A model generated the notes under the pieces. The model did no database searches, was not told the DNA's origin, and saw only the letters and a list, made by a program, of their open reading frames with translations. Of a DNA stretch of 64,000 bases, positions 1 to 64,000 are shown piece by piece. The position numbers and the translations under genes are program-made. The stretch comes from Holdemania sp. Marseille-P2844. GTDB lineage: Bacteria; Bacillota_I; Bacilli_A; Erysipelotrichales; Erysipelotrichaceae. The stretch spans positions 62,001 to 126,000 of the forward strand of contig NZ_LT635449.1 in assembly GCF_900120005.1 (NCBI RefSeq), in the 5' to 3' direction. Numbering within the stretch: the first letter of the stretch is position 1; the number at the start of each line of letters is the position of its first letter.

Positions 1-61
1 AGCGCGTAAGAAACGTCACCCCCGCCATCAACAGAATCGCTAAAAACATTGACGAATTCAT
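1..61 (-). CDS. azlD: AzlD-like branched-chain amino acid exporter subunit (N-terminus only)
   Basis: Only the first 20 codons are in the window; the gene continues beyond base 1. The visible peptide begins MNSSMFLAILLMAGVTFLTR, which matches the short hydrophobic first helix and Thr/Arg boundary of AzlD proteins. The start ATG at 61 overlaps the azlC stop as ATGA, the usual translational coupling of this pair. AzlC and AzlD together form a branched-chain amino acid (and analogue) exporter in the cytoplasmic membrane. An internal ATG at 49 is an alternative start. The call rests mostly on the neighbour. Confidence 0.7.
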   Translation of the reverse strand, partial: MNSSMFLAILLMAGVTFLTR

Positions 62-750
62 GCCTTCAGCCCCCTTCTTTCCAAAACCGGGCGCAGGCCG
101 AGCAGACCTGCGGCAATCATCACCAGCGCCGGCAGAATCATCCCGTCCGCGCCGAACAGGACCAGCGCCGCGACTGCGCTGATCAAACCCACCAGCGTCG
201 GAATCGGAGTGACCGCTGATTTCAGCTGATCCAGACAGGTGACAAAAAACAGCGCCGTCATCGCAAAATCAATCCCGGTCGTATCAAAGGGAATGACGGC
301 CCCGGCAGCCGCGCCGATCAGCGTGCCGAGAATCCACCACAGCTGATCCAGAAGCGTAATCCAGAAATACAGCCGCTGCGGCTCCGCTTTGTTCTCCAGC
401 TTCTTCTGACATAACAAACCATACGTTTCATCCGTCAGTCCGAAGATCAGATACAAGCGGCGCACTCCCTGTTCGCCGAACTCCCGCAGAAACGAAAAAC
501 CGTAAAACAGATGCCGCAGATTCACCGCCAGCGTCATCAGGATGACCTGCAGCGGACTGGCCGCCTGCGCGAGCAGCTGAATTCCGACAAACTGCATCGA
601 ACCGGCATACACCAGTACGCTCATCATCAGCGCCCAGCCCCAGCCGATCTGATGTTGCTGAGCGAGCAGCCCGAACGCGATGCCGACGACCAGATAGCCG
701 GGAAACACCGCCAGCGAAGATGTCAGCGCCTCTTTTTTTGTTTGATCCAT
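58..750 (-). CDS. azlC: AzlC family branched-chain amino acid exporter, large subunit
   Basis: The 230-residue multi-pass membrane protein has the AzlC N-terminal pattern FPGYLVVGIAFGLLAQ and the following YAGSMQF segment, with several further hydrophobic helices. AzlC is the channel subunit for efflux of leucine, isoleucine, valine and analogues such as azaleucine. A longer frame reaches 771, but an AAGGGGGAAGC site lies about 5 bases before the ATG at 750, so the MDQTKK start is preferred. The downstream azlD overlaps its stop by 4 bases. No regulator of the AzlB type is visible nearby. Confidence 0.9.
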   Translation of the reverse strand: MDQTKKEALTSSLAVFPGYLVVGIAFGLLAQQHQIGWGWALMMSVLVYAGSMQFVGIQLLAQAASPLQVILMTLAVNLRHLFYGFSFLREFGEQGVRRLYLIFGLTDETYGLLCQKKLENKAEPQRLYFWITLLDQLWWILGTLIGAAAGAVIPFDTTGIDFAMTALFFVTCLDQLKSAVTPIPTLVGLISAVAALVLFGADGMILPALVMIAAGLLGLRPVLERRGLKA

Positions 751-829
751 ACCTTGCTTCCCCCTTATCAAACTCTTGCATTCCGTCGTCTCCCTCTCCT
801 TATCCAGATTCCTGTCGGGGGATACGATA

Positions 830-863
830 GAGAAAAGCGGAAGTTCCGCATTGTCCTTCCGCT
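830..863 (-). terminator. Rho-independent terminator of the purine operon
   Basis: On the minus strand the arms AGCGGAAG and CTTCCGCT (8 bp, perfect) enclose a 12-base loop and are followed by TTTTCTC. It lies 86 bases after the 32-codon ORF that ends the pur gene string, and about 80 bases before azlC, so it should separate the two units. Confidence 0.8.
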
Positions 864-948
864 TCCTGATTCATTGTTAGCTTCTATTCCCGCCCGGGCT
901 TTCACCGCGCAGCCTTTTATGAGCGACCTGATTGACTGTCCTTAACGA

Positions 949-1047
949 TTAGAACATCAGGATGGTATTCAGGATCATCATCAGACAGATGAAGCTGACC
1001 AGGCCGATCACCAAGATTTTCTGAAATGTTTTCTTGGGTTTCGTCAT
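949..1047 (-). CDS. 32-residue single-span membrane microprotein at the end of the pur operon
   Basis: The small ORF encodes MTKPKKTFQKILVIGLVSFI followed by CLMMILNTILMF. A basic N-terminus (four lysines in the first ten residues) leads into one hydrophobic helix that runs to the C-terminus. An excellent AGGAGG lies 5 bases before the ATG. The shape resembles the short Firmicute DUF4044-type proteins (lysine-rich head, one membrane helix), but I cannot assign the family. It sits 52 bases downstream of purD, before the operon terminator, so it is probably co-transcribed with the purine genes. Function is unknown. Confidence 0.65.
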   Translation of the reverse strand: MTKPKKTFQKILVIGLVSFICLMMILNTILMF

Positions 1048-1099
1048 GACACCCTCCTATCCGTATCGCTAGTTTACCGCAAAGAGCGGGCTCTGTCAA

Positions 1100-2356
1100 C
1101 TAATCCGCCAGTCCCCGCGCGCCAATATCATGACGATAAAACAGCGCGTCGCAGTCGATTTTCGCGATCTCGGCATACGCCGCGGCCTGCGCTTCCTTCA
1201 GCGTCGGCCTCTGGGCGGCGACAAACAAGACGCGGCCCCCGGCGGTAACCAGCTGACCGTCCTTTTCCGCTGTTCCCATGTGGAACACCGTTGTGTTTAC
1301 CGTTTCCAGATTCCGGATCAGCGCGCCTTTGGTCGAGCTTTCCGGATAGCCCTGGCTGGCCAGAACGACGCCCAGGACTGGTTCCGATGACCAATGCAGC
1401 GGCATTTCCTGATGCTTCAGCACCTGCGTGCAGATTTCATACAGGTCGTCCTGCAGCGCGATCATCAGCACTTCCGTTTCCGGATCGCCGAAGCGCACAT
1501 TGTATTCGATCGTCTTCACCCCGCGCGCGGTTGCCATGCAGCCGGCGTAGAGAATTCCGGTGAACGGACAGCCTTCCGCCACCATCGCCGCAGCCATCGG
1601 CCGGACGATCTTGTCGATCGCTTCCCTCACGACTTCCCGGGATAAATGCGACACCGGCGTGTAAGCGCCCATGCCGCCGGTATTGAGGCCTTCGTCATGG
1701 TCGAAAGCCCGCTTGTGATCCTGCGCGATCTCCATCGGGATCACGGTCGTCCCGTTGACAAACGCCAACTGCGAGAACTCCTCGCCTTCTAAGTATTCCT
1801 CAATGACCACCGAAGATCCGGCCTGATCGAACAGACCCTCGCACATCATTTCTTTCAGCGCGGCCTGGGCCTGTTCCTGCGTCTGGGCGATGATGACGCC
1901 CTTGCCCGCAGCCAGGCCGTCCGCCTTTAAAACAACCGGAACCGGCTGCTTCTCTAAATACGTTTTCGCTTCTTCATAATCGGAAAAGCTGGCATACGCC
2001 GCGGTCGGGATGTTGTATTTATGCATCATTGCTTTGGAAAACACCTTACTGCCTTCCAGCCGGGCCGCCGCCTTGCTTGGCCCAAACACAGCCAGCCCCG
2101 CGGCCGCAAACGCGTCCTGAATTCCTTCGCAGAGCGGAACTTCCGGGCCGACGAACGTCAGGTCGATCGCCTTTTCTTTAACAAACGCGATCAGCTTGTC
2201 AAATTCCAGCACACCAATGGCTACGCATTCGGCTACCGCCGCCATGCCGGGATTTCCCGGCGCCGCATAGACTTTTTCCACCTGCGGGCTCTGCGCGAAT
2301 TTCCAGGCCAGCGCATGTTCGCGCCCGCCGCCGCCAATCACCAATACTTTTGCCAT
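1100..2356 (-). CDS. purD: Phosphoribosylamine--glycine ligase (GAR synthetase)
   Basis: PurD makes GAR from phosphoribosylamine, glycine and ATP, the second step of de novo purine synthesis. The 418-residue length is normal. The N-terminal GGGGREHALAWK motif, the central ATP-grasp region (VLKADGLAAGKGVII) and the conserved MGAYTPV and VRFGDPETEV segments are all present. It follows purN by 7 bases in the same operon. A GGAGG lies 12 bases before the ATG, inside the end of purN, which is a little far. Confidence 0.97.
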   Translation of the reverse strand: MAKVLVIGGGGREHALAWKFAQSPQVEKVYAAPGNPGMAAVAECVAIGVLEFDKLIAFVKEKAIDLTFVGPEVPLCEGIQDAFAAAGLAVFGPSKAAARLEGSKVFSKAMMHKYNIPTAAYASFSDYEEAKTYLEKQPVPVVLKADGLAAGKGVIIAQTQEQAQAALKEMMCEGLFDQAGSSVVIEEYLEGEEFSQLAFVNGTTVIPMEIAQDHKRAFDHDEGLNTGGMGAYTPVSHLSREVVREAIDKIVRPMAAAMVAEGCPFTGILYAGCMATARGVKTIEYNVRFGDPETEVLMIALQDDLYEICTQVLKHQEMPLHWSSEPVLGVVLASQGYPESSTKGALIRNLETVNTTVFHMGTAEKDGQLVTAGGRVLFVAAQRPTLKEAQAAAYAEIAKIDCDALFYRHDIGARGLAD

Positions 2357-2363
2357 AGCTTCT

Positions 2364-2930
2364 TTATTCCTCCACCAGCGTTTTTAACGTTTCCGGATAC
2401 AGGACATGCTCGATCGCATGCACCTGCGCTTCAATTTCTTCCTTGCTCCACTGCGGCTGCACCGCGAAGGCACGCTGAGCGATGATCCGTCCCCCGTCCA
2501 TCGACGCGTCGACATAATGGATCGTCACGCCCATCACCTTAACGCCGTATTCAATCGCCTGCCCGATCGCGTCCTTGCCTTTAAACGCCGGCAAGAGCGA
2601 GGGATGGATATTCACAATCCGCTGATCATACGCTTCCAGCATCACCGGCGACAACAGCCGCATATACCCGGCCAGCGCGATCCACTCCACGCCGTGAGCC
2701 TGACAGCGGGCGATGATCTCACGTTCGTAATCCGGCTTGGACGGATAGTCCTTCGGATTAAACGCGAACACGTCAATGCCGCGATTCTGCGCTTTTTCAA
2801 TGACCGGCGCATTTGGCTTATCGACGACGACCAACGTGATTTCCGCGTTCAGCTGACCGGCTTCGATCGCGTCGGCGATCGCTTCAAAGTTCGTGCCGGT
2901 GCCGGAAGCGAAGACGGCGATGCGCTTCAT
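2364..2930 (-). CDS. purN: Phosphoribosylglycinamide formyltransferase (GAR transformylase)
   Basis: PurN transfers a formyl group from 10-formyltetrahydrofolate to GAR, giving FGAR. The 188-residue protein has the N-terminal [10 protein letters not shown] phosphate-binding loop, the catalytic segment [15 protein letters not shown] and [14 protein letters not shown]. The start ATG overlaps the purM stop as ATGA. It lies between purM and purD, the usual Firmicute order. Confidence 0.97.
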
Positions 2931-3952
2931 TGAATGTCAATCCCTTCTTGATCGGTCACCACACCGATGACCGTGGCCTTTTCACCCTGAGCTTTTAAGA
3001 TTTCCAACGCCGCGTCCGCATCTGCCAGATCGACGACCAGAATCATGCCGATCCCCATGTTGAAGACGTTGTACATTTCTTTTTCTTCCATGCCGGAAAG
3101 CTGCTGCAGAACATGGAAGATCGGCAGCACTTCCCACGTGCCGCGATGAATCTCAATGCCTAAGCCCGGGTTCAGGCAGCGCGGCATGTTCTCGTAAAAT
3201 CCGCCGCCGGTGATGTGCGCGACGCCGTGGACATCGACCTGCTTCAGCACCTCCAGCACCGGACGGACGTAAATCCGTGTCGGCGTCAGCAGCGTATTTC
3301 CCAGGGAGTCCTGCAATTCGTCAAACTTCGTGTTCAAATCAAGGTGGTTATCTTTCAGAACAATCTTGCGGACTAACGAGAAGCCGTTGGAGTGCACGCC
3401 GCTGGAAGCCAGACCGATCACCACATCGCCCGCTTTGGTTTTCTCTCCGGTGATCATTTTGGATTTTTCCACCGCACCGACCGTAAAGCCCGCGATATCG
3501 TAATCCTCTTCATCATACATATCCGGCATCTCCGCCGTTTCCCCGCCGACTAACGCGCAGTTGGCCAGCACGCAGCCCTCGGCTACACCCTTGACGATCT
3601 GCTCGATTTTCTCCGGATGGTTTTTACCCACCGCGATGTAATCGAGGAAGAATAACGGTTCGGCGCCCTGCGCGATGATGTCGTTGACGCACATTGCGAC
3701 GACGTCCTGTCCGACCGTGTCGTGTTTATCCATCATAAAGGCCAGCTTCAGCTTGGTGCCGACGCCGTCGGTACCGCTGACCAGCACCGGTTCCTTCATG
3801 TTCAGCGCGCTTAAATCAAACATGCCGCCGAAGCTGCCGATGCCGCCCATCATGCCGAAGCGGCGGGTTTTCTCAATGTGTTTCTTAATCAGCCGTACTG
3901 ATTCATACCCTGCTTCCAGGGATACCCCGGCCTTTTCGTACTGTGTGCTCAT
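2927..3952 (-). CDS. purM: Phosphoribosylformylglycinamidine cyclo-ligase (AIR synthetase)
   Basis: PurM closes the imidazole ring, converting FGAM to AIR with ATP. The 341-residue protein shows the family motifs [10 protein letters not shown], the ATP-binding [29 protein letters not shown] and [13 protein letters not shown]. Its ATG overlaps the purL stop by 4 bases and its stop overlaps the purN start, so the three genes are tightly coupled. Confidence 0.97.
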
Positions 3953-6900
3953 GCTTTTCCTCCCTTGCCCCGGATGTAATTTACCCCGTTGGCGAAAATA
4001 TTCTGTTTCTTTTCTCCGTCAATATTTTTAAAGACATCCGTGAAGTAACGCTCGGAATGACCCATTTTTCCCAAAACCTTGCCATCCGGGGAAACCAGAC
4101 CCTCGATCGCCCAGTCGGAACCATTGAGGTTGGCTGTCGGATCCATCGTCGGCGTGCCGGTTTCATCGCAATACTGGAACGCGACCTGACCGTTGGCAAA
4201 CAGCTGCTCGATCATCGCCTCATCCGCGACCAGCCGGCCCTCGCCGTGGCTCACCGGTATCGAATAGACTTCGCCGCATTCCAGGCCCTGCAGCCATGGG
4301 GAGCAGGTGCTGGCGACGCGGGTTCTGACGACGCTGGAGATATGCCGGTTGATGTGGTTGCGGGTCAGCGTCGGACTGGTTTCGTCCAGCGTGCGGATTT
4401 CGCCATACGGCAGCAGTCCGGATTTGATCAGCGCCTGGAAGCCGTTGCAGATGCCTAAGATCAGACCATCACGGTCCAGCAGGCGGGTTACCGCCGCTTT
4501 GATCTTCTCATTCTGCAGGATGTTGACGATAAACTTCGCCGAACCGTCAGGCTCGTCGCCGGCGGAGAAGCCGCCCGGAATCGCCAGGATGTGACTGTTG
4601 TCCAGCAGCGCGGCCATCTGATCGATGGAATCGAAGATCGCCTGTTCGTTCTGATTGCGGAACACAAAGATCGTAACCTTCGCGCCTTCTTCCTCAAACG
4701 CCCGGCGGGTGTCGTATTCGCAGTTGCTGCCCGGAAAAACCGGAATCAGGACGCGGACCTCCGCGCTGGATTGGCGGCAGAGGTAATCCTGCTTACGCTT
4801 TTGATCGCGGATCGGCAGCGTCTGCGCTTCGCCCTTGCTGTAAACCGGATAGAGCGAACCGAGCGTCCCCATCCAGGCGGCCAGCACTTCGTCCTGGCTC
4901 AGCTTCAATTCATTGATGAGGTATTGCGGCTCGGCCTTCACTTCACCGATCACCGCCGCGCGCTCATCCGCAAACTGCGGCGTAACTTCCGCGACGATCA
5001 ATCCCGGCTGCAGCTGCAGAAGCTCCTGACCGCCCTCGATGGCAAAGCCCAGGCGGTTGCCGAAGCTCATCTTGAACAAGGCTGCCAGCGCGCCGCCTTC
5101 TTCCCCGACATAGGCGGAAACGATCGTGCCCTGACGGATCCCTTCGCTGACCGCCGCAAACATCGTCTTATAGCTGGACAGCTCCGGCAGTCCCTCCTCG
5201 CTGATCTGTGGCTTGAAGACAACCAGACGGTTGCCCGGAGTTTTCAGCTGCGGGGTAATGATATTGTTTGTCTTCGCATCGCTGCAGGCAAAGGAAATCA
5301 ACGTCGGCACGACGTGCTTGTCGTTAAACGTGCCGGACATGCTGTCCTTGCCGCCGATCGCGGCCTTCTGGAAATAGTCCTGCACCTGCATTGCGCCCAG
5401 CAGCGCTTCAGTCACCTTACCCCAGCGCTGCGGATCCTGATTCAGCCGTTCAAAATATTCCTGGAACGAGAAATGGATCCGTTCCCAATCGCCGCCGCAG
5501 GCCACCGTTTTGGCCATGGATTCCAGCACGCTGTCCATCGCTCCGACATAGGTCGAGTATTCCATGATTCGCGGATTAAAGCCGTAGGTCAGCACGCTGC
5601 AGGTCGTCGTCTTGCCGTCCAGAACCGGCAGCTTCTGAACAGACGCCTGAGCCGGCGTCAGCTGCGTCTTGCCGCCGTAAGGCATTAAGACCGTCGTCGA
5701 GCCGATCGACGCGTCAAACATTTCGCCCAAGCCCTTCTGGCAGCAGACGTTCGGTTCCGCCATTGTCGCCAGGATTGCCTCTTTGGTTAACGGCTTATCA
5801 CAGCCAAATGGATTGGCGCCTTCCAGCGTGGCAATCTCCACGTCGGCTTCCTGACGCACGCCGCTGGTGTCGATAAACCGGCGTGCCAGATCGACGACCG
5901 TCTGATCGTTCATCTTCATGACTAAACGGGCGGTATCGGTGACTTCCGCCACACGGTAAGCTTCGAGATTTTCTTCCGCGGCCAGCTGAATGAACTTCGC
6001 TTCATCCGCCGCCCGGACGACAACGGCCATCCGTTCCTGACTTTCGCTGATCGCAATTTCCGTTGCGTTTAAGCCGGCATATTTCGTGCGGACCTGATCG
6101 AGATGGATTTCCAATCCGTCAGCCAGTTCGCCGATCGCAACACAGACGCCGCCGGCGCCGAAGTCGTTGCATTTCTTGATCAGACGGGTGCATTGCGGAT
6201 TGCGGAACAGCCGCTGGATCTTGCGTTCTTCCGGAGCGTTGCCCTTCTGGACTTCGCTGGCGCAGACTTCTAAGGATTTTAAATTGTGTTCCTTCGAGGA
6301 CCCGGTCGCCCCGCCGATGCCGTCGCGGCCGGTCTTGCCGCCCAACAGAATGACGACGTCGCCTGCTTCCGGAGACTGGCGCACAACGTTTTCCGCCTTC
6401 GCCGCCCCGACGACCGCGCCGACTTCCATGTGCTTGGCGACATAGCTCGGATGGATGATTTCACGGACATGCGTCGTCGGCAGACCGATCTGGTTGCCGT
6501 ATGAAGAATTGCCGTGCGTCGCTTTCTTGGAGATCACTTTCTGCGGCAGCTTGCCCGGAATCGTGTCTTCCAGTTTCTCTAAAATATTGCCGCAGCCGCT
6601 GACGCGCATCGCCTGATAGACGTAGCTGCGTCCGCTTAATGGATCGCGGATTGCCCCGCCGATGCAGGTGGAAGCACCGCCGAATGGTTCGATCTCAGTC
6701 GGGTGGTTATGTGTTTCATTCTTGAACATCAGCAGCCATTTTTCAGTCTGACCGTCGTGATCGACGTCGATAAAAACGCTGCAGGCATTGATTTCCTCGC
6801 TGACCTCAACCTCCGGCGATTTTCCCTGACGGCGCAGGTCGCGCGCGTTGATCGTCGCCATGTCCATTAACGTCTGCGGCTTCTCATCCCGATTGCACCC

Positions 6901-7674
6901 ATGCCGCAGCTGCAGATAGCGGTCATAGGCCTGCTGAATCTGCTCGCCAAAGCGGTCGGTCGTGATCGTCACGTTCTTCAAGCAGGTTTCAAACGTCGTA
7001 TGCCGGCAATGATCGGACCAATAGGTATCGAGCACGCGGATTTCTGTTTCCGTCGGATTTCGCTTTTCTTCTTCGAGGAAATAGCGCTGAACCAACGCCA
7101 GATCAGCTTCGCTCATCGCTAAGCCGTGTTCTTTCACAAACGCCTGAATCTGTGCGGCGTCCATCTCAATGAAATGCGGGAATTGTTCCAACGGCTTGAC
7201 GTCGACATTCTGATCGACCGCCAGGCGGGACAGATCCTTGACACGGGATTCGATCGGATTGATGACGTAGGCTTCGATTTTCTTCAGCATTTCGCCGTCG
7301 ACCTCCCCTTCCAGCATCATCAGCTTTCCGGTCGTAATCCGGCAGGCGGAAGCGGGATTGAGCAGCTTGATGCACTGCATCGCGCTGTCGGCGCGCTGAT
7401 CATATTGACCCGGCAGAGTTTCCCAGACGACGACCGTCTTGCCCTGACAATCCAGTGTTTCGTAAAGCGTGTCGGTCATGACCTCGGTAAAGACGGTTTT
7501 CTTAGCCTTTTCATAATCTTCGCTGTCAATATCGAAGATATCGTAAATGTTGAACAGCCGCAGACCTTCGGCGCTCAGCTGCAGATTTTCCTTTAATTCG
7601 TTATACAGATCCTGGGCCTCCGTGCGGAAGCGGTCTTTCTTTTCTACAAAGATGCGCTTGTTTATCAAACTCAT
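3949..7674 (-). CDS. purL: Phosphoribosylformylglycinamidine synthase, single-chain type
   Basis: The 1241-residue enzyme converts FGAR, glutamine and ATP to FGAM. Two PurM-like synthase halves (for example [10 protein letters not shown] and [20 protein letters not shown]) are followed by a C-terminal class I glutamine amidotransferase starting near [19 protein letters not shown], with the nucleophile region [11 protein letters not shown] and a late SHGEGR. It is the fused form rather than the separate PurS-PurQ-PurL of Bacillus, and no purS or purQ is nearby. The frame opens at 7686, but GGAG six bases before the ATG at 7674 favours the MSLINKRIF start. The gap to purE is short. Confidence 0.96.
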
Positions 7675-7688
7675 GGTATTCTCCATTT

Positions 7689-8180
7689 CTAGAATTTCAT
7701 ATTTTCTAAGACGTTTTTCTTCATGTCCGCTTTGTGCGCTTCGATCTTCTTGTGCATTTCCGGATCAAACGCCCCCAGCATCGTCGCCGCCAGCACAGCC
7801 GCGTTTTTGCATCCGGCCTTGCCGATCGCAACAGTCGCTACTGGAACCCCGGCCGGCATCTGAACGATGGAAAGCAGGCTGTCCAGACCATCGAGCGTAC
7901 TGGTCTTCATCGGGATGCCGATTACCGGCAGTGTTGAGCAGCCGGCGATCACACCCGCCAGGTGCGCCGCGCCTCCGGCAGCCGCGATGATCACCTTTAA
8001 TCCGCGGTCATATGCCGTTTTTGCATATTCGATCGTTTCATCCGGTGTGCGGTGCGCACTCAGCACGATCTTTTCATACGGAATACCGAAGGATTCCAGT
8101 GTTTCACAGGTGAATGAAACGTTTCCCTCATAATCGCTCATTGAACCCATGACGATCCCAACTACTGCTTTTTCTTCCAT
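7689..8180 (-). CDS. purE: 5-(carboxyamino)imidazole ribonucleotide mutase
   Basis: PurE moves the carboxyl group of N5-CAIR to C4, giving CAIR. The 163-residue class I PurE has the N-terminal [11 protein letters not shown] nucleotide loop, [14 protein letters not shown] with the catalytic His, [15 protein letters not shown] and [24 protein letters not shown]. The frame allows ATG at 8186, only 3 bases from AAGGAGG; the ATG at 8180 is 9 bases away and is preferred. No purK is in view. It is the first gene of the pur string and sits behind a guanine riboswitch. A small out-of-frame ORF overlaps its start. Confidence 0.97.
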
Positions 8181-8220
8181 TTTCATACTCCTCCTTGAAT
8201 TTAGAAATAGAAAAAGACAT
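8128..8220 (-). CDS. Possible 30-codon leader ORF overlapping the purE start out of frame
   Basis: Between the riboswitch and purE, a GGAGG seven bases before an ATG opens a 30-codon ORF ([20 protein letters not shown] then [10 protein letters not shown]). It covers the purE ribosome binding site and start codon in another frame and stops about 50 bases inside purE. The pattern could be translational coupling or interference, or chance. The ribosome binding site is as good as that of purE. No homologue is recognised. Confidence 0.35.
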
Positions 8221-8232
8221 CAGAGAACCTCC

Positions 8233-8344
8233 AATGTCTACAAAACAAAAACAAAAAAGTCTTCGTTTTGTAGTCTTGCCGTTTACGGCAGCAAGGTAGA
8301 AACTTGTGAGCCTTATTCCCACGATTATACAAAATCACCAAGAC
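8233..8344 (-). promoter_or_regulatory. Guanine-class purine riboswitch upstream of purE
   Basis: On the minus strand, 8266-8334 folds as a purine aptamer. P1 is TTTTGTA/TACAAAA. P2 is GTGGG/CTCAC with the 7-base loop AATAAGG. P3 is 7 bp (CTTGCTG/CGGCAAG) with loop CCGTAAA. Junctions ATAATC, AAGTTTCTA and GACTA are present. The specificity base in GACTA is C, which marks the guanine class rather than the adenine class. P1 extends by a further GTCTT/AAGAC (8340-8344 with 8259-8263), followed at once by six T on the minus strand, so ligand-stabilised P1 may itself be the terminator stem. A competing 9-bp stem, CTACAAAAC/GTTTTGTAG, shares the 3' arm of P1. Expected role: turn off the pur genes when guanine is plentiful. 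Confidence 0.93.
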
Positions 8345-8520
8345 GTCAAAAAGAAAACACAGGTGCAAAACACCCATGCTTAATTTTGATTTTTATGAAA
8401 AGTATCCTCCATGGAAATGCTCATCGTTGTCATTGCTCACCAGTCACCTTTCACGCGGATATAATACCATAAACACGCAGGCAAAAAAAGGCTTTTTCTT
8501 CGGTTTTGTTGAGATTTTAC

Positions 8521-8754
8521 CTAAAATTGAGGCAAGCTTCGGGGCGCTGCTGCCTCAGCGTCGGCAAAGCTGGCGTTGATCTTTCCCTTTTCCAGCGTCA
8601 TCGAAAGAAACGTACTGTGGTTGGAGGCTACCGCGATGCTGCCGGCGGAGACGGCTTTGTCTGCCGCAGGGTAAGCTGTCTTATAATATTTCGCTGTCTT
8701 ATAATATAAGGATGAAAATATCGAAGCCGGAAAGCTCAGACGACAGAGCCGCAA
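8521..8754 (-). pseudogene. Unrecognised ORF without ATG or ribosome binding site, possible gene remnant
   Basis: An open frame of about 77 codons has coding-like composition in its second half (GSIAVASNHSTFLSMTLEKG) but can only start at TTG and has no Shine-Dalgarno sequence. It contains an in-frame duplication (YYKTAKYYKTA) produced by an 18-bp tandem DNA repeat. It lies in the roughly 600-base stretch between the riboswitch and the next gene. It may be the broken end of a former gene, or not coding at all. Confidence 0.2.
8675..8710. repeat. 18-bp tandem direct repeat (two copies)
   Basis: GCTGTCTTATAATAT occurs at 8675-8689 and again at 8693-8707, a period of 18 bp. Each copy contains TATAAT. 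It could be a duplicated promoter -10 region or a slippage product. No consensus -35 was found at the right distance. Confidence 0.8.
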
Positions 8755-8763
8755 TACCCACAG

Positions 8764-8798
8764 AAAAAAAGAAGCAAGAGCCTTAACGCTCCAGCTTC
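8764..8798 (-). terminator. Rho-independent terminator of the small membrane protein gene
   Basis: On the minus strand GAAGC...GCTTC encloses a second stem GAGC...GCTC, followed by seven T. It overlaps the last codons of the gene ending at 8783. Confidence 0.75.
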
Positions 8799-9280
8799 AT
8801 CCGGCGGTATTTTTTGCCGATCGCCGCTTTTAAACGATTGGCGACCTCGTCCTTCTGTTCTTTCTTAAAGTCAAACGTCAGCTGTGTCAACGAGGTTTTG
8901 CCCTTCTTGTCCACTTCCTTGACCGTCATCACAACCTTGCATTTATTCTTGACTTCCTTCACATCATATTCAGTAATCGCGTCAAACGGCACCGCGCTGC
9001 CCATATACATGAAGCCGTCGCTGCCTAAGCCGTCGCTGATCAGCGCGAACATGATGATGACCACCGCCATTAAGACCGAGCGCAGCACCGTCATCGGACT
9101 GAAGTCCAGCGCCAGAAACGGCAGAAAGCAAAGTGAAGCGGCGATCAGGATCATAATCCGCGACGCCGTCCAGAAGCAGCAGTAAATCTGAATCGCTTTC
9201 TTCTGCCGCAGCAGAATCCGGATCAGCCAGACGCACGCACCGGCAAAAAACAGGAGTAAAATAAGATTAAAAATTTCCAT
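8783..9280 (-). CDS. Small membrane protein with cytosolic PH-like tail, function unknown
   Basis: The 165-residue protein has an N-terminal helix (MEIFNLILLLFFAGACVWLI) and two more membrane segments around residues 42-80, then a soluble C-terminal part of about 80 residues beginning GSDGFMYMGSAVPFDAITEY. A short membrane anchor followed by a strand-rich domain with a bulky-aromatic/VPFDAI pattern resembles DUF5673 or bacterial PH-like proteins, but this is a resemblance only. It ends in its own terminator; asnA lies 47 bases upstream on the same strand, so the two may be co-transcribed. Confidence 0.75.
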   Translation of the reverse strand: MEIFNLILLLFFAGACVWLIRILLRQKKAIQIYCCFWTASRIMILIAASLCFLPFLALDFSPMTVLRSVLMAVVIIMFALISDGLGSDGFMYMGSAVPFDAITEYDVKEVKNKCKVVMTVKEVDKKGKTSLTQLTFDFKKEQKDEVANRLKAAIGKKYRRMKLER

Positions 9281-9327
9281 AGGGTTCCTTCCTTGTGTTG
9301 TAATTGAATTGAATGGCCGCGGCTTTA

Positions 9328-10341
9328 TTAAAGCAGCTCGATTCCGTTATCGTGGCACAGCTTGCGCATGATCGGCGGCCACAGCGAAGCCTGGACTTCG
9401 CCGATGTGCGCCTTATGCAAAAGAAGCATACAGATCCGGCTCTGACCGATGCCGCCGCCCATCGTTAACGGCAGATCCCCCGCCAATAACGCGCGGTGAA
9501 ACGGCAGCACCGAGCGTTCGGGACAGCCGGCCTTGTTCAACTGATCGATCATGCTGGCCTCATCGACACGGATGCCCATGGATGAGATTTCCATCGCCCT
9601 ATTCAAAACGGCGTCCCAGATCAGCAAGTCGCCGTTGAGCTGCCAGTCGTCATAGTCCGGCGCCCGCCCGTCATGCGGCTGACCATTGCTCAGCAGTCCG
9701 CCGATCTGTTCAATAAAGACCGTGCCGTATTCTTTCGTGACCGCGTCTTCCCGCTGCTTCGCCGTCAACGACGGATAGCGGTCCAACAGTTCCTGCGCGG
9801 TAATAAACTTGACTTTTTCTTCAATGATCGGCGTGATCTGCGGCACATTGGCGCACAGCACCTCGTCGGTTTCCTTTAAGCTGCGCACGATCAGGCGGAC
9901 GGTTTCTTCCAGCTGCTCCAGCGTCCGCTGAGGCCGCAGGATGATTTTTTCCCAATCCCACTGATCGACGTAAATCGAATGCAGATTGTCCAGATCTTCG
10001 TCGCGGCGAATCGCGTTCATATCGGTATATAAGCCCTCGCCGGGACCAAAGTCATATTGTTTTAACGCCAGCCGTTTCCATTTCGCCAGCGAATGAACGA
10101 TTTCCGCTTCCGTCTGCGTTTCCTTGACGTCAAAGTGGACCGGGCGCTCCACGCCGTTGAGGTTGTCGTTAAGACCGCTGGCGGCTTCAACAAACAGCGG
10201 GGCGCTGACGCGGATCAGGCGCAGGTTGTCCGCCAGCTTGCGTTCAAAGGTATCCTTGACAAGCTTGATCGCCATCTGGGTTTCTTTCTGGTTAAGCAGC
10301 GAGCGGTAATGCTCAGGCAGTATGCAGTGTTCGATCGACAT
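9328..10341 (-). CDS. asnA: Aspartate--ammonia ligase (AsnA-type asparagine synthetase)
   Basis: AsnA makes asparagine from aspartate, free ammonia and ATP and is structurally a class II aminoacyl-tRNA synthetase relative. The 337-residue protein has family segments such as [58 protein letters not shown] and the C-terminal [14 protein letters not shown]. The frame reaches 10353, but GGGGGAT lies just before the ATG at 10341, so MSIEHC is the likely start. It lies downstream of loaP, behind that gene's terminator. Confidence 0.97.
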
Positions 10342-10394
10342 GGTATCCCCCATTTCAAAACTGTCTTTTATTATACCAGCATCCTCGTCATAAC

Positions 10395-10423
10395 AAAAGT
10401 AAAAGACAGGAATTTCTCCTGCC
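10395..10423 (-). terminator. Terminator after loaP
   Basis: On the minus strand GGCAGGA and TCCTGTC (7 bp with one G-T pair) enclose a 5-base loop and are followed by TTTTACTTTTG. It sits directly after the loaP stop and before asnA, making loaP a single-gene unit. Confidence 0.8.
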
Positions 10424-10424
10424 C

Positions 10425-10940
10425 TTAATCAATCTTTTGAACAATTTCCAGCGAAACGCTGACGCGCGTCGGCTGACCGCAAAGCTCCAGTTCCAGCACT
10501 GCTCTCCGCTTATGCCGGTCGATCTTCACGATCTGCGACTCGAAGCCTTGCAGCGGGCCTTCGGTAATGATGACCTGATTGCCCTGAATCAGACCGGTGG
10601 AGTGTTCCAGCTCCTTATTTTTGCCCAGCAGCCGCTCGAGATAGTCCTTCTCCTCGCTGCGCAGCGCCGGGGTTCCTTCTTTATCGAATTTCAGCAGCTT
10701 GACGATTCCCGTTTTCTGCATCCGCAGTTCTTTAATCTGTTCATCCATCGCCGCCTGTTCCAGCTCGCTTTCAATGAACAGATAGCCGGGGAACATAATC
10801 TTTTCGACGAGTTCGGAGATTCCCTGTTTTCTGAAGACGACCTTCATCTTCGGAATGAAGGCATGCAGTCCCTGGCTGAGAAAAAAATCGCGGATTTTTT
10901 CTTCCATGCCGCCGCGGACAAACAGTACATACCAGTTCAT
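10425..10940 (-). CDS. loaP: LoaP-type NusG paralogue (transcription antitermination factor)
   Basis: The 171-residue protein has the NGN domain opening [20 protein letters not shown] and a C-terminal KOW segment around [20 protein letters not shown]. The start WYVLFV and the central [13 protein letters not shown] are typical of specialised NusG paralogues; LoaP is the best fit. Such proteins bind RNA polymerase through a leader RNA element and let it read through terminators in long operons, often polyketide or polysaccharide clusters. Here the gene is alone: own TTGACA/TATCCT promoter, own terminator and no long biosynthetic operon on either side. Its target operon must be elsewhere or absent. 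Confidence 0.85.
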
Positions 10941-10971
10941 TCGATCTCCCCTTTCGACAAGAATCGTTTAA

Positions 10972-11000
10972 AGGATACAAAGTTCACCCGGAAATGTCAA
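10972..11000 (-). promoter_or_regulatory. SigA-type promoter of loaP
   Basis: On the minus strand TTGACA, a 17-base spacer and TATCCT lie about 32 bases before the loaP start. The -35 is consensus. Confidence 0.8.
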
Positions 11001-11134
11001 GAAACAAACGGGATTGTTTCTACTTTCACATAGCGTTACTGAAAGGAAGTGACTTCGTTTCCACTTTTCAAGGGTCGATTCTCAGCCAGTCTGACAAACT
11101 TCTGTCGCCTTCTTTATGCGGATGGATTGTCATA

Positions 11135-11159
11135 AAAAAGCGGCCGAAATCGACCGCCT
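11135..11159 (-). terminator. Terminator of the phosphatase-LUD unit
   Basis: On the minus strand GCGGTCG/CGGCCGC (7 bp, one G-T) with loop ATTT is followed by TTTTTT. It starts 14 bases after the stop of the LUD gene. Confidence 0.88.
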
Positions 11160-11172
11160 GAAAAATATTGAA

Positions 11173-11805
11173 TTAGTAACCGAGATCTTCGTTGATCAAC
11201 AAGACATGAATGCGTCCTGGAACATGACTGCGCTGCAGCGTAACCGCGGCGGAACAAATCCGGGTCGGTAATTGGCAATCGGCGCAATACCCGATCTTTG
11301 TGCACGGATTATCCTTATTTAAACGAACACAGTTGGCCGGAGCCGCAAGGGTCTTTACACGATCCTGAGCTGCCTGCAGATCCTTGACGATCTTGTTGGC
11401 GCCGGCGATGACCAACACGTGTTCCGGCCCATAAATCATGGCCGCAACGCGGTTTCCATTGCCGTCCACATTGTATAATTCACCTGTCATCGTAACGGCG
11501 TTGGTGCTGGTCAGAAAATAATCGCAGGACAGCGCCGCGTGATAAATCTCGTGCGGATGATCGCTGTGATAACGATCCAGATATTGTATGTCCTGATTGT
11601 TTTCCAGAAAATCAAGAATGCCGGTTTCAAATAACGTCATGGACCCGCCAACGCTGACCGATACCTGATCTTTCAGCAGCCCCTTCAAATATTCAAGGCA
11701 TTCTTTTTGTGTCGGAAACAGATCGACTTGAAACTGATGGTCTTCGAGCTTTTTCTTCGCCTGCAGCATCTGCGTCCACCGCAGCGTTTGCGTATGCTTA
11801 TCCAT
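11173..11805 (-). CDS. LUD domain protein (lactate utilisation-like)
   Basis: The 210-residue protein matches the LUD (DUF162) family: VSVGGSMTLFETGILDFL, the DYFLTSTNAVTMTGELYNVDGNGNRVAAMIYGP block and VIAGANKIVKDL. Family members include LutC/LutB partners and many stand-alone proteins of unknown role. The C-terminal CTKIGYCADCQLPTRIC has four cysteines, suggesting a metal site. GGTGGAG lies 5 bases before the ATG at 11805; a GTG at 11811 is less likely. It overlaps or abuts the phosphatase gene upstream, so the two form one operon. Confidence 0.88.
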   Translation of the reverse strand: MDKHTQTLRWTQMLQAKKKLEDHQFQVDLFPTQKECLEYLKGLLKDQVSVSVGGSMTLFETGILDFLENNQDIQYLDRYHSDHPHEIYHAALSCDYFLTSTNAVTMTGELYNVDGNGNRVAAMIYGPEHVLVIAGANKIVKDLQAAQDRVKTLAAPANCVRLNKDNPCTKIGYCADCQLPTRICSAAVTLQRSHVPGRIHVLLINEDLGY

Positions 11806-11807
11806 TT

Positions 11808-12527
11808 TCACTCCACCCTTTCCCGCAATGATTCTTTCAATACTTCTATTTTAGCATCACTGAGGCCGATCTGTCTTAAATATTTTTCAGCCGATCCATA
11901 CGTTTTCCGCAAATGGTCCAATGTGCGGATCATGTTGGATTTCGGCGATCCCAAAACGGCGTCCGGATCCTTGATTCCCATCTTTTTCAGCATTGCCAGC
12001 TGATCCTTCAAATGTGGATTCAGATACAAAGCGGTTGCCGCGTAATCCTCAACGATCAGGTCTTCCTCTGCCCCGACCAAGTCCAGCAGCAGCATTGCCG
12101 TAACGCCTGTGCGGTCCTTGCCTGCCGTGCAATGGAACAGAATACACCCTGCGGTGTCCGCCATCGCTTCAAATACTCTTTTTATCGTATTCTGACTGTG
12201 ATCCAGTAAGCCGATATAAACCTGACCCATATCGGAGGGAAAACCCGAGGCGCTCATCCCGGAATTCACCTGGTCCAACAGCGGAAAGCTCAGATGCTCT
12301 ACGCCCAGCTTCGGATCCGGCGCTTGTTCCTGTTCAAACTCAGAGCGTAAATCAACGACTAACGATAATCCTTTTTCCTTTAAAACTTGCCGGTCTTCCA
12401 GCGTTAAACCGCATAAAGAATCGCTGCGAAGGAACCGATTTCTCTTTGTCTGTCCACCATCCTTAAGCGGATAGCCCCCTAACTCGCGGGTGTTGTGCGT
12501 TCCTTGCAGGATCGGTTTATTTACCAT
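11808..12527 (-). CDS. Tyrosine-protein phosphatase, Y_phosphatase3 / LipA type
   Basis: The 239-residue protein has the N-terminal NTRELGGYPLKDG motif and the catalytic P-loop HCTAGKDRTG, in which Cys and Arg fit CX5R. This combination defines the bacterial tyrosine/lipid phosphatase family represented by Listeria LipA and related proteins. Likely substrates are phosphotyrosine or phosphoinositide-like molecules; which is not visible. It is cytosolic (no signal peptide) and is the first gene of a two-gene unit with the LUD protein. Confidence 0.9.
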   Translation of the reverse strand: MVNKPILQGTHNTRELGGYPLKDGGQTKRNRFLRSDSLCGLTLEDRQVLKEKGLSLVVDLRSEFEQEQAPDPKLGVEHLSFPLLDQVNSGMSASGFPSDMGQVYIGLLDHSQNTIKRVFEAMADTAGCILFHCTAGKDRTGVTAMLLLDLVGAEEDLIVEDYAATALYLNPHLKDQLAMLKKMGIKDPDAVLGSPKSNMIRTLDHLRKTYGSAEKYLRQIGLSDAKIEVLKESLRERVE

Positions 12528-12635
12528 ATTGCCATCCCTTTCTGTATCTAGGGAATATTGTAACGTAATTTTAGAAATAATGCTATGGCCTAGCCCTTCT
12601 GCAATTCCTTGATTCGTGATGAAAATCAGGTTGTT

Positions 12636-12659
12636 AAAAAAGGAACTCCGCGGAGTTCC
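12636..12659 (-). terminator. Terminator of the SIS-domain operon
   Basis: The 18-bp perfect palindrome GGAACTCCGCGGAGTTCC is followed on the minus strand by TTTTTT. It lies just after the third SIS gene. Confidence 0.92.
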
Positions 12660-12671
12660 TTAACTTATTGC

Positions 12672-13394
12672 TTAGAAATGTTTTACGCGGTCTTCGTACT
12701 TCGCGTAGATCGCATCGTTGTTGAAGCCATCGACGTTCTGGCTCTGGAAAACAGGCAGTTCGCAGCCTTCTGCCGCCAGGATCTTTAACGCTTCGTTTAC
12801 GATCGTATCCAGAACGAAGATGCTGGAAATCGTGCTGCCCGGGCCCGTCGCTACGCCGCCGACATTCATCAGCGCGTCGCCGTCAGGTACGCAGTTGTCC
12901 AGAATGCAGTCAACACATTCAAACAGACGCTTGCCGCTTGGATGACGGCTGGTCGTGTTCTGCGACTGATGCAGGTTCGTCAGCGCGATCGTGTAGACGC
13001 CTTCCTTCTGGCAGCGCATGGCCATTTCAACCGGAACCGCGTTACGGCCAGAGTTGGAAATGATGATCATGATGTCGTTTTTGTCAATCTTGTACTGATC
13101 AAAAATAACATCCGCCAAACCGGAAACCTTTTCCATCGCACCGCTGCGGCGAGCGCCGAAGTTCGTCAGTGCATCCGGATCCAGAATCGCGTTGACATTG
13201 CCCAGTCCGCCGGCACGGCAGAACAGTTCGATGCCGATCATGTGCGAATGACCTGTACCAAAGACATGGATGATGTGATTGTTCTTGATGTTGTCGGCGA
13301 ACTTGACAGCCAGCTCCTGGATTTTTTCCTTGTTGGTATCATCCACTTTGTGCAGCAGTTCTTCGACCTTGTTCATGTATTCAAAATTGTACAT
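12672..13394 (-). CDS. SIS domain phosphosugar-binding protein, copy C (UPF0309-like)
   Basis: The 240-residue protein has a SIS fold with the phosphosugar-binding pieces HVFGTGHSHMIGIELFCRAG and IIISNSGRNAVPVEMA, then TSRHPSGKRLFE and a final GPGSTISSIF segment. SIS proteins isomerise or sense phosphosugars. This sub-family (SIS_2, UPF0309) is near GmhA and often sits with amino-sugar genes, but the substrate is unknown. AGGGAGG lies upstream of the ATG. It is the last of three tandem paralogues sharing one promoter; it differs most from the other two near GLGNVNAILDPDALTNFGARRSG. Confidence 0.9.
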   Translation of the reverse strand: MYNFEYMNKVEELLHKVDDTNKEKIQELAVKFADNIKNNHIIHVFGTGHSHMIGIELFCRAGGLGNVNAILDPDALTNFGARRSGAMEKVSGLADVIFDQYKIDKNDIMIIISNSGRNAVPVEMAMRCQKEGVYTIALTNLHQSQNTTSRHPSGKRLFECVDCILDNCVPDGDALMNVGGVATGPGSTISSIFVLDTIVNEALKILAAEGCELPVFQSQNVDGFNNDAIYAKYEDRVKHF

Positions 13395-13418
13395 ATTTAG
13401 TACCTCCCTTTTCCTTTA

Positions 13419-14168
13419 TTAAATACGGCCCACGTATTTCTGTCTTAATTCTGCGTTATGCCTGCGGTTTTCTTCGCTGTCTTCGCTCAGCAGCAGCGGC
13501 AGCTCCACGCCTCTCTCGCTTAACAGACGGCAGGTTTCCGTCGTAATCGACTGCGCGATAAACGCGCCGGTGATCGAAGAAATCGAACAGATCTTTTCGA
13601 TCTTGCCTGTTTCAATCAACGCGTCGCCCTGCGGCCCGCAGTTGTCGATGACCACGTCGCCCATCTCATAAAGCTTCTTGCCGCTTGGATGACGGCTGGC
13701 TTCCGCACTGGTATGCTGCCAGCTGGTCGCAACGATGACCTTATGGCCTTCCTGCTTTGCCTTGATCGCAAAGTCGATGACAACGCCGTTAATCCCGGAG
13801 TTGGATATAATGATAAAGCTGTCCTGCGGGCGGATGTCGTATAAATCATACAGCCGGTCCGCAATATCCGCACGACGTTCAAAAATGTTGTCCGGATCCT
13901 TAAATTCCGCTAACGAAACCTTGCCATGCAGAACGAAATCGCTGGTCACAATCGTATGAAACGGCACTAACGAACCCGGCCGGCCGGCCAGCTCCATCCC
14001 GAAGCCCACGGAATGACCAGAACCAAAGACATGCACAACGCCGCCCTGGGCGATCGTTTCAGCGCAAACCTCGGAAGCCTTGCGGATGTTGTCCATTTCC
14101 TTGCCTTCCAGAACATCGACAACCTTCAGCATTTCTTCATAGAATAAATCCATATTAATTTCTCTCAT
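13419..14168 (-). CDS. SIS domain phosphosugar-binding protein, copy B
   Basis: The 249-residue paralogue shares the layout of its neighbours: HVFGSGHSVGFGMELAGRPG, then DSFIIISNSGINGVVIDFAIKAK, SRHPSGKKLYEMGDVVIDNC and a serine-rich SISSITGAFIAQ. AGGAGG lies 7 bases before the ATG. It is 24 bases upstream of copy C. Three diverged copies in a row suggest either a hetero-oligomer or three related phosphosugar substrates. No PTS or kinase gene is adjacent, although two NagA genes and a PTS are found 45 kb away. Confidence 0.9.
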   Translation of the reverse strand: MREINMDLFYEEMLKVVDVLEGKEMDNIRKASEVCAETIAQGGVVHVFGSGHSVGFGMELAGRPGSLVPFHTIVTSDFVLHGKVSLAEFKDPDNIFERRADIADRLYDLYDIRPQDSFIIISNSGINGVVIDFAIKAKQEGHKVIVATSWQHTSAEASRHPSGKKLYEMGDVVIDNCGPQGDALIETGKIEKICSISSITGAFIAQSITTETCRLLSERGVELPLLLSEDSEENRRHNAELRQKYVGRI

Positions 14169-14179
14169 GAGCGCACCTC

Positions 14180-14923
14180 CTAGGAATTCCAGCGTCCCAG
14201 ATATACGTCTGAGATTTCGCGGTTATGGACATCGGCACCCTTGACATTGGCGCTCAGCAGAACCGGGCAGTCATGGCCCAGTCCGGTCAGATAACGATAC
14301 GTTTCAGCACACAGCATCTGCGCGATCACGTTGCCGGTGACCGTCGAGACCTGGTTGATCTTCTGACCGTTTTCCAGCGTGACCACCATATCCGGGCTCG
14401 GCGCACAATTATCCAGAATCAAATCGGCATAATCAGTCAGTTTTTTGCCGGACGGATGACGTGAAACCGAAGTCTCCGCTTCCGCCTTGGAGGTCACAAC
14501 AATCAGCTTGCGGCCTTTTTCTTTTACTTTCTTTGCGAATTCGACGATGACGCCGTTGTTGGCTGGATTGGAAATCAGGATGAACATGTCATGATCGTCA
14601 ATATTGTACATGTTCCACAATTTATCCGCTAAATCCGTGCGGTCGTTGAAATCAGGCTGGTTCGCTTCTTCCGGGGAAACGACGCCGCGCAGCAGCAAAT
14701 CCTCCATTTTGATCTGGTGGAACGGCATCAACCCGCCGGCACGATACCCCAGTTCCATGGAAAACGCCAGTCCATGTCCCAATCCGAACAACTGGACAAG
14801 ACCGTTTTCCAGCATGCAGTCGCCCATCATTTTCGCCGCTTCGTAAACCGCTTCTCTCTGAGTGTTTTTAACCTCTTGAAGAGCGTGCTTGGCGGCTGAG
14901 AAAAACTCTTTTGCTTCAGCCAT
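14180..14923 (-). CDS. SIS domain phosphosugar-binding protein, copy A (first of three)
   Basis: The 247-residue protein has LFGLGHGLAFSMELGYRAGG, DMFILISNPANNGVIVEFA and SRHPSGKKLTDYADLILDNC. In the second motif ISNPANNG replaces the usual SNSG of the other two copies, so its phosphate loop differs. GGGAGG lies 7 bases before the ATG. It is the promoter-proximal gene; the gap to copy B is 11 bases. Confidence 0.9.
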   Translation of the reverse strand: MAEAKEFFSAAKHALQEVKNTQREAVYEAAKMMGDCMLENGLVQLFGLGHGLAFSMELGYRAGGLMPFHQIKMEDLLLRGVVSPEEANQPDFNDRTDLADKLWNMYNIDDHDMFILISNPANNGVIVEFAKKVKEKGRKLIVVTSKAEAETSVSRHPSGKKLTDYADLILDNCAPSPDMVVTLENGQKINQVSTVTGNVIAQMLCAETYRYLTGLGHDCPVLLSANVKGADVHNREISDVYLGRWNS

Positions 14924-14981
14924 ACTGAAACCTCCCTTTCACGCAGAATCACTCCCGCGAATGACCCTTTACGCTGACTTT

Positions 14982-15010
14982 ATGATAGCTATTTTCGCTT
15001 TCAGTGTCAA
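14982..15010 (-). promoter_or_regulatory. Strong SigA promoter of the SIS operon
   Basis: On the minus strand a consensus TTGACA, a 17-base spacer and TATCAT lie about 60 bases before the first SIS gene. An A/T-rich tract upstream of the -35 could act as an UP element. Confidence 0.87.
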
Positions 15011-15090
15011 CCGCTTTCACGATGTTTTTGAATAATTTAATCAAATTGTCATATTGCTTAAAGAATAAATAATTTGCATGCGCCGGCGAT

Positions 15091-15122
15091 CAAAATAAAA
15101 GAAGAACCGTGTCTTTCGGTTC
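15091..15122 (-). terminator. Terminator of gmk
   Basis: On the minus strand GAACCG and CGGTTC enclose a 7-base loop and are followed by TTCTTTTATTTT, starting right after the gmk stop. Confidence 0.82.
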
Positions 15123-15124
15123 CT

Positions 15125-15688
15125 CTATTCCATGTGTCGTTTTATGATTAAAGAAATGATCGACGCCGCCAGCTTCGGGTCTTCGTTGCAGACGATGAAC
15201 TTGTACTGATCGACCAGCTCCATCTCCCGGCTCGCCTTGCTCAAGCGCTGCTGCACGATCTCCTCCGGCTCGGTTCCCCGCCCGCGGATCCGCTTTTCCA
15301 GCTCATCCATGCTCGGCGGGATAATGAAAATCGTCAGCGCGTCCGGACATTTCTCCATGACCTGCTGGCAGCCCTGCACCTCGATTTCCAGCAGCACATT
15401 CTTCCCCTCAGCGCGCAGCTTTTCGACGTTTTTCAGCGGCGTGCCGTAATAATTCCCGACAAACTCCGCATATTCCAGCAGCTCGCCCTCGCGGATCGCC
15501 TGTTCAAAGGCCGGCCGGTCGACAAAGTTATAATTTACGCCTTCGACTTCCCCCGGACGCATTTTGCGGGTCGTCATGGAAACCGAATACGCCAGGTTTA
15601 ATTCCGGATCATTCACGAACTCCTTCAGAATCGTCCCCTTCCCGACTCCGCTCGGTCCGCTCAGCACGATCAGCAACCCCTTTTTCAT
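15125..15688 (-). CDS. gmk: Guanylate kinase
   Basis: Gmk phosphorylates GMP to GDP with ATP. The 187-residue protein has the P-loop LSGPSGVGKGT, the GMP-binding SVSMTTRKMRPGE and GVNYNFVD segments, and FIIPPSMDELEKRIRGRGTE. A longer frame starts at 15745, but GGAGG upstream of the ATG at 15688 (MKKGLLIVLSG) marks the start. It is divergent from rqcH, with about 137 bases between, and has its own terminator. Confidence 0.96.
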   Translation of the reverse strand: MKKGLLIVLSGPSGVGKGTILKEFVNDPELNLAYSVSMTTRKMRPGEVEGVNYNFVDRPAFEQAIREGELLEYAEFVGNYYGTPLKNVEKLRAEGKNVLLEIEVQGCQQVMEKCPDALTIFIIPPSMDELEKRIRGRGTEPEEIVQQRLSKASREMELVDQYKFIVCNEDPKLAASIISLIIKRHME

Positions 15689-15767
15689 GCTTCCTTCCTC
15701 CTTTTGTCCTGGTTTAATAATACAAAGCTTCCCCAGGATTGTCAACGAATTCCACGGCCGGTCCGGT

Positions 15768-15796
15768 TTGGGATTTTATCAGAATCATGGTATAAT
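15768..15796 (+). promoter_or_regulatory. Promoter of rqcH, extended -10
   Basis: TTGGGA, a 17-base spacer and TATAAT preceded by TGG (TGnTATAAT) lie about 30 bases before the rqcH start. The extended -10 can offset the weak -35. Confidence 0.72.
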
Positions 15797-15825
15797 AGGA
15801 ACACATTTTGGAAAGGTTGATCACC

Positions 15826-17481
15826 ATGGCTTTAGACGGACTCCTGCTGCACGCGCTGTGCCGGCAGTTTCAGGAAATACTTCCCTGCAAAATCAATAAA
15901 ATCCATCAGATCTCCAATACGGAGCTGTTGTTTCACCTGCGTACCCAGCGTGAGAAAAAGAATTTACTGATTTCCTGTCATTCGCAATACAACCGCATCA
16001 ATCTCACCGACTGCACCTATCCGACCCCGGAGGAGCCGTCGCATTTCGTCATGCTTCTGCGCAAGCATCTGGAGGGCGGCTTAATTCTCTCTGTCCAACA
16101 GGGCGGGCTGGATCGCTGGCTTGTGATGGAGGTTTCGCTGCGCAATGAAATCGGCGATAAGGTCTTCCGCAAGCTGTACGTTGAATTGATGGGCAAATAT
16201 GCCAACGTCATCCTCGTCGATGAAAACAACCGGATTCTCGATGCGCTCAAGCGGATTCCGCCGTTTGAAAACACCAAGCGAACGATTCAGCCGGGCGCGC
16301 AGTTCACACTCCCGGAACAGCCGGTGAAACAGGATCCATTTACAGCGCAGACCGTCGATCCGCAACAGCCGCTGCACCAGCAGTTTGACGGCTTCTCTCC
16401 GCTGCTTGGGCGGGAGGTCGAAACGCGGATGCGCCGGGGCGAAACCTTCCCGGCGATCATGAAGCAGATCGAAAGCAGCGATTCGCTGTTCATCACTAAC
16501 ACGCCTAAGGAAACACAGTTTCATCTGATTCCGCTGACCCAGTATGAACAGCCGGCCAAGGAATATCCGCTGATGGAGGGCATGGACGTCCTGTATTATC
16601 ATAAGGAAGAAAAAGACCGCATCCGGCAGATGACCGGCGATCTGTTCAAGTTTGTCCGCAAGCAGCTCAAGCATTACCGCCAGAAGCTGCCGAAGCTGCT
16701 CGACGCGATGCAGGAAGCGCTGGATTGCGAAAAGTGGCGGGAATACGGCGATCTGTTATATGCGTATGGGCAAAATATTCCCAAAGGCACGCCGTCGGCA
16801 ACCTTGACCACCTTCGATCAGAGCGGGCAGGTCAAAATCGATCTGGACGTCCGCTTCGACGGACGCGGCAATGCGAAAAAGTGTTTTCAGAAATACAACA
16901 AAGGAAAAAAGGGTCAGGAGCATTTATTGGAACAGATCGGCCTGTGCGAGAAAGAGATCGAGTATTTCGAGGGTCTTGAGCAGCAGCTGGAACTGGCCAA
17001 TTTTGAAGATGCCCGCGAAATCCGCGAGGAGCTGGCGGCGTTAGGCTACATGAAGCCGATCCAGTCGAAAATCCGCCGCAACCGCAAAAAGGCGAAGGCC
17101 CTGCCGGCGATCACGGCGATCCCTCTGGCAAACGGCGTCACGTTATATTTCGGCAAGAATAACCTTCAGAACGAAGCGCTGACGTTCAAGCTGGCGCGCA
17201 AAAACGACCTGTGGTTCCATGCCAAGGATTTCCATGGTTCGCATGTCGTGCTGGATTGCGAACAGCCTGACGAGGAAACGCTGCGGCTGGCCGCGATGGT
17301 GGCAGCCTATTACTCCAAAGGCCGCTATTCCAGCAGCGTCCCGGTCAACTATTGCCCAATCCGAAATCTCAAGCGGGTTCCCGGCGCCAAACCGGGCTTC
17401 GTCTCGCTGACCAGTTACAAAACGATCTATATTGATCCGGAAGAAGCCGTGATCGGCGATCTGTTGAAAGAAAACGCATGA
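15826..17481 (+). CDS. rqcH: RqcH / NFACT family ribosome quality-control protein
   Basis: RqcH (bacterial Rqc2, also called FbpA/FpbA) binds stalled 50S subunits and adds C-terminal alanine tails to nascent chains. The 551-residue protein has the NFACT-N start MALDGLLLHALCRQFQE, a central helical coiled coil (about residues 270-400) and the C-terminal NFACT-R signature KNDLWFHAKDFHGSHVVL. The frame opens earlier, but GGAAAGG and the promoter fit the ATG at 15826. The next gene overlaps its stop by 4 bases. Confidence 0.94.
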   Translation: MALDGLLLHALCRQFQEILPCKINKIHQISNTELLFHLRTQREKKNLLISCHSQYNRINLTDCTYPTPEEPSHFVMLLRKHLEGGLILSVQQGGLDRWLVMEVSLRNEIGDKVFRKLYVELMGKYANVILVDENNRILDALKRIPPFENTKRTIQPGAQFTLPEQPVKQDPFTAQTVDPQQPLHQQFDGFSPLLGREVETRMRRGETFPAIMKQIESSDSLFITNTPKETQFHLIPLTQYEQPAKEYPLMEGMDVLYYHKEEKDRIRQMTGDLFKFVRKQLKHYRQKLPKLLDAMQEALDCEKWREYGDLLYAYGQNIPKGTPSATLTTFDQSGQVKIDLDVRFDGRGNAKKCFQKYNKGKKGQEHLLEQIGLCEKEIEYFEGLEQQLELANFEDAREIREELAALGYMKPIQSKIRRNRKKAKALPAITAIPLANGVTLYFGKNNLQNEALTFKLARKNDLWFHAKDFHGSHVVLDCEQPDEETLRLAAMVAAYYSKGRYSSSVPVNYCPIRNLKRVPGAKPGFVSLTSYKTIYIDPEEAVIGDLLKENA

Positions 17482-17777
17482 AAACGACGCGTTACTGCTT
17501 AACCCTGCCCTATCTGGAGGTCGTAAAGAAGTTAAAATATGAGCTGCGCTGGGGTTGCATCCGCGGCACGCTGTTAAGTCAGGCCGAGGTCAGTCCTCAG
17601 GTGACGGTGCTGCTTTTACAGGTTGAAAATCAACCGGAAAACACCATGCTGATCATTGATCATCTGCGTACGGAAACGCAGCTGCGGATCATCGAGCCGG
17701 AGGATCAGGGATGGGATCAGATTTTGGGCAAGCTGTTTCTGTCCTTCCGGCTTCCGCCTAAAAAGGACATTCTGTAA
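17478..17777 (+). CDS. Conserved-looking 99-residue protein of unknown function
   Basis: The ATG overlaps the rqcH stop as ATGA, so it is translationally coupled to rqcH. The small soluble protein (MKTTRYCLTLPYLEVVKKLK...) has no signal peptide or membrane helix. I do not recognise a domain. Coupling with rqcH could mean a role near translation quality control, but this rests on position only. A strong terminator follows. Confidence 0.7.
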   Translation: MKTTRYCLTLPYLEVVKKLKYELRWGCIRGTLLSQAEVSPQVTVLLLQVENQPENTMLIIDHLRTETQLRIIEPEDQGWDQILGKLFLSFRLPPKKDIL

Positions 17778-17820
17778 CTTGACTGCGACACGCATTGTCT
17801 GGCCGGGGATCTCGCTGATT

Positions 17821-17869
17821 AAAAAGAAGACTTCTCAGAGGTTTCACTCTGCCAAAGTCTTCTTTTTTT
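17821..17869 (+). terminator. Bidirectional terminator after rqcH
   Basis: AAGAAGACTT and AAGTCTTCTT flank a loop of about 20 bases, with five A before the left arm and seven T after the right arm, so it can work on both strands. It ends the rqcH unit. Confidence 0.85.
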
Positions 17870-17993
17870 ATTCTGGTTTTTCAATTTGTCTTTTAAACGT
17901 TCAGATCTCTTTTCCTTCGTTTCAGGATCAAACGTCTTCCTGCTTCCCGTTTTTCCAGATCATCAGCGCTTCTTTTCGCCAAACTGGTATCAA

Positions 17994-19673
17994 TTATTTT
18001 CCCGCCAAATGCTTTGCCGCAACATAGGCCATGACGCAGCCCTGCGAAATGCAGGCTCCCCCTGCCCAATAACCGGCAACACCGGTGGAACAGGTGCCCG
18101 CGGCATATAAGCCTTCAATCACGTTGTTGTCCTGATCCAGCACCTGCGCGTTGCCGTCGGTCAACAAACCACCGCGCGTTCCGCAGGTTCCCGGCACATA
18201 CCGGCAGCAATAGAACGGCGCCTTTTCAATTTTCCCCAAGGTTGCCGTCAGCGTCGTAAACTGAGAGAAATCGGCCTCCGGCAGCGCTACATAAGTATTC
18301 GACTGCAGCGTCCGCAGTGCGTTTTCACTTTCGCCGCGGTGCCATTGCGGATCAACCCCGGCGTCCACATACCCGTTAAACGCTTCGACTTGCTTTAACA
18401 ACCCTTCTTTGTCGATGCCCATACCTTCAGCCAGAGCTTCCAGAGTGTCATAGCGGGTGATGTAGTCCGGCAGCGCGTCGATCGTTGCCCCGCCCGGCAG
18501 TTTAAACTGCGATGTATAATCCGCATCGCAAATGAAGTATCCCGGAATATTCGCATACTTCAGCGTTCCTGTGTCGTAGGCGCTGAAGGCCCGGCTGAAC
18601 ACATCATATTCGCGGCTTTCATCCGCAAAACGTTCGCCTCTGGCATTGACGCAGATGGCATGCGGAAATTTCAGATAACACGCCCAATCCGCCAGCGCGG
18701 ACGTCGCCATAATTCCGTAGTTGCGGTCGTCGCCTTCGTTCCACACCGGGTTGTCGTAAACAAACGGCACGCCCAGATAACGGTCCATCAGCGCCAGCTG
18801 TGCGCCCAATCGAGCGCCCATCTTCTGACCGTCGCCGGTGTTGTTAGGACTGGAACAGGAACGATACAACGGGAAGGACAGATGATTCCGGCGCATCGCT
18901 TCATTGTAGTCAAATCCGCCGGTGCCTAAAATCACACCCTTATTCGCTTTGATCCGCAGCGTTTTTTCGCCCTGCCGCGCCACCAGACCGATGACCTTGT
19001 GGTTCTCATCGGCGATCAGCTCCTCTGCCGCAGTGCCCATCATCAGCTGAATTTGATCATGCGTTTCAACATATTCCCGATATTGCTTCCATTGTGCGCC
19101 GGCCATCATCATCTGGTTGTCCGCGTCCAACGGAAATGCCGAACCGCGTCCGACGACGATGCTGTCAGGGTAGCGGTCGTAATAATCATTATGCGCGCCG
19201 GAATGGATAAACCGCGACCACCCCAGTGTCTGTTTTGTCCAGTCGCAATATTCCTGAGCGTGATCAACAAATGATTCCATTACCGTCAGGCTCATCCGGT
19301 CCTCGCCGACGGCCTGCATGTAGGACAGACATTTCTCCCGGCTGTCGCCGTTGTTTTCTTCCTTAAAATCATTCAGGAATCCCGGCAGCGCATAACCGCC
19401 CCCGGAGGTAGTCGAAGTGCCGCCGAAGATATTTTCATCCTTCTCCAATACGGTAATCGAAGTAATCCCCATTTCACAAGCCGCAATCGCGGCGGTAATC
19501 ACCGTGCCCGTTCCGACAACAATGATGTCCGTTTCCTGATCCCAGCTCAGTTCTTGATTCTGAGGGGCAGCGGCGGGCGTCGTGCCGCAGCCGCTGATGA
19601 GCGATAAGCCGGCTAATCCGGCAGCGCCGGCCGCAGCGCCTTTGATGAACTCTCTGCGTGAATATTCTTTCAT
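17994..19673 (-). CDS. Tat-exported FAD-dependent reductase (fumarate reductase flavoprotein-like)
   Basis: The 559-residue protein starts with a twin-arginine signal (SRREFIKGAAAGAAGLAGLS) and a lipobox-like ISGC, so it is probably a Tat-exported lipoprotein. The FAD_binding_2 fold follows: VGTGTVITAAIAACEMG, then GGTSTTSGGGYALPG and the C-terminal GLYAAGTCSTGVAGYWAGG. It lacks its own FMN-binding or cytochrome domain. The position usually filled by a His-Thr-x-Gly-Gly in fumarate reductases reads GTCGTRGGLLTD, so the substrate is probably not fumarate itself. AAGGAGAG supports the ATG at 19673. A LysR gene lies just upstream on the same strand. Such enzymes act as terminal reductases for dietary or host organic acids. 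Confidence 0.87.
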   Translation of the reverse strand: MKEYSRREFIKGAAAGAAGLAGLSLISGCGTTPAAAPQNQELSWDQETDIIVVGTGTVITAAIAACEMGITSITVLEKDENIFGGTSTTSGGGYALPGFLNDFKEENNGDSREKCLSYMQAVGEDRMSLTVMESFVDHAQEYCDWTKQTLGWSRFIHSGAHNDYYDRYPDSIVVGRGSAFPLDADNQMMMAGAQWKQYREYVETHDQIQLMMGTAAEELIADENHKVIGLVARQGEKTLRIKANKGVILGTGGFDYNEAMRRNHLSFPLYRSCSSPNNTGDGQKMGARLGAQLALMDRYLGVPFVYDNPVWNEGDDRNYGIMATSALADWACYLKFPHAICVNARGERFADESREYDVFSRAFSAYDTGTLKYANIPGYFICDADYTSQFKLPGGATIDALPDYITRYDTLEALAEGMGIDKEGLLKQVEAFNGYVDAGVDPQWHRGESENALRTLQSNTYVALPEADFSQFTTLTATLGKIEKAPFYCCRYVPGTCGTRGGLLTDGNAQVLDQDNNVIEGLYAAGTCSTGVAGYWAGGACISQGCVMAYVAAKHLAGK

Positions 19674-19688
19674 TTCTTTCTCTCCTTT

Positions 19689-19706
19689 TTGATAATATTT
19701 TATCAA
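19689..19706 (-). promoter_or_regulatory. Short inverted repeat at the reductase promoter region
   Basis: TTGATAA and TTATCAA flank TATT, 16 bases before the reductase start and overlapping a TAAAAT that could be a -10. It could be an operator for the adjacent LysR protein or a 5' leader hairpin. Confidence 0.4.
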
Positions 19707-19766
19707 GCTCGCAAAAAAAGAAACAGAAGCAAAAACAACCAGTGTCTGTCATCCGAATTTATCAGT

Positions 19767-20651
19767 TCATAAATTTTGTTTCAGGTAGCGGATCAATTCC
19801 CGGGCTACCTCGTCATATTGGCGTTTCCGCATCGTCGCGGAGGACGTCCGCAGAAAATAAGGGAAGGTAAAACCATCGGAAAAAGGAATCAGGCGGATAT
19901 CCCGCATCTGATTGATCAGCGTATTCTGCCCATGGCAGGCCATAACCCCGCGGTTAATCGCCAACAGCGAATACAGGTAGAGCGGATCTTCCGAGCAGAT
20001 CTGGCGCTGCTCAAACTCAAACGGCATCCATTTCTGACCGGTATATTCCAGCTTGCCATAGCCCAGCGTCGTCGTCAGAATCGTCTGGGTGTGAAAATCC
20101 TGCGCGGTGACGACGGTCTTCTGCGCTAAAGGATTGGCTTTATGCACGGCAAGCATCAGCGGATATTCCGCGACTTGTTCGCTGGTAAAGTCCAGATTGG
20201 CCTCGCTGGGCATGGTTGTCAGACAGAAATGCAGCTGGCCCTGTTTGAGCATCGCGTTGCTTTGCTTTCCGCTCAGAAACAAAATCTCTGCCTGAACTTC
20301 GGGATGTTCCTGAATCCAGTTTTCAAAAATGGCGACTTCCCGCTGATCCGCCCAGCTGACGATCCCCAGTTTGATCGGCAGCCGGTACTGACTGGAAAAC
20401 TCCCTCATTTCCTTTTCAATTTGGTTGAATTCATCAAACTGACGGGCGATCCGATCGTAAAAAAGCCGTCCCTCATTCGTCAATTCGACGCCGTTCTTTC
20501 CCCTTTCTAAAAGACTGAAACCCAGTTCGTTTTCCAGCTGCGTCAGCGCGGCGCTGATCGTCTGCCGGGTGATGAACAAGGCTTGCGACGCCTTGACGAT
20601 ACTGCCATATTCAACGGCGCTGACAAAATATTTCAACTGCTGGATTTCCAT
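19767..20651 (-). CDS. LysR family transcriptional regulator
   Basis: The 294-residue protein has a typical N-terminal winged helix (MEIQQLKYFVSAVEYGSIVK, then the SQALFITRQTISAALTQLENELGFSLLER recognition region) and a C-terminal periplasmic-binding-like effector domain. GGAGGGC lies before the ATG at 20651; a longer frame to 20666 has no site. It is immediately upstream of the exported reductase on the same strand, 93 bases apart, so it likely controls that gene in response to the substrate, and itself. Confidence 0.92.
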   Translation of the reverse strand: MEIQQLKYFVSAVEYGSIVKASQALFITRQTISAALTQLENELGFSLLERGKNGVELTNEGRLFYDRIARQFDEFNQIEKEMREFSSQYRLPIKLGIVSWADQREVAIFENWIQEHPEVQAEILFLSGKQSNAMLKQGQLHFCLTTMPSEANLDFTSEQVAEYPLMLAVHKANPLAQKTVVTAQDFHTQTILTTTLGYGKLEYTGQKWMPFEFEQRQICSEDPLYLYSLLAINRGVMACHGQNTLINQMRDIRLIPFSDGFTFPYFLRTSSATMRKRQYDEVARELIRYLKQNL

Positions 20652-20694
20652 GTTTCCGCCCTCCATCTGTCAGTTTTTTTAACATTATGCGCAA

Positions 20695-20726
20695 AATCAT
20701 CAGACACATCCAACCAGCTGATGATT
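20695..20726 (-). promoter_or_regulatory. Inverted repeat at the lysR promoter
   Basis: AATCATCAG and CTGATGATT, perfect 9-bp arms 14 bases apart, overlap a likely promoter (TTGGAT, 18 bases, CATAAT on the minus strand) before the LysR gene. Probably the autoregulatory operator. Confidence 0.55.
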
Positions 20727-20846
20727 TCCCCGATCCTTAAGACTGATTTTCTTTCCCCTTGAGATTCAAATTAAATCCTTAAAAAAACTTTACCCAATTT
20801 CTTGAACCGGGTCAAGTCCGGATTCAGAAAGTCCTGTTTTCCGCAC

Positions 20847-20890
20847 AAAAAAACGAACTTCTGCCGGCTTGAACCAGACACAAAGTCCGT
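20847..20890 (-). terminator. Terminator of the dac-spm-rluB-yjjG operon
   Basis: On the minus strand CGGACTT/AAGTTCG with an inner CTGG/CCGG stem is followed by seven T, about 25 bases after the HAD phosphatase stop. Confidence 0.6.
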
Positions 20891-20910
20891 TGTTAACTCT
20901 CTTTTTATCG

Positions 20911-21591
20911 TTATAAGATTTCCAACAGCTGATCCAGCGCGTCGATCTGCCAGGTTGGCTGTTGCTTTAACGTCAGCGGCAGATGCTTCGGATTGAACCA
21001 ACAAGTATCCAATCCCGCCGCCTGACCGCCGGCGATATCCGAGCTTAGCGAGTCGCCGATCACCAGAATCTGCCGCGGATCTTTTTCCGCGATGGTTCGC
21101 AGCACCGGCGCAAAGAATTCCGCCTGCGGCTTCTGCACACCTAGCTCATCCGAAATGAACAGATGTGTAAAATACTTCGCCATGTCCGCGCCCGCTAACC
21201 GCTGCCGCTGGGTCGGACCGTCGCCGTTAGTGATGACGTCCATTTCCACTTTTCCCTGCAGTGCTTCCATGATTTCACGCGCGCCCGCAAGCAGATCGTA
21301 GCCCTGCATCAGCAGTTTGCGGTAAGCCCGGGAAGCCGCCAGACCGTCGGCGGCAACGCCCAGTTCGTCAAACGTCCGCTGAAAGCGGGTATCCTCGATC
21401 ACCTGCTTGCCGATCAGCCCCTGCTCGTAATCCGACCACAGCTGATGATTAATCCGCAGATAACACGCCACATTTTCCTCGCTGGCGTCTACGCCGAATT
21501 CCTCCAGGATCCGCCGCAGCGACCGCTCCTGATTTTTTTCAAAATCATACAGCGTGCCGTCCAGATCCCACAACAATGTACTGTACCGCAT
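20911..21591 (-). CDS. YjjG-type HAD hydrolase (nucleotide phosphatase)
   Basis: The 226-residue HAD enzyme has motif I LLWDLDGTLYDFE, the motif II Thr/Ser in DVITNGDGPTQRQRLAG, the motif III Lys in SDELGVQKPQAEFF and motif IV LVIGDSLSSDIAGG. The sequence fits the YjjG/YfnB group, which removes phosphate from non-canonical pyrimidine nucleotides. Its ATG overlaps the RluB stop by one base (TAATG), so it is the last gene of the dac-spmA-spmB-rluB operon. Confidence 0.88.
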   Translation of the reverse strand: MRYSTLLWDLDGTLYDFEKNQERSLRRILEEFGVDASEENVACYLRINHQLWSDYEQGLIGKQVIEDTRFQRTFDELGVAADGLAASRAYRKLLMQGYDLLAGAREIMEALQGKVEMDVITNGDGPTQRQRLAGADMAKYFTHLFISDELGVQKPQAEFFAPVLRTIAEKDPRQILVIGDSLSSDIAGGQAAGLDTCWFNPKHLPLTLKQQPTWQIDALDQLLEIL

Positions 21592-22325
21592 TATTTCAGC
21601 CGGCCCTCGTTCGCCAGCCGGCGCAGCTGCTTAACCTCAAACGGTTTCATCAGCCGATATTCGCCAGGATTCAAGCCGCGGACCGTGATCGGGCCCAACG
21701 AGCGCCGATGCAGCCGGCGCACCTCGTAGCCAAAGACTTCCAGCATCCGCTTGATCTGACGGTTGCGGCCTTCCTGAATCGTCAATTCAAACATCGTCTG
21801 TTCATGTGCGAAATCCTTGTTCGTCACCCACAGCTTCGCCGGCAGCGTCTTGATTCCATCATCCAGCACGACGCCCTGTTCCAGCTGTTTGATTTCTTCC
21901 GTTTTCAAAATCCCGTTGATCGTCACCTCGTATACCTTGGCGATGTGATAGCGGGGATGAATAATTTCATTCGCGAATTCTCCGTCGTTCGTCATGATCA
22001 GTACGCCGGTCGTGTCGTAGTCCAGCCGGCCGACCGGAAACACCCGCTGCGGCACATCCGTCATCAAATCCACAACCGTCCGCCGGTCATGCTCGTCATT
22101 GAGCGTACACAGCACCTTCTTCGGCTTGTTCATGACATAATAGACTTTATCTTCACGCGCGATGGCTTTGCCGTCAACTTCGATCAAAGCCCCTTTGCGC
22201 GGTTTTACACCCAGCTCCGTTACGACCTGTCCGTCGACCTTGACGCGTCCCTGCAGAATCCATTCTTCTGCCTTGCGCCGGGAGGTCAGACCGCTGGCCG
22301 CAATAATTTTTTGTAATCGATCCAT
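21591..22325 (-). CDS. rluB: RluB-type 23S rRNA pseudouridine synthase
   Basis: The 244-residue RsuA-family enzyme has an N-terminal S4 domain (MDRLQKIIAASGLTSRRKAEEWI), the catalytic GRLDYDTTGVLIMTNDGEF (Asp in RLDYDT) and the terminal EGRNRQIKRMLEVFGYEV. It modifies a uridine in rRNA. In Bacillus the gene lies next to dacB-spmA-spmB, and the same order is seen here. Confidence 0.94.
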   Translation of the reverse strand: MDRLQKIIAASGLTSRRKAEEWILQGRVKVDGQVVTELGVKPRKGALIEVDGKAIAREDKVYYVMNKPKKVLCTLNDEHDRRTVVDLMTDVPQRVFPVGRLDYDTTGVLIMTNDGEFANEIIHPRYHIAKVYEVTINGILKTEEIKQLEQGVVLDDGIKTLPAKLWVTNKDFAHEQTMFELTIQEGRNRQIKRMLEVFGYEVRRLHRRSLGPITVRGLNPGEYRLMKPFEVKQLRRLANEGRLK

Positions 22326-22392
22326 CGTTTATCTCCATCCTTTGCCTTCTTATTTTACCAGACAAGACCGGGAAAGAACAGAGAAATCGGCG

Positions 22393-22905
22393 TTAAACAA
22401 GGAATTGCAGCGTCAGCCAGATACCTACACCAATGCCGATCACATCCGCAAACAAACCGATTGGCAGCGAATTTTTGATTTTCTTCACCCCCACCGAGGA
22501 GAAATAGAGCGTAATGACATAGAGCGTCGTATCCGTCGAGCCCTGAATGACGCTTGCCATTTTGCCGGCCAGCGAGTCCGGTCCCAGCGTTTTCAAGATA
22601 TCAACGAGAATTGCCAGCGACGCGCTGCCGGAGATCGGACGGAAGAAGGCCAGCGCGAAGATATCCGAAGGAATCGCGGGAAACACGTTGCCCAGCTGTC
22701 GGGCCATCACGGTAAACAGCCCGCTTTCCCGCAGCAGCGACACCGCAAACATCATCGCCAGCAAGCTCGGAAACAGCGTGACAAACAACGACAGTCCCTC
22801 TTTTGCGCCACTGACAAACGCATCATAGGCGTTGAACTTCCGCAGCAGGGCGAACGCGAAGATCAAAAGGATTAAGATCGGCAGAATATACAGGCTACTT
22901 TCCAC
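22393..22905 (-). CDS. spmB: Spore maturation protein B
   Basis: The 170-residue membrane protein carries the nucleoside-recognition (Gate) type fold: FALLRKFNAYDAFVSGAKEG, LFPSLLAMMFAVSLLRESG and FFRPISGSASLAILVDI. SpmA and SpmB are needed for normal spore core dehydration and heat resistance. A GTG start at 22905 overlaps the spmA end by 11 bases. Confidence 0.94.
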   Translation of the reverse strand: MESSLYILPILILLIFAFALLRKFNAYDAFVSGAKEGLSLFVTLFPSLLAMMFAVSLLRESGLFTVMARQLGNVFPAIPSDIFALAFFRPISGSASLAILVDILKTLGPDSLAGKMASVIQGSTDTTLYVITLYFSSVGVKKIKNSLPIGLFADVIGIGVGIWLTLQFLV

Positions 22906-23470
22906 GGTAATTCACCCACCGATCCAGCGCCAGGCCGCCGATCGACGCACAGCTGGTCGCAATGATCGCCAGCGGCATGAAATCGGTCGGATTCAGCGCG
23001 CCGAACTGCGCGCGCAGCGAAACGATCGTCGTTGACAAGATGGTCACGCCGGCGGTGTTCAGCACTAAAAACGTGACCATCGCACGGCTGGCGGTTTTCT
23101 TATCCGGATTGTGCCGCTGCATGCACTCCATCGCCTTAAGGCCGCTGGGCGTTGCGGCCGAGCCCAGTCCGAATACATTAATTGTAATGTTGGCGGCAAT
23201 GTAGCCCAGCGCTTCCGGATCGTCGCGCAGATCCGGAAACAGAAACCGCAGCAACGGAGACAACAGCTTTTGCAGCATATTCAGCAGACCGACCTCCCGT
23301 GCGATATTGAGAATTCCGCTCCAGAAACAGGTCGCCGCCACCAACGGCAGCGCCAGCTCGAGCGTCTCGCGGCCGACGTTGACGATTACCTGATTCACAG
23401 AACTGACTGATCCGGTCAACAGACCATACGTCAGTGAAGCCAGAATCAACAGGATCCAGATCAGATTCAT
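22895..23470 (-). CDS. spmA: Spore maturation protein A
   Basis: The 191-residue membrane protein has SpmA signatures VGRETLELALPLVAATCFWSG, NITINVFGLGSAATPSGLKAM and FLVLNTAGVTILSTTIVSLR. The ATG at 23470, 8 bases after GGAGG, overlaps the carboxypeptidase stop as ATGA; the frame to 23479 is not used. Works with SpmB in spore dehydration. Confidence 0.94.
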   Translation of the reverse strand: MNLIWILLILASLTYGLLTGSVSSVNQVIVNVGRETLELALPLVAATCFWSGILNIAREVGLLNMLQKLLSPLLRFLFPDLRDDPEALGYIAANITINVFGLGSAATPSGLKAMECMQRHNPDKKTASRAMVTFLVLNTAGVTILSTTIVSLRAQFGALNPTDFMPLAIIATSCASIGGLALDRWVNYRGK

Positions 23471-24474
23471 ACGCACCACCTCCAGAAACAGAACTTCCGC
23501 GGCGGCTTAACGGCCGGGAGTGTCTTGACCACCGTGTGCGAAGGATCGGTCCAGCACAGCGTCAGCTCATTTTTACTTTTATCGAGCGTCATTGTGTACT
23601 GTCCCTGTCCCGCTTCTTCCTTTTTAACGACGACTTCAAACGGCTGGTCCAGCTGAGCGATATAGCCTTCCTGTTCGATCGAACCGGCCGGCTGCAGCGT
23701 GATCAGCTCGCACATTTCCATCGCTTTCCGATACTTTTGTTCGTGAAACGTCCAGCGGTCCGGCACGGCCAGCGTCACGACGATGTATTCCAGCTCGCCG
23801 TTCTGCGCTGCGGTGACCAGCGTTTCCCCGGCCTTGTTGGTGAAACCGGTCTTGCCGCCGGTACAGAATTCAAAATTACTCAGCAGCTTGTTGGAATTTT
23901 TCCAGCGTGAGCCCCATTCGCTTGTGTAAAACTGCGTCGCAACGATCTCCCGAAACTGCGGCAGCGTCATCGCGTACTGCATCAAAAGCGCCATATCATA
24001 CGCCGTGGAATAATTGCCTTCCTCCTCAACGTCCATGCCGTTGGGGTTATGGAATTCTGTATCCTTCATCCCCAGCGCCGCCGCTTTTTCATTCATCATC
24101 TGAATGAATTTTTCAACCGATCCGCCCCCGACCCGGTGGGCGATCGCAACCGCCGCATCGTTGCCGCTCTTTAACATCATGCCGTAAAGCAGCGAACGCA
24201 TCGAAACCTGCTGCCCTTTCTGAATCCAGATCATACTGCCTGTCACATTCGTCACTTCGTCGCCGATAATCCACTGGTCGATGTAATCCCCGTTTTCCAG
24301 CGCGACCACCGCGGTCATGATTTTTGAGATCGAGGCGATCGAGCGAACTTCGTGTTCATTTTCAGCTTCCAGAACATTGCCGTCGTTGCCGCTGATCACA
24401 ATATACGAACCATCCGCGTGCAGCGGCGTCCAGAACAACGTCAGCGTCAGAAAAAATACCGCAATCTTTTTCAT
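23467..24474 (-). CDS. D-alanyl-D-alanine carboxypeptidase (DacB/DacF-like)
   Basis: The 335-residue penicillin-binding protein has a signal peptide (MKKIAVFFLTLTLFWTPLHA) and the three serine-peptidase motifs: SISK (SxxK), SGN and KTG. It trims the terminal D-alanine from peptidoglycan stem peptides. Its place just before spmA-spmB matches the Bacillus dacB operon for spore cortex synthesis. AGGAGG precedes the ATG at 24474; the upstream frame to 24519 is not needed. The C-terminal tail has an odd WRW-type end (FCFWRWCV). Confidence 0.92.
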   Translation of the reverse strand: MKKIAVFFLTLTLFWTPLHADGSYIVISGNDGNVLEAENEHEVRSIASISKIMTAVVALENGDYIDQWIIGDEVTNVTGSMIWIQKGQQVSMRSLLYGMMLKSGNDAAVAIAHRVGGGSVEKFIQMMNEKAAALGMKDTEFHNPNGMDVEEEGNYSTAYDMALLMQYAMTLPQFREIVATQFYTSEWGSRWKNSNKLLSNFEFCTGGKTGFTNKAGETLVTAAQNGELEYIVVTLAVPDRWTFHEQKYRKAMEMCELITLQPAGSIEQEGYIAQLDQPFEVVVKKEEAGQGQYTMTLDKSKNELTLCWTDPSHTVVKTLPAVKPPRKFCFWRWCV

Positions 24475-24522
24475 ACAGCGCCTCCTGTTTGACAGTGTAT
24501 GTTCCAGCCCGCCGATCAAGAA

Positions 24523-25220
24523 TCAGGTCTTTTTCACAGGGTTAACAGTATTCGATTGCCATTCTTTTTCAAAATCCGGACTGAATTTGCTAAACGTTTG
24601 CGCCAAAGCCATTCCGGCAGGATTTGCGAACGGATTCTCCTCGCTGGTTTCCCGGATCAAAAAAACGCTGTTCAGGCAGTTTCTTTTTGATGCCGCCGCG
24701 CTTTTCCTGTCCGTGGTCTTAATAAAAAAAAAGATTCGTTTTTCAGTTAAACTCGTCGGATTGTTCCAAATTCATTGCCAGCGCCTCACACCAGTTTGAC
24801 CACCCGCGGCGCTTCCAGACGGTCAAAGCCAGGTGAATATGGCTTGAGGGCCAGGATCGGCATGCCGTCATGGGTGACGATATACGTGCGCTACACGATG
24901 CCTTCCTTTCGTGTGATCTCACGATAAACCCTGACACGTTGTGAGAGTCAAGTGAAAAATAAAATTCCTCCTGTTCTTGAGCCAGGAGGAACTTCAATTT
25001 CATTGCGGACCGGGATCTGAATCTCAGTCAGATATCGCTGCGAATCCGTTTCATTCCAAAGTCCGTACTGTATGATTTGACGATCGGGGCCGTTGAGATG
25101 CATTCCGTTTTCTTCCAGTCCCCGGACAACCAGCAGCGGAGCTTGCGGATCAAGATCGGCTTCAGTTTGGAAAATTCGCCGATTTTTAACGTTGTTCAGT
25201 CCTTCTTTCCGGTAATCCGA
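24523..25220 (-). pseudogene. Decayed gene region between dac and DUF5131
   Basis: This stretch of about 700 bases has no intact gene but has coding-like pieces on the minus strand. From 25220 to 24786 one frame reads through two internal stops (TGA at 24948-24950, TAG at 24891-24893). It gives RRIFQTEADLDPQAPLLVVR... ending SQRYLTEIQIPV, then VRVYREITRKEGIV and TYIVTHDGMPILALKPYSPG. The YLTEIQIPV end is like GyrI-type effector domains. From 24771 to 24523 a frame without start codon reads IRETSEENPFANPAG and FSKFSPDFEKEWQSNTVNP. A run of nine T could be a slippage point. Either a pseudogene or sequencing error. Confidence 0.5.
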
Positions 25221-26125
25221 TCAAGCTGCAATGGATGTCCTGACGTCGTCTGATTTTTCTCACAGCGCCCGCAGTGGGTGCAGCCGTTGCAGGTCAGCTG
25301 TCCGCCGCAGCGCTGGCAATGGGATCCAAAATAAGGCTGATATAACCGTTCCGGCGGAATTGGGCCATATTCGTCTTCCAGATGAAAGACCTGCGGACGG
25401 CCGCGGAAGCTGAGTCCGGATTTCCATGCCATTTCACTTTGCAGACGCTTGGACGGCATGCGGTACGTTTTCCCGTCTTTGACAAAAACCGAGCCGGTTT
25501 CGATGAAATTAAAAGTCACCCCGGCCCGGCGGCATTGCGCCCCCAGAGCTTGAACCCAGCGATAATCGCAAGGCCGCGCGCCATCGTAATTTTCCCCGCC
25601 GCAGATCACCTGTTCGATCTGGCCGCTGGCGAGCCATGGCGACAAGTCGACAGGACCGATCAAGGGTGCGCACATCACCCCTTTATGTTGAAACGGCAGC
25701 TTCAATAACCAGTCCATCCGCGATTCCGCCCGTTTCTGATTCTCCACAGTCACATTAAAAAAGATGTTTTCCCAACCCGTTCCCCAATCCGCCGGAAGAC
25801 ACGCCGCCACACGCTCAGGACGTTTTGTCAGCAGGAAAAAGATAACGTCCGAACGTTTTTTCATGATCTGCCAGGCTTCCTTTCGCCAGAGGTCAGCCTC
25901 AGCCAGGAAAAAATCAGAGTTCATGCATACGCGCACCCGCTCGCCGCTTAGAATCTTATAATATCCGCGCCGGTCTTTCTTTACCGGCATGTCGAAGCCA
26001 CTTGCAACCCGCCGGATCTGGGCTCCGTCCTGCCCCCGCTGGCGGTCGAGAAAATACATATAACAATGCTCGCAGCCCTCGCTGATCTTCGTGCAGCCAT
26101 GCCATGGATTCCAGATATCATGCAT
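25196..26125 (-). CDS. DUF5131 family protein (phage Gp37/Gp68-like)
   Basis: The 309-residue protein has the family start MHDIWNPWHGCTKISEGCEH followed by CYMYFLDRQRG, with a CX6CX2C cysteine cluster suggesting an iron-sulphur or radical-SAM-like role, then FLLTKRPERV, NIFFNVTVENQ and a cysteine-rich C-terminus (CQRCGGQLTCNGCTHCGRC). The family is common in phages and bacteria but its reaction is not established. GGGTGG and a promoter at 26160 favour the ATG at 26125. It has decayed genes on both sides. Confidence 0.85.
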   Translation of the reverse strand: MHDIWNPWHGCTKISEGCEHCYMYFLDRQRGQDGAQIRRVASGFDMPVKKDRRGYYKILSGERVRVCMNSDFFLAEADLWRKEAWQIMKKRSDVIFFLLTKRPERVAACLPADWGTGWENIFFNVTVENQKRAESRMDWLLKLPFQHKGVMCAPLIGPVDLSPWLASGQIEQVICGGENYDGARPCDYRWVQALGAQCRRAGVTFNFIETGSVFVKDGKTYRMPSKRLQSEMAWKSGLSFRGRPQVFHLEDEYGPIPPERLYQPYFGSHCQRCGGQLTCNGCTHCGRCEKNQTTSGHPLQLDRITGKKD

Positions 26126-26159
26126 CGGGATCGCCACCCTTCTTTTTCCTGTTTTCTTC

Positions 26160-26188
26160 ATTGTAGCGAAACATTGAATTATTTTCAA
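26160..26188 (-). promoter_or_regulatory. SigA promoter of the DUF5131 gene
   Basis: On the minus strand TTGAAA, a 17-base spacer and TACAAT lie about 35 bases before the preferred start. Confidence 0.8.
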
Positions 26189-26223
26189 GTTTTTTAGAAT
26201 GATTCCTGAGGAAACGGACCACA

Positions 26224-26258
26224 GAAAAAGAAAAGAATCCTGCGCTCTGTCAGAATTC
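26224..26258 (-). terminator. Terminator after the decayed gene
   Basis: On the minus strand GAATTCTG/CAGGATTC (one G-T pair) with an 8-base loop is followed by TTTTCTTTTTC. It overlaps the stop of the remnant ending at 26250. Confidence 0.75.
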
Positions 26259-26520
26259 TTCAATTTCCCCTTGGTCTTGATAAATCAGCTCGATTAAGCG
26301 GCCCTGCGTGCCGATCGTAAACGTCAGCTTGCTGCGGATCACGATCAGCCAATCCCGTCCTGAAGCTCAAAGACTTTCAGAAAAGCAGGATTCCGCTTCA
26401 GCAATGTTGACGGTGTGATCAGATCCGACAATATTGCCGGCCCTTATGCCGAGCAACCATCCCCGCCGTCAGCTGAAATTGCGCCAGCTTGGGATACTCG
26501 TCAAAAATCGGCTGAAGCAT
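26250..26520 (-). pseudogene. Small gene broken by two frameshifts
   Basis: GGAAGG lies 5 bases before an ATG at 26520. The reading starts MLQPIFDEYPKLAQFQLTAG (frame 1), shifts near 26440 to AILSDLITPSTLLKRNPAFL and KVFELQ, then shifts near 26385 to DWLIVIRSKLTFTIGTQGRL and IELIYQDQGEIEEF before the stop. Joined, these give a coherent protein of about 88 residues with a good ribosome binding site and terminator. So it is a recently broken gene or a gene with two sequencing indels. The family is not recognised. Confidence 0.6.
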
Positions 26521-26596
26521 GAGAACCTTCCAACAGTCCTTTGGGCACACGACATTCCTGCCGCTTTCCCGGCTGTCCCTACTTCAGATACCGGCT

Positions 26597-27928
26597 TCAG
26601 CCTTCGATCAGCTGACGGCGGGTCCAGCGGTCGCCGCGGAAGCGGACCGCAAAGAAAGCGGAACGCACAAACCAGTCGCAAATCATCGCCAGCCAGACAC
26701 CGACAACGCCCAGCTTGAAAACCAGTCCGAACACATAGCTCAGACCGATCCGGCAGATCCACATCGACGCAATAGAAACGCTCATCGTAAAACGCGCGTC
26801 GTTGGCTGCCCGCAGCGCATTGGGCAGCGTGAAGGAAACCGGCCAGATCACCATCACGAAGAAGCCGTGGATAAACAACAGCTTAAACGCGATGTCCAGC
26901 GTTTCCGGCGACAGATTATACAGCTTCAGTAAGACGTTCGCTCCCAGCAGAATGCAGACGTTCAAAGCGATCGAAGCCATATACGCCCATTTCATCAGCT
27001 TCTTCGTATAATATCGCGCTTCCTCGATCTTCCCGGCGCCGACGCACTGGCCGACCACCGTGACCAAGCCCAGACCGATTGCCGCGGCGGGAATGACTTC
27101 CATCGACGCGAAGTTGTTGGCGACGGCGTTGGCCGCGATCGAAGCGGTGCCGAACATCGCGACTAAGCTCTGTACCAGAATCTTGCCGATCTGAAACATG
27201 CCGTTTTCTAATCCGTTCGGGACACCGATCTGTAAGATCCGTTTGATCATCGTCCAGTCAAAGCCCAGATGGAAATACGAATCCAAACGGATCTGATCCT
27301 GCCGATGCCGGAGCATCACGACGATCAGCACCGCGCAGACGATCCGCGAAATCAGCGTCGGGATCGCCGCACCTTCCACGCCCATGCCCAAACCGTAAAT
27401 CAGAATCGCGTTGCCGACGATATTGAGCGAATTCATGATCAGCGACGTCACCATTGAAATCCGTGAATTGCCCATCGCCCGGTATAACGCCGCGCAGGAA
27501 TTATACAACGCGATAAACGGATAGGACATCGACGTGATAAACAGGTAGGTCTGCGCACTGGCAAGCACCTCCGGATCCACCTTGCCGAAGATCAGGGAAA
27601 TCAGCTGATGACCGAAAATCAGAAACATCACCATGATCACCGCGGAAATCGCCGTCGTACACAAGATCAGCTGCTTCGCGGAGAAGCACGCCTGTTCCTC
27701 TTCCCGCCGGCCGAGATACTGCGCCGCGACAACCGCGCCCCCGGTGGCCAGCGCCGCAAAGATATTGATGATCAGAATGCTGATCGAATCGACCAGCGAT
27801 ACGCCCGAAACCGCAGCCTCAGAAACGCTGCTGACCATCATGATATCTGCCATGCCGACCAACACCGCCAGGATCTGTTCGATCACTAACGGTATGATCA
27901 GCTGTTTTAACTTTTGATTGGTAAACAT
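26597..27928 (-). CDS. MATE family efflux transporter
   Basis: The 443-residue, roughly 12-helix protein has the MatE features: FTNQKLKQLIIPLVIEQILA, DTxS-like SVSEAAVSGVSLVDSISIL, GGAVVAAQYLGRREEEQACF and, in the second half, the parallel GLGLVTVVGQCVGAGKIEEARYY. MATE proteins export cationic drugs or metabolites using Na+ or H+ gradients. GGGGGAAG precedes the ATG. It is a single gene; no regulator adjoins. Confidence 0.94.
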   Translation of the reverse strand: MFTNQKLKQLIIPLVIEQILAVLVGMADIMMVSSVSEAAVSGVSLVDSISILIINIFAALATGGAVVAAQYLGRREEEQACFSAKQLILCTTAISAVIMVMFLIFGHQLISLIFGKVDPEVLASAQTYLFITSMSYPFIALYNSCAALYRAMGNSRISMVTSLIMNSLNIVGNAILIYGLGMGVEGAAIPTLISRIVCAVLIVVMLRHRQDQIRLDSYFHLGFDWTMIKRILQIGVPNGLENGMFQIGKILVQSLVAMFGTASIAANAVANNFASMEVIPAAAIGLGLVTVVGQCVGAGKIEEARYYTKKLMKWAYMASIALNVCILLGANVLLKLYNLSPETLDIAFKLLFIHGFFVMVIWPVSFTLPNALRAANDARFTMSVSIASMWICRIGLSYVFGLVFKLGVVGVWLAMICDWFVRSAFFAVRFRGDRWTRRQLIEG

Positions 27929-28065
27929 TGTCTTCCCCCATTTCTCTGAACTTGTCTGATTATACGCTTTCTTATCGGGAAGTTCAATTTTGTTTTTCTG
28001 TTAATAAGCGCGATCTGCCAATGAAAGCATTGGCCTAAGCATTTCAAAGTTGAAGAAAACATCAA

Positions 28066-28089
28066 GAAAGCTGACTTGCGTCAGCTTTC
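28066..28089 (-). terminator. Hairpin after aconitase
   Basis: Perfect 10-bp arms GAAAGCTGAC/GTCAGCTTTC around a 4-base loop start just after the acnA stop. The following TTGATGTTTTC is a poor T tract, so it may be a terminator or an mRNA-stabilising stem. Confidence 0.55.
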
Positions 28090-28092
28090 AGG

Positions 28093-30015
28093 TTATGCTT
28101 CAGTTTTCTGGTTCTTGATTTTAATCAGGTTCAGCAGACCGCCGGCCCGCAGAATTTCCAGCTCCCGCGCAGTGCAATGATGCTGGACCGTGAAGGAGAA
28201 GCCCTTCGCGTCCGTAATCGTCAGCGGCTGGCCTTCCGCCAGCTTGCCGCAGTCCAGCGCCAGCGTATCGAGCATCGCAATTCGCTCATAGTCGTCCGGA
28301 TGCTCAAAGACCAGCGGCACAATTCCGGCGTTGATCAAATTCTGGCGATGAATCCGGGCATAGCTCTTGGCGATTACCGCCTGAATCTTCAGATACATCG
28401 GCGCCAGCGCGGCATGTTCGCGCGAGCTGCCCTGCCCGTAGTTCTCCCCGGCGATAATCCACCCGCCCCCATACTGCAGACAGCGATCGTGGAATTGCGG
28501 ATCGATCTGGCTGTAACAGAACTCGCTGATCTTTTCGATGTTGCTGCGGTATGGCAAAATTTTGGCTCCGGCCGGCATGATGTGATCGGTTGTGATGTTA
28601 TCCCCAACCTTGATCATGACCTGCGCTTCAATCGTTTCCGCTAACGGAGCCTTGGCCGGATACGGCTTAATGTTCGGGCCGCGTTTTATTTCTACCGCCG
28701 GATCACAGCTGGGCTGGATCAGCATCGTGTCGTCGATCAGATAAGCGTCCGGCATCTCCGGCTTGGCATAGTCGATTGTTTCCGCGCTGCACAGAACGCC
28801 GGCGATCGCGCTGGCGGCCGCGGTGGCTGGGGAAACAAGATAGATCCCCGCGCTCAGCGTGCCGCTGCGGCCATAGAAGTTGCGGTTGAACGTGCGCAGC
28901 GAGACGCCGTTTGACTGCGGACTCTGTCCCATTCCGATACACGGTCCGCACGTCGCTTCCAGCACCCGCGCTCCCGCCGCGATCAGATCATCCAGCGCCC
29001 CGCAGCGGCTGAGCATCCGCAGCACCTGCTTGGAGCCGAAGGAAATCACCAGTGAAACTTCCGGATGAACGGTCTTGCCTTTGAGAATCCGGGCCACCTC
29101 CAGCAAATCGGTAAACGAGGAATTCGTACAGGAACCGATCGCGACCTGATCGACCTTCAACCCCGCCAGCTCCTCGACCGGCTTGACTAAATCCGGGGAG
29201 TGCGGACAAGCGACCAGCGGTTTCAGCGCGGCGCAGTCAATTTCGATCACTTCGTCATACACAGCGTCCGCATCGGGCTTCAGCTCGATAAAGTCAGCGG
29301 CACGGCCCTGCTTGGTTAAAAACTCACGGGTATTCTCATCGCTGGGAAACAGCGACGTCGTCGCGCCCAGCTCCGCGCCCATGTTGCAGATCGTGCTGCG
29401 CTCCGGCACGCTTAAATCAAGCAGACCTTCACCGGTATATTCCAGGATCTTGCCGACGCCGCCTTTGACGCTCATCAGCGACAGAACCTTCAGGATGATA
29501 TCCTTTGCCCCGACGCCATGCGGCAGCCGGTGGATCAGCCGCACGTTGACGATCTTCGGCATCGTTAAGGAAAACGGCATACCCGCCATCGCGCAGGCCA
29601 CGTCCAGTCCGCCCGCGCCGATTGCGATCATTCCCATCGCCCCGGCGGTCGGCGTATGGGAATCCGAACCCAGCAGCGTCTTGCCCGGTTTGTCAAACCG
29701 CTCCAACTGCACCTGATGACAGATCCCGTTGCCCGGCCGGGAGAACAGAATGCCGTAACGATCCGCGACCGTGCGCAGATATTGATGATCATCGGCATTT
29801 TCAAAGCCGTTCTGCAGCGTATTGTGATCGACATAGCTCACTGAGCATTCCGTCTTGACCCGCTCGCATCCCATCGCCTCAAATTGTAAATAAGCCATCG
29901 TCCCCGTCGCATCCTGCGTCAGCGTCTGATCAATCTTGATTTCGATCGGCATGCCCGCCTTCAGCTCACCCGCCACGCAATGCGCCGCTAAAATTTTTTC
30001 CGCCAGTGTCTTCAT
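28093..30015 (-). CDS. acnA: Aconitate hydratase, two-domain form
   Basis: Aconitase interconverts citrate and isocitrate with a 4Fe-4S cluster. The 640-residue protein has the cluster cysteines in GSCTNSS and ATCGPCIGMGQSPQS, the substrate loop SDSHTPTAGAMG and the swivel-domain NYGQGSSREHAALAP. It is the short form (about 640-650 residues), not the 900-residue AcnA of Bacillus. It is divergent from citrate synthase across 138 bases. No isocitrate dehydrogenase is in the window; the pair alone suggests a partial oxidative branch leading to 2-oxoglutarate and glutamate. Confidence 0.94.
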   Translation of the reverse strand: MKTLAEKILAAHCVAGELKAGMPIEIKIDQTLTQDATGTMAYLQFEAMGCERVKTECSVSYVDHNTLQNGFENADDHQYLRTVADRYGILFSRPGNGICHQVQLERFDKPGKTLLGSDSHTPTAGAMGMIAIGAGGLDVACAMAGMPFSLTMPKIVNVRLIHRLPHGVGAKDIILKVLSLMSVKGGVGKILEYTGEGLLDLSVPERSTICNMGAELGATTSLFPSDENTREFLTKQGRAADFIELKPDADAVYDEVIEIDCAALKPLVACPHSPDLVKPVEELAGLKVDQVAIGSCTNSSFTDLLEVARILKGKTVHPEVSLVISFGSKQVLRMLSRCGALDDLIAAGARVLEATCGPCIGMGQSPQSNGVSLRTFNRNFYGRSGTLSAGIYLVSPATAAASAIAGVLCSAETIDYAKPEMPDAYLIDDTMLIQPSCDPAVEIKRGPNIKPYPAKAPLAETIEAQVMIKVGDNITTDHIMPAGAKILPYRSNIEKISEFCYSQIDPQFHDRCLQYGGGWIIAGENYGQGSSREHAALAPMYLKIQAVIAKSYARIHRQNLINAGIVPLVFEHPDDYERIAMLDTLALDCGKLAEGQPLTITDAKGFSFTVQHHCTARELEILRAGGLLNLIKIKNQKTEA

Positions 30016-30039
30016 CCAACCCCTTCTTTCATAGACTTT

Positions 30040-30068
30040 ATTATATCAGCTCGTTTCCGCTTTTGAAA
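30040..30068 (-). promoter_or_regulatory. Promoter of aconitase
   Basis: On the minus strand TTTCAA, a 17-base spacer and TATAAT lie about 25 bases before the acnA start. The opposite promoter for gltA is less clear: TTGTGT and TAGTAA with 17 bases between is a weak candidate. Confidence 0.65.
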
Positions 30069-30153
30069 GTCTTTACACAGAAAAGTAAATTGTTTTCTTT
30101 TTTGTGTCATTTCTTTCATTTTTGTAGTAAACTAGAACCATTGAGGTGAAATC

Positions 30154-31497
30154 ATGAACAATCAGCTGCAGAAGATCTTCCAGGAATCGATCCCGAAAAA
30201 TAAAATCGACAATGAATTATACACAAAATATGACGTAAAGAAAGGTCTTCGCAATGAAGACGGCACCGGCGTCTTGATCGGTCTGACCCGGATCGCGGAC
30301 GTCGTCGGCTACAAGCTGGTCGACGGGAAAAAGGTGGACGATCGCGGTGAGCTGTACTATCGGGGGATTCCGATCACCCAGCTGTGCCGGAATCTCGATC
30401 AAGATCAGATCTGCGGTTATGAGGAAACGTGCTTTCTGATTTTGTTCGGCCATCTGCCAAGCCGGTCGGAGCTGGATCTGTTTACCGCTGAACTGCGCGG
30501 ACGCTACACGCTGCCGGAGGGCTTTCTGGCGACCAACATCCTGCGTTATCCCAGCATGAACGTAATGAACCAGATCCAGAAGGCCTTGTTGATGTTGTAT
30601 GGGGAGGATCCTGTGGCCGACGATATCTCTGTTGCCAACACGCTGGACCAGGGGTTGTCGATCCTGGCGAAAATGCCGGCGATCCTTTGCTACTCGATGG
30701 CCGCAAAAGCGCATTTCTTTGAAAACAAGAGCCTGATCGTCCATCCGGTGAAGCCTGAACTGTCGATCGCGGAGAACATCCTGTCCTTATTAAGACCCGA
30801 TCAACAGTTCACCCCGCAGGAAGCGAAGATTCTGGATCTGATGATGGTGCTGCACGCCGATCATGGCTCCGGCAACAATTCCACATTTACCAATATCGTC
30901 GTCGCTTCCACCGGTACGGATATTTATTCCGCGATGGCGGCTTCCGTCGGCTCGCTGAAGGGTCCGCGCCATGGCGGAGCGAACATCTCCGCCCGGCGGA
31001 TGATGGACGCAATGCTGAAGCAGCTGGGGCTGGACGCCAGCGACGCACAGATCACCCGGATTTTAGAACAGATCATGAATAAGCAGTTCTTCGACGGCAA
31101 AGGCTTGATCTACGGCATGGGGCATGCCGTCTACACCCTTTCCGATCCGCGCAGCGAAATCTTAAAAGCGCAGATTGAAATTCTGGCGCAGGAGAAAAAC
31201 CGTTCCCGCTTATATCAGTTCTACCGCCGCACTGAAGAATTGGCGAAGCAGGTCATCTTGCGCCGCAAAGGGATTCATGTCAGCAGCAACATCGACTTTT
31301 ACAGCGGGCTGGTTTATTCCATGCTGGACATCCCGGAAGATTGTTACTCGCCGCTGTTCGCCGCCAGCCGGATGGTCGGCTGGCTTGCCCACAACATTGA
31401 AAACAAGCTGTATTGCGACAAGATCGTTCGGCCAGCCGGCAAATACGTCGGTGACTTAGCCGATTACATCCCGCTTGCACAACGCCAAAACCGCTAA
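30154..31497 (+). CDS. gltA: Citrate synthase
   Basis: The enzyme condenses oxaloacetate and acetyl-CoA. The 447-residue protein has the active-site motifs LHADHGSGNNSTFTN (His), SLKGPRHGGANISARRM and GMGHAVYTLSDPR, plus a longer N-terminal arm (about 45 residues) as in type found in Clostridia and Erysipelotrichia. AGGTG precedes the ATG. It shares the intergenic space with acnA, so the two may be co-regulated. Confidence 0.95.
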   Translation: MNNQLQKIFQESIPKNKIDNELYTKYDVKKGLRNEDGTGVLIGLTRIADVVGYKLVDGKKVDDRGELYYRGIPITQLCRNLDQDQICGYEETCFLILFGHLPSRSELDLFTAELRGRYTLPEGFLATNILRYPSMNVMNQIQKALLMLYGEDPVADDISVANTLDQGLSILAKMPAILCYSMAAKAHFFENKSLIVHPVKPELSIAENILSLLRPDQQFTPQEAKILDLMMVLHADHGSGNNSTFTNIVVASTGTDIYSAMAASVGSLKGPRHGGANISARRMMDAMLKQLGLDASDAQITRILEQIMNKQFFDGKGLIYGMGHAVYTLSDPRSEILKAQIEILAQEKNRSRLYQFYRRTEELAKQVILRRKGIHVSSNIDFYSGLVYSMLDIPEDCYSPLFAASRMVGWLAHNIENKLYCDKIVRPAGKYVGDLADYIPLAQRQNR

Positions 31498-31514
31498 ATC
31501 CCAGCGGTTTTTTT
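31487..31514 (+). terminator. Terminator of gltA
   Basis: AACCGCT/AGCGGTT (7 bp) with a 7-base loop and a tail of T. The left arm includes the stop codon of gltA. Confidence 0.9.
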
Positions 31515-31536
31515 GACAAATCAACAGCTTTGTCAA
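31513..31536. repeat. Perfect inverted repeat upstream of the TauE/SafE promoter
   Basis: TTGACAAA and TTTGTCAA flank eight bases. It sits 20 bases upstream of the -35 of the exporter gene and could be an upstream operator site. Its left end touches the gltA T tract. Confidence 0.6.
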
Positions 31537-31555
31537 CAAGCACAGACAGTTTTTC

Positions 31556-31583
31556 TTGACATTCGTTCTCCGCTCTTTATAAT
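31556..31583 (+). promoter_or_regulatory. SigA promoter of the TauE/SafE gene
   Basis: Consensus TTGACA and TATAAT with a 16-base spacer, followed at once by a palindrome. Confidence 0.86.
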
Positions 31584-31587
31584 TTAT

Positions 31588-31611
31588 AAATAGTTTACAA
31601 ATAAACTATTT
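31588..31611. promoter_or_regulatory. Perfect 10-bp-arm palindrome at the TauE/SafE transcription start
   Basis: AAATAGTTTA and TAAACTATTT flank CAAA. It covers the expected transcription start and ends just before AAAGGAG, so a bound repressor would block transcription, or the RNA hairpin would cover the ribosome binding site. ArsR/BigR/CsoR-like sulphur-sensing repressors often guard such exporters, but no regulator gene is adjacent. Confidence 0.75.
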
Positions 31612-31626
31612 AAAGGAGCTGAATTG

Positions 31627-32400
31627 ATGAATTTGACTATTTTGATCGTCACGATGATCGCAGGATTAGGCGCGGGCATTGCGACCGGACTGGCGGGCTT
31701 GTCGGCAGCCGCGGTCATCACGCCGATGTTGGTCACCTTATTGGGCTTCAACGCTTATGAAGCCGTCGGCATCTCGCTGGCCTCCGACGTGCTGGCCTCG
31801 GCTGTTTCAGCCTTCACCTATTACAAGCACAAGAATCTGGACATCCGCAACGGCTTGATCATGATGATTTCGACGGTGATCTTTACGATGGTCGGCAGCT
31901 GGCTGGGCTCGTTAGTGCCGCAGACGACGCTGGGCAGCTTCTCCGTCTGGATCACGATGATCCTCGGTATCCGCTTTATCGTCAAGCCGGTCATGAGCGC
32001 CAGCTCTAAAAATCAGACCCGCACCGCAAAACAGAAAGCGTTGTTATCACTGGCCTGCGGCGTCCTGATCGGTTTGATCTGCGGCTTTATCGGCGCCGGC
32101 GGCGGCATGATGATGCTGCTGGTCTTAGTCAGCGTGCTGGGTTATGATTTAAAAACAGCGGTCGGCACCAGCGTGTTCATCATGACGTTTACCGCCTTAA
32201 CCGGCGCTCTCAGTCATTTTGCGATCAGCGGCACGATCCAGTGGTTCCCGTTGATCAGCAGCGTCTTCTTCACCTATCTGGGCGCGATGATCGCCGCGCG
32301 CTTCGCCAACAAGGCGGAACCGAAAAAGCTCAATCAGGTCACCGGCGTCGTCCTGTTTATTCTGGGCGTATTCATGTTGGCGATCAAATATCTTGGCTGA
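31627..32400 (+). CDS. TauE/SafE family membrane exporter
   Basis: The 257-residue protein has eight or so membrane helices and the family pair of repeats: GLGAGIATGLAGLSAAAVITPML near the N-terminus and GLICGFIGAGGGMMMLLVLV in the middle. TauE/SafE proteins move sulphite, sulphonates or sulphoacetate. AAGGAG lies 8 bases before the ATG at 31627. Behind a strong but apparently repressed promoter. Substrate unknown. Confidence 0.92.
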   Translation: MNLTILIVTMIAGLGAGIATGLAGLSAAAVITPMLVTLLGFNAYEAVGISLASDVLASAVSAFTYYKHKNLDIRNGLIMMISTVIFTMVGSWLGSLVPQTTLGSFSVWITMILGIRFIVKPVMSASSKNQTRTAKQKALLSLACGVLIGLICGFIGAGGGMMMLLVLVSVLGYDLKTAVGTSVFIMTFTALTGALSHFAISGTIQWFPLISSVFFTYLGAMIAARFANKAEPKKLNQVTGVVLFILGVFMLAIKYLG

Positions 32401-32411
32401 ATTTTTACAAA

Positions 32412-32438
32412 ACACTCCGTTTCGTGCGGAGTGTTTTT
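32412..32438 (+). terminator. Terminator of the TauE/SafE gene
   Basis: ACACTCCG/CGGAGTGT (8 bp, perfect) with a 7-base loop and TTTTT. Confidence 0.92.
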
Positions 32439-32568
32439 AATCTGCGATTTACTTTCTTTGTTTAAATGAAAATCGAAAGAAACTGAAATTGCATAATCGT
32501 GTAAAGGGTAATCGCTTAGCGAACATCTAATATTGAATGTCATTCAAATCATTAATAAAGCTATCCAT

Positions 32569-32604
32569 AAAAGCTGCACGAACAGAAAGTTTGTGCAGCT
32601 TTTT
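32569..32604 (-). terminator. Hairpin ending the GntR-ABC operon
   Basis: AAGCTGCACGAAC pairs with GTTTGTGCAGCTT (13 bp with one G-T) and has T/A tails on both sides. It lies about 50 bases after the last permease gene on the minus strand. Just beyond, at 32533-32547, is a small palindrome TTGAATG-T-CATTCAA. Confidence 0.75.
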
Positions 32605-32653
32605 AGCTAAGTTCAAAATTAAATGATCAGTTAAATCTTATGATTGTTTCGGT

Positions 32654-33982
32654 TCATTGTGGCAGACAACCTTCTGGCAGATTTTGATTGTAAAACAGCT
32701 GGACAACTTTATCATCGGACAAGGATTCCAATGAAATCGTCTTATGATACGCCATATTCCCCGCAAACGCATAGACATCCAGCGACTTCGCAGCTTCACT
32801 GATGTCCATGGTTTGCGTATTGAAGTCATGATTCTGATAAAATTCGTCCAGTTCAGATCTCATATCCTTACGAATTTCGTTTAAAACAGCTGCATCGTGA
32901 ACAGATTCGATGTCTGCCCGGCAGACGGGATTCACCCCTTCTCCACGCGGTTCGTTATACTGCAGAAAGATCATATCCACTTCGCTGATTTTCTCGATTT
33001 GCTGAACTTGAACTCGATAACAGAGTGTATGAATTCCCTGATTGATTCCCCAGGCGGTTAATCCCAAAACGAGAAAACCAAGGATTTGCTTCAGCGATAC
33101 CTTCTTACTCTGCCGGTACAGCATCATCCCGCCGAAATAAATAACGATGAGCAACAACACTTTAAACGGCTGGCTTCGATATCCTGATATGTCGCTCGTG
33201 CAGTTCAGCATCAGTAAAAAGGAATATACTGATAAGAAAATCGGCAGAATCAGCTTCGATTGAAAGTTTCTGCCAACATCTTCGTTTCGTTGCCGCAGGC
33301 TGATCCGCAGGGTCAGCAACAGCGCTGCAACACTGATCAGAAAGACAATGCCGAATTCAATCCAGTTCCCGTTTATCCGGATAATTCCGGCAGTGAAAAG
33401 CGGATCAAAATCTTCTGACATTCTGTTAAAAGCATACTGCCACGGCGAGAAAAATTCGGGCATGAATGAACGATTGTCAAACAAAAGATGCCGGCTCAGA
33501 ATCTCAGTACCATCGTTAACGATGGCGATCGGCAGCATGATTGCTCCAGCCAGCGCGATCATGCCCTCAACGGCAGAGCGGCAACAGCTCAGAATGAATA
33601 GATTTACCGAAGTCATCAGAAGCAAACCGCCGCACTCATTCAGCAACAGCGCCGTCATGGCGGCAAACGAAAGGTTTTCCCTTACGGCAACAACGAACAG
33701 GAGGAGACATGCTGGAACCAGAACCAAAAACAAGATAACGCCAAAGCGCACGAGGATCAACGTTTCCCGCCGGATCGGCAGCGCTCCATACGTATAAGCC
33801 GCTTTTCGTCTAAACTGCCAGAACTGAAACACAAATGGAATGATCAGCGACATCGCGGTAAGAACCATCGGCAGGGCTTCGATGTTGATAAAATCAAACG
33901 CAAACAACAACTCAAACCCTGAAATCATCAGAAAAAGCGGCAGCGATTGCTTCATCAGATATCTAAAATATTTTTTCGTCAT
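32654..33982 (-). CDS. ABC transporter permease, second paralogue
   Basis: The 442-residue membrane protein has paired helices at the N-terminus, a FQFWQFRRKAAYTYGALPIRRETL motif after helix 2, four further helices to about residue 185, then more helices and a C-terminal extracytoplasmic part of about 130 residues ending in CLPQ. It is a clear paralogue of the next gene upstream (same YLMKQSLPLF start, same GALP box, same tail VVQLFY-QNLPEGC). Together with the ATPase they likely form an ABC-2 type exporter of the YtrCD kind. Confidence 0.88.
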   Translation of the reverse strand: MTKKYFRYLMKQSLPLFLMISGFELLFAFDFINIEALPMVLTAMSLIIPFVFQFWQFRRKAAYTYGALPIRRETLILVRFGVILFLVLVPACLLLFVVAVRENLSFAAMTALLLNECGGLLLMTSVNLFILSCCRSAVEGMIALAGAIMLPIAIVNDGTEILSRHLLFDNRSFMPEFFSPWQYAFNRMSEDFDPLFTAGIIRINGNWIEFGIVFLISVAALLLTLRISLRQRNEDVGRNFQSKLILPIFLSVYSFLLMLNCTSDISGYRSQPFKVLLLIVIYFGGMMLYRQSKKVSLKQILGFLVLGLTAWGINQGIHTLCYRVQVQQIEKISEVDMIFLQYNEPRGEGVNPVCRADIESVHDAAVLNEIRKDMRSELDEFYQNHDFNTQTMDISEAAKSLDVYAFAGNMAYHKTISLESLSDDKVVQLFYNQNLPEGCLPQ

Positions 33983-34041
33983 CTTCCCATCCTCTTTCTA
34001 TGCAGATGCGTTCTTAATCCAGCTTGACGAGCTTCCGCTGA

Positions 34042-35376
34042 TCATCGCGGCTGGCAGCCTTCCGGCAGATCCTGTTGATAAAACAGCTGGACAACTTTGC
34101 TGCCGGACATTAAATCTACCGGGATATTCTTATAATAAGTTAAATTTTTATAATCGTGAAAACGCACCTGCATTGCCCGCGAAGCATCATCGTTCCAGTC
34201 ATCATATTCGTAATAGCTGGCATCTTGATAAATTCCTTCCAGCGAAGTTTTCATCCACCCCCGCAATTCGTTCAGCACTAACGGATCCTTTACCTGATCA
34301 ACTTCGACCTTGCATAGCAGATTTTCGGGGATCATCCGCTTGTCGTTATATAAATAATATTCCATGGATACTTCGTTCATTTTTTGAATTTCCCGTTTAT
34401 CAAGACGGTAACAGAGCGGACGAATCCCCAGGTTAATCCCCCACGCGATCAATCCCATCGCCAGAAAACCAACGACCTCTTTACGCGACGGTCTTAAGCT
34501 TTGCCGGTAAAGCATCAGCCCGCCGAAATAAACAAGAATCATCAGAAGCGCCATTAAAATCCAGCTGCGGTTGCGCGGCAAACCCTGCGTGCAGTTCATC
34601 ATCAACAGAAACGCATAAGCCAAGGATAAAACCGGCAGCACCCGTGCTGAGCGGAAGCCTTTCCCGGCCTCCTCATTACGGAATTTCCGACTTAAATGCA
34701 GGGTCAGCGTCAGGGCCGCCGCACCGATCAGAAAGACAAGCCCTAATTCCATCCCATCCCAGCGCTCTCCCGTGAAAACACCGGTTAAAAACGCCTGAAA
34801 ATCGCCGCTCATCTTACTGAATCCATAGGTCCAGGGTGATAGAAAGTCCAGCCATCGGGGGCTGTTAAACCCAAACAGAAGATGCTGACGAAGGATATCG
34901 GACAGATTATTAAGGATCGTCATCGGCAACAAGAGATATCCAGCTAACGCAATGATCCCTTCCGCAGCTGAATGGCAGACACTCAGAATCAACAGATTCA
35001 GCGAAGTCATCAGAAACAGATAGCAGATCCAGTTCAACATCAGCGAGATCATCGAGGTAAAAGAGATGCTCTCGCGAACGACCACCGCGAACAGAAGAAG
35101 GATCGCCGGAACCAGCACCAGAAACAGAACGACGCCGAGCCGGGCAATGACAAATTTCTTTCGATCCATTGGCAGCGCCCCACAGGTGTACGCCGTTTTT
35201 CGCCGGAACTGCCAGAACTGAAACAGAAACGGAATCGCCAGCGATACGATGGCCAAATAGGCCGGAAGATTATCCGGATTGATAAAACCGAGCGAGAACA
35301 ACAGCCCAAAAGCCAAAATCAACGCAAACAGCGGCAGCGATTGTTTCATCAAATATTTAAAATACTTCTCCGTCAT
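34042..35376 (-). CDS. ABC transporter permease, first paralogue
   Basis: The 444-residue paralogue (MTEKYFKYLMKQSLPLFALI...) has the same GALPMDRKKF box, helix pattern and C-terminal domain ending VVQLFYQQDLPEGCQPR. The frame opens at 35385, but AAGGGGG lies 9 bases before the ATG at 35376. It overlaps the ATPase end by 20 bases. A tandem duplication gave two permeases that may form a heterodimer. Confidence 0.88.
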   Translation of the reverse strand: MTEKYFKYLMKQSLPLFALILAFGLLFSLGFINPDNLPAYLAIVSLAIPFLFQFWQFRRKTAYTCGALPMDRKKFVIARLGVVLFLVLVPAILLLFAVVVRESISFTSMISLMLNWICYLFLMTSLNLLILSVCHSAAEGIIALAGYLLLPMTILNNLSDILRQHLLFGFNSPRWLDFLSPWTYGFSKMSGDFQAFLTGVFTGERWDGMELGLVFLIGAAALTLTLHLSRKFRNEEAGKGFRSARVLPVLSLAYAFLLMMNCTQGLPRNRSWILMALLMILVYFGGLMLYRQSLRPSRKEVVGFLAMGLIAWGINLGIRPLCYRLDKREIQKMNEVSMEYYLYNDKRMIPENLLCKVEVDQVKDPLVLNELRGWMKTSLEGIYQDASYYEYDDWNDDASRAMQVRFHDYKNLTYYKNIPVDLMSGSKVVQLFYQQDLPEGCQPR

Positions 35377-36253
35377 TCTCCTCATCCCCCTTCCAAGTCG
35401 AATCTGTCATCAGGCTGAAATAATCCTCCAGACTGAGCGGCTGAACGTCGGCCAACGCCGGGGACAGCCCGGCAATTACGCCGCGGATCGCCTGTTCCTC
35501 TCCGCGCACAACGGCATTCCAGCACTTTCCGATTCGCTCAGCCTGCACGATTTCCAGCGTCTTCAAATCCAGCTCACACTCCTTAAGAAACACCAGCTGC
35601 ACGCGAAACAGATGATTCTCCAGCAGATCCTGCTGAGCGACGATCGTCTGATCCTTCATCAAGAAACAATGATCGCAAATTCCCTTGATCTCTTTTAAAC
35701 TGTGCGAGACCAGCAGCACGCCCATGGATTCATCGCTGATCTTATCCGTCAGACACCGCATGAGATACCGCCGGACGTTCCAATCCAGGCCGTCGAACAC
35801 TTCGTCGATCATCAATAACCGCAGATCCAGACTCAGCGCGATGGAAAACAACGCCTGACGTTTCTGACCTTTCGACAGACTGTTGATCCGCAGCTTTTCT
35901 TCCAGCTGAAAATGCTTTAAATGCTGCGCGAACACCTCCTCATCGAGCGGATAAAACATGCTGTAAAATTCTTTCATCTGACGAATCGTGAAAAACTGAC
36001 CTTCGTCAAAGTCCTCGCTGATCAAAAACAGCGCTTTCCGGTTCAGCGGTTCATGAATCAGATCTTTACCATCCAGTTCAATCCGTCCCGCTTCCGGTAC
36101 CAACACGCCCGCGATGCAGTTGAGCAGCGTCGTTTTCCCGGCACCGTTAGGTCCCGCCAGCCCGCAGATCTGACCGGCCTGCACGCTCAGGCTGCAATCC
36201 TTGACGATTGCCTTCGATTGAATCGACTTTGTTATGTTATCAACAATCAACAT
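35357..36253 (-). CDS. ABC transporter ATP-binding protein
   Basis: The 298-residue ATPase has Walker A GPNGAGKTT, signature LSKGQKRQA (in place of LSGGQ), Walker B LLMIDEVFDGLD and the switch His in LLVSHSLKEI. It powers the two paralogous permeases. It overlaps the GntR gene by 14 bases and the first permease by 20 bases, so the operon is tightly coupled: regulator, ATPase, permease, permease. Confidence 0.94.
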   Translation of the reverse strand: MLIVDNITKSIQSKAIVKDCSLSVQAGQICGLAGPNGAGKTTLLNCIAGVLVPEAGRIELDGKDLIHEPLNRKALFLISEDFDEGQFFTIRQMKEFYSMFYPLDEEVFAQHLKHFQLEEKLRINSLSKGQKRQALFSIALSLDLRLLMIDEVFDGLDWNVRRYLMRCLTDKISDESMGVLLVSHSLKEIKGICDHCFLMKDQTIVAQQDLLENHLFRVQLVFLKECELDLKTLEIVQAERIGKCWNAVVRGEEQAIRGVIAGLSPALADVQPLSLEDYFSLMTDSTWKGDEENDGEVF

Positions 36254-36608
36254 TATTTTCCCCTTCCTTCCTTATGATTTCGATCAACTCGTCCGTGCTG
36301 ATCTTCAGGGTGCGGCATAACTTCAGCAGCTGCCGGACTTCCGTTTCCACACCGCAAACTTTTCCATTCGCAGGCCGGCCGCGGACAAACACCCCTTTTT
36401 TCGGCAGCGTATACAGCACGCCTTCCGCTTCCAATTCCTGATAGGCTTTCTGCACCGTGTTGGGATTGATATTTAATTGCTGAGCCAGCGAGCGCACCGA
36501 AATCAATTTTTCATCCGGCTGCAGCACGCCGGCTTCCACGAACCGCACGATCTGACGTTTAATCTGTTCGTAAATCGGTTCGTTGCTTTGCGTATTGATC
36601 AGAAACAA
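36240..36608 (-). CDS. GntR family regulator, YtrA type
   Basis: The 122-residue protein has the GntR winged helix (PIYEQIKRQIVRFVEAGVLQ, SVRSLAQQLNINPNTVQKAYQELEAEGV) and a short C-terminal tail, the YtrA group that heads ABC operons and senses cell-wall stress in Bacillus. The frame reaches an ATG at 36632 inside a repeat. GGAGG lies 7 bases before a TTG at 36608, so FLINTQSNEP with a TTG start is preferred. Confidence 0.88.
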   Translation of the reverse strand: MFLINTQSNEPIYEQIKRQIVRFVEAGVLQPDEKLISVRSLAQQLNINPNTVQKAYQELEAEGVLYTLPKKGVFVRGRPANGKVCGVETEVRQLLKLCRTLKISTDELIEIIRKEGENNVDC

Positions 36609-36622
36609 GCTTCCGCCTCCAA

Positions 36623-36658
36623 TCTGTATCATCTGTACTATCTGTATTAACTGTATTA
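36623..36658 (-). repeat. Four 9-bp tandem repeats between promoter and start of the GntR gene
   Basis: Read on the minus strand the units are TAATACAGT, TAATACAGA, TAGTACAGA and TGATACAGA. They begin at the -10 and end next to GGAGG. The location suits an operator array for the GntR protein. Confidence 0.75.
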
Positions 36659-36678
36659 CTAAAAGGTAAAAATGTCAA
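36650..36678 (-). promoter_or_regulatory. SigA promoter of the GntR-ABC operon
   Basis: On the minus strand consensus TTGACA, 17 bases and TACAGT. The -10 is inside the first tandem repeat unit. Confidence 0.78.
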
Positions 36679-36762
36679 TCCTGAATTGACGCTTTTCCCC
36701 CTCCCTCCTCTTTTCTTTTTTCATCAGCCTTGTATAATCTAAACAGAAGGAGAGATCGGATT

Positions 36763-37566
36763 ATGAAAATATTTGCCAATCATGCGCATGTGTTCCGCCG
36801 GGATCAGCGGGCAGACGGAACGGTCAGCGCTCTGCTTGAAGTCATGGATAAAACAGGAATTGAGAAATGCGTCTGTTTCGCGCCGTTTTACGAATGGGGT
36901 CTGGACTATAACCCAAACCTGTGGATGGCGGAAGAACTGAAAGCCCATCCGGAGCTGACGGGCTTCGGCGTCGTGGACATCCACGGGCAGGATCTGGCCG
37001 GTCAGGTCAGACAGATCCGCGAACTGGGATTGAAAGGCATCAAGCTGCATCCGGCTTTCCAGAAATTTGCGATCGACGGACCGGAAGCGTTTCAGGTTTA
37101 CGCGGCCGCGCAAGAAGCGGGATTATTTCTGTCGTTTCATACCGGCGTACACTGGCATCGGATCAAGGATTATCAGCCGCTGCTGTTTGACGAAGTCGCC
37201 TGGCATTTTCCGGACTTGAAATTCTCGATGGAACACGTCGGCGGGTATTGCTTCTTTAACGAAGCGCTGGCTGTGATCCTGAACAACCGCGCGGAAGAAA
37301 CCGGCAAGTGCAACGTCTACGCCGGATTAACGAGCGTGTTTGACAACGACCGCAACCGCTTCTGGTATTTGGGTCAGGAGAGAGTGCGGACGCTGCTGCA
37401 CATGACCAGCGATGAGCTGTGTCTGTTCGGATTGGATTTTCCTTACAACAACGCTGAAAAAATCACGGAAGCGATCAATGAAATCCTGCGTCTGCCGATT
37501 GATGAAGACGCAAAGCAGCGGATCCTGGGCGGCAACCTGGCGCGGGTTCTGGGCGTCGATCTCTGA
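36763..37566 (+). CDS. Amidohydrolase 2 family metal-dependent hydrolase
   Basis: The 267-residue TIM-barrel protein has the N-terminal metal motif NHAHVF, then GIKLHPAFQKFAIDG, the metal His in LSFHTGVHWHRI, MEHVGGYCF and the late Asp in FGLDFPYNNAEKI. This layout is that of ACMSD-like amidohydrolases (decarboxylases or hydrolases of small carboxylic acids). AAGGAGAG lies about 10 bases before the ATG at 36763, and TATAAT at 36733 fits as -10. It is divergent from the GntR-ABC operon. Substrate unknown. Confidence 0.87.
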   Translation: MKIFANHAHVFRRDQRADGTVSALLEVMDKTGIEKCVCFAPFYEWGLDYNPNLWMAEELKAHPELTGFGVVDIHGQDLAGQVRQIRELGLKGIKLHPAFQKFAIDGPEAFQVYAAAQEAGLFLSFHTGVHWHRIKDYQPLLFDEVAWHFPDLKFSMEHVGGYCFFNEALAVILNNRAEETGKCNVYAGLTSVFDNDRNRFWYLGQERVRTLLHMTSDELCLFGLDFPYNNAEKITEAINEILRLPIDEDAKQRILGGNLARVLGVDL

Positions 37567-37603
37567 TACAATTTTGAAATTATAAAAGTCTTAAAAAGCC
37601 AAT

Positions 37604-37670
37604 AAAAAAAACTTGGTCTGCAGGCTGCCTTTCCGGGTTGAAAGGCAATCTGTCCTTGCCAAGTTTTTTT
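37604..37670. terminator. Bidirectional two-stem terminator
   Basis: AAACTTGG and CCAAGTTT close a structure with an inner GCCTTTC/GAAAGGC stem; A tract before and seven T after allow use on both strands. It separates the amidohydrolase (+) from the alkylsulfatase (-). Confidence 0.85.
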
Positions 37671-37671
37671 G

Positions 37672-37725
37672 CTTCCGCGCTGTTCCAGTTTGAAAAACAA
37701 TCTGTCCTCGCCACGTTTTCTTTTT
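37672..37725. repeat. Degenerate second copy of the terminator
   Basis: GCTTCCGCGCTGTTCCAGTT and CAATCTGTCCTCGCC repeat, with mismatches, the core of 37615-37672 (CAATCTGTCCTTGCCAAG). An imperfect tandem duplication of about 50 bp next to the sulfatase stop. Confidence 0.7.
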
Positions 37726-37734
37726 ACTCTTACG

Positions 37735-39624
37735 CTATGGTTCGATGATCGCGAAGCGTTTGTCAAAATCGGTGATGGCCTCCGTCAGCTCCGCGATACA
37801 ATTCGGATCGCCGTCGATCTGAATCAGCTTTGCCTGCAGATCCCCATTGCGGGAAAGTATGGCCGCCAGCCCCATTCGCGGCATTGTCAGCGTCGCCCGC
37901 GCGTCCTTTTCGTGAATCTTTGGATAAACTAACAGAGCGCCGTGAATCAGATGCACGCAAAACTTTTCCTGAGTGTCCGTGATTGTCAAGTTCAGCTTGA
38001 TATCCTTGTCCTCCGCCTGTTCGCCGTCGATCAGAATGCCCAGATAGTCCAGCATCATGCGGCTGTCCATACAGCGGGCCAGATCCCCGGAGTTTCTCGC
38101 CTGACGGCCTGTTTTTACCCCATGGCGGAGTTCGTCCGCGCCGTTAAGATAACAGTTGCGCCAAGGTCCGGATTCAGCCTGATAGCCCAGTTGTTCCAAG
38201 GCATCCGCACAGAGATAGCGGGCTTTCTGATGGTCAGGATGGACAAAGACAACGGCGTTGGCCAGCTGCGCCGCCCATTGATATTCACCCTTTTCCAGTG
38301 CTTTTTCCGCTTGTTCCAACACAGGCTCAAGGCCGCCGGCCAACTCGATCAGCTTCTGCCCCTGCTCGGATGGGGTCAGCGGATTCAGATTGACCGGATT
38401 GCCGTCATACCAGCCCAGATAACGCTGATAGACCGCTTTGGCATTGTGCGACGGCGTACCGTAATAAGGCCGGATCGTCCACACGCTTTCCAACGACTTC
38501 GGCAGCCGGATCGTATGGGAAATTTCATTCGGCGTCAGGCCCTTATTCATATACAGCAGCGTCTGATCGTTAATGAACTTGTACACCGCCGCGGTTTCCT
38601 CCAGAATTTCGTTGACTTCCTGATTTCCCCAGTGCGGCCAGTTATGCGCCTGAAATAGCACTTCGGCCTCGCTGCCAAACAGCGCCCTGGCCTGCGTGAT
38701 CGCGAACGCCCACGCATTGCCGTCGCGGATCTGCGTGCCGCGCAGCGTATATAAATTATGCATCGTCGCATTGCACAGTTCGGCCATCCATAAGGCCTTG
38801 AACTGCGGCAGATACCAACACATTTCCGCCGGGGATTCTGTTTCCGGCGTCATCTGGAAAATAAATTCCACGCCGTCGATGATCCGTCTTTCCCCCGTCT
38901 GCCGGATTTCATCCGTAGGCCGGATAAACGTGACCGTCCCGCGCGACTGCCCCATCCCGATCCCCATCGCGATCGCGCCGGTTTCGCCAAAATCCAGCGC
39001 TGTTCCATACTGGTAACAGGCCCGCCGCTGCATCGCGTTCATCGCATAGACATTCTCGCTTGCGGCGTAATCGGTATAATGCTCGGGCACAATGATTGGA
39101 ACCGAACCGTTTTGAACCGCTTCTTCGCTGACAATGCCCTTGATTCCGCCGAAATGATCAAGATGCGGATGTGAAATTACAACCGCGGAAACCGGCCGCG
39201 TTCCAAGCACGGCATTGACTAAGGCCAGCGCCGCGGCTGAGCATTCACAGCTGATCAGCGGATCGCAGACGATCCAGCCGGTTTCCCCGGCGATGACGGT
39301 CAGATTGGACATATCGTAGCCGCGGACCTGAAAAATTCCGTCGACAACCTTGAACAAACCGGTCTGATGATTCAGCCAGGCGTTGCGGTACAGGCTCGGA
39401 TTGATCGTTTCCACTTCCTGTTCCTGATCCAGACAGGCGATTTTCTGACTCCAGATCACTTCGCCTTCCGCGTTTTTGATTTCCAGATTTTCTACTTTTT
39501 TCAGACAGTTGCGCAGCGCGCATTCTTTCTCATGCGGATCGTCAAAATCCAGCAGCGTCTTCATCGCTTGATGAATCTGGCGGGTCGCCTCGCTTGCGGG
39601 TTTTGGCAAATCGTTGTATTCCAT
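37735..39624 (-). CDS. Alkyl sulfatase, metallo-beta-lactamase type (SdsA1/BDS1-like)
   Basis: The 629-residue enzyme cleaves primary or secondary alkyl sulfates such as SDS. The MBL motif is SHPHLDHFGG (HxHxDH). Family marks follow: MAELCNATMHNLYTLRGTQI, QAHNWPHWG, VYQRYLGWYDGNPVNLNPL, then the helical dimerisation domain and a C-terminal SCP2-like domain from about residue 505. No signal peptide is seen, while Pseudomonas SdsA1 is exported. A divergent TetR gene with a palindromic operator suggests substrate-induced control. GGAGGG precedes the ATG. Confidence 0.93.
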   Translation of the reverse strand: MEYNDLPKPASEATRQIHQAMKTLLDFDDPHEKECALRNCLKKVENLEIKNAEGEVIWSQKIACLDQEQEVETINPSLYRNAWLNHQTGLFKVVDGIFQVRGYDMSNLTVIAGETGWIVCDPLISCECSAAALALVNAVLGTRPVSAVVISHPHLDHFGGIKGIVSEEAVQNGSVPIIVPEHYTDYAASENVYAMNAMQRRACYQYGTALDFGETGAIAMGIGMGQSRGTVTFIRPTDEIRQTGERRIIDGVEFIFQMTPETESPAEMCWYLPQFKALWMAELCNATMHNLYTLRGTQIRDGNAWAFAITQARALFGSEAEVLFQAHNWPHWGNQEVNEILEETAAVYKFINDQTLLYMNKGLTPNEISHTIRLPKSLESVWTIRPYYGTPSHNAKAVYQRYLGWYDGNPVNLNPLTPSEQGQKLIELAGGLEPVLEQAEKALEKGEYQWAAQLANAVVFVHPDHQKARYLCADALEQLGYQAESGPWRNCYLNGADELRHGVKTGRQARNSGDLARCMDSRMMLDYLGILIDGEQAEDKDIKLNLTITDTQEKFCVHLIHGALLVYPKIHEKDARATLTMPRMGLAAILSRNGDLQAKLIQIDGDPNCIAELTEAITDFDKRFAIIEP

Positions 39625-39718
39625 AACTTATCCCTCCGTGCTTGATGATAAGAAACGGATCGCCGCTTGTCCATGGGCACTCTCCTGTTCTGTTCGATTT
39701 TTGGGCAATTTCTCAATT

Positions 39719-39738
39719 TGTCCAAAAGAATTTGGACA
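39719..39738. promoter_or_regulatory. Palindromic operator between alkylsulfatase and tetR
   Basis: TGTCCAAA and TTTGGACA, perfect 8-bp arms around AGAA. The right arm contains TTGGAC, a usable -35 for tetR with TACAAT 18 bases on, and the left arm gives TTGGAC on the other strand. Bound repressor would shut both directions. Confidence 0.8.
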
Positions 39739-39782
39739 GCGGAACCGGGGTTTGTTACAATAATGAAAAAGGAGTGAGACTG

Positions 39783-40328
39783 ATGGCGACTTCCGAACTG
39801 ACCCGGCAGGCGCTCTTCAACGCCGTAGAAAACTTGATGCGCAAGAAATCGCTGGATGATCTGCAAATCGGACAGATCAGCGATGTGGCCGGCGTCAGCC
39901 GCAATACGCTTTATTATCATTTTTCCGATAAGTACGAAATTCTGGACGCTCTGTTAAAAAGCCAGCTGGTCCCCGTTGTCCAACCGCTATTGACGCGGGA
40001 GAGTTGGGCGCGGTCGCTGGAAGCGGCGGCAGCCCAGCTGCGGCAGGATCCGGCGTTTACGATTCACGCCCTGCACACTTACGGACGGGTCAATTTAGGC
40101 ACGGTCCTGCGCGAGATTTACGAAGGCTTCCTGCGTCAGCAGCTGCAGCTCAGCCATCCGGATTTAAGCGCCAAGGAACAGGGGCTGATCGTGCGGTTTT
40201 ATACGCATGCGATCGTCGGCTTGCTTCAGGATTGGATCAATCTGGGGATGAAGCAGGACGTCGGCGAAGCGATTGCCGTGATCACCCGGGCGATTCATGA
40301 AAACATCTTTCAATCCCGCAAAAAATAA
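39783..40328 (+). CDS. TetR/AcrR family regulator
   Basis: The 181-residue protein has a TetR helix-turn-helix (SLDDLQIGQISDVAGVSRNT LYYHFSDKYE) and a helical effector domain with GLLQDWINLGM near the C-terminus, as in the TetR_C_34-like group. AAGGAG lies 8 bases before the ATG at 39783. Divergent from the alkylsulfatase, with a palindrome between; it likely represses the sulfatase and itself until an alkyl sulfate or alcohol binds. Confidence 0.9.
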   Translation: MATSELTRQALFNAVENLMRKKSLDDLQIGQISDVAGVSRNTLYYHFSDKYEILDALLKSQLVPVVQPLLTRESWARSLEAAAAQLRQDPAFTIHALHTYGRVNLGTVLREIYEGFLRQQLQLSHPDLSAKEQGLIVRFYTHAIVGLLQDWINLGMKQDVGEAIAVITRAIHENIFQSRKK

Positions 40329-40377
40329 AAATCCGCAGCGAATGAACTTCTGAAATTCATCCGTCACGGATTTTTTT
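40327..40377. terminator. Bidirectional terminator between tetR and the glucosaminidase gene
   Basis: AAATCCG and CGGATTT close a hairpin with an inner TGAA/TTCA stem; A tract on the left and seven T on the right serve both converging genes. Confidence 0.82.
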
Positions 40378-40379
40378 AA

Positions 40380-43139
40380 TTATCGGCGGCGGGTGCGCTG
40401 GTGTTTCGCTCTTTTCGCCAGGGCCCGGCGGCGTTTTTTATCCGCCCGCCGTTGTAAAACAAGGACGGTGATAAACAGGACTAACAACACGATCACGGCT
40501 GCCAGCGCCTTGATCATCAGCTGCGGCCAGTCTAAACCGTTCTGGGCGATCGTCATGACCTCAACCGGCGCCGCGTCTTCATATTGGTTAACCGTCTGAC
40601 GGCTGACGAGCACAAACTGACCTAAGGCTTCCGTCGAGAAGGTCAGCGTCGAAGCGCTCTGGGTCGTCGGCATCTGGATGACGTCGCCGGCCTCCAGCCG
40701 CCACACCGTTACCTTCTTTGAGCTGTTCCAGCCCTCCGGCAGACTCATCGTCACGCACAGAGGCGTGCGCAGCGTCAGCGTCTTGTCATAGTTCTTCTGT
40801 CCCGACACGCTGAACCATTGTTCAATCTCCGCGCCATTGCCGCTGGCAATCGTCTTCACCTGCACCTGGACCTCCGCCTCCGGCACGGTTTCTTTCAACG
40901 TCAGCTTGTAAGTGTCCGGGATGCCTTTTTTCTGTCCCGGATTTTTCTGCGGCAATGCCAGACTCAGTCCGGAAACCGCGAACTGGCTGTCTTTGGATTT
41001 CAGGATCAGCGAGCGCTGGCCGTCCAGCAGTGGTTTCAGCAGCGCGTCCAGCGAACGGATCTGGACGATCGTCCAGGCCGAAATCTCCGTCGTGTCCAGT
41101 CGCTGCTTCAGCTGGATCAGATCGCTCTTCTGCTGCTCCGTGACCGCCGCCGGATCAATCGCGTCGATCAACGCCTGAAGATCCTCCTTGAACGCATCCT
41201 GGGCTTGGGTCAGCGGCTCGGACACCTCAATGTCGTAACTGGTCGCCGCCGTGCCGACAGTCACCGTGACCGTCTGCGGCCCGTCGGCGTTCATATCAAA
41301 TCCGCTCACCATGGAACTGGTCAGCGGTTTCTCTTCCTGCGTTCCATCAGCATACTGAACCAGGACTGATCCCTCTTTAAGATCAATACGCGAACCGCTC
41401 GCAAATTGTTGCTTCGGCAGCGAAATCATCGAAATGGATTGGATTTCCTTATATTCAGCCGTATAAACGCCGTTGTTTTCCTGCCAGCCGACAAAGACGC
41501 CGCCTTCCCGGGTCGGCTCCGGCGCATACGGCTCGCTGTTTTCCAACAGATCGATTTCGATCCGGCTGCCGCCCTGCGGGAATGTTCCTTCACCCGCGTC
41601 AAAGACCGCGGATTTCAGCTGCAGCGTATTCAATCGGTCCGCGTTTAAAATCAGCTGGAAGCTGGATGATGGCAGATAACCGATGCAGTCTTCAAAGCGA
41701 TAGGTAAAATCTTCCGCCACCGCGGCTTCGCTCTGCACCTTATACCATGTGCCTTCCCCATTCTCAAGCTTTTCCAATAATACCAGCGCCAGCGGCGCCG
41801 TCTTTCCTGTCGTGTAGAGTACTTCAGCGGAAGCGGCGGGTTCGCTCAGAATTTTAAGACTGGTGTTTTCCGTATGAATGCCCAGCGTCAGCTGGTTCAG
41901 ATCTTTCAATCCCATCGCTTCGTCCAGCTGCATATAATAGGAAGCCGCTTTCTCACCCCAATACGGATCGGAGGCATAGCTGACGTTCATCCCGCTGGCC
42001 TTGTCGCCGAAGAATCCGCCATGATACTGGAACTTCTTCGGATTGAGATAACTGGCGGAAACATAGGTTTTGGCATGCGATAAAATGGAGCTGCTTAACT
42101 TGAAATAGCGCTTGGCGTTGGCCTCGACGTCGCTGTCATACGCCGCGTGGCCGAACAGATTGTTGCGCGTAAAGCTCAGGGAACTGCGGCCGCTGGCCGA
42201 TTCGTTCATCGACAGCGCCAGCATCATTAACGCATTGGATCCATACAGCGACTGCGCCTGCAGGAACGCGCCTTCCTCGCTATAATACAGCGACTGGTTC
42301 AGCGTATCGTGAACGGAATTGCGGTCGCGGTCCTGATAGGAAACGATCGACTGATCGATCCCCAGCGTCTTCTGGAAATAATCCGTCAGTTCCGCTTCCG
42401 TGTAAAAGGACAAGGACCGATGGGATAAATATTGATAATAAAAATAAAAGGGTTCCGCGGGATTGACTGACAACGCGGTGCTTCCGTTGTGATAATCCTG
42501 CAGCATCACCGCCGGATCTTCATAGAAGTAGTGGCCGTCATAGCTGTAAAGCTGAGCAGCACTGCTCAAATATGCCGGTACCGGCCCCAGATCGATCATC
42601 GTCGCATAGCGCGAGGACGACTGACTTTGACGGATCTGATGATACAGCCGGCCGTCGCGGATCGTATAGCTGCTTAAATTGCCAGCCTGATCCAGCGGAA
42701 CCAACATCACCTCCGCCAGCTTCACCCGGCCGCGCACGCCGGAAATCTTGAAATCCACCTGCATGCGCGTGAAATCGGTGTCCAGCGCCGCACCGTCGGC
42801 GCCGTAGCATCCGTTGAGATAGCCGTCGTTGCCCGTGTCGGCATCCTTGTATTCCGTGTTGACCTTGCAGCCTTCCGAGGCGAAGAAGACGATCCCCTGA
42901 TCCACGGCGATCAGCTTCCCATCCTGCCGCACGCCCAGATTGGCGACACTGGTGTCATCCCGGTGCTTGGCATAATAATCCGCCGCACTTTTCACGGTGC
43001 CAAACGTCTGCAGGACAGTTTCCTGTCCATCGCGGTAATCGACAATTTCGATCACCGTCGTTTCCGCTTTGACCGGCGTTACCGGCAGCAACAGACAGCA
43101 CAAAAGAAACGTCGCCCATTTTTTTCCTTGTTTTCTCAT
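40380..43139 (-). CDS. Large surface glucosaminidase-like protein with C-terminal membrane anchor
   Basis: The 919-residue protein has a signal peptide (MRKQGKKWATFLLCCLLLPV), an N-terminal region of about 270 residues, then an endo-beta-N-acetylglucosaminidase (LytD/LytG type) domain: ALMMLALSMNESASGRSSLS, NNLFGHAAYDSDVEANAKRY, then SDPYWGEKAASYYMQLD. An SH3-like part, an Ig-like domain (SISMISLPKQQFASGSRIDL...) and a helical stretch follow. Near the C-terminus is one membrane helix (MIKALAAVIVLLVLFITVLV) and a very basic tail (RRADKKRRRALAKRAKHQR). The probable catalytic Glu is in MNESASG. AGGAGG fits the ATG at 43139. Likely a peptidoglycan hydrolase held at the cell surface. Confidence 0.85.
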   Translation of the reverse strand: MRKQGKKWATFLLCCLLLPVTPVKAETTVIEIVDYRDGQETVLQTFGTVKSAADYYAKHRDDTSVANLGVRQDGKLIAVDQGIVFFASEGCKVNTEYKDADTGNDGYLNGCYGADGAALDTDFTRMQVDFKISGVRGRVKLAEVMLVPLDQAGNLSSYTIRDGRLYHQIRQSQSSSRYATMIDLGPVPAYLSSAAQLYSYDGHYFYEDPAVMLQDYHNGSTALSVNPAEPFYFYYQYLSHRSLSFYTEAELTDYFQKTLGIDQSIVSYQDRDRNSVHDTLNQSLYYSEEGAFLQAQSLYGSNALMMLALSMNESASGRSSLSFTRNNLFGHAAYDSDVEANAKRYFKLSSSILSHAKTYVSASYLNPKKFQYHGGFFGDKASGMNVSYASDPYWGEKAASYYMQLDEAMGLKDLNQLTLGIHTENTSLKILSEPAASAEVLYTTGKTAPLALVLLEKLENGEGTWYKVQSEAAVAEDFTYRFEDCIGYLPSSSFQLILNADRLNTLQLKSAVFDAGEGTFPQGGSRIEIDLLENSEPYAPEPTREGGVFVGWQENNGVYTAEYKEIQSISMISLPKQQFASGSRIDLKEGSVLVQYADGTQEEKPLTSSMVSGFDMNADGPQTVTVTVGTAATSYDIEVSEPLTQAQDAFKEDLQALIDAIDPAAVTEQQKSDLIQLKQRLDTTEISAWTIVQIRSLDALLKPLLDGQRSLILKSKDSQFAVSGLSLALPQKNPGQKKGIPDTYKLTLKETVPEAEVQVQVKTIASGNGAEIEQWFSVSGQKNYDKTLTLRTPLCVTMSLPEGWNSSKKVTVWRLEAGDVIQMPTTQSASTLTFSTEALGQFVLVSRQTVNQYEDAAPVEVMTIAQNGLDWPQLMIKALAAVIVLLVLFITVLVLQRRADKKRRRALAKRAKHQRTRRR

Positions 43140-43179
43140 TTTTGACCTCCTGAAAGCTGGGGGGAACTCGCTTAGATTC

Positions 43180-43208
43180 ATTGTAAAAGTTTTAGCGTCT
43201 GAAATCAA
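43180..43208 (-). promoter_or_regulatory. SigA promoter of the glucosaminidase gene
   Basis: On the minus strand TTGATT, 17 bases and TACAAT lie about 40 bases before the start. Confidence 0.77.
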
Positions 43209-43504
43209 CTCCGACCGGGTTGCCATTTCTTTCAATTTCAGGTCGGAATGAACGGATTTTTGTTTCTTAATTCGCTTCCTCCAATGAAGATGTGATGAAG
43301 GAAAACGCGATTCTGCCCGCTAACCAACAGGAACCCGCCGCATTCCTTATGTTTCATCCGAACTCCTTTCAAGCTTTTGTACTGAGATCATTTCAGAGAT
43401 TATTTTTTCCTGCTTACCTTCCTCATTCTTATCGTTTCTTTTTTCGATCTTTCCGGATTTGAGCGATGTTCAGGCAATGCAGGGACGCGATCCTTTCCAG
43501 AAAC
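43209..43504. other. Intergenic region, nothing supported
   Basis: A mixed-composition region between the glucosaminidase promoter and the terminator of the methyltransferase gene. No ORF with a ribosome binding site, no strong hairpin and no RNA motif was seen. Confidence 0.6.
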
Positions 43505-43534
43505 AAAAAACGCCGGCTTTTTTCAGCTGACGTT
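43505..43534 (-). terminator. Terminator after the methyltransferase gene
   Basis: On the minus strand AACGTC.GC pairs with GC.GGCGTT around AAAAAA-type loop, followed by TTTTTTG. Confidence 0.65.
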
Positions 43535-43540
43535 CTTTCC

Positions 43541-43765
43541 TTATTCCTGATCGGGTTCCGGCCGCCACAATGGTTCGCGGAAACGCACCGGGCCGAGCTT
43601 TCCCTTGCGCAGCTCAGCGATCACCGCCGTGGCCTGACGGGTACGGCGGTCAAAGACCAGCGTCGCTTCGCGCAGCGTTAACGGCGAGTTCTGCAGCGCC
43701 GCGATGATCTGCGCCAGCCGGTCTGCGCGGTGAACCAGATAGAACCGGCCCTTGTCTTTCTTTCT
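43541..43765 (-). pseudogene. C-terminal part of the split TrmN6-like methyltransferase
   Basis: About 74 codons beginning KGRFYLVHRADRLAQIIAAL and ending REPLWRPEPDQE are the natural C-terminus of the methyltransferase whose N-terminal part lies at 44041-44530. The peptide YLVHRADRL occurs in both pieces because the DNA is duplicated. Bases upstream of about 43760 in this frame (MAFFYTHLDVKKRKKD) are translated adapter-like sequence, not protein. The intact gene would encode about 240 residues, the normal TrmN6 length. Confidence 0.8.
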
Positions 43766-44047
43766 CTTTTTCACATCTAGATGTGTATAAAAGAAAGCCA
43801 TGGAAATTGTCCACGGGTTTTCTTTCTGCGTTCCCTCCGCCTACTGTAACCAGGATGATCCCTCTTTTAGATCAATACCCCAAACCCCCCCTTGCCCCGC
43901 CCCGGCCTCCCCCGCCGGGGCCGGGGGGGTACGGCGGAAAAAGCCCGGCGCCGCTCCGCGCGGGTTTACGGGGGGGTTCGGCGCCCCCGGGATGTTCGGC
44001 CCCAGCCGGTCTGCGCGGTGAACCAGATAGACCCGGCCCTTGTCTTT
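43760..44047. other. Probable chimeric read / adapter artefact inside the methyltransferase gene
   Basis: 43760-43778 matches the Tn5/Nextera mosaic end CTGTCTCTTATACACATCT at 16 of 19 bases. 43779-43797 matches its reverse complement at 17 of 19, head to head. Next, 43798 to about 43878 is an error-rich copy of 41309-41390 in the glucosaminidase gene. Then comes a G/C homopolymer-rich stretch (43879-43927). Last, 43928-44047 is an error-rich copy of 43640-43759, closing the loop back into the same gene. Errors fall as G/C runs and substitutions, as in a failing read. The real genome most likely lacks this insert. Confidence 0.88.
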
Positions 44048-44530
44048 TAACAATCGGCCGCCCGCCGCAAACAGCGTTTCCAGCGTGCAGCCCGCTTCAT
44101 GCCGGGCTGTCGCTAAAAAAGGATTGCGGTTGACGGAAGCCGGATCCGGCGTCGCGAAATACGGCGGGTTACAGACGATCACATCAAACGGCAGATGACG
44201 AAACTCCGCCAGATCCGCGCAGATCAGTTCCGCTTCCAGACCGTTGATCCGCATGTTTTCCGCCGCCAAGGCCAGCGCTTGGGGAAGCAGGTCGACGCCG
44301 GTTAAGGAACCCGGCGAAAAACGCGAGGCGTACAGCAGCAGCGCGCCGTTGTTGCAGCCCAGATCGAGCACACTCTCGCCTTTTCGAACAACCATCTGCT
44401 CGCCCAAAAGCACGGTGTCCGTGTTCATGCAGAACATGTCCTTGCGCTGCCACAGCGGCAGTCTCAGCTTGGGCAGATAATCCAGACGCAGGTTCTGCCG
44501 TGCTTCTTCAGTTAGATTTTGATTTTCCAT
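43841..44530 (-). CDS. TrmN6-like tRNA/rRNA adenine-N6 methyltransferase, disrupted by artefact
   Basis: The true N-terminal 160 or so residues are MENQNLTEEARQNLRLDYLP... with the SAM loop VLDLGCNNGALLLYASR, the acidic GVDLLPQALALA and the N6-adenine catalytic motif VIVCNPPYFATP. This fits the YfiC/TrmN6 family that modifies A37 of tRNA1(Val). After LLKDKGRVYLVHRADRL the frame runs into artefact sequence (proline/glycine-rich GPNIPGAPNPPVNPRGAAPG) and ends in a piece of the glucosaminidase gene. The natural C-terminus is at 43541-43765. The start overlaps the sensor kinase stop by 19 bases, so it is the last gene of the dnaE-two-component string. Confidence 0.8.
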   Translation of the reverse strand: MENQNLTEEARQNLRLDYLPKLRLPLWQRKDMFCMNTDTVLLGEQMVVRKGESVLDLGCNNGALLLYASRFSPGSLTGVDLLPQALALAAENMRINGLEAELICADLAEFRHLPFDVIVCNPPYFATPDPASVNRNPFLATARHEAGCTLETLFAAGGRLLKDKGRVYLVHRADRLGPNIPGAPNPPVNPRGAAPGFFRRTPPAPAGEAGAGQGGVWGIDLKEGSSWLQ

Positions 44531-45981
44531 TCTGCCGAGCGCCGGATCCTGAACCAGAACCGGGAGCCCTTGCCCTCCTCGCTTTCTACCGCGTACTCCG
44601 CGTGATGACTGTCCAGGATCGCCTTGACGATCGCCAGGCCCAGCCCGGTGCTGCCGCCGGTTGCCCGCTGATATTTTTTATCAATCTTGTAATAACGGTC
44701 CCAGATGTACGGCAGATCTTCTTTCTTGATCCCCTCGCCCTCGTCTTCCACCTCAACCTGAATCCAGTCGTTTTTTTCAAACGCGCGGATCGTGATCTTC
44801 TTTCCATCCGGCGTATGCTTGAAAGCGTTGGACAGGAAATTATAGATAACCTGGCTGATTTTGACCTCGTCGGCCGTCATCATCAAACTCCGCGGACATT
44901 CGATCACCAGCTGATAATGATGCTCGTCGATCATGACCTGGCACAGCGTGACGATATTCTGGATTTTCTGACTTAAGTTAAACGTACCGAGCTTCAGCTG
45001 ATAGCTGCCCGACTGCATCTTCGAGAGCTCCGCCATGTCGGTCACCAGATGATCGAGATAATCGACCTCGCGCACGATGACGTCCAGATGCTCGTCGCGC
45101 TTGGCCGGAATATCGCCGGAGATATCATGGATCATTTCGGCATACGCCTTGATCATCGTCAGCGGCGTCTTGATGTCGTGCGAGACGTTGGCGATCAGAT
45201 CCCGCCGCAGCTCGTCAACCTTGCTCAGCTTGTGTGTGGCATCGTTCAGCGTATCCGCCAGCTGGTCGATCTCGCTGAAATAGCTGCCTTCGAAATGAAT
45301 ATCGTAATGCCCCTTGGCCAGCTCGTTGGCGGAGTGCTTCATCTGCACGATTGGCCGCGACAGCTTTGTCGATATAAATAGAGAGATCACAATGGATAAA
45401 ATCAGCGCGAAAAAAGCCAGAAAGAAAAACTGATCCTGAAAAATCGTCAGCGTGGAATCCAGCGGTTCCAGCGGACTGTTGACAAACAGATAAAAATTCG
45501 CCAGATTGGCCTGCACCATTTTCCCATACAGAATCATTTCCTGGTCGCTGCGCTGATTCGCCAGCACTTCCGAAAGCTCCCCGTCGCTTAACAGCAGCAG
45601 CTCGCGCATCGCTTTTCCGTTGGTCAGGGGCTGCAGCTGCGTCGAGCCGACGGTAATCGTCTGGTTGAAAATACACGAATCCCCCAGCGAATCAGAATTG
45701 TAGACCACGTTGCCGCTGTCGTTGTAAACGACAGCGCAGACATTGTTGTTGATCGCAAACTGCGAAGCTTTCTTGATCGTCGCCTCGTCCAGCCATTGAT
45801 TGTCAATGACGTACTCCTGAATCGTCGCTGCCACCTCTTTGATCGCCGAAATCTTATTGCTTCGATAATACGGCTTGATCAAAAGCAGCTGCGCCCCGCC
45901 GACCAAAGCTAAAAGTCCGGCCGCAAACAACATGAAATACAGCCAGATATTAAACTTTATACCATGAAAATCAAGCTTCAA
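44512..45981 (-). CDS. Sensor histidine kinase
   Basis: The 489-residue membrane kinase has an N-terminal helix (about residues 11-32), an extracytoplasmic domain of about 135 residues, a second helix near residue 185, a HAMP region, the phosphoacceptor LIANVSHDIKTPLTMIKAYA and an ATPase domain with NFLSNAFKHTPDG (N box), EDEGEGIKKEDLPYIWDRYY and TGLGLAIVKAI. It overlaps the response regulator end by 11 bases. Signal unknown. Confidence 0.94.
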   Translation of the reverse strand: MKLDFHGIKFNIWLYFMLFAAGLLALVGGAQLLLIKPYYRSNKISAIKEVAATIQEYVIDNQWLDEATIKKASQFAINNNVCAVVYNDSGNVVYNSDSLGDSCIFNQTITVGSTQLQPLTNGKAMRELLLLSDGELSEVLANQRSDQEMILYGKMVQANLANFYLFVNSPLEPLDSTLTIFQDQFFFLAFFALILSIVISLFISTKLSRPIVQMKHSANELAKGHYDIHFEGSYFSEIDQLADTLNDATHKLSKVDELRRDLIANVSHDIKTPLTMIKAYAEMIHDISGDIPAKRDEHLDVIVREVDYLDHLVTDMAELSKMQSGSYQLKLGTFNLSQKIQNIVTLCQVMIDEHHYQLVIECPRSLMMTADEVKISQVIYNFLSNAFKHTPDGKKITIRAFEKNDWIQVEVEDEGEGIKKEDLPYIWDRYYKIDKKYQRATGGSTGLGLAIVKAILDSHHAEYAVESEEGKGSRFWFRIRRSAEWKIKI

Positions 45982-46633
45982 ACTTATACCCCATTCCGCG
46001 GACGGTAACGATGAACTTGCGGTAGTCTTTTAAATTATGCCGCAGCATTTTAATGTGCGTATCGACCGTCCGGTCGTCGCCGAAATAGTCGTAATCCCAG
46101 ACTTCTTCCAGCAGCTTCATCCGCGATAAGGCGATATTCTTGTTTTTAACCATGTATAACAACAGATCGATTTCCTTCGGCGTCAGATTCGCTTTCTCCC
46201 CATCCACCGTGACGGAGCGGCCCTCGATGTTGATCTGCAGCCCTTCAAAGCGCAGAACTTCGGTATCCTTGGTTTTAAAGCGTTCCAGAATGACCTTGAC
46301 GCGGGCCATCAGCTCCTTCGGCGAGAAAGGCTTGACGACGTAATCATCCACGCCCAGCTCAAAGCCGAACAGCTTGTCGTATTCCTCCTGACGGGCCGAA
46401 AGCATGATGATCGGAATCGGCTTGATCTTTTTAATCTGCTTGCACGCGGAAAAGCCGTCGAGCTTCGGCATCATGATATCGAGGATCACGCAGTCGAAAT
46501 CTTCCTTCTCCACTAACTCCAGCGCCTCCAGTCCGTCGCTGGCTTCCGCGACTTCATAGCCGTTGATCAGCGCGTATTCCCGGACGACCTCGCGGATCAT
46601 CTGTTCGTCGTCAACAATGAGTATTCTGGCCAT
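45971..46633 (-). CDS. OmpR/PhoB family response regulator
   Basis: The 220-residue protein has a receiver domain (ILIVDDEQMIREVV, phospho-Asp in CVILDIMMPKLDG, Lys in VKPFSPKELMARV) and a winged-helix output domain (LTPKEIDLLLYMVKNKNIAL, DRTVDTHIKMLRHNLKDY). Of three near ATG codons, the one at 46633 is about 9 bases from AGGAAGG. It pairs with the kinase downstream; it lies 37 bases after dnaE and may be read from it. Confidence 0.94.
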   Translation of the reverse strand: MARILIVDDEQMIREVVREYALINGYEVAEASDGLEALELVEKEDFDCVILDIMMPKLDGFSACKQIKKIKPIPIIMLSARQEEYDKLFGFELGVDDYVVKPFSPKELMARVKVILERFKTKDTEVLRFEGLQINIEGRSVTVDGEKANLTPKEIDLLLYMVKNKNIALSRMKLLEEVWDYDYFGDDRTVDTHIKMLRHNLKDYRKFIVTVRGMGYKFEA

Positions 46634-46670
46634 GTGCATCATCCTTCCTTATGGTCAACAGTGTATCGTT

Positions 46671-49600
46671 TTATTGTGAATTCTGCGTGAAATCCGTGTT
46701 CAGCGGCTGCAGCCGGTTGACAAGACAGGAATCTTCCTTGTCCATCTTGCCCTGGAAGTACACGTACTGGCCTTTGTTCAAAAAGGCCGTGCTGCGGGCG
46801 TAAATGCTCGGCATGACGACTAAGTCGATCTGCGCGGTTTCATCCACGCCGACCGCAAACGCCATCAGATCGCCTTTTTTTGTGCGATGCTGGCGCACCC
46901 GCTGCAGGTAAACGAAGCCTTCGATAAAACCGCCCTTCGCCATTAACCGGACTAACGGTTCGGTCTGGATCTGAAATTTCTTTTTGACCTGCAGGATCGG
47001 ATGCGAGCAGAGATAAAAGCCCAGCGCTTCCCGCTCGCGTTCGCTGCGTTCAATCGGATCTTCCTTCGCCATCACCATCACCGGCTTGGATACCAGGCCT
47101 AAATCAATCCGCACCTGACCGCCGACCTCAATCCGCACTAAATCGCCATAGCTGATCGCTTCTTCCAGCGACAGACGCAGACTTTGACGGTTGGCGTGGA
47201 ACTCGTCCAGCGCCCCGGCGTCGATCAGCGCTTCGATCATTTTCCGGTTAAGTCTGCGCGTCAGCATCCGCGTGACAAAATCGTAGTAATCCTGAAACGG
47301 CCCGTTTTCCTGCCGCTCCGCCAACAGCTGCATGCAGGCGGCCGAGCCGATATTCTTAATCCCGAGCAGCGGATAGCGGATCGCTTCGCCCTCGATTAAA
47401 TAACGCACGTCGCTGGCATTGACCGACGGACCCAGAATTTGAACCTGATGCCGGCGGCATTCGTCGATGTATTCGGCCGTCTTGCCTTCCGCGCCGATCA
47501 CGCTGTTAAGCAGCGAAGTATAAAATTCCAACGGGAAATTGGCCTTCAAATAGCTCAGCTGATAGGCAAGCAGACCATACGCTACGGAATGGGATTTATT
47601 GAAGCCATAATTGGCGAACTTCAGAATCAACGCATAAACCTCATTCGCCAGCTTTTCATCATAGCCCTGCTGGATACAGCCGCCGATGAATTCCTTCTGC
47701 AGCGACTGCAGCTCCTTGAGCTTTTTCTTGGACATCGCCCGCCGCAACACATCCGCGCGGGCAAGCGAGAAACCGGCCATCTTCTGCGCCGTCTGCATGA
47801 TCTGTTCCTGATAGATCATTACGCCATAGGTACTTTCCAAAATCGGCTTGAGATCCGGATGCAGGTAATGCACAGCTGACGGATCCTTCCGGCAGCGCAG
47901 ATATTCCGGGATGTTTTCCATCGGCCCGGGGCGAAACAGCGCGATCGTCGCGACGATGTCGTCGAAACAGGCCGGCTGCATCTTGCGGATCAGATTTTTC
48001 ATACCTTCCGATTCCAGCTGGAAGATGCCGACGGTATCGACTTTTCTTAACAGCGCGTAGGTTTTCGCGTCGTCCAGCGGAATTTTCATAATATCGAGCG
48101 GCTGGCGCTGCTGCACGCGCTGAACGATATCGTCGATGATCGTCAAGTTGCGCAGTCCCAGAAAGTCCATCTTGATCAGTCCCAGTTCCTCCAGATGCTC
48201 CATCGTATACTGCGTGGAAAGCAGATCGTTTTCAATCCGGATTGTCGGGCAGACCTGCTCCAGCTCGGCGCGGGAAAAGACAATTCCGGCCGCATGGGTG
48301 GAAACGTGCCGCGGCAGACCCTCGATCCGCAAGGCGGTTTCATACAGCTCCTGATACCGCCGGTCGGCATAGACCATCTGGTGAAACCGCGGATTCTGCT
48401 GAATCGCCGTCTGCAGCGTCATCTTAATTCCAAACGGCACAGCTTTGCAAAGCATGTCAACCTCACGCAGCGGAATCTCCAGAACCCGGCCGACGTCGCG
48501 CAGCACCTGCTTGGCGCCCAGCGTACCGAACGTCGCGATATGCGCGACATGTTTTTCGCCATACTTTTCAGCGACATACTGAATCACTTCGTCGCGCCGG
48601 TTATCCGGAAAGTCGGTATCAATATCCGGCATGGAAATCCGCTCCGGATTTAAAAATCGTTCAAAAAGCAATCCGTATTCCAGCGGATCCACGTGCGTGA
48701 TTCCCAACACATACGCGACTAACGAGCCCGCCGCGCTGCCCCGGCCCGGTCCGACATAAATTCCCGCCTTGCGGGCAAACCGGATGAAATCCCAGACGAT
48801 CAGAAAATAATCCTCAAAGTGCATCGTTAAAATGACGTCCAGCTCATATTTTAACCGCCGCCGATACGCCGGATCCTCCGGCTGTCCCTGCCGCCGTTTC
48901 TTCAAGCCGGCCAGACACAGCTGGGTTAAATATTGTTTTGAGGATACACCCTGCGGACAGGGAAACGCCGGCAGCGTCGTCTTCGCCAGCTCCATCGTCA
49001 CATTGCAGATCGAAGCGATGTGATCGCTCGCCTGCAGATCCTCGGCGTCATACAGCTGTTCCATTTCCGCCGGGGTGCGCAGATAGCGGCCGTTGACCGA
49101 CGGCAGCGTTTTATCATTGATCGTCTTGGACAACCGGATCCCGTTGACAATTTTAAACAGCTGGGCATCCTCTGCTTTGCCATAATAAATCTTCGACAGG
49201 GCGACAGTCGGAATTTCCTGCGCCGCGCACACCTGCTTTAATAAAATATTCTTCAATTTCCAGAACGACGCGTCGTTAAACGAGACCGCCATATAAAACA
49301 ACGGCAGCTGCGTCTTCAGCCAGCCCAGCTTATCGCTCAAGCCGCGGCGGTCCTCCTGAATCAATTCACTTTCGACAAAACCGCCCTCGCCATAAACGAT
49401 CAGCACCCAGTGTTCCAGATGCGCTCGGATCTGATCCAGCGTCAGCGTATTCTGCCCGTCGCACAATCGGCTGGAAGCTTCCATCAGACCGACATAACCT
49501 TCATTATCCCGCGCCAGCACGGTCATCGCAACGATCTCTTCTTCAATTTGAATCTGTACTTCCAAACCGAAAATCGGTTTAATCTGTTCCCTCTGGCAGC

Positions 49601-49754
49601 ACTTCCAGAATTCCATCGCACCGTGCATCACTTTTTCGTCGGTGCAGGCGATCGCCTCATAGCCCGCCTGTTTGGCCTGAGCTACCAACTGCGGTACCGT
49701 CAGGGTGCTGTTTAATAAAGTATAACAACTTCGCGCATGCAGATGAACACTCAT
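46671..49754 (-). CDS. dnaE: DNA polymerase III alpha subunit, DnaE
   Basis: DnaE is the replicative (with PolC, probably lagging-strand) polymerase. The 1027-residue protein is short for the family. It has an N-terminal PHP domain in which metal residues look lost (TDEKVMHG where TDHGNMYG is usual), the catalytic Asp pair in MPDIDTDFPD, the GPGRGSAAGSLVAYVL loop, FRPGPMENIPEYLR and a C-terminal OB fold. GGGAG precedes the ATG. A good promoter lies about 160 bases upstream. Confidence 0.96.
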   Translation of the reverse strand: MSVHLHARSCYTLLNSTLTVPQLVAQAKQAGYEAIACTDEKVMHGAMEFWKCCQREQIKPIFGLEVQIQIEEEIVAMTVLARDNEGYVGLMEASSRLCDGQNTLTLDQIRAHLEHWVLIVYGEGGFVESELIQEDRRGLSDKLGWLKTQLPLFYMAVSFNDASFWKLKNILLKQVCAAQEIPTVALSKIYYGKAEDAQLFKIVNGIRLSKTINDKTLPSVNGRYLRTPAEMEQLYDAEDLQASDHIASICNVTMELAKTTLPAFPCPQGVSSKQYLTQLCLAGLKKRRQGQPEDPAYRRRLKYELDVILTMHFEDYFLIVWDFIRFARKAGIYVGPGRGSAAGSLVAYVLGITHVDPLEYGLLFERFLNPERISMPDIDTDFPDNRRDEVIQYVAEKYGEKHVAHIATFGTLGAKQVLRDVGRVLEIPLREVDMLCKAVPFGIKMTLQTAIQQNPRFHQMVYADRRYQELYETALRIEGLPRHVSTHAAGIVFSRAELEQVCPTIRIENDLLSTQYTMEHLEELGLIKMDFLGLRNLTIIDDIVQRVQQRQPLDIMKIPLDDAKTYALLRKVDTVGIFQLESEGMKNLIRKMQPACFDDIVATIALFRPGPMENIPEYLRCRKDPSAVHYLHPDLKPILESTYGVMIYQEQIMQTAQKMAGFSLARADVLRRAMSKKKLKELQSLQKEFIGGCIQQGYDEKLANEVYALILKFANYGFNKSHSVAYGLLAYQLSYLKANFPLEFYTSLLNSVIGAEGKTAEYIDECRRHQVQILGPSVNASDVRYLIEGEAIRYPLLGIKNIGSAACMQLLAERQENGPFQDYYDFVTRMLTRRLNRKMIEALIDAGALDEFHANRQSLRLSLEEAISYGDLVRIEVGGQVRIDLGLVSKPVMVMAKEDPIERSEREREALGFYLCSHPILQVKKKFQIQTEPLVRLMAKGGFIEGFVYLQRVRQHRTKKGDLMAFAVGVDETAQIDLVVMPSIYARSTAFLNKGQYVYFQGKMDKEDSCLVNRLQPLNTDFTQNSQ

Positions 49755-49772
49755 TTTTCAGCACTCCCTTCT

Positions 49773-49898
49773 TTTTTATTTTACCATAAAGCGGCCGGAT
49801 CAGCCACTGCTTCACTCAACCGAAGGCTTCCCTTCCGGCTTATTTCCATGCCTGTTCCGCTCCGTCAGGGCAGCGCCGCTTCCATTTTGCGTCATCAT
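49773..49898 (-). other. Structured 5' leader of dnaE with a possible 28-codon ORF
   Basis: The transcript from the promoter at 49912 has about 150 untranslated bases. Minus-strand arms AAGCGGC and GCCGCTT are about 80 bases apart and enclose a second stem (CCGGAAGG/CCTTCGG with a bulge). An ORF of 28 codons (MMTQNGSGAALTERNRHGNK...) from 49898 to 49812 has no good ribosome binding site. It matches no riboswitch class I know. Confidence 0.4.
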
Positions 49899-49911
49899 TT
49901 CTTTTGAGTGA

Positions 49912-49940
49912 ATTATACGAAATTCTTCAGACTCCGTCAA
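49912..49940 (-). promoter_or_regulatory. SigA promoter of dnaE
   Basis: On the minus strand TTGACG, a 17-base spacer and TATAAT. Confidence 0.82.
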
Positions 49941-50137
49941 TTTCAAATTGAATTTTTTTCTAGTTTGATCGAAACATCCCTCTTTCCGTTTTTTCCAGAT
50001 TTATTTTTGCTTTTCCAAACTGTCCTTCTTTATTTTTAACCCTTGATTCAGCCCTTTGATTCATCAATTCGATTTCAATGAAGATCTGTGCTTTCGCACA
50101 AAGTCGACAAACCGTCTTTTCTGTAAGTGGATATTAG

Positions 50138-50166
50138 TTTACTTCTAAATCAGATCGCGTTAAAAT
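50138..50166 (+). promoter_or_regulatory. Likely promoter of degV
   Basis: TTTACT, 17 bases and TAAAAT about 25 bases before the start. The A/T-rich stretch 49941-50137 upstream shows no other feature. Confidence 0.55.
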
Positions 50167-50190
50167 GAAACATATAAGGAGTGAAAAACT

Positions 50191-51042
50191 ATGAAAATAG
50201 CCTTTGTTACCGACAGCGGCATCGGGAAAACCGCGGCTGAAATGGCAGCGGACGGCATCGTCAGTCTGCCGCTTCAGATCAGCGTCGACGGCCGCAGTCT
50301 TCAGGATATGGAAGACATTGATCAGGACCAGCTGATCACGCTGCTTCAGCAGCAGAAGGTTATGGCGACATCCCTGCCGTCGTTAGGCCGGATTCAGGAA
50401 TGTTTTGAACAATTAAAAGCTGAGGGCGTGGAACTGATCTTCGCTGTGCCGATCTGCAGCGGTCTGTCCGGCACAATCAGTGCGATGCAGACGGCGGCTT
50501 CCCAAATCGGGCTGCCGATCATCACGATTGATACGCATGTCACGGCCGTCGTTCAGGAATACCTGATCCGCACCGCCAGGCAAATGGCCGAGACCGGCGC
50601 CTCCATGGAAGAAATCCAGGCCGCCTGCCAGCAGGTGATCGACACGACCAACACCCTGATTCTGCCCAGCGACATGCAGCATTTAAAACGCGGCGGACGG
50701 CTGACGCCGCTGGCCGCCACGTTAGCGGGCTTATTAAAGATCAAACCGATTCTGGAAATCAACCGGCGTACCCAGGGACGGATCGACGTCAAGGAAAAGG
50801 TCAGAACCTATACCCGCGCGCTGGAACGGGCCGTACAGATCATGAAGGAAGACAACATCGACGAACATTACTCGATTACCATCGCGCACGTCGACGCACC
50901 GCAGACCGCCGAGCAGCTGGCCGCCATCCTGCGCCGCACCTTCCCGAAAACCGAAATTCAGATCATCAAGCTCGTCAACGTCGTCGCCGTTCACACCGGA
51001 CTGAACACGCAGGCGATTCAATATTTCAGAAAGCTGGATTAG
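50191..51042 (+). CDS. DegV family fatty-acid-binding protein
   Basis: The 283-residue protein has the DegV pattern: FVTDSGIGKTAAE, the TSLPSLGRIQECFEQL loop, CSGLSGTISAMQTAA and MQHLKRGGRLTPLAATLAGLL. DegV (FakB-like) proteins hold a fatty acid for phosphorylation by the FakA kinase. No fakA gene is adjacent. AAGGAG lies 9 bases before the ATG. Confidence 0.93.
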   Translation: MKIAFVTDSGIGKTAAEMAADGIVSLPLQISVDGRSLQDMEDIDQDQLITLLQQQKVMATSLPSLGRIQECFEQLKAEGVELIFAVPICSGLSGTISAMQTAASQIGLPIITIDTHVTAVVQEYLIRTARQMAETGASMEEIQAACQQVIDTTNTLILPSDMQHLKRGGRLTPLAATLAGLLKIKPILEINRRTQGRIDVKEKVRTYTRALERAVQIMKEDNIDEHYSITIAHVDAPQTAEQLAAILRRTFPKTEIQIIKLVNVVAVHTGLNTQAIQYFRKLD

Positions 51043-51064
51043 CCGTCAATCGCGACGGCTTTTC
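51041..51064 (+). terminator. Terminator of degV
   Basis: AGCCGTC/GACGGCT (7 bp) with a 6-base loop and TTTTC, overlapping the stop codon. Confidence 0.85.
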
Positions 51065-51120
51065 TGTTGCTTCAGAAAGTGAAGACTGTGTGAACATTTC
51101 ATGTGAAATCATGTGAAGTC

Positions 51121-51160
51121 TGTAAACACGTGTTTACAAGATTGCGAAAATCGGTATAAT
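51121..51160 (+). promoter_or_regulatory. marR promoter with perfect palindromic operator
   Basis: TGTAAACACGTGTTTACA (51121-51138) is a perfect 18-bp palindrome whose right end supplies the -35 TTTACA; TATAAT follows after 16 bases at 51155. A looser TTTCATGTGAAA palindrome lies just upstream. MarR dimers typically bind such sites, so autoregulation is likely. Confidence 0.8.
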
Positions 51161-51181
51161 AGTTTGCATGAGGTGATGATG

Positions 51182-51637
51182 ATGGAAGATGCAATCCGCA
51201 AGGTCCTCGAAGATTTATTCAATCTGCAGCCGCTGATGCTCAACCGGTCCATGGGAATCGCGCAGAACGAGAATTTCAGCCCTGTTCAATTATATGTTTT
51301 ATTCACGCTGCAGTGCCGTGAGGAAATGACGCTGGCCGACTGCTGCCGGCAGACATTGATTTCCAAGCAGCAGCTGTCCAAGCTGATCGACGGTTTAGTC
51401 ACACGCGGGATCGTCGACCGCAAGCCCAACCCCAACAACCGCCGCAGCATTCTGATTTCGATCAGTCCCCAGGGCGGCGAAATCCTGCGCCAGTATAAAG
51501 AAAAGCAAATCCGGCATCTGACGCCGTATTTCGCCCAGCTCAGCGCAGACGAACTGGCGACGCTGCACCACAGCTTCCAGGAGATTACGCAGATCATGCG
51601 CAAGCTACATTATAAGGAGAACGATAACCATGCTTGA
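51182..51637 (+). CDS. MarR family transcriptional regulator
   Basis: The 151-residue protein has the MarR winged helix: FSPVQLYVLFTLQCREEMTL, CCRQTLISKQQLSKLIDGLV and the wing IVDRKPNPNNRRSILISISP. Three ATG codons follow GAGGTG; the one at 51182 gives the best spacing (6 bases). It heads an operon with two small membrane proteins, which may be its targets. Confidence 0.9.
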   Translation: MEDAIRKVLEDLFNLQPLMLNRSMGIAQNENFSPVQLYVLFTLQCREEMTLADCCRQTLISKQQLSKLIDGLVTRGIVDRKPNPNNRRSILISISPQGGEILRQYKEKQIRHLTPYFAQLSADELATLHHSFQEITQIMRKLHYKENDNHA

Positions 51638-52037
51638 AAAAATTAAAAACGCGCTGTTTCGCTTTATGAACGGCCGCTACGGCACCGATGCGCTGAACAA
51701 CTTCCTGTTGTTCGCATCCCTGGCCGTCCTGCTTGTCAACACGCTGACGTTTAAGAGCGTATTCCTCGGCCTGCTGGGCGACGTACTGATCTTCGCCTCC
51801 CTGTTCCGCACGCTTTCCCGCAACCTCTGGAAACGCCGGAAAGAAAACATCAAATTCATGGAACTGACCCGGCCGGTCCGCTCCGCCTTCTCACTGATCA
51901 AAAAGAACGCCAGTGATAAAGAGCACAAATATTTCAGCTGCCCGCATTGCCATCAAACGGTCCGCGTGCCGCGGGGACACGGGAAGATTGAAATCACCTG
52001 TCCGCGCTGCAAGACGACCTTCGAGAGAAAGTCGTAG
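51630..52037 (+). CDS. Small membrane protein with C-terminal zinc ribbon
   Basis: The 135-residue protein has two membrane helices (about residues 22-60) followed by a cytosolic basic stretch and a CPHC...CPRC zinc ribbon (FSCPHCHQTVRVPRGHGKIEI then TCPRCKTTF). The ATG overlaps the end of marR by 8 bases, with AAGGAG inside marR. Function unknown; the ribbon suggests metal or nucleic acid binding. Confidence 0.83.
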   Translation: MLEKIKNALFRFMNGRYGTDALNNFLLFASLAVLLVNTLTFKSVFLGLLGDVLIFASLFRTLSRNLWKRRKENIKFMELTRPVRSAFSLIKKNASDKEHKYFSCPHCHQTVRVPRGHGKIEITCPRCKTTFERKS

Positions 52038-52043
52038 GGCGCG

Positions 52044-52334
52044 ATGATGGGATCCTTTGTTTATTTTTTCATTCTGTTAATTATTCTGCAGGTGCTCTCG
52101 CCGCTGCTTTACGCCTATCCGCTGGTCGGACTGCTGTTATGGGTCGGGATCATCGGCTGGTTTCTGTACCGCAATAAAAAACAGCGCGAAGCTTTCTACA
52201 AAGCGCAGCAGCAGCAACAAGATTATTACCAGCAGCAACAGCAGGACGCCGGTTATTCACAAACTCAATCCCGTCCGCACGTCGATGAAAAAGATGTGAT
52301 CGACGCGGAATATACCGAGCATGAAATCAAATAG
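52044..52334 (+). CDS. Small membrane protein with glutamine-rich tail
   Basis: The 96-residue protein has an N-terminal hydrophobic region of one or two helices (about residues 5-42), then a basic hinge NKKQREAF and a low-complexity tail rich in Gln and Tyr, ending DVIDAEYTEHEIK. The DAEYTE-like end occurs in several small anchored proteins of unknown role. It starts 6 bases after the zinc-ribbon gene, the third gene of the marR operon. Confidence 0.72.
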   Translation: MMGSFVYFFILLIILQVLSPLLYAYPLVGLLLWVGIIGWFLYRNKKQREAFYKAQQQQQDYYQQQQQDAGYSQTQSRPHVDEKDVIDAEYTEHEIK

Positions 52335-52401
52335 CGCAGCCCTTAGGCAAGGAAGGTTGGTCTTCTTGTGGATCAATCCGATTTAAATCCATCGTGAAAA
52401 G

Positions 52402-52429
52402 ACAATCCGCTGATCCGGGTTGTTTTTTT
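52402..52429 (+). terminator. Terminator of the marR operon
   Basis: ACAATCC/GGGTTGT (7 bp, one G-T) around an 8-base loop, then a T tract. Confidence 0.77.
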
Positions 52430-52546
52430 CTGCGATCACGGCCTTCGTTTTCCTGTTTCTCATGCGTGTCCCCCCGCGGTTCCTCTTTTGATCGCCGCCG
52501 ATTCCCTTCCGCCCGGCAGATTTCCACTTATTTTTCACATTGCGCT

Positions 52547-52576
52547 GGCATAGAGCCCTGGGCAAATTCATACACT
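52547..52576 (+). promoter_or_regulatory. SigE-type promoter of spoIVA
   Basis: GGCATAGA, a 14-base spacer and CATACACT fit the mother-cell SigE pattern (GKMATATT and CATACANT) and lie 24 bases before spoIVA. In Bacillus spoIVA is transcribed by SigE. Confidence 0.7.
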
Positions 52577-52599
52577 TCAAATAGCTAAGGGAGGAAGTT

Positions 52600-54078
52600 A
52601 TGGAAACGACAGAAATTTTGAAAAACATCGGTGAAAGAACTGGCGGCGATATATATTTAGGCATTGTCGGACCAGTACGGGTAGGCAAATCCACTTTCAT
52701 CAAAAAGTTCATGGAGCAGGCCGTCATTCCGTATGTCGAAGACGAATACGAAAAAGGACGGATGATTGATGAACTCCCGCAATCCGGAGAAGGCAAGACG
52801 ATCATGACGACGGAGCCGAAATTTGTCCCGAACAACGCCGCGACGATCGCTTTCGACGACGGCTTTACGGTCAAGGTCCGGTTAGTTGACTGCGTCGGTT
52901 TTGTCATTCCGGAAGCCAAAGGCTACAAAGATGAAAACGGCATGCGGATGGTGCGCACGCCGTGGTATGACGAAGCGATTCCATTTAATGAAGCGGCCAA
53001 GACCGGCACGCAGAAGGTCATTCAGGATCATTCCACGATCGGCATCGTGATCACCACCGACGGCTCGATCGCGGATCTGCCGCGCGACTCGTATATCGAG
53101 GCGGAAGCCGAGGTCATCGACGAACTGACCCAGATCGGCAAGCCGTTCATCATCATCGTCAACTCCAAGGATCCTTCATCCATTCAATGCCGCAGCGTCG
53201 TCGACAAGTTAAAGGAAAAGACTCAGGTTCCGGTTCTTCCGATGGCAGTCAACCGCCTGGACGAAAACGATATTCACGCGCTGCTGCGGGAAGCGCTATA
53301 CGAATTCCCGGTTTCGGAAATTAACGTTCAGATGCCGAAGTGGGTCTCCGTTTTGAGCGACGAGCATTGGCTCAAACAGAGTCTTAACGGTTCGATTGAG
53401 GAAAGCATGAAGGCGATCACCAAGCTGCGCGAGGTCGAAGGCATCGTCGATATCCTCAATGAGAACGAATACGTCGAGAAAGCCAACCTGGCGACCGTCG
53501 ATACCGGCAAGGGCGTCGCCGTCGTCGATCTGGAGGTCAAAAGCGGACTCTACAATCAGGTCTTAAAGGAAATCATCGGTCAGGACATCACCGACAAAGC
53601 CCAGCTGATGCAGCTGATGCAGGAATTTGCCGAAGCCAAGCGGGAATACGACGCCATCAGCAGCGCTCTGAAGATGGTCAAGCAGACCGGCTATGGCTTC
53701 GCTTCCGCCTCCCTGCATGACATCCAGCTCTCCACTCCGGAAATCGTCAAGCAAGGCGGCCGCTACGGCGTGCGCATCAAAGCCGTCGCCCCATCCATTC
53801 ACATGATCAAGGTCGATGTTGAAAGCACGTTTGAGCCGATCATCGGATCGAAAGAACAGAGCGAGGAACTGGTCAGCTATCTGCTTCGCGATCAGGAAAG
53901 CGATCCGCAGGCCATCTGGGAATCGGATATCTTCGGGCGCAAGCTGGCCGACATCATTAAGGACGGCATGAACTCAAAGCTGTCGATGATTCCGGAAACC
54001 GCGCGGGTCCGCCTGCAGGGTATCCTGACCAAATTGATTAACCGTGGCAAAGGCAACGTCATCGCGATTGTTCTCTAA
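52600..54078 (+). CDS. spoIVA: Stage IV sporulation protein A, coat morphogenetic ATPase
   Basis: SpoIVA polymerises on the forespore surface using ATP and forms the basement layer of the spore coat. The 492-residue protein has the P-loop GPVRVGKSTFIKKFM, the following TTEPKFVPNNAA and VDCVGFVIPEAKGY (Walker B region), and the C-terminal domain ending LINRGKGNVIAIVL. Length and motifs match the family. AGGGAGG precedes the ATG. Direct evidence that the organism can sporulate, or recently could. Confidence 0.97.
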   Translation: METTEILKNIGERTGGDIYLGIVGPVRVGKSTFIKKFMEQAVIPYVEDEYEKGRMIDELPQSGEGKTIMTTEPKFVPNNAATIAFDDGFTVKVRLVDCVGFVIPEAKGYKDENGMRMVRTPWYDEAIPFNEAAKTGTQKVIQDHSTIGIVITTDGSIADLPRDSYIEAEAEVIDELTQIGKPFIIIVNSKDPSSIQCRSVVDKLKEKTQVPVLPMAVNRLDENDIHALLREALYEFPVSEINVQMPKWVSVLSDEHWLKQSLNGSIEESMKAITKLREVEGIVDILNENEYVEKANLATVDTGKGVAVVDLEVKSGLYNQVLKEIIGQDITDKAQLMQLMQEFAEAKREYDAISSALKMVKQTGYGFASASLHDIQLSTPEIVKQGGRYGVRIKAVAPSIHMIKVDVESTFEPIIGSKEQSEELVSYLLRDQESDPQAIWESDIFGRKLADIIKDGMNSKLSMIPETARVRLQGILTKLINRGKGNVIAIVL

Positions 54079-54095
54079 CTGGCAGCTGTACTCAA

Positions 54096-54125
54096 AGAAG
54101 CCCGGAGGTTCCGGCGCTTCTTTTT
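54096..54125 (+). terminator. Terminator of spoIVA
   Basis: AAGC.CGG pairs with CCG.GCTT around a short loop, then TTCTTTTT. Confidence 0.75.
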
Positions 54126-54241
54126 GCCTGTTCGCTACCTTCTGAAAGTCTTCGCTGGATATGCTTTTCACCCTCAGGTCAACCAGTTTTTTTCACCTTC
54201 TCTACAAAGTGAACATCAGTTTACCCAAGCCTTCACACAAT

Positions 54242-54265
54242 CTTCATATTTCAGTCAATATGAAG
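54242..54265. promoter_or_regulatory. Palindrome at the htrA promoter
   Basis: CTTCATATT and AATATGAAG, perfect 9-bp arms around TCAGTC. TAGAAT at 54280 is a likely -10, and the right arm falls where the -35 should be, which is otherwise poor. That suits an activator site, for example of an envelope-stress two-component system. Confidence 0.7.
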
Positions 54266-54314
54266 TCACATCCCCGGACTAGAATAAGACTCGTAAAAAG
54301 AAAGAGGTGTGATG

Positions 54315-55661
54315 ATGATGAATGAAAATCATGAAAATCGAATCCCAGAAGAAAATCACTGTGAAAATGAAGCCGGCATGACCGCTGCCTCACAGGAACA
54401 TACAAGCGCGAATGCCCAGGCAAAAGCTCAGGAACAAACCCGCTGCGAGCGAATCCATGTCCAGCCCGAACCCGATCCGGTGCTGAAAGAACTGGCAAAG
54501 CAGCGCAAGTCGATGAAGCGCACGATGGTCACCGGCTTTCTCTGCTGCGGACTGTTGGCCGGAGGCATCGGTTTCGGCGGCGGCCTGCTGGCCAACCCGA
54601 TGAACGGCTCCTCCACAACGCTGTACCGTTCGACCTCCGGCAAGGTGGAAGTCCAGCCGGTTGCGGCCGGCAGCGAGATGAGCGTCGAGCAGGTCGCTGC
54701 GCTGAATCAGCCGAGCGTCGTGGAAATTAAGACGGAAAAAGTCACCAACAGCAGCTTCCTGCAGCAATACGTGCAGACCGGAGCCGGCAGCGGCGTGATC
54801 ATCTCCGAAGACGGCTATCTGATCACCAACAACCACGTGATCGACGGTGCTTCCACCATTCAAGTCCGTACCAGCGACGGAACAACCTATGACGCGGTGC
54901 TGGTCGGCACCGACAGTAAGACCGACGTCGCGGTGCTGAAGATCAATGCCAGCGGCCTGACGCCGGTCACCTTCGGTGATTCAGACACCCTGAACGTCGG
55001 CGAAACCGCCGTCGCAATCGGCAATCCGTTAGGTGAGCTGGGCGGTACCGTAACCAACGGCATCATCAGCGCCAAGGATCGCTCGATCACGCTGGATAAT
55101 CAGCAGATGACGCTGCTTCAGACCAACGCGGCAATTAATCCGGGCAACTCCGGCGGCGGGCTGTTCAACTCCCGCGGCGAACTGATCGGCATGGTCGTCG
55201 CCAAATCCAGCGGCAGCGACGTCGAGGGCCTGGGCTTTGCGATTCCGTCCAATCTTGTCAGCAGGATCGCACAGGAGCTGATCGCCAACGGTTATGTCAC
55301 CGGCCGGCCAGCGCTGGGCGTTACCGTGTTGAGCATTGAAAACGCTCAGACTGCGATGCAGTACGGCGTCAACAGCTTAGGTGTTTACATCACGGATGTG
55401 GAAAGCGGCAGCGCAGCGGATAAAGCCGGCATGCAGGCGGGCGACCGGATCATTTCGATCAACAATCAGGTTGTGGAATCCTTCGCGGATCTCAGCGCGG
55501 CGTTAGACAATTACGCTGTCGGCGATACCGTGGAAATCATGGTCAGCCGCGGCGGATCCACGGTTACCCTGTCCCTGACGCTGCAGGAAAAGAAAAACAC
55601 CACCCTTCCGCAGAATGAAAACGGCGAAACGCAGACCAATCCGCAAGTCCCGTTAAATTAA
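54315..55661 (+). CDS. HtrA/DegP-like membrane-anchored serine protease
   Basis: The 448-residue protein has a cytosolic acidic N-terminus of about 75 residues, one membrane helix (TMVTGFLCCGLLAGGIGFGG), a trypsin-like domain with His in ITNNHVIDGA, Asp in DSKTDVAVLKI and Ser in NPGNSGGGLF, and one PDZ domain (GVYITDVESGSAADKAGMQA). It degrades misfolded proteins outside the membrane. Three ATG codons follow AGAGG; the middle one is chosen by spacing. Confidence 0.94.
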   Translation: MMNENHENRIPEENHCENEAGMTAASQEHTSANAQAKAQEQTRCERIHVQPEPDPVLKELAKQRKSMKRTMVTGFLCCGLLAGGIGFGGGLLANPMNGSSTTLYRSTSGKVEVQPVAAGSEMSVEQVAALNQPSVVEIKTEKVTNSSFLQQYVQTGAGSGVIISEDGYLITNNHVIDGASTIQVRTSDGTTYDAVLVGTDSKTDVAVLKINASGLTPVTFGDSDTLNVGETAVAIGNPLGELGGTVTNGIISAKDRSITLDNQQMTLLQTNAAINPGNSGGGLFNSRGELIGMVVAKSSGSDVEGLGFAIPSNLVSRIAQELIANGYVTGRPALGVTVLSIENAQTAMQYGVNSLGVYITDVESGSAADKAGMQAGDRIISINNQVVESFADLSAALDNYAVGDTVEIMVSRGGSTVTLSLTLQEKKNTTLPQNENGETQTNPQVPLN

Positions 55662-55690
55662 TCCCTGAATTCTCCACAGCATAGTTTCTG

Positions 55691-55719
55691 ACCTTCCGCA
55701 AACCGCGGAAGGTTTTTTT
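55691..55719 (+). terminator. Terminator of htrA
   Basis: ACCTTCCGC/GCGGAAGGT (9 bp, perfect) with a 4-base loop and T tail. Confidence 0.93.
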
Positions 55720-55937
55720 CTACCGTCCGCTGTTTTAAACTGATCCGTTTTTTTGTCTGCTTTTCCCCAAGGAATTCATAACAGCGGATGAACCCGCAAC
55801 AAAAAGGTTGAACCTTAATCAGGGACGTTCTGGTTATGACGTTAGCAGACTGGCTTTAAGCCTTAGCCGATGTTCCGTTTTTTTCATTTCATCCTTAAAA
55901 GAATCGGATGCCTCTTGGCTTACTATCGAAACAGAGT

Positions 55938-56015
55938 AAAAAAGTTAAATTCACTTCCAAGATGTAAATGTTTTCAGGCAAAAAACGAATTTTTAGAAAA
56001 AAATTTAACTTTTTT
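55938..56015. repeat. Long inverted repeat, 14-bp arms, 50-base centre
   Basis: AAAAAAGTTAAATT and AATTTAACTTTTTT are perfect complements in an A/T-rich stretch just upstream of an unrecognised gene. The stem would put six T at its end, so it could act as a terminator or attenuator, or be a small decayed mobile element. The rest of 55720-56079 shows only short palindromes (AAGGTT-GAACCTT area, GGCTTTAAGCC). Confidence 0.7.
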
Positions 56016-56079
56016 TATATTTCAGCAAGGCTTTTTGAAAAAAAACGCAATATTAAAGGTAGAAAGCGAGGAACAAACT

Positions 56080-56772
56080 ATGCCGGAACCATCACTCAAC
56101 GAGTATTTTAACCTGACCAACGATCTGCTTTTCAAATTAATCATCTCCAGCCTGCCCCATTCCATGAATAAAAACGTCGGATCCACGATGGTTTTTACCG
56201 TCGATTCCGAAACTTTGAATTCTGAATATTCGATTGGCATCGGCGTCCAGGTCGGTGATTTCATGGTGCTGGGCGTTCAGACCGTTACGGCCTGGCGGAC
56301 TGCGTCTATCCGGACGAAAGCGCTGGTCAGCGAATTGCTTGCCGCTCAATCCCCTGACATCAAGGAAATCGAAGAAGCACAGCCGATCGTGGCCGTTTCG
56401 TTTGTCCTGAATCCTGCCTCGTACCGGAAATGGAAAGCGCCGCAGACCTTGCGTTTATCTGATTTCGGTTTGTTTACGCCGTTTGAGGATAAGGTCACAA
56501 TGGTCGTCATTCCGCTGCCGGCACAGGATGAAAGCTTCACCCCGCCGCTTTCTCAGGAAGATCAATGGCGCTGGTTCATCAAAGAAGCCCGCCCGCACAG
56601 TCAGTCCCCGATCGTCGAAGCGTTAATTAAAATGGATCCGGTCTTCGAAGTCATGCAGCGGAATCTGGACAGGCTCAGCGATCAAAAACCGATCTGCGAA
56701 GTGATGAAAAAGCGTTATCTGCGGATGCAGGAAATTATTCAGGAGGAAGAAAAAGCCGCGATGCGAGCCTAA
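56080..56772 (+). CDS. Unrecognised 230-residue protein, perhaps Rpn-like
   Basis: A longer frame starts at 55870, but GAGG lies 8 bases before the ATG at 56080 and the upstream part is A/T-rich and not protein-like. The protein starts MPEPSLNEYFNLTNDLLFKL and ends KKRYLRMQEIIQEEEKAA. The C-terminal WRWFIKEARPHSQSPIVEAL ... LDRLSDQKPICEVMKKRY pattern recalls the tail of Rpn/PD-(D/E)XK transposase-like nucleases, but the nuclease D-x-E-x-Q is not evident (GVQTVT stands where EIQ would be). No membrane helix or signal peptide. Confidence 0.7.
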   Translation: MPEPSLNEYFNLTNDLLFKLIISSLPHSMNKNVGSTMVFTVDSETLNSEYSIGIGVQVGDFMVLGVQTVTAWRTASIRTKALVSELLAAQSPDIKEIEEAQPIVAVSFVLNPASYRKWKAPQTLRLSDFGLFTPFEDKVTMVVIPLPAQDESFTPPLSQEDQWRWFIKEARPHSQSPIVEALIKMDPVFEVMQRNLDRLSDQKPICEVMKKRYLRMQEIIQEEEKAAMRA

Positions 56773-56802
56773 GCTCCAACCGCGGCAGATGATCTGATTT
56801 TC

Positions 56803-56838
56803 AGCAAACTGTCTTTTTTGTTTTAACGGCAGTTTGCT
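56803..56838. terminator. Terminator between converging genes
   Basis: AGCAAACTGTC and GGCAGTTTGCT (11 bp with one G-T) flank a T-rich loop; TCTTTCTTTG follows. It serves the gene ending at 56772 and perhaps the transporter on the other strand. Confidence 0.75.
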
Positions 56839-56849
56839 TCTTTCTTTGT

Positions 56850-58235
56850 TTATGACAATCCTTGTCCCTGAATCAATGTAAAATACAAGATGATCAAAAT
56901 TACGATCGGCGCGACATAGCGCACGATAAAACTCCAGTATTTTTCCAGTTTAAACGGCTTCTGCGCCGCGCCGCTGATTTCCTTTGCCGCTTTCCGCGAA
57001 CCCCAGATCCAGCCGACAAACACGCAGAACAACAACGCGCCTAACGGAATCATCAGATTATCGGTGAACTTTTCCATGACCGCATTCATCGGCAGCCATT
57101 GCAGCCCATGCTTCCAATCCAGCCATGGCAGGTTCAGCGAGCGTTCCGCGCTCTGCGACAGCGAATAACCAACGCTTAACAAACTCATCGGCGCCGCCAG
57201 AAACAACGTCGACTTCAATCGGCTCCAATGCAGCTCTTCGTTCAGAAAAGCCGTGCAGCTTTCCAGAATACTGATCGCGCTGGTCAGCGCCGCCAGAAAC
57301 AGAAGCAGAAAGAACGCCAGACCGAACAGCACGCCGCCCGGCATCATCGCAAACACCTCCGGCAGCGCCATAAACGCAAAACCGCCGCCCATGCCCAGCC
57401 CTTCAGCGCCCATCGTGACAAACACGACCGGCACAATCGCCAATGCCGCCAGCACCGCGACCAGCGTATCGAGAATGCAGATCATCACCGCGCTGCGCAG
57501 CAGATTTTCTTTTTTCGGCACATACGATCCATACGTCACCATAATGCCCATCCCGACCGACAGCGAGAAAAAAGCCTGACCCAAAGCCGCCACCAGCGTA
57601 TCGCCGTTAAGGGCTTCCGGCCGGATTTCAAACAGATATTTTACGCCTTCCCAGGCCCCCGGCAGCGTGACTGCCCGGAACACGATCGCAATCAGAAGCA
57701 AAAACAAACACGGCATCAGAAACTTACTGAATTTTTCGATGCCGCTGGAAACTCCGCGCACGACGACGAAGATGCACAAGCCGAAAAACAACGCGCCCCA
57801 GATCAAAGGCTCGACCGGCGCACTGATAAACTGCACGAAGAAATCCTGAAACGGCGCGGCCGCAGCCGGGAAATGCGCGCCCGTTAAATACACGAAAACA
57901 TACTTCGTCACCCAGCCCCCGACAATACAGTAATACGATAAAATCACAAATAACGTGATGACCCCCAGACCGCCGCAGAAGGTCCAGCGCCGGTTCAGGC
58001 TGTGAAACGCGCCGACGACGTTTTTCTGTGTGGCCCGGCCGATGGATAATTCCGCCAACATCACCGGTAAACCGATCAGCGCGACGATCAGCACATACAA
58101 AAGCAGAAACGCTCCGCCGCCATACGCCGCGATCTTGCCTGGAAACTTCCAGATATTGCCCAAGCCGACGGCGCTGCCCGCCGCGGCCAGAATAAAGCCC
58201 AGATTACTGGCCCATTGTCCTCGTTTTGAATTCAT
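56850..58235 (-). CDS. Neurotransmitter:sodium symporter family transporter
   Basis: The 461-residue, 11-12-helix protein has the NSS signatures GFILAAAGSAVGLGNIWKFP (Na+ sites, helix 1), YGGGAFLLLYVLIVALIGLP and the helix 6-8 region LGQAFFSLSVGMGIMVTYGSY. It is of the bacterial TnaT/MhsT/LeuT type and likely takes up an amino acid with Na+. AGGGGAACAGG precedes the ATG. Single gene. Confidence 0.94.
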   Translation of the reverse strand: MNSKRGQWASNLGFILAAAGSAVGLGNIWKFPGKIAAYGGGAFLLLYVLIVALIGLPVMLAELSIGRATQKNVVGAFHSLNRRWTFCGGLGVITLFVILSYYCIVGGWVTKYVFVYLTGAHFPAAAAPFQDFFVQFISAPVEPLIWGALFFGLCIFVVVRGVSSGIEKFSKFLMPCLFLLLIAIVFRAVTLPGAWEGVKYLFEIRPEALNGDTLVAALGQAFFSLSVGMGIMVTYGSYVPKKENLLRSAVMICILDTLVAVLAALAIVPVVFVTMGAEGLGMGGGFAFMALPEVFAMMPGGVLFGLAFFLLLFLAALTSAISILESCTAFLNEELHWSRLKSTLFLAAPMSLLSVGYSLSQSAERSLNLPWLDWKHGLQWLPMNAVMEKFTDNLMIPLGALLFCVFVGWIWGSRKAAKEISGAAQKPFKLEKYWSFIVRYVAPIVILIILYFTLIQGQGLS

Positions 58236-58398
58236 TTCCTGTTCCCCTTTTTTAAACCTTGTTTTTCATTATATCAAACCCCGGCTTAAATTTGAATGAA
58301 AACTTTTCTTTTCCTCCGCATTTCTTTCCTTGTTCTGTTTCATCTTTTCACCGTTTCAGCATTCATCCTTTTCAGCCTCTTTTCCTTCCCTGAATTTA

Positions 58399-58467
58399 AC
58401 CGTTTGACCCGCAAAACCGACCGTCTGTCGGAAAGCGGATGTATCCTGCCGGGATTTCCGCTATACT
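58399..58467 (+). promoter_or_regulatory. LytTR-type direct repeats and promoter
   Basis: ACCGTTTG at 58399 and ACCGTCTG at 58420 are exactly 21 bp apart, the two-turn spacing of LytTR-domain sites (consensus near TACCGTTNG). A -10 TATACT stands at 58462 with no good -35 (GATGTA), as expected of an activated promoter. The next gene encodes a LytTR protein, so positive autoregulation is likely. Confidence 0.75.
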
Positions 58468-58506
58468 AGGGTCAGATCAAGAAAACAGCCAAAGGAAGTG
58501 ATGAAC

Positions 58507-58947
58507 ATGAAGGTTGAGATTCAAATCGACGAGAACTGCGGCGAACCCCGGCTCATCGTCCTCACCCGCCAGGTCACTGACGAAATCCAGACGCTGATTC
58601 AATCCTTATCCAATACGCCCGCCGCGTTTCTTGCGGGGTTTCAGGAGGATGAACTCGTCCTGCTTCAGCCCCGGGAAATCATCCGCATCTATGCCCAGGA
58701 AAAGAAAACGATTGCGGAAGCCGAGAAAGGCCGGTTTATCGTCCGGCTGAGTCTGCAGGAAGTCCAGACCCGGCTAAGTCCGGGGAATTTCGTCCGGATT
58801 TCCCATTCGGAAATCATCAATCTGAGCAAGGTGAACCATTTTGACTTAAGCTTTTCCGGTACGATCTGCGTAACGCTGACCAACGGCGCGCAGACTTACG
58901 TTTCCCGGCGCTACGTTTCCAAAATCAAACAAGCATGTGGAATATGA
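58507..58947 (+). CDS. LytTR family DNA-binding regulator
   Basis: The 146-residue protein has about 45 residues of N-terminal strand-rich sequence, then a LytTR domain: ELVLLQPREIIRIYAQEKKT, RLSLQEVQTRLSPGNFVRIS, HSEIINLSKVNHFDLSFSGT and YVSRRYVSKIK. It lacks a receiver domain. Stand-alone LytTR proteins paired with a DUF3021 membrane protein form LytTR regulatory systems in Firmicutes (for example HdrRM or BrsRM of streptococci), where the membrane partner restrains the regulator. GGAAG fits the ATG at 58507. Confidence 0.92.
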   Translation: MKVEIQIDENCGEPRLIVLTRQVTDEIQTLIQSLSNTPAAFLAGFQEDELVLLQPREIIRIYAQEKKTIAEAEKGRFIVRLSLQEVQTRLSPGNFVRISHSEIINLSKVNHFDLSFSGTICVTLTNGAQTYVSRRYVSKIKQACGI

Positions 58948-58956
58948 GGTGAAACC

Positions 58957-59418
58957 ATGAAAAAGAAAATGATCCTGACCGGTCTGTTCGGAGCGCTTGC
59001 CGGTGTGGCCCTTTCCACGCTGATCACGCTGGCGATCTCGCTGATGCACAACAACGGGCACTATTACGCGGTGGTTCCGGAGCTGATCGTCTTCTGCGGC
59101 TCGGAGGTCAGCGCGATGCTCCTGCAAACGCTCTGTTCGATGCTTTACGGCGCGATCTGGGCGGCTGCCAGTCAGATCTGGTCCATCGAAAGCTGGAGCT
59201 TACTCAAGCAAACGCTTGTTCATTTGATCGTCTGTTCTTCCGGAACGCTGCCGATCGCCTACTTCATGTGGTGGATGCCGCACACGCTGATCGGTTTCGG
59301 TTGTTATTTCGGCCTGTTCTTCACAATTTACGCCATGATCTGGCTGATTGAATACAGCCTGATGAAGCGCCGGGTGAACCTGCTGAACCGGCAGCTGAAA
59401 GCGCACAATCAAGCCTGA
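58957..59418 (+). CDS. DUF3021 four-helix membrane protein, partner of LytTR
   Basis: The 153-residue protein has four membrane helices (GLFGALAGVALSTLITLAIS; then about residues 42-66, 79-100 and 108-130) and a basic tail, the DUF3021 layout. It starts 9 bases after the LytTR gene, so the two are co-transcribed. It probably holds the regulator inactive at the membrane until a signal arrives. Confidence 0.9.
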   Translation: MKKKMILTGLFGALAGVALSTLITLAISLMHNNGHYYAVVPELIVFCGSEVSAMLLQTLCSMLYGAIWAAASQIWSIESWSLLKQTLVHLIVCSSGTLPIAYFMWWMPHTLIGFGCYFGLFFTIYAMIWLIEYSLMKRRVNLLNRQLKAHNQA

Positions 59419-59469
59419 ATCCAAGCTGTAAAATTGGACTTAAACAAACGGAAACACTGCAAAAACAAG

Positions 59470-59520
59470 AAAAACCGGCCTGTGCAAAGTTGGAAACAAA
59501 ACCTTGCACGGCCAGTTTTT
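59470..59520. terminator. Bidirectional terminator between DUF3021 and nagA
   Basis: AAAACC.GGCC.GTGCAA pairs with TTGCAC.GGCC.GTTTT over about 17 positions with small bulges; A tract before, T tract after. Confidence 0.87.
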
Positions 59521-59587
59521 ATGTTGTGATCATGGGAGTCTCCGCCGGATTTTCTTTCTTGTTGTTTGTGAGTTTCTCACGCTTTTC

Positions 59588-60790
59588 TTAAGCAACGCTG
59601 GTTTTCAAAAAATCCGGGTTGACCGTCAGGACGTCGCCTTTTTGATAAGCGCAGCGACCTTCGATAAAGGTTTTCATCAGCTGAAAATCAGCGTCGACAA
59701 CGATCAGATCCGCGTCCTTGCCCGCGGCAATCGAGCCTTTATGCGGCAGGCTGAACAAGACCGCCGGATTTTCCGAGGTCATTTTAACGATCTCCGTGAT
59801 CGGTTTATGCGGCATTTCCGCCAGATTCCGAACGCCGTAAAGCATGTTTTTGGAGCTGCCCGCAATCGTTCCGTCTTCCAGCAGCACCAGCCCTGCTTCG
59901 CTGATCGTCCGTTTATGTCCGCGGATCGTATAAACGCCCGCCGGCAGTCCGCTCATCGGCCCGGAATCGGAAATCATGATAAAGCGCGACATCGGTTTGA
60001 TCCGGAACATGATTTCCAGCATTGGCTGACTGATATGAAACAGATCGCAGATGACCTCGCTGAAGATTTGATCGGAAAGCAGCGCCGCACCATACGCGCC
60101 GGGTTCGCGCCGGTCCATTTGCCGCATCGCGTTGCCGGTATGGGTTGAACACGCCAGCCCCTGTTCGATCGCCCGATTATATTCCGCAAACGTCGCGACG
60201 GTATGCCCGCCGCTGAGCAAGACGTTCTGACTGCGGCAGAAACGGATCAGTTCGCCCTGCGGATCCAGCTCCGGCGCCATCGTCATATATTGGATCTGAC
60301 CCTGGCTGGCTTCAATATATGCCCGCATTTTCTCAACGGAGGGCCCAAGCAGCTCTTCCGGCTGAAATGCACCGCGCCGGTTTGGATTGAGGAACGGTCC
60401 TTCCATGTGAATGCCGAGCATCCGCGCTTCCCCGTTTAAGCCCTGCTTTTGTTCGCCGATCGCCTGCGCGATCGCCGCCAGATTTTCCATTTCCGTCTCA
60501 TTGTGATCACCCGCCGTCACCAGATAGCTCGTCACGCCGACCGCCGCCATCTGTTTGGACAGCGCATGAAAATCTTCCGGTTTCGTCGACAAGGCCGAAT
60601 AGCCGTAATAACCATGCGTATGAATGTCGATCAGTCCCGGCAGCAGCTTGTACCCGCGCCAGTCCTCATCCCACGCTTCCTCCTTTAACTCATCCGCCGG
60701 CACAAGCTGAGCGATCTTTCCATCCTCCACGATGACCAGTCCGTCGATCACGCCCGCCGGGGTTACGATTTCATTGCAGCGTATTTTCAT
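59588..60790 (-). CDS. nagA: N-acetylglucosamine-6-phosphate deacetylase, copy 1
   Basis: The 400-residue amidohydrolase removes acetate from GlcNAc-6-P or a related amino-sugar phosphate. Motifs: metal site GLIDIHTHGYYGYSALS, Glu in GIHMEGPFLN, GGHTVATFAE, STHTGNAMRQMDRREPGAYG and catalytic Asp in MISDSGPMSGLPAG. STHTGNAMRQ replaces the common VTHLFNAM, so it belongs to a divergent branch. It follows a second nagA-like gene and PTS genes. Confidence 0.9.
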   Translation of the reverse strand: MKIRCNEIVTPAGVIDGLVIVEDGKIAQLVPADELKEEAWDEDWRGYKLLPGLIDIHTHGYYGYSALSTKPEDFHALSKQMAAVGVTSYLVTAGDHNETEMENLAAIAQAIGEQKQGLNGEARMLGIHMEGPFLNPNRRGAFQPEELLGPSVEKMRAYIEASQGQIQYMTMAPELDPQGELIRFCRSQNVLLSGGHTVATFAEYNRAIEQGLACSTHTGNAMRQMDRREPGAYGAALLSDQIFSEVICDLFHISQPMLEIMFRIKPMSRFIMISDSGPMSGLPAGVYTIRGHKRTISEAGLVLLEDGTIAGSSKNMLYGVRNLAEMPHKPITEIVKMTSENPAVLFSLPHKGSIAAGKDADLIVVDADFQLMKTFIEGRCAYQKGDVLTVNPDFLKTSVA

Positions 60791-60811
60791 GAATTTCTTT
60801 CTCCTTTTCGT

Positions 60812-62038
60812 TTAGTCCAGCTTCTGACAGAACTGTGAAAAATGCTCGTTGGTCAAAATCGGATCCGCGGACGTATAGACCCGCCGCCCCTCGACCCATG
60901 TTTCCTGAACCTCGTAGCGGTCGTTGATTATGAAGAAATCCGCGTCTTTCCCCGGAGCGATCGAACCCTTCTGCGCTTCGATCCCCAACAGCCGGGCCGG
61001 ATTCAGCGACGCCATCCGGCTGACCCGCTGCGGCGCCAGCCCCAGTTTTTCGATCAGGTTTTCCATCCCGTAGAGAACATATTTTGAGCTGCCGGAAATC
61101 GTGCCGTCATCCAGCAGAATCCGCCCGTCGGAATGTACGTGGACGCGCTTGCCATAAGCGAAATAGGTGCCCGGTTCCACCCCGGAGAGCGTGTCGGAGT
61201 CGGAAATCATGATGAACTTGTCAAAATTATGCTTTATTCGGAACATGATTTCCAGCATCCGCGGCGCGAGATGATAGAAATCACAGATGATTTCACAGAC
61301 GACCTCCGGATCCAGCAGCGCCGCGCCCAAAGCGCCGATATCACGCCGGTCGATCTGGCGCATCGCATTGCCGGTATGGATCGATACCTGGATACCGTCC
61401 CGAACTGCCTGACACATCTGTTCGTCATCCGCCAGGGTATGACCGGCCCCCGCGACAATCCCGTGTTCCCGCAGCCAGTGAATCGTTTCCGCCGCGCCCG
61501 GCATTTCCGGTGCCAGCGTCATATACTTGATCTTCCCGCGGGCCGCCTGCCAATACGCCTCGCACTTTTCCACGCTTGGCAGAATGACTTCTTCCCGCGG
61601 CGTCGCGTTGTGCTTGTCCGGATTGAAAAACGGCCCTTCCATGTGAATGCCTAAAATCCGCGCCCCCATCACGCCTTCGTCCAATGCCTCCGCGATCGCG
61701 CTGAGCATCTCCATCTCATGCGCCTTCCAGCCCGAGGTTGTCGCCAGCGTCGCCGTGACTCCAATCGAAGGCAGAATTTTCGATAAGCCCTGGATTTCCG
61801 CCTTGTCGATCGTTTTGGCTGACCAGCTGCGATAACCGTGGCTGTGCAGGTCGATGATGCCCGCAAAGATCCGCTGATCCGCAAAATCCCGGGCCGCCGC
61901 GATCTGCGCCGGATTTGGATTTTCGATCAGACCCGCAAACTTCCCGTCTGCGACCTGCAGCACCCCTTCCACCATGCCCTGCTCCGTCAGGATCCGGCGG
62001 CTGTAAAATGAAACTGTTTCGTTGCCCAATGTCGTCAA
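60812..62038 (-). CDS. N-acetylglucosamine-6-phosphate deacetylase, copy 2
   Basis: The 408-residue paralogue shows the same motifs: GIIDLHSHGYRSWSAKTID, GIHMEGPFFNPDKHN, GAGHTLADDEQMCQAV, SIHTGNAMRQIDRRDIGALG and MISDSDTLSGVEPG. The first metal motif is HSH rather than HTH. It is 21 bases upstream of copy 1 and 58 bases after the PTS IID gene. Two diverged copies suggest two substrates (for example GlcNAc-6-P and GalNAc-6-P or a disaccharide phosphate) or cooperation. Confidence 0.9.
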   Translation of the reverse strand: MTTLGNETVSFYSRRILTEQGMVEGVLQVADGKFAGLIENPNPAQIAAARDFADQRIFAGIIDLHSHGYRSWSAKTIDKAEIQGLSKILPSIGVTATLATTSGWKAHEMEMLSAIAEALDEGVMGARILGIHMEGPFFNPDKHNATPREEVILPSVEKCEAYWQAARGKIKYMTLAPEMPGAAETIHWLREHGIVAGAGHTLADDEQMCQAVRDGIQVSIHTGNAMRQIDRRDIGALGAALLDPEVVCEIICDFYHLAPRMLEIMFRIKHNFDKFIMISDSDTLSGVEPGTYFAYGKRVHVHSDGRILLDDGTISGSSKYVLYGMENLIEKLGLAPQRVSRMASLNPARLLGIEAQKGSIAPGKDADFFIINDRYEVQETWVEGRRVYTSADPILTNEHFSQFCQKLD

Positions 62039-62096
62039 CTCCTTTCCCAGTTGAAGAAGCGGCCCTGTTGAAACAAGCCGCTTCGGGTTAACCCTA

Positions 62097-62909
62097 TTAT
62101 AACAGACCGATCAGCGTTCCGATCAAACCGAACGCAAAGATTGCCAGAATCACCGTATTGACCTTGACGCCCTTGCGGATCGCACCGAAGGCTCCCAGCG
62201 TCAATAAGAGCGGCAGAATCTTCGGCATGATCTGATCGAAGACCTCCTGCAGCACCAGCGTTGTTTCGCCGATCTGCGCTGTAAACCCAACGTTGAACGT
62301 CACCATCGTCGCGATCATCGCACCGACCGTCGTCAAGCCGATCACCGTCGCCAGCTTGGTCATGTGCTGAATCAGACCGTTTTCATACGAAGTCTGAATA
62401 AACTTCGAGCCCAGCTGATAGCCCCAGATCGTGCAGTAATACCGGATGATCAGATGCGGCACGTTGAACAGAAGCAAGAACAGGATTGGGCCGAGAATGC
62501 TGCCCTGCTGCGCCAGCGAAATCCCGACGCCCGCCGCAATGACGCGGAAAGTTCCCCAGAAAAACGAGTCCCCGATGCCCGAAAGCGGCCCCATCAGGGA
62601 AACCTTGACCGCATTGATCGTCGAAGGATCCATATCTTTTTTCTCGGCGTATTCTTTTTCCATCGACGCGGCCATGCCTAACGAGAACGTGCAGATGTTC
62701 GGTGTGATATTGAAGAACGCGGTATGCCGTTTCAGCGCTTCGACTTGTTCCTGCGGCGTTTTGCAATAGAGCTTGATCGCCGGGAACATCGCCCAGGCAA
62801 AGCCCAGCGCCTGCATCTTTTCATAGTTGAACGAGCCTTCCAAAGCGAAGGAGCGCCAAAACAGCTGGCTGATCAGTTTTTTCTCATCGGATTTCATCAC
62901 GTTACTCAT
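62097..62909 (-). CDS. PTS mannose/fructose/sorbose/GalNAc family IID component
   Basis: The 270-residue membrane protein has the IID pattern: LFWRSFALEGSFNYEKMQAL, GFAWAMFPAIKLYCKTPQEQ, FFNITPNICTFSLGMAASME and GPLSGIGDSFFWGTFRVIAA. With IIC it forms the sugar channel. GAGGAGG lies 9 bases before the ATG at 62909, which overlaps the IIC end by 8 bases. Confidence 0.94.
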   Translation of the reverse strand: MSNVMKSDEKKLISQLFWRSFALEGSFNYEKMQALGFAWAMFPAIKLYCKTPQEQVEALKRHTAFFNITPNICTFSLGMAASMEKEYAEKKDMDPSTINAVKVSLMGPLSGIGDSFFWGTFRVIAAGVGISLAQQGSILGPILFLLLFNVPHLIIRYYCTIWGYQLGSKFIQTSYENGLIQHMTKLATVIGLTTVGAMIATMVTFNVGFTAQIGETTLVLQEVFDQIMPKILPLLLTLGAFGAIRKGVKVNTVILAIFAFGLIGTLIGLL

Positions 62910-63699
62910 TGAAGAACGCCTCCTCTTCACTTTGGGCATCCGGCTGCGCCGCCATCCGCGGAGTGCGGGATGCGCTGATATCCTGAACGATCATGACGAT
63001 CCCGATCGTCGCCGCAATGCCGGCAATCGCGATAATCGGCAGATTCAGATAGACTGATAAAATGAAGCCGAAGAACAGAAAGACGCACAGCCGGTTATCC
63101 CAAAGCATGTTCATCAACAACGCGAAGCCGACAGCCGGCAGCATCTGGCTGGCCGCGCCCAGGCCGGTGATGATGATCGCCGGGATTTTTTTGACCAGCG
63201 CCTGCATCGCTCCAGCTCCAAACTGCAGCGAAACAAACGCGATCAGGCCGTACAGCGCGGCATACAGCGCACAGTGACCGAAATGGAAGCGCGTGATCTT
63301 CCCAAAATCGCCCGCTTCGGCGAATTCCTCGACCTTGTGCATCGTCGTCGCACGGAAGAAATAAACGAGATATTTGACCATCTGCTGAAGAATTCCGATC
63401 GGAACCGCCAGCGCCAGCGCGATCTCTACGCCCTGATGCATGCTCATGGCGAAGGCCGTGCCCAGCACCGACCCCATGTTGGAATCCGACGGTGTTGCGC
63501 CGCCGATCGACACCACGCCTAAGAAGATCAGTTCCAGCGCCGCGCCCATGATTAACCCTTGTTGTAAATCGCCGAGGATCGCACCAACTAACGGAGCCAG
63601 AACAATCGGCCGGTTAACCATGACGTTGCCGCCGATATCCCCCGCCGCCTGACCGGCTGCCGCCACCAGGGCGATCAGAAGTGCTTGAACCAGTGTCAT
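62902..63699 (-). CDS. PTS mannose/GalNAc family IIC component
   Basis: The 265-residue membrane protein has the IIC start MTLVQALLIALVAAAGQAAG and GNVMVNRPIVLAPLVGAILGDL, GAALELIFLGVVSIGGATPSD. Lies between IIB and IID. The downstream deacetylases suggest an N-acetylated amino sugar as substrate. Confidence 0.94.
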   Translation of the reverse strand: MTLVQALLIALVAAAGQAAGDIGGNVMVNRPIVLAPLVGAILGDLQQGLIMGAALELIFLGVVSIGGATPSDSNMGSVLGTAFAMSMHQGVEIALALAVPIGILQQMVKYLVYFFRATTMHKVEEFAEAGDFGKITRFHFGHCALYAALYGLIAFVSLQFGAGAMQALVKKIPAIIITGLGAASQMLPAVGFALLMNMLWDNRLCVFLFFGFILSVYLNLPIIAIAGIAATIGIVMIVQDISASRTPRMAAQPDAQSEEEAFFNE

Positions 63700-63711
63700 A
63701 AACAGTCCTCC

Positions 63712-64000
63712 CTATTTCCGGACGTTTTTCAACGCCTCTTTGACCTGAACCTTGTTGCTCGTCGGGATCATCTGAATTTCAAACGGCAGACCGGCCGCCA
63801 GAATTTCTTCGATCGCCGCGATGTCCGCGTCGTCGACATAGACTTCCTTGGTCATCATCATCCGGTCCCCTTTGTCGATCCGCCCGCTGTTGCCGATGTT
63901 GACCCGTTCGATGACCGACTTGTCTTCAATCTTTTGCAGCAAACGCGCCGCATCGACCGGATTTTTCATCACGACCAGAATGTTCATGCCCGCCGCACGG
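63712..64000 (-). CDS. PTS mannose/GalNAc family IIB component (C-terminal part)
   Basis: About 96 C-terminal residues are in view (RAAGMNILVVMKNPVDAARL ... MIPTSNKVQVKEALKNVRK); the active-site His lies beyond the window edge. The visible part fits IIB: VVMKNPVDAARLLQKI, then VNIGNSGRIDKGDRMMMTKE. The ATG at 63987 is internal, since the frame stays open to base 64000 in the family's usual AAG context. Confidence 0.9.
   Translation of the reverse strand, partial: RAAGMNILVVMKNPVDAARLLQKIEDKSVIERVNIGNSGRIDKGDRMMMTKEVYVDDADIAAIEEILAAGLPFEIQMIPTSNKVQVKEALKNVRK

Follow-up and report, generated by a model that had tools for sequence, protein, structure and literature searches.

The LytTR-DUF3021 operon

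The window analyzed here, a 64-kb stretch of a Holdemania genome, carries a two-gene operon that is preceded by a pair of direct repeats and a promoter and closed by a terminator-like hairpin (Table 1). The sequence-only reading placed a LytTR gene and a membrane partner behind this promoter, and the domain matches listed in Table 1 bear this out. The genome as a whole encodes one DUF3021 protein and six LytTR domains.

TABLE 1 Features of the LytTR-DUF3021 operon, with positions given in the window
Feature	Positions	Strand	Evidence
Direct repeat 1, distal putative LytTR half-site, ACCGTTTGA	58399..58407	+	Sequence; position aligned in 78 elements, CC invariant
Direct repeat 2, proximal putative LytTR half-site, ACCGTCTGT	58420..58428	+	Sequence; 21 bp from repeat 1
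10-bp spacer, repeat 2 to -35 slot; conserved A-rich block, then C	58429..58438	+	Column conservation, 78 elements
-35 slot, ATGTAT, degenerate in the window; TKGAAA-like in the family	58439..58444	+	Aligned elements
-10 box, TATACT, 33 bp downstream of repeat 2	58462..58467	+	Match of at least 5/6 at exactly 33 bp in 73/78 loci
Shine-Dalgarno-like AAGGAAG	58492..58498	+	Sequence
LytTR transcription regulator, 146 aa	58507..58947	+	Pfam PF04397, 78 bits
DUF3021 membrane protein, 153 aa, four predicted transmembrane helices, proposed inhibitor	58957..59418	+	Pfam PF11457, 110.5 bits
Terminator-like hairpin closing the operon	59462..59528	+	Fold of -25.7 kcal/mol, z = -4.71; T run at the 3' side

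The LytTR match is the sole domain of the 146-residue regulator, in which we found no receiver domain and an N-terminal part of about 50 residues. Its gene has two alternative in-frame starts, GTG at 58498 and ATG at 58501. The structure model of the protein (pLDDT 88.6) matches 3d6w (E value of 7e-9) and the LytTR structures of AgrA. For the second protein, in which PF11457 is likewise the only domain and no kinase domain is present, AlphaFold2 predicts a four-helix membrane protein (pLDDT 92.3) with helices at residues 2-31, 50-76, 82-103, and 111-152; comparison with the PDB gave no significant relative of solved structure, either by sequence or by fold. An MKKK at the N terminus and a long, basic helix at the C terminus suggest that both ends lie inside the cell, and the conserved segment W75-x-x-E78-x-W80-S81-x-x-K84-Q85-T86 would therefore face the cytoplasm. 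To judge from comparison with Holdemania filiformis, both genes are under purifying selection, with dN/dS well below 1 (dN 0.018 and dS 0.091 for the LytTR gene; dN 0.017 and dS 0.079 for the DUF3021 gene).

Beyond the operon lie two tandem genes on the reverse strand (59588-62038) that resemble the N-acetylglucosamine-6-phosphate deacetylase gene nagA, the first recognized by family search and the second judged from its sequence. The convergent nagA-like gene may share the hairpin. Adjoining this pair, at 62097-63987, are genes that resemble a mannose-type PTS, again judged from sequence. The open reading frame at 55870-56772 has no Pfam or NCBIfam match; Holdemania massiliensis has similar frames ending in RYLRMQEIIQEEEKAAMRA, in duplicate, at the corresponding place, and related ones are found there in H. 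filiformis.

Repeats and promoter

The control region reads ACCGTTTGA, 12 bp, ACCGTCTGT, 10 bp, ATGTAT, 17 bp, TATACT, and is followed by the start codon at 58507; each repeat is 9 bp long. Direct repeats 21 bp apart had been claimed for a range that runs from the first repeat to the stop codon of DUF3021, and both the letters and the spacing proved exact. Taken by itself, the repeat pair in the window proves nothing beyond chance: at this spacing the 64 kb contain 109 pairs of 8-mers with at least 7/8 identity, or about one per 590 bp. The exact repeat pattern is found once in the 3.68-Mb genome.

The frequency of such pairs gives a reading of the repeats as a chance match without function its one argument, and conservation settles the matter. 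From named genome records we collected the top 80 LytTR orthologues (identities of 47 to 96%), which come mostly from Lachnospiraceae, Oscillospiraceae, and other Clostridia, together with Holdemania; the close relatives are H. filiformis, with a LytTR protein 96% identical, and H. massiliensis, at 73%. DUF3021 directly follows LytTR in 79 of the 80 loci, and 78 have enough upstream DNA for repeat scoring. With score weights that were fixed by hand ahead of the scoring, from LRS repeats in the literature and a few initial relatives, 77 of these 78 upstream regions hold a repeat pair above the cut-off, compared to a mean of 4.8 and a maximum of 9 in 100 rounds of shuffling. The repeat spacing is exactly 21 bp in all 77, and 73 of the 78 loci have a -10 box, at an identity of at least 5/6, exactly 33 bp after repeat 2. 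Aligned, all 78 elements have the CC in both repeats, and the columns of the half-sites, the -35 slot, and the -10 box are conserved. Because so many orthologues keep the repeats at identical spacing, a chance pair is refuted, and we give that reading virtually no weight.

The promoter had also been described as lacking a -35 hexamer. This holds in the window, where the slot reads ATGTAT, but not as a rule of the family, in which a TKGAAA-like hexamer is conserved there. Two A-rich blocks ending in C are conserved as well, one before repeat 2 (58413-58418) and the other in the 10-bp spacer that follows it (58432-58437). Both fall outside the published 9-bp LRS repeat, and they may represent an extended LytTR contact or an UP-like element. 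Compared to the family, the window retains most of both blocks and has lost most of the -35 hexamer. A third ACCGTTT, at 58350, was considered as a further repeat and set aside, as it is not conserved in the three-species intergenic alignment.

Relation to known LytTR regulatory systems

The LytTR Regulatory System (LRS) was defined by Zou et al. in 2018 as a class that includes HdrRM, BrsRM, and a DUF3021 type, in which a LytTR regulator is followed by a small membrane protein, often DUF3021 or DUF2154 and without a kinase domain, and the operon is preceded by repeats 12 bp apart and 10 bp upstream of the -35 (PMC6193735). The layout was tested in Streptococcus mutans by EMSA, reporters, and deletions of the membrane proteins, and the systems, although widespread, were as of 2018 characterized only in that species (PMC6193735). 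The main text of that paper does not name Holdemania, Erysipelotrichia, or Lachnospiraceae (PMC6193735), and in the literature searched we found no functional study of DUF3021 beyond it.

By its domains and layout, the Holdemania pair is a member of this published kind. The regulator has PF04397 and no receiver domain, and the adjoining downstream gene encodes a small transmembrane protein, DUF3021, that has no kinase domain. The earlier proposal of a switch of the HdrRM/BrsRM type thus stands as to the assignment to the LRS family and the geometry of autoregulation, with LytTR and DUF3021 behind repeats that are 12 bp apart and end 10 bp before the -35 slot. HdrRM and BrsRM of S. mutans share the two-gene order, LytTR regulator and then small membrane protein (PMC6193735), whereas the repeats ACCGTTTGA and ACCGTCTGT differ from those published for them. 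Another published example is SACOL_RS12395/RS12400 of Staphylococcus aureus COL, called a "putative novel LRS" of a type widespread in Gram-positives, in which LytTR precedes DUF3021 in the same order and LRS repeats lie upstream; its repeats, however, are 9 bp from the -35, compared to 10 bp in Holdemania, and the S. aureus membrane topology is called distinct (PMC6193735). The LytTR domains of AgrA and ComE have the same DNA-binding fold as the Holdemania model, but these two are two-component response regulators with receiver domains, and the Holdemania protein has neither a detected receiver nor an adjoining kinase partner.

Search for further sites

No bacteriocin or competence genes adjoin the operon, as had been remarked, and this is not peculiar to the locus: no gene family is a neighbor of the pair in more than 6 of 79 loci, and the LytTR-DUF3021 module stands alone. 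The divergent sodium-symporter gene is not favored as a target, since the arrangement occurs only in Holdemania among the loci examined and the promoter of the element points the opposite way.

A sequence profile built from 37 elements scored the operon at 42.9 bits in the genome of the window; the next match, at 15.9 bits, covered the promoter part only. In Holdemania the 75-bp profile found nothing apart from the operon beyond ordinary promoter halves. We also searched with a pattern of the repeats plus a -10 box at 33 bp, allowing at most two mismatches. In all three pair-carrying Holdemania genomes it matched the operon perfectly and a second LytTR operon at one mismatch; the remaining matches were at control level and not common between species. 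Another genome of this GTDB genus, 2.0 Mb in size and without a LytTR match, lacks the site as well. A looser repeat pattern was rejected as a list of the regulon in the genus, its match counts being below those of the reversed-pattern control.

We extended the profile to 50 further pair-carrying genomes, mostly draft MAGs. Each has one strong match (28.6 to 65.3 bits), at the promoter of its own operon; many of these sites were in the training set of the profile, which inflates their own scores and leaves the absence of others unaffected. Six weak extras scored 20.5 to 25.2 bits, two of them by paralogous LytTR-DUF3021 pairs. Matches to the repeats only numbered 82, compared to 69 for the reversed-pattern control; 41 of the 82 are at operons by count, and the remainder shows no excess. 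One Ruminococcus-type genome, G092, has sites with this geometry before a paralogous LytTR-DUF3021 operon (C13:29762-29830) and before the gene of a 754-residue secreted protein (C9:4111), a candidate for a real target of the paralogue. Finding the latter site means that the search is able to see extra sites. In the genomes checked, the control site is nearly always present at the operon's own promoter only, for a scan that requires the complete pair at 21 bp, mostly with the -10 box at 33 bp, and so would miss divergent targets. This near-uniqueness is a new point. The targets had been called unknown and a scan for the regulon proposed; that statement can now be sharpened to no second such site in the genome of the window and few or none in the 50 others.

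An ordinary LRS with a real regulon, reached through degenerate, single, or differently spaced sites, is a serious alternative whose chances we put somewhat short of even. It competes only with the view that there is no regulon, and the confidences in the two overlap. HdrR and BrsR have bacteriocin and competence genes among their targets (PMC6193735), whereas the Holdemania pair has no such neighbors, and the scan turned up no further site like that of the operon. The repeats of the S. mutans operons, hdrRM among them, diverge from the published LytTR consensus, which describes target repeats (PMC6193735), so a search with an operon motif could miss true targets. The site before the 754-residue protein also speaks for a regulon, in a genome that has a second LytTR-DUF3021 pair. 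Against it are the repeat pairs in the 50 genomes, which are not in excess over the control, and the Holdemania profile search, which returned only promoter halves besides the operon.

The second LytTR operon lies outside the window (G000:C12:208500-213500) and encodes a 470-residue membrane protein, a 174-residue LytTR protein, and a small membrane protein, a layout that recurs in H. filiformis and H. massiliensis. The element before it, at C12:210777-210845 on the reverse strand, consists of GCCACTTAG and GCCGCTTAC 12 bp apart, with TACAAT 33 bp downstream. Recurrence of this element at the same 33-bp distance in three Holdemania species might suggest that the LytTR-DUF3021 pair also controls, or is controlled by, the second operon, and one promiscuous LRS does control the other LRS operons in S. 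mutans. Such cross-regulation is nonetheless unlikely in our estimation: the profile of the LytTR-DUF3021 family's sites misses the second-operon site, which is most simply read as that operon's own autoregulatory site.

Proposed mechanism

The reading that we consider probable is a stand-alone LRS, positively autoregulated, restrained by its membrane partner, and without a recognizable regulon. The activation, inhibition, membrane capture, and signal in what follows are what we infer for it, guided by where the sites lie and by the S. mutans precedent (PMC6193735). From the two half-sites, which lie on the same face of the helix a short way upstream of a weak sigma-70-type promoter, the bound LytTR protein would recruit RNA polymerase and raise transcription of its own gene and of DUF3021. 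The four-helix DUF3021 protein, translated from the same message, would hold the regulator at the membrane in an inactive state, to be freed by a signal from the membrane or envelope. Such a loop would be positive at its promoter, with the membrane partner setting the limit. Inhibition by DUF3021 is presumed from its putative S. mutans homologues.

Positive feedback would also fit the position of the repeats. Repression by the LytTR protein of its own promoter is compatible with the sequence, but we regard it as very improbable: the sites lie upstream of the -35 slot without overlapping the promoter, an activator-dependent promoter would be expected to have a weak -35, as this one does, and in S. 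mutans five LRS operons are expressed more strongly once the membrane protein is gone (PMC6193735).

Since the genome has no further promoter that can be clearly recognized as built in this way, the output of the positively autoregulated loop would be mainly the level of the DUF3021 membrane protein, or else further targets with clearly different sites. A bolder version, that the large LytTR-DUF3021 family of Clostridia and Erysipelotrichia has no operon but its own to regulate, with DUF3021 as the effector and LytTR merely setting its amount, strikes us as tentative and rather doubtful.

A control element that is fixed to the base pair across distant families, and recognizable nearly always at its own promoter only, raises the question of what the loop does. 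What the locus adds to the LRS is a loop that is seemingly self-contained, and the choice at stake is between a self-contained membrane-protein switch and an ordinary regulator with divergent target sites.
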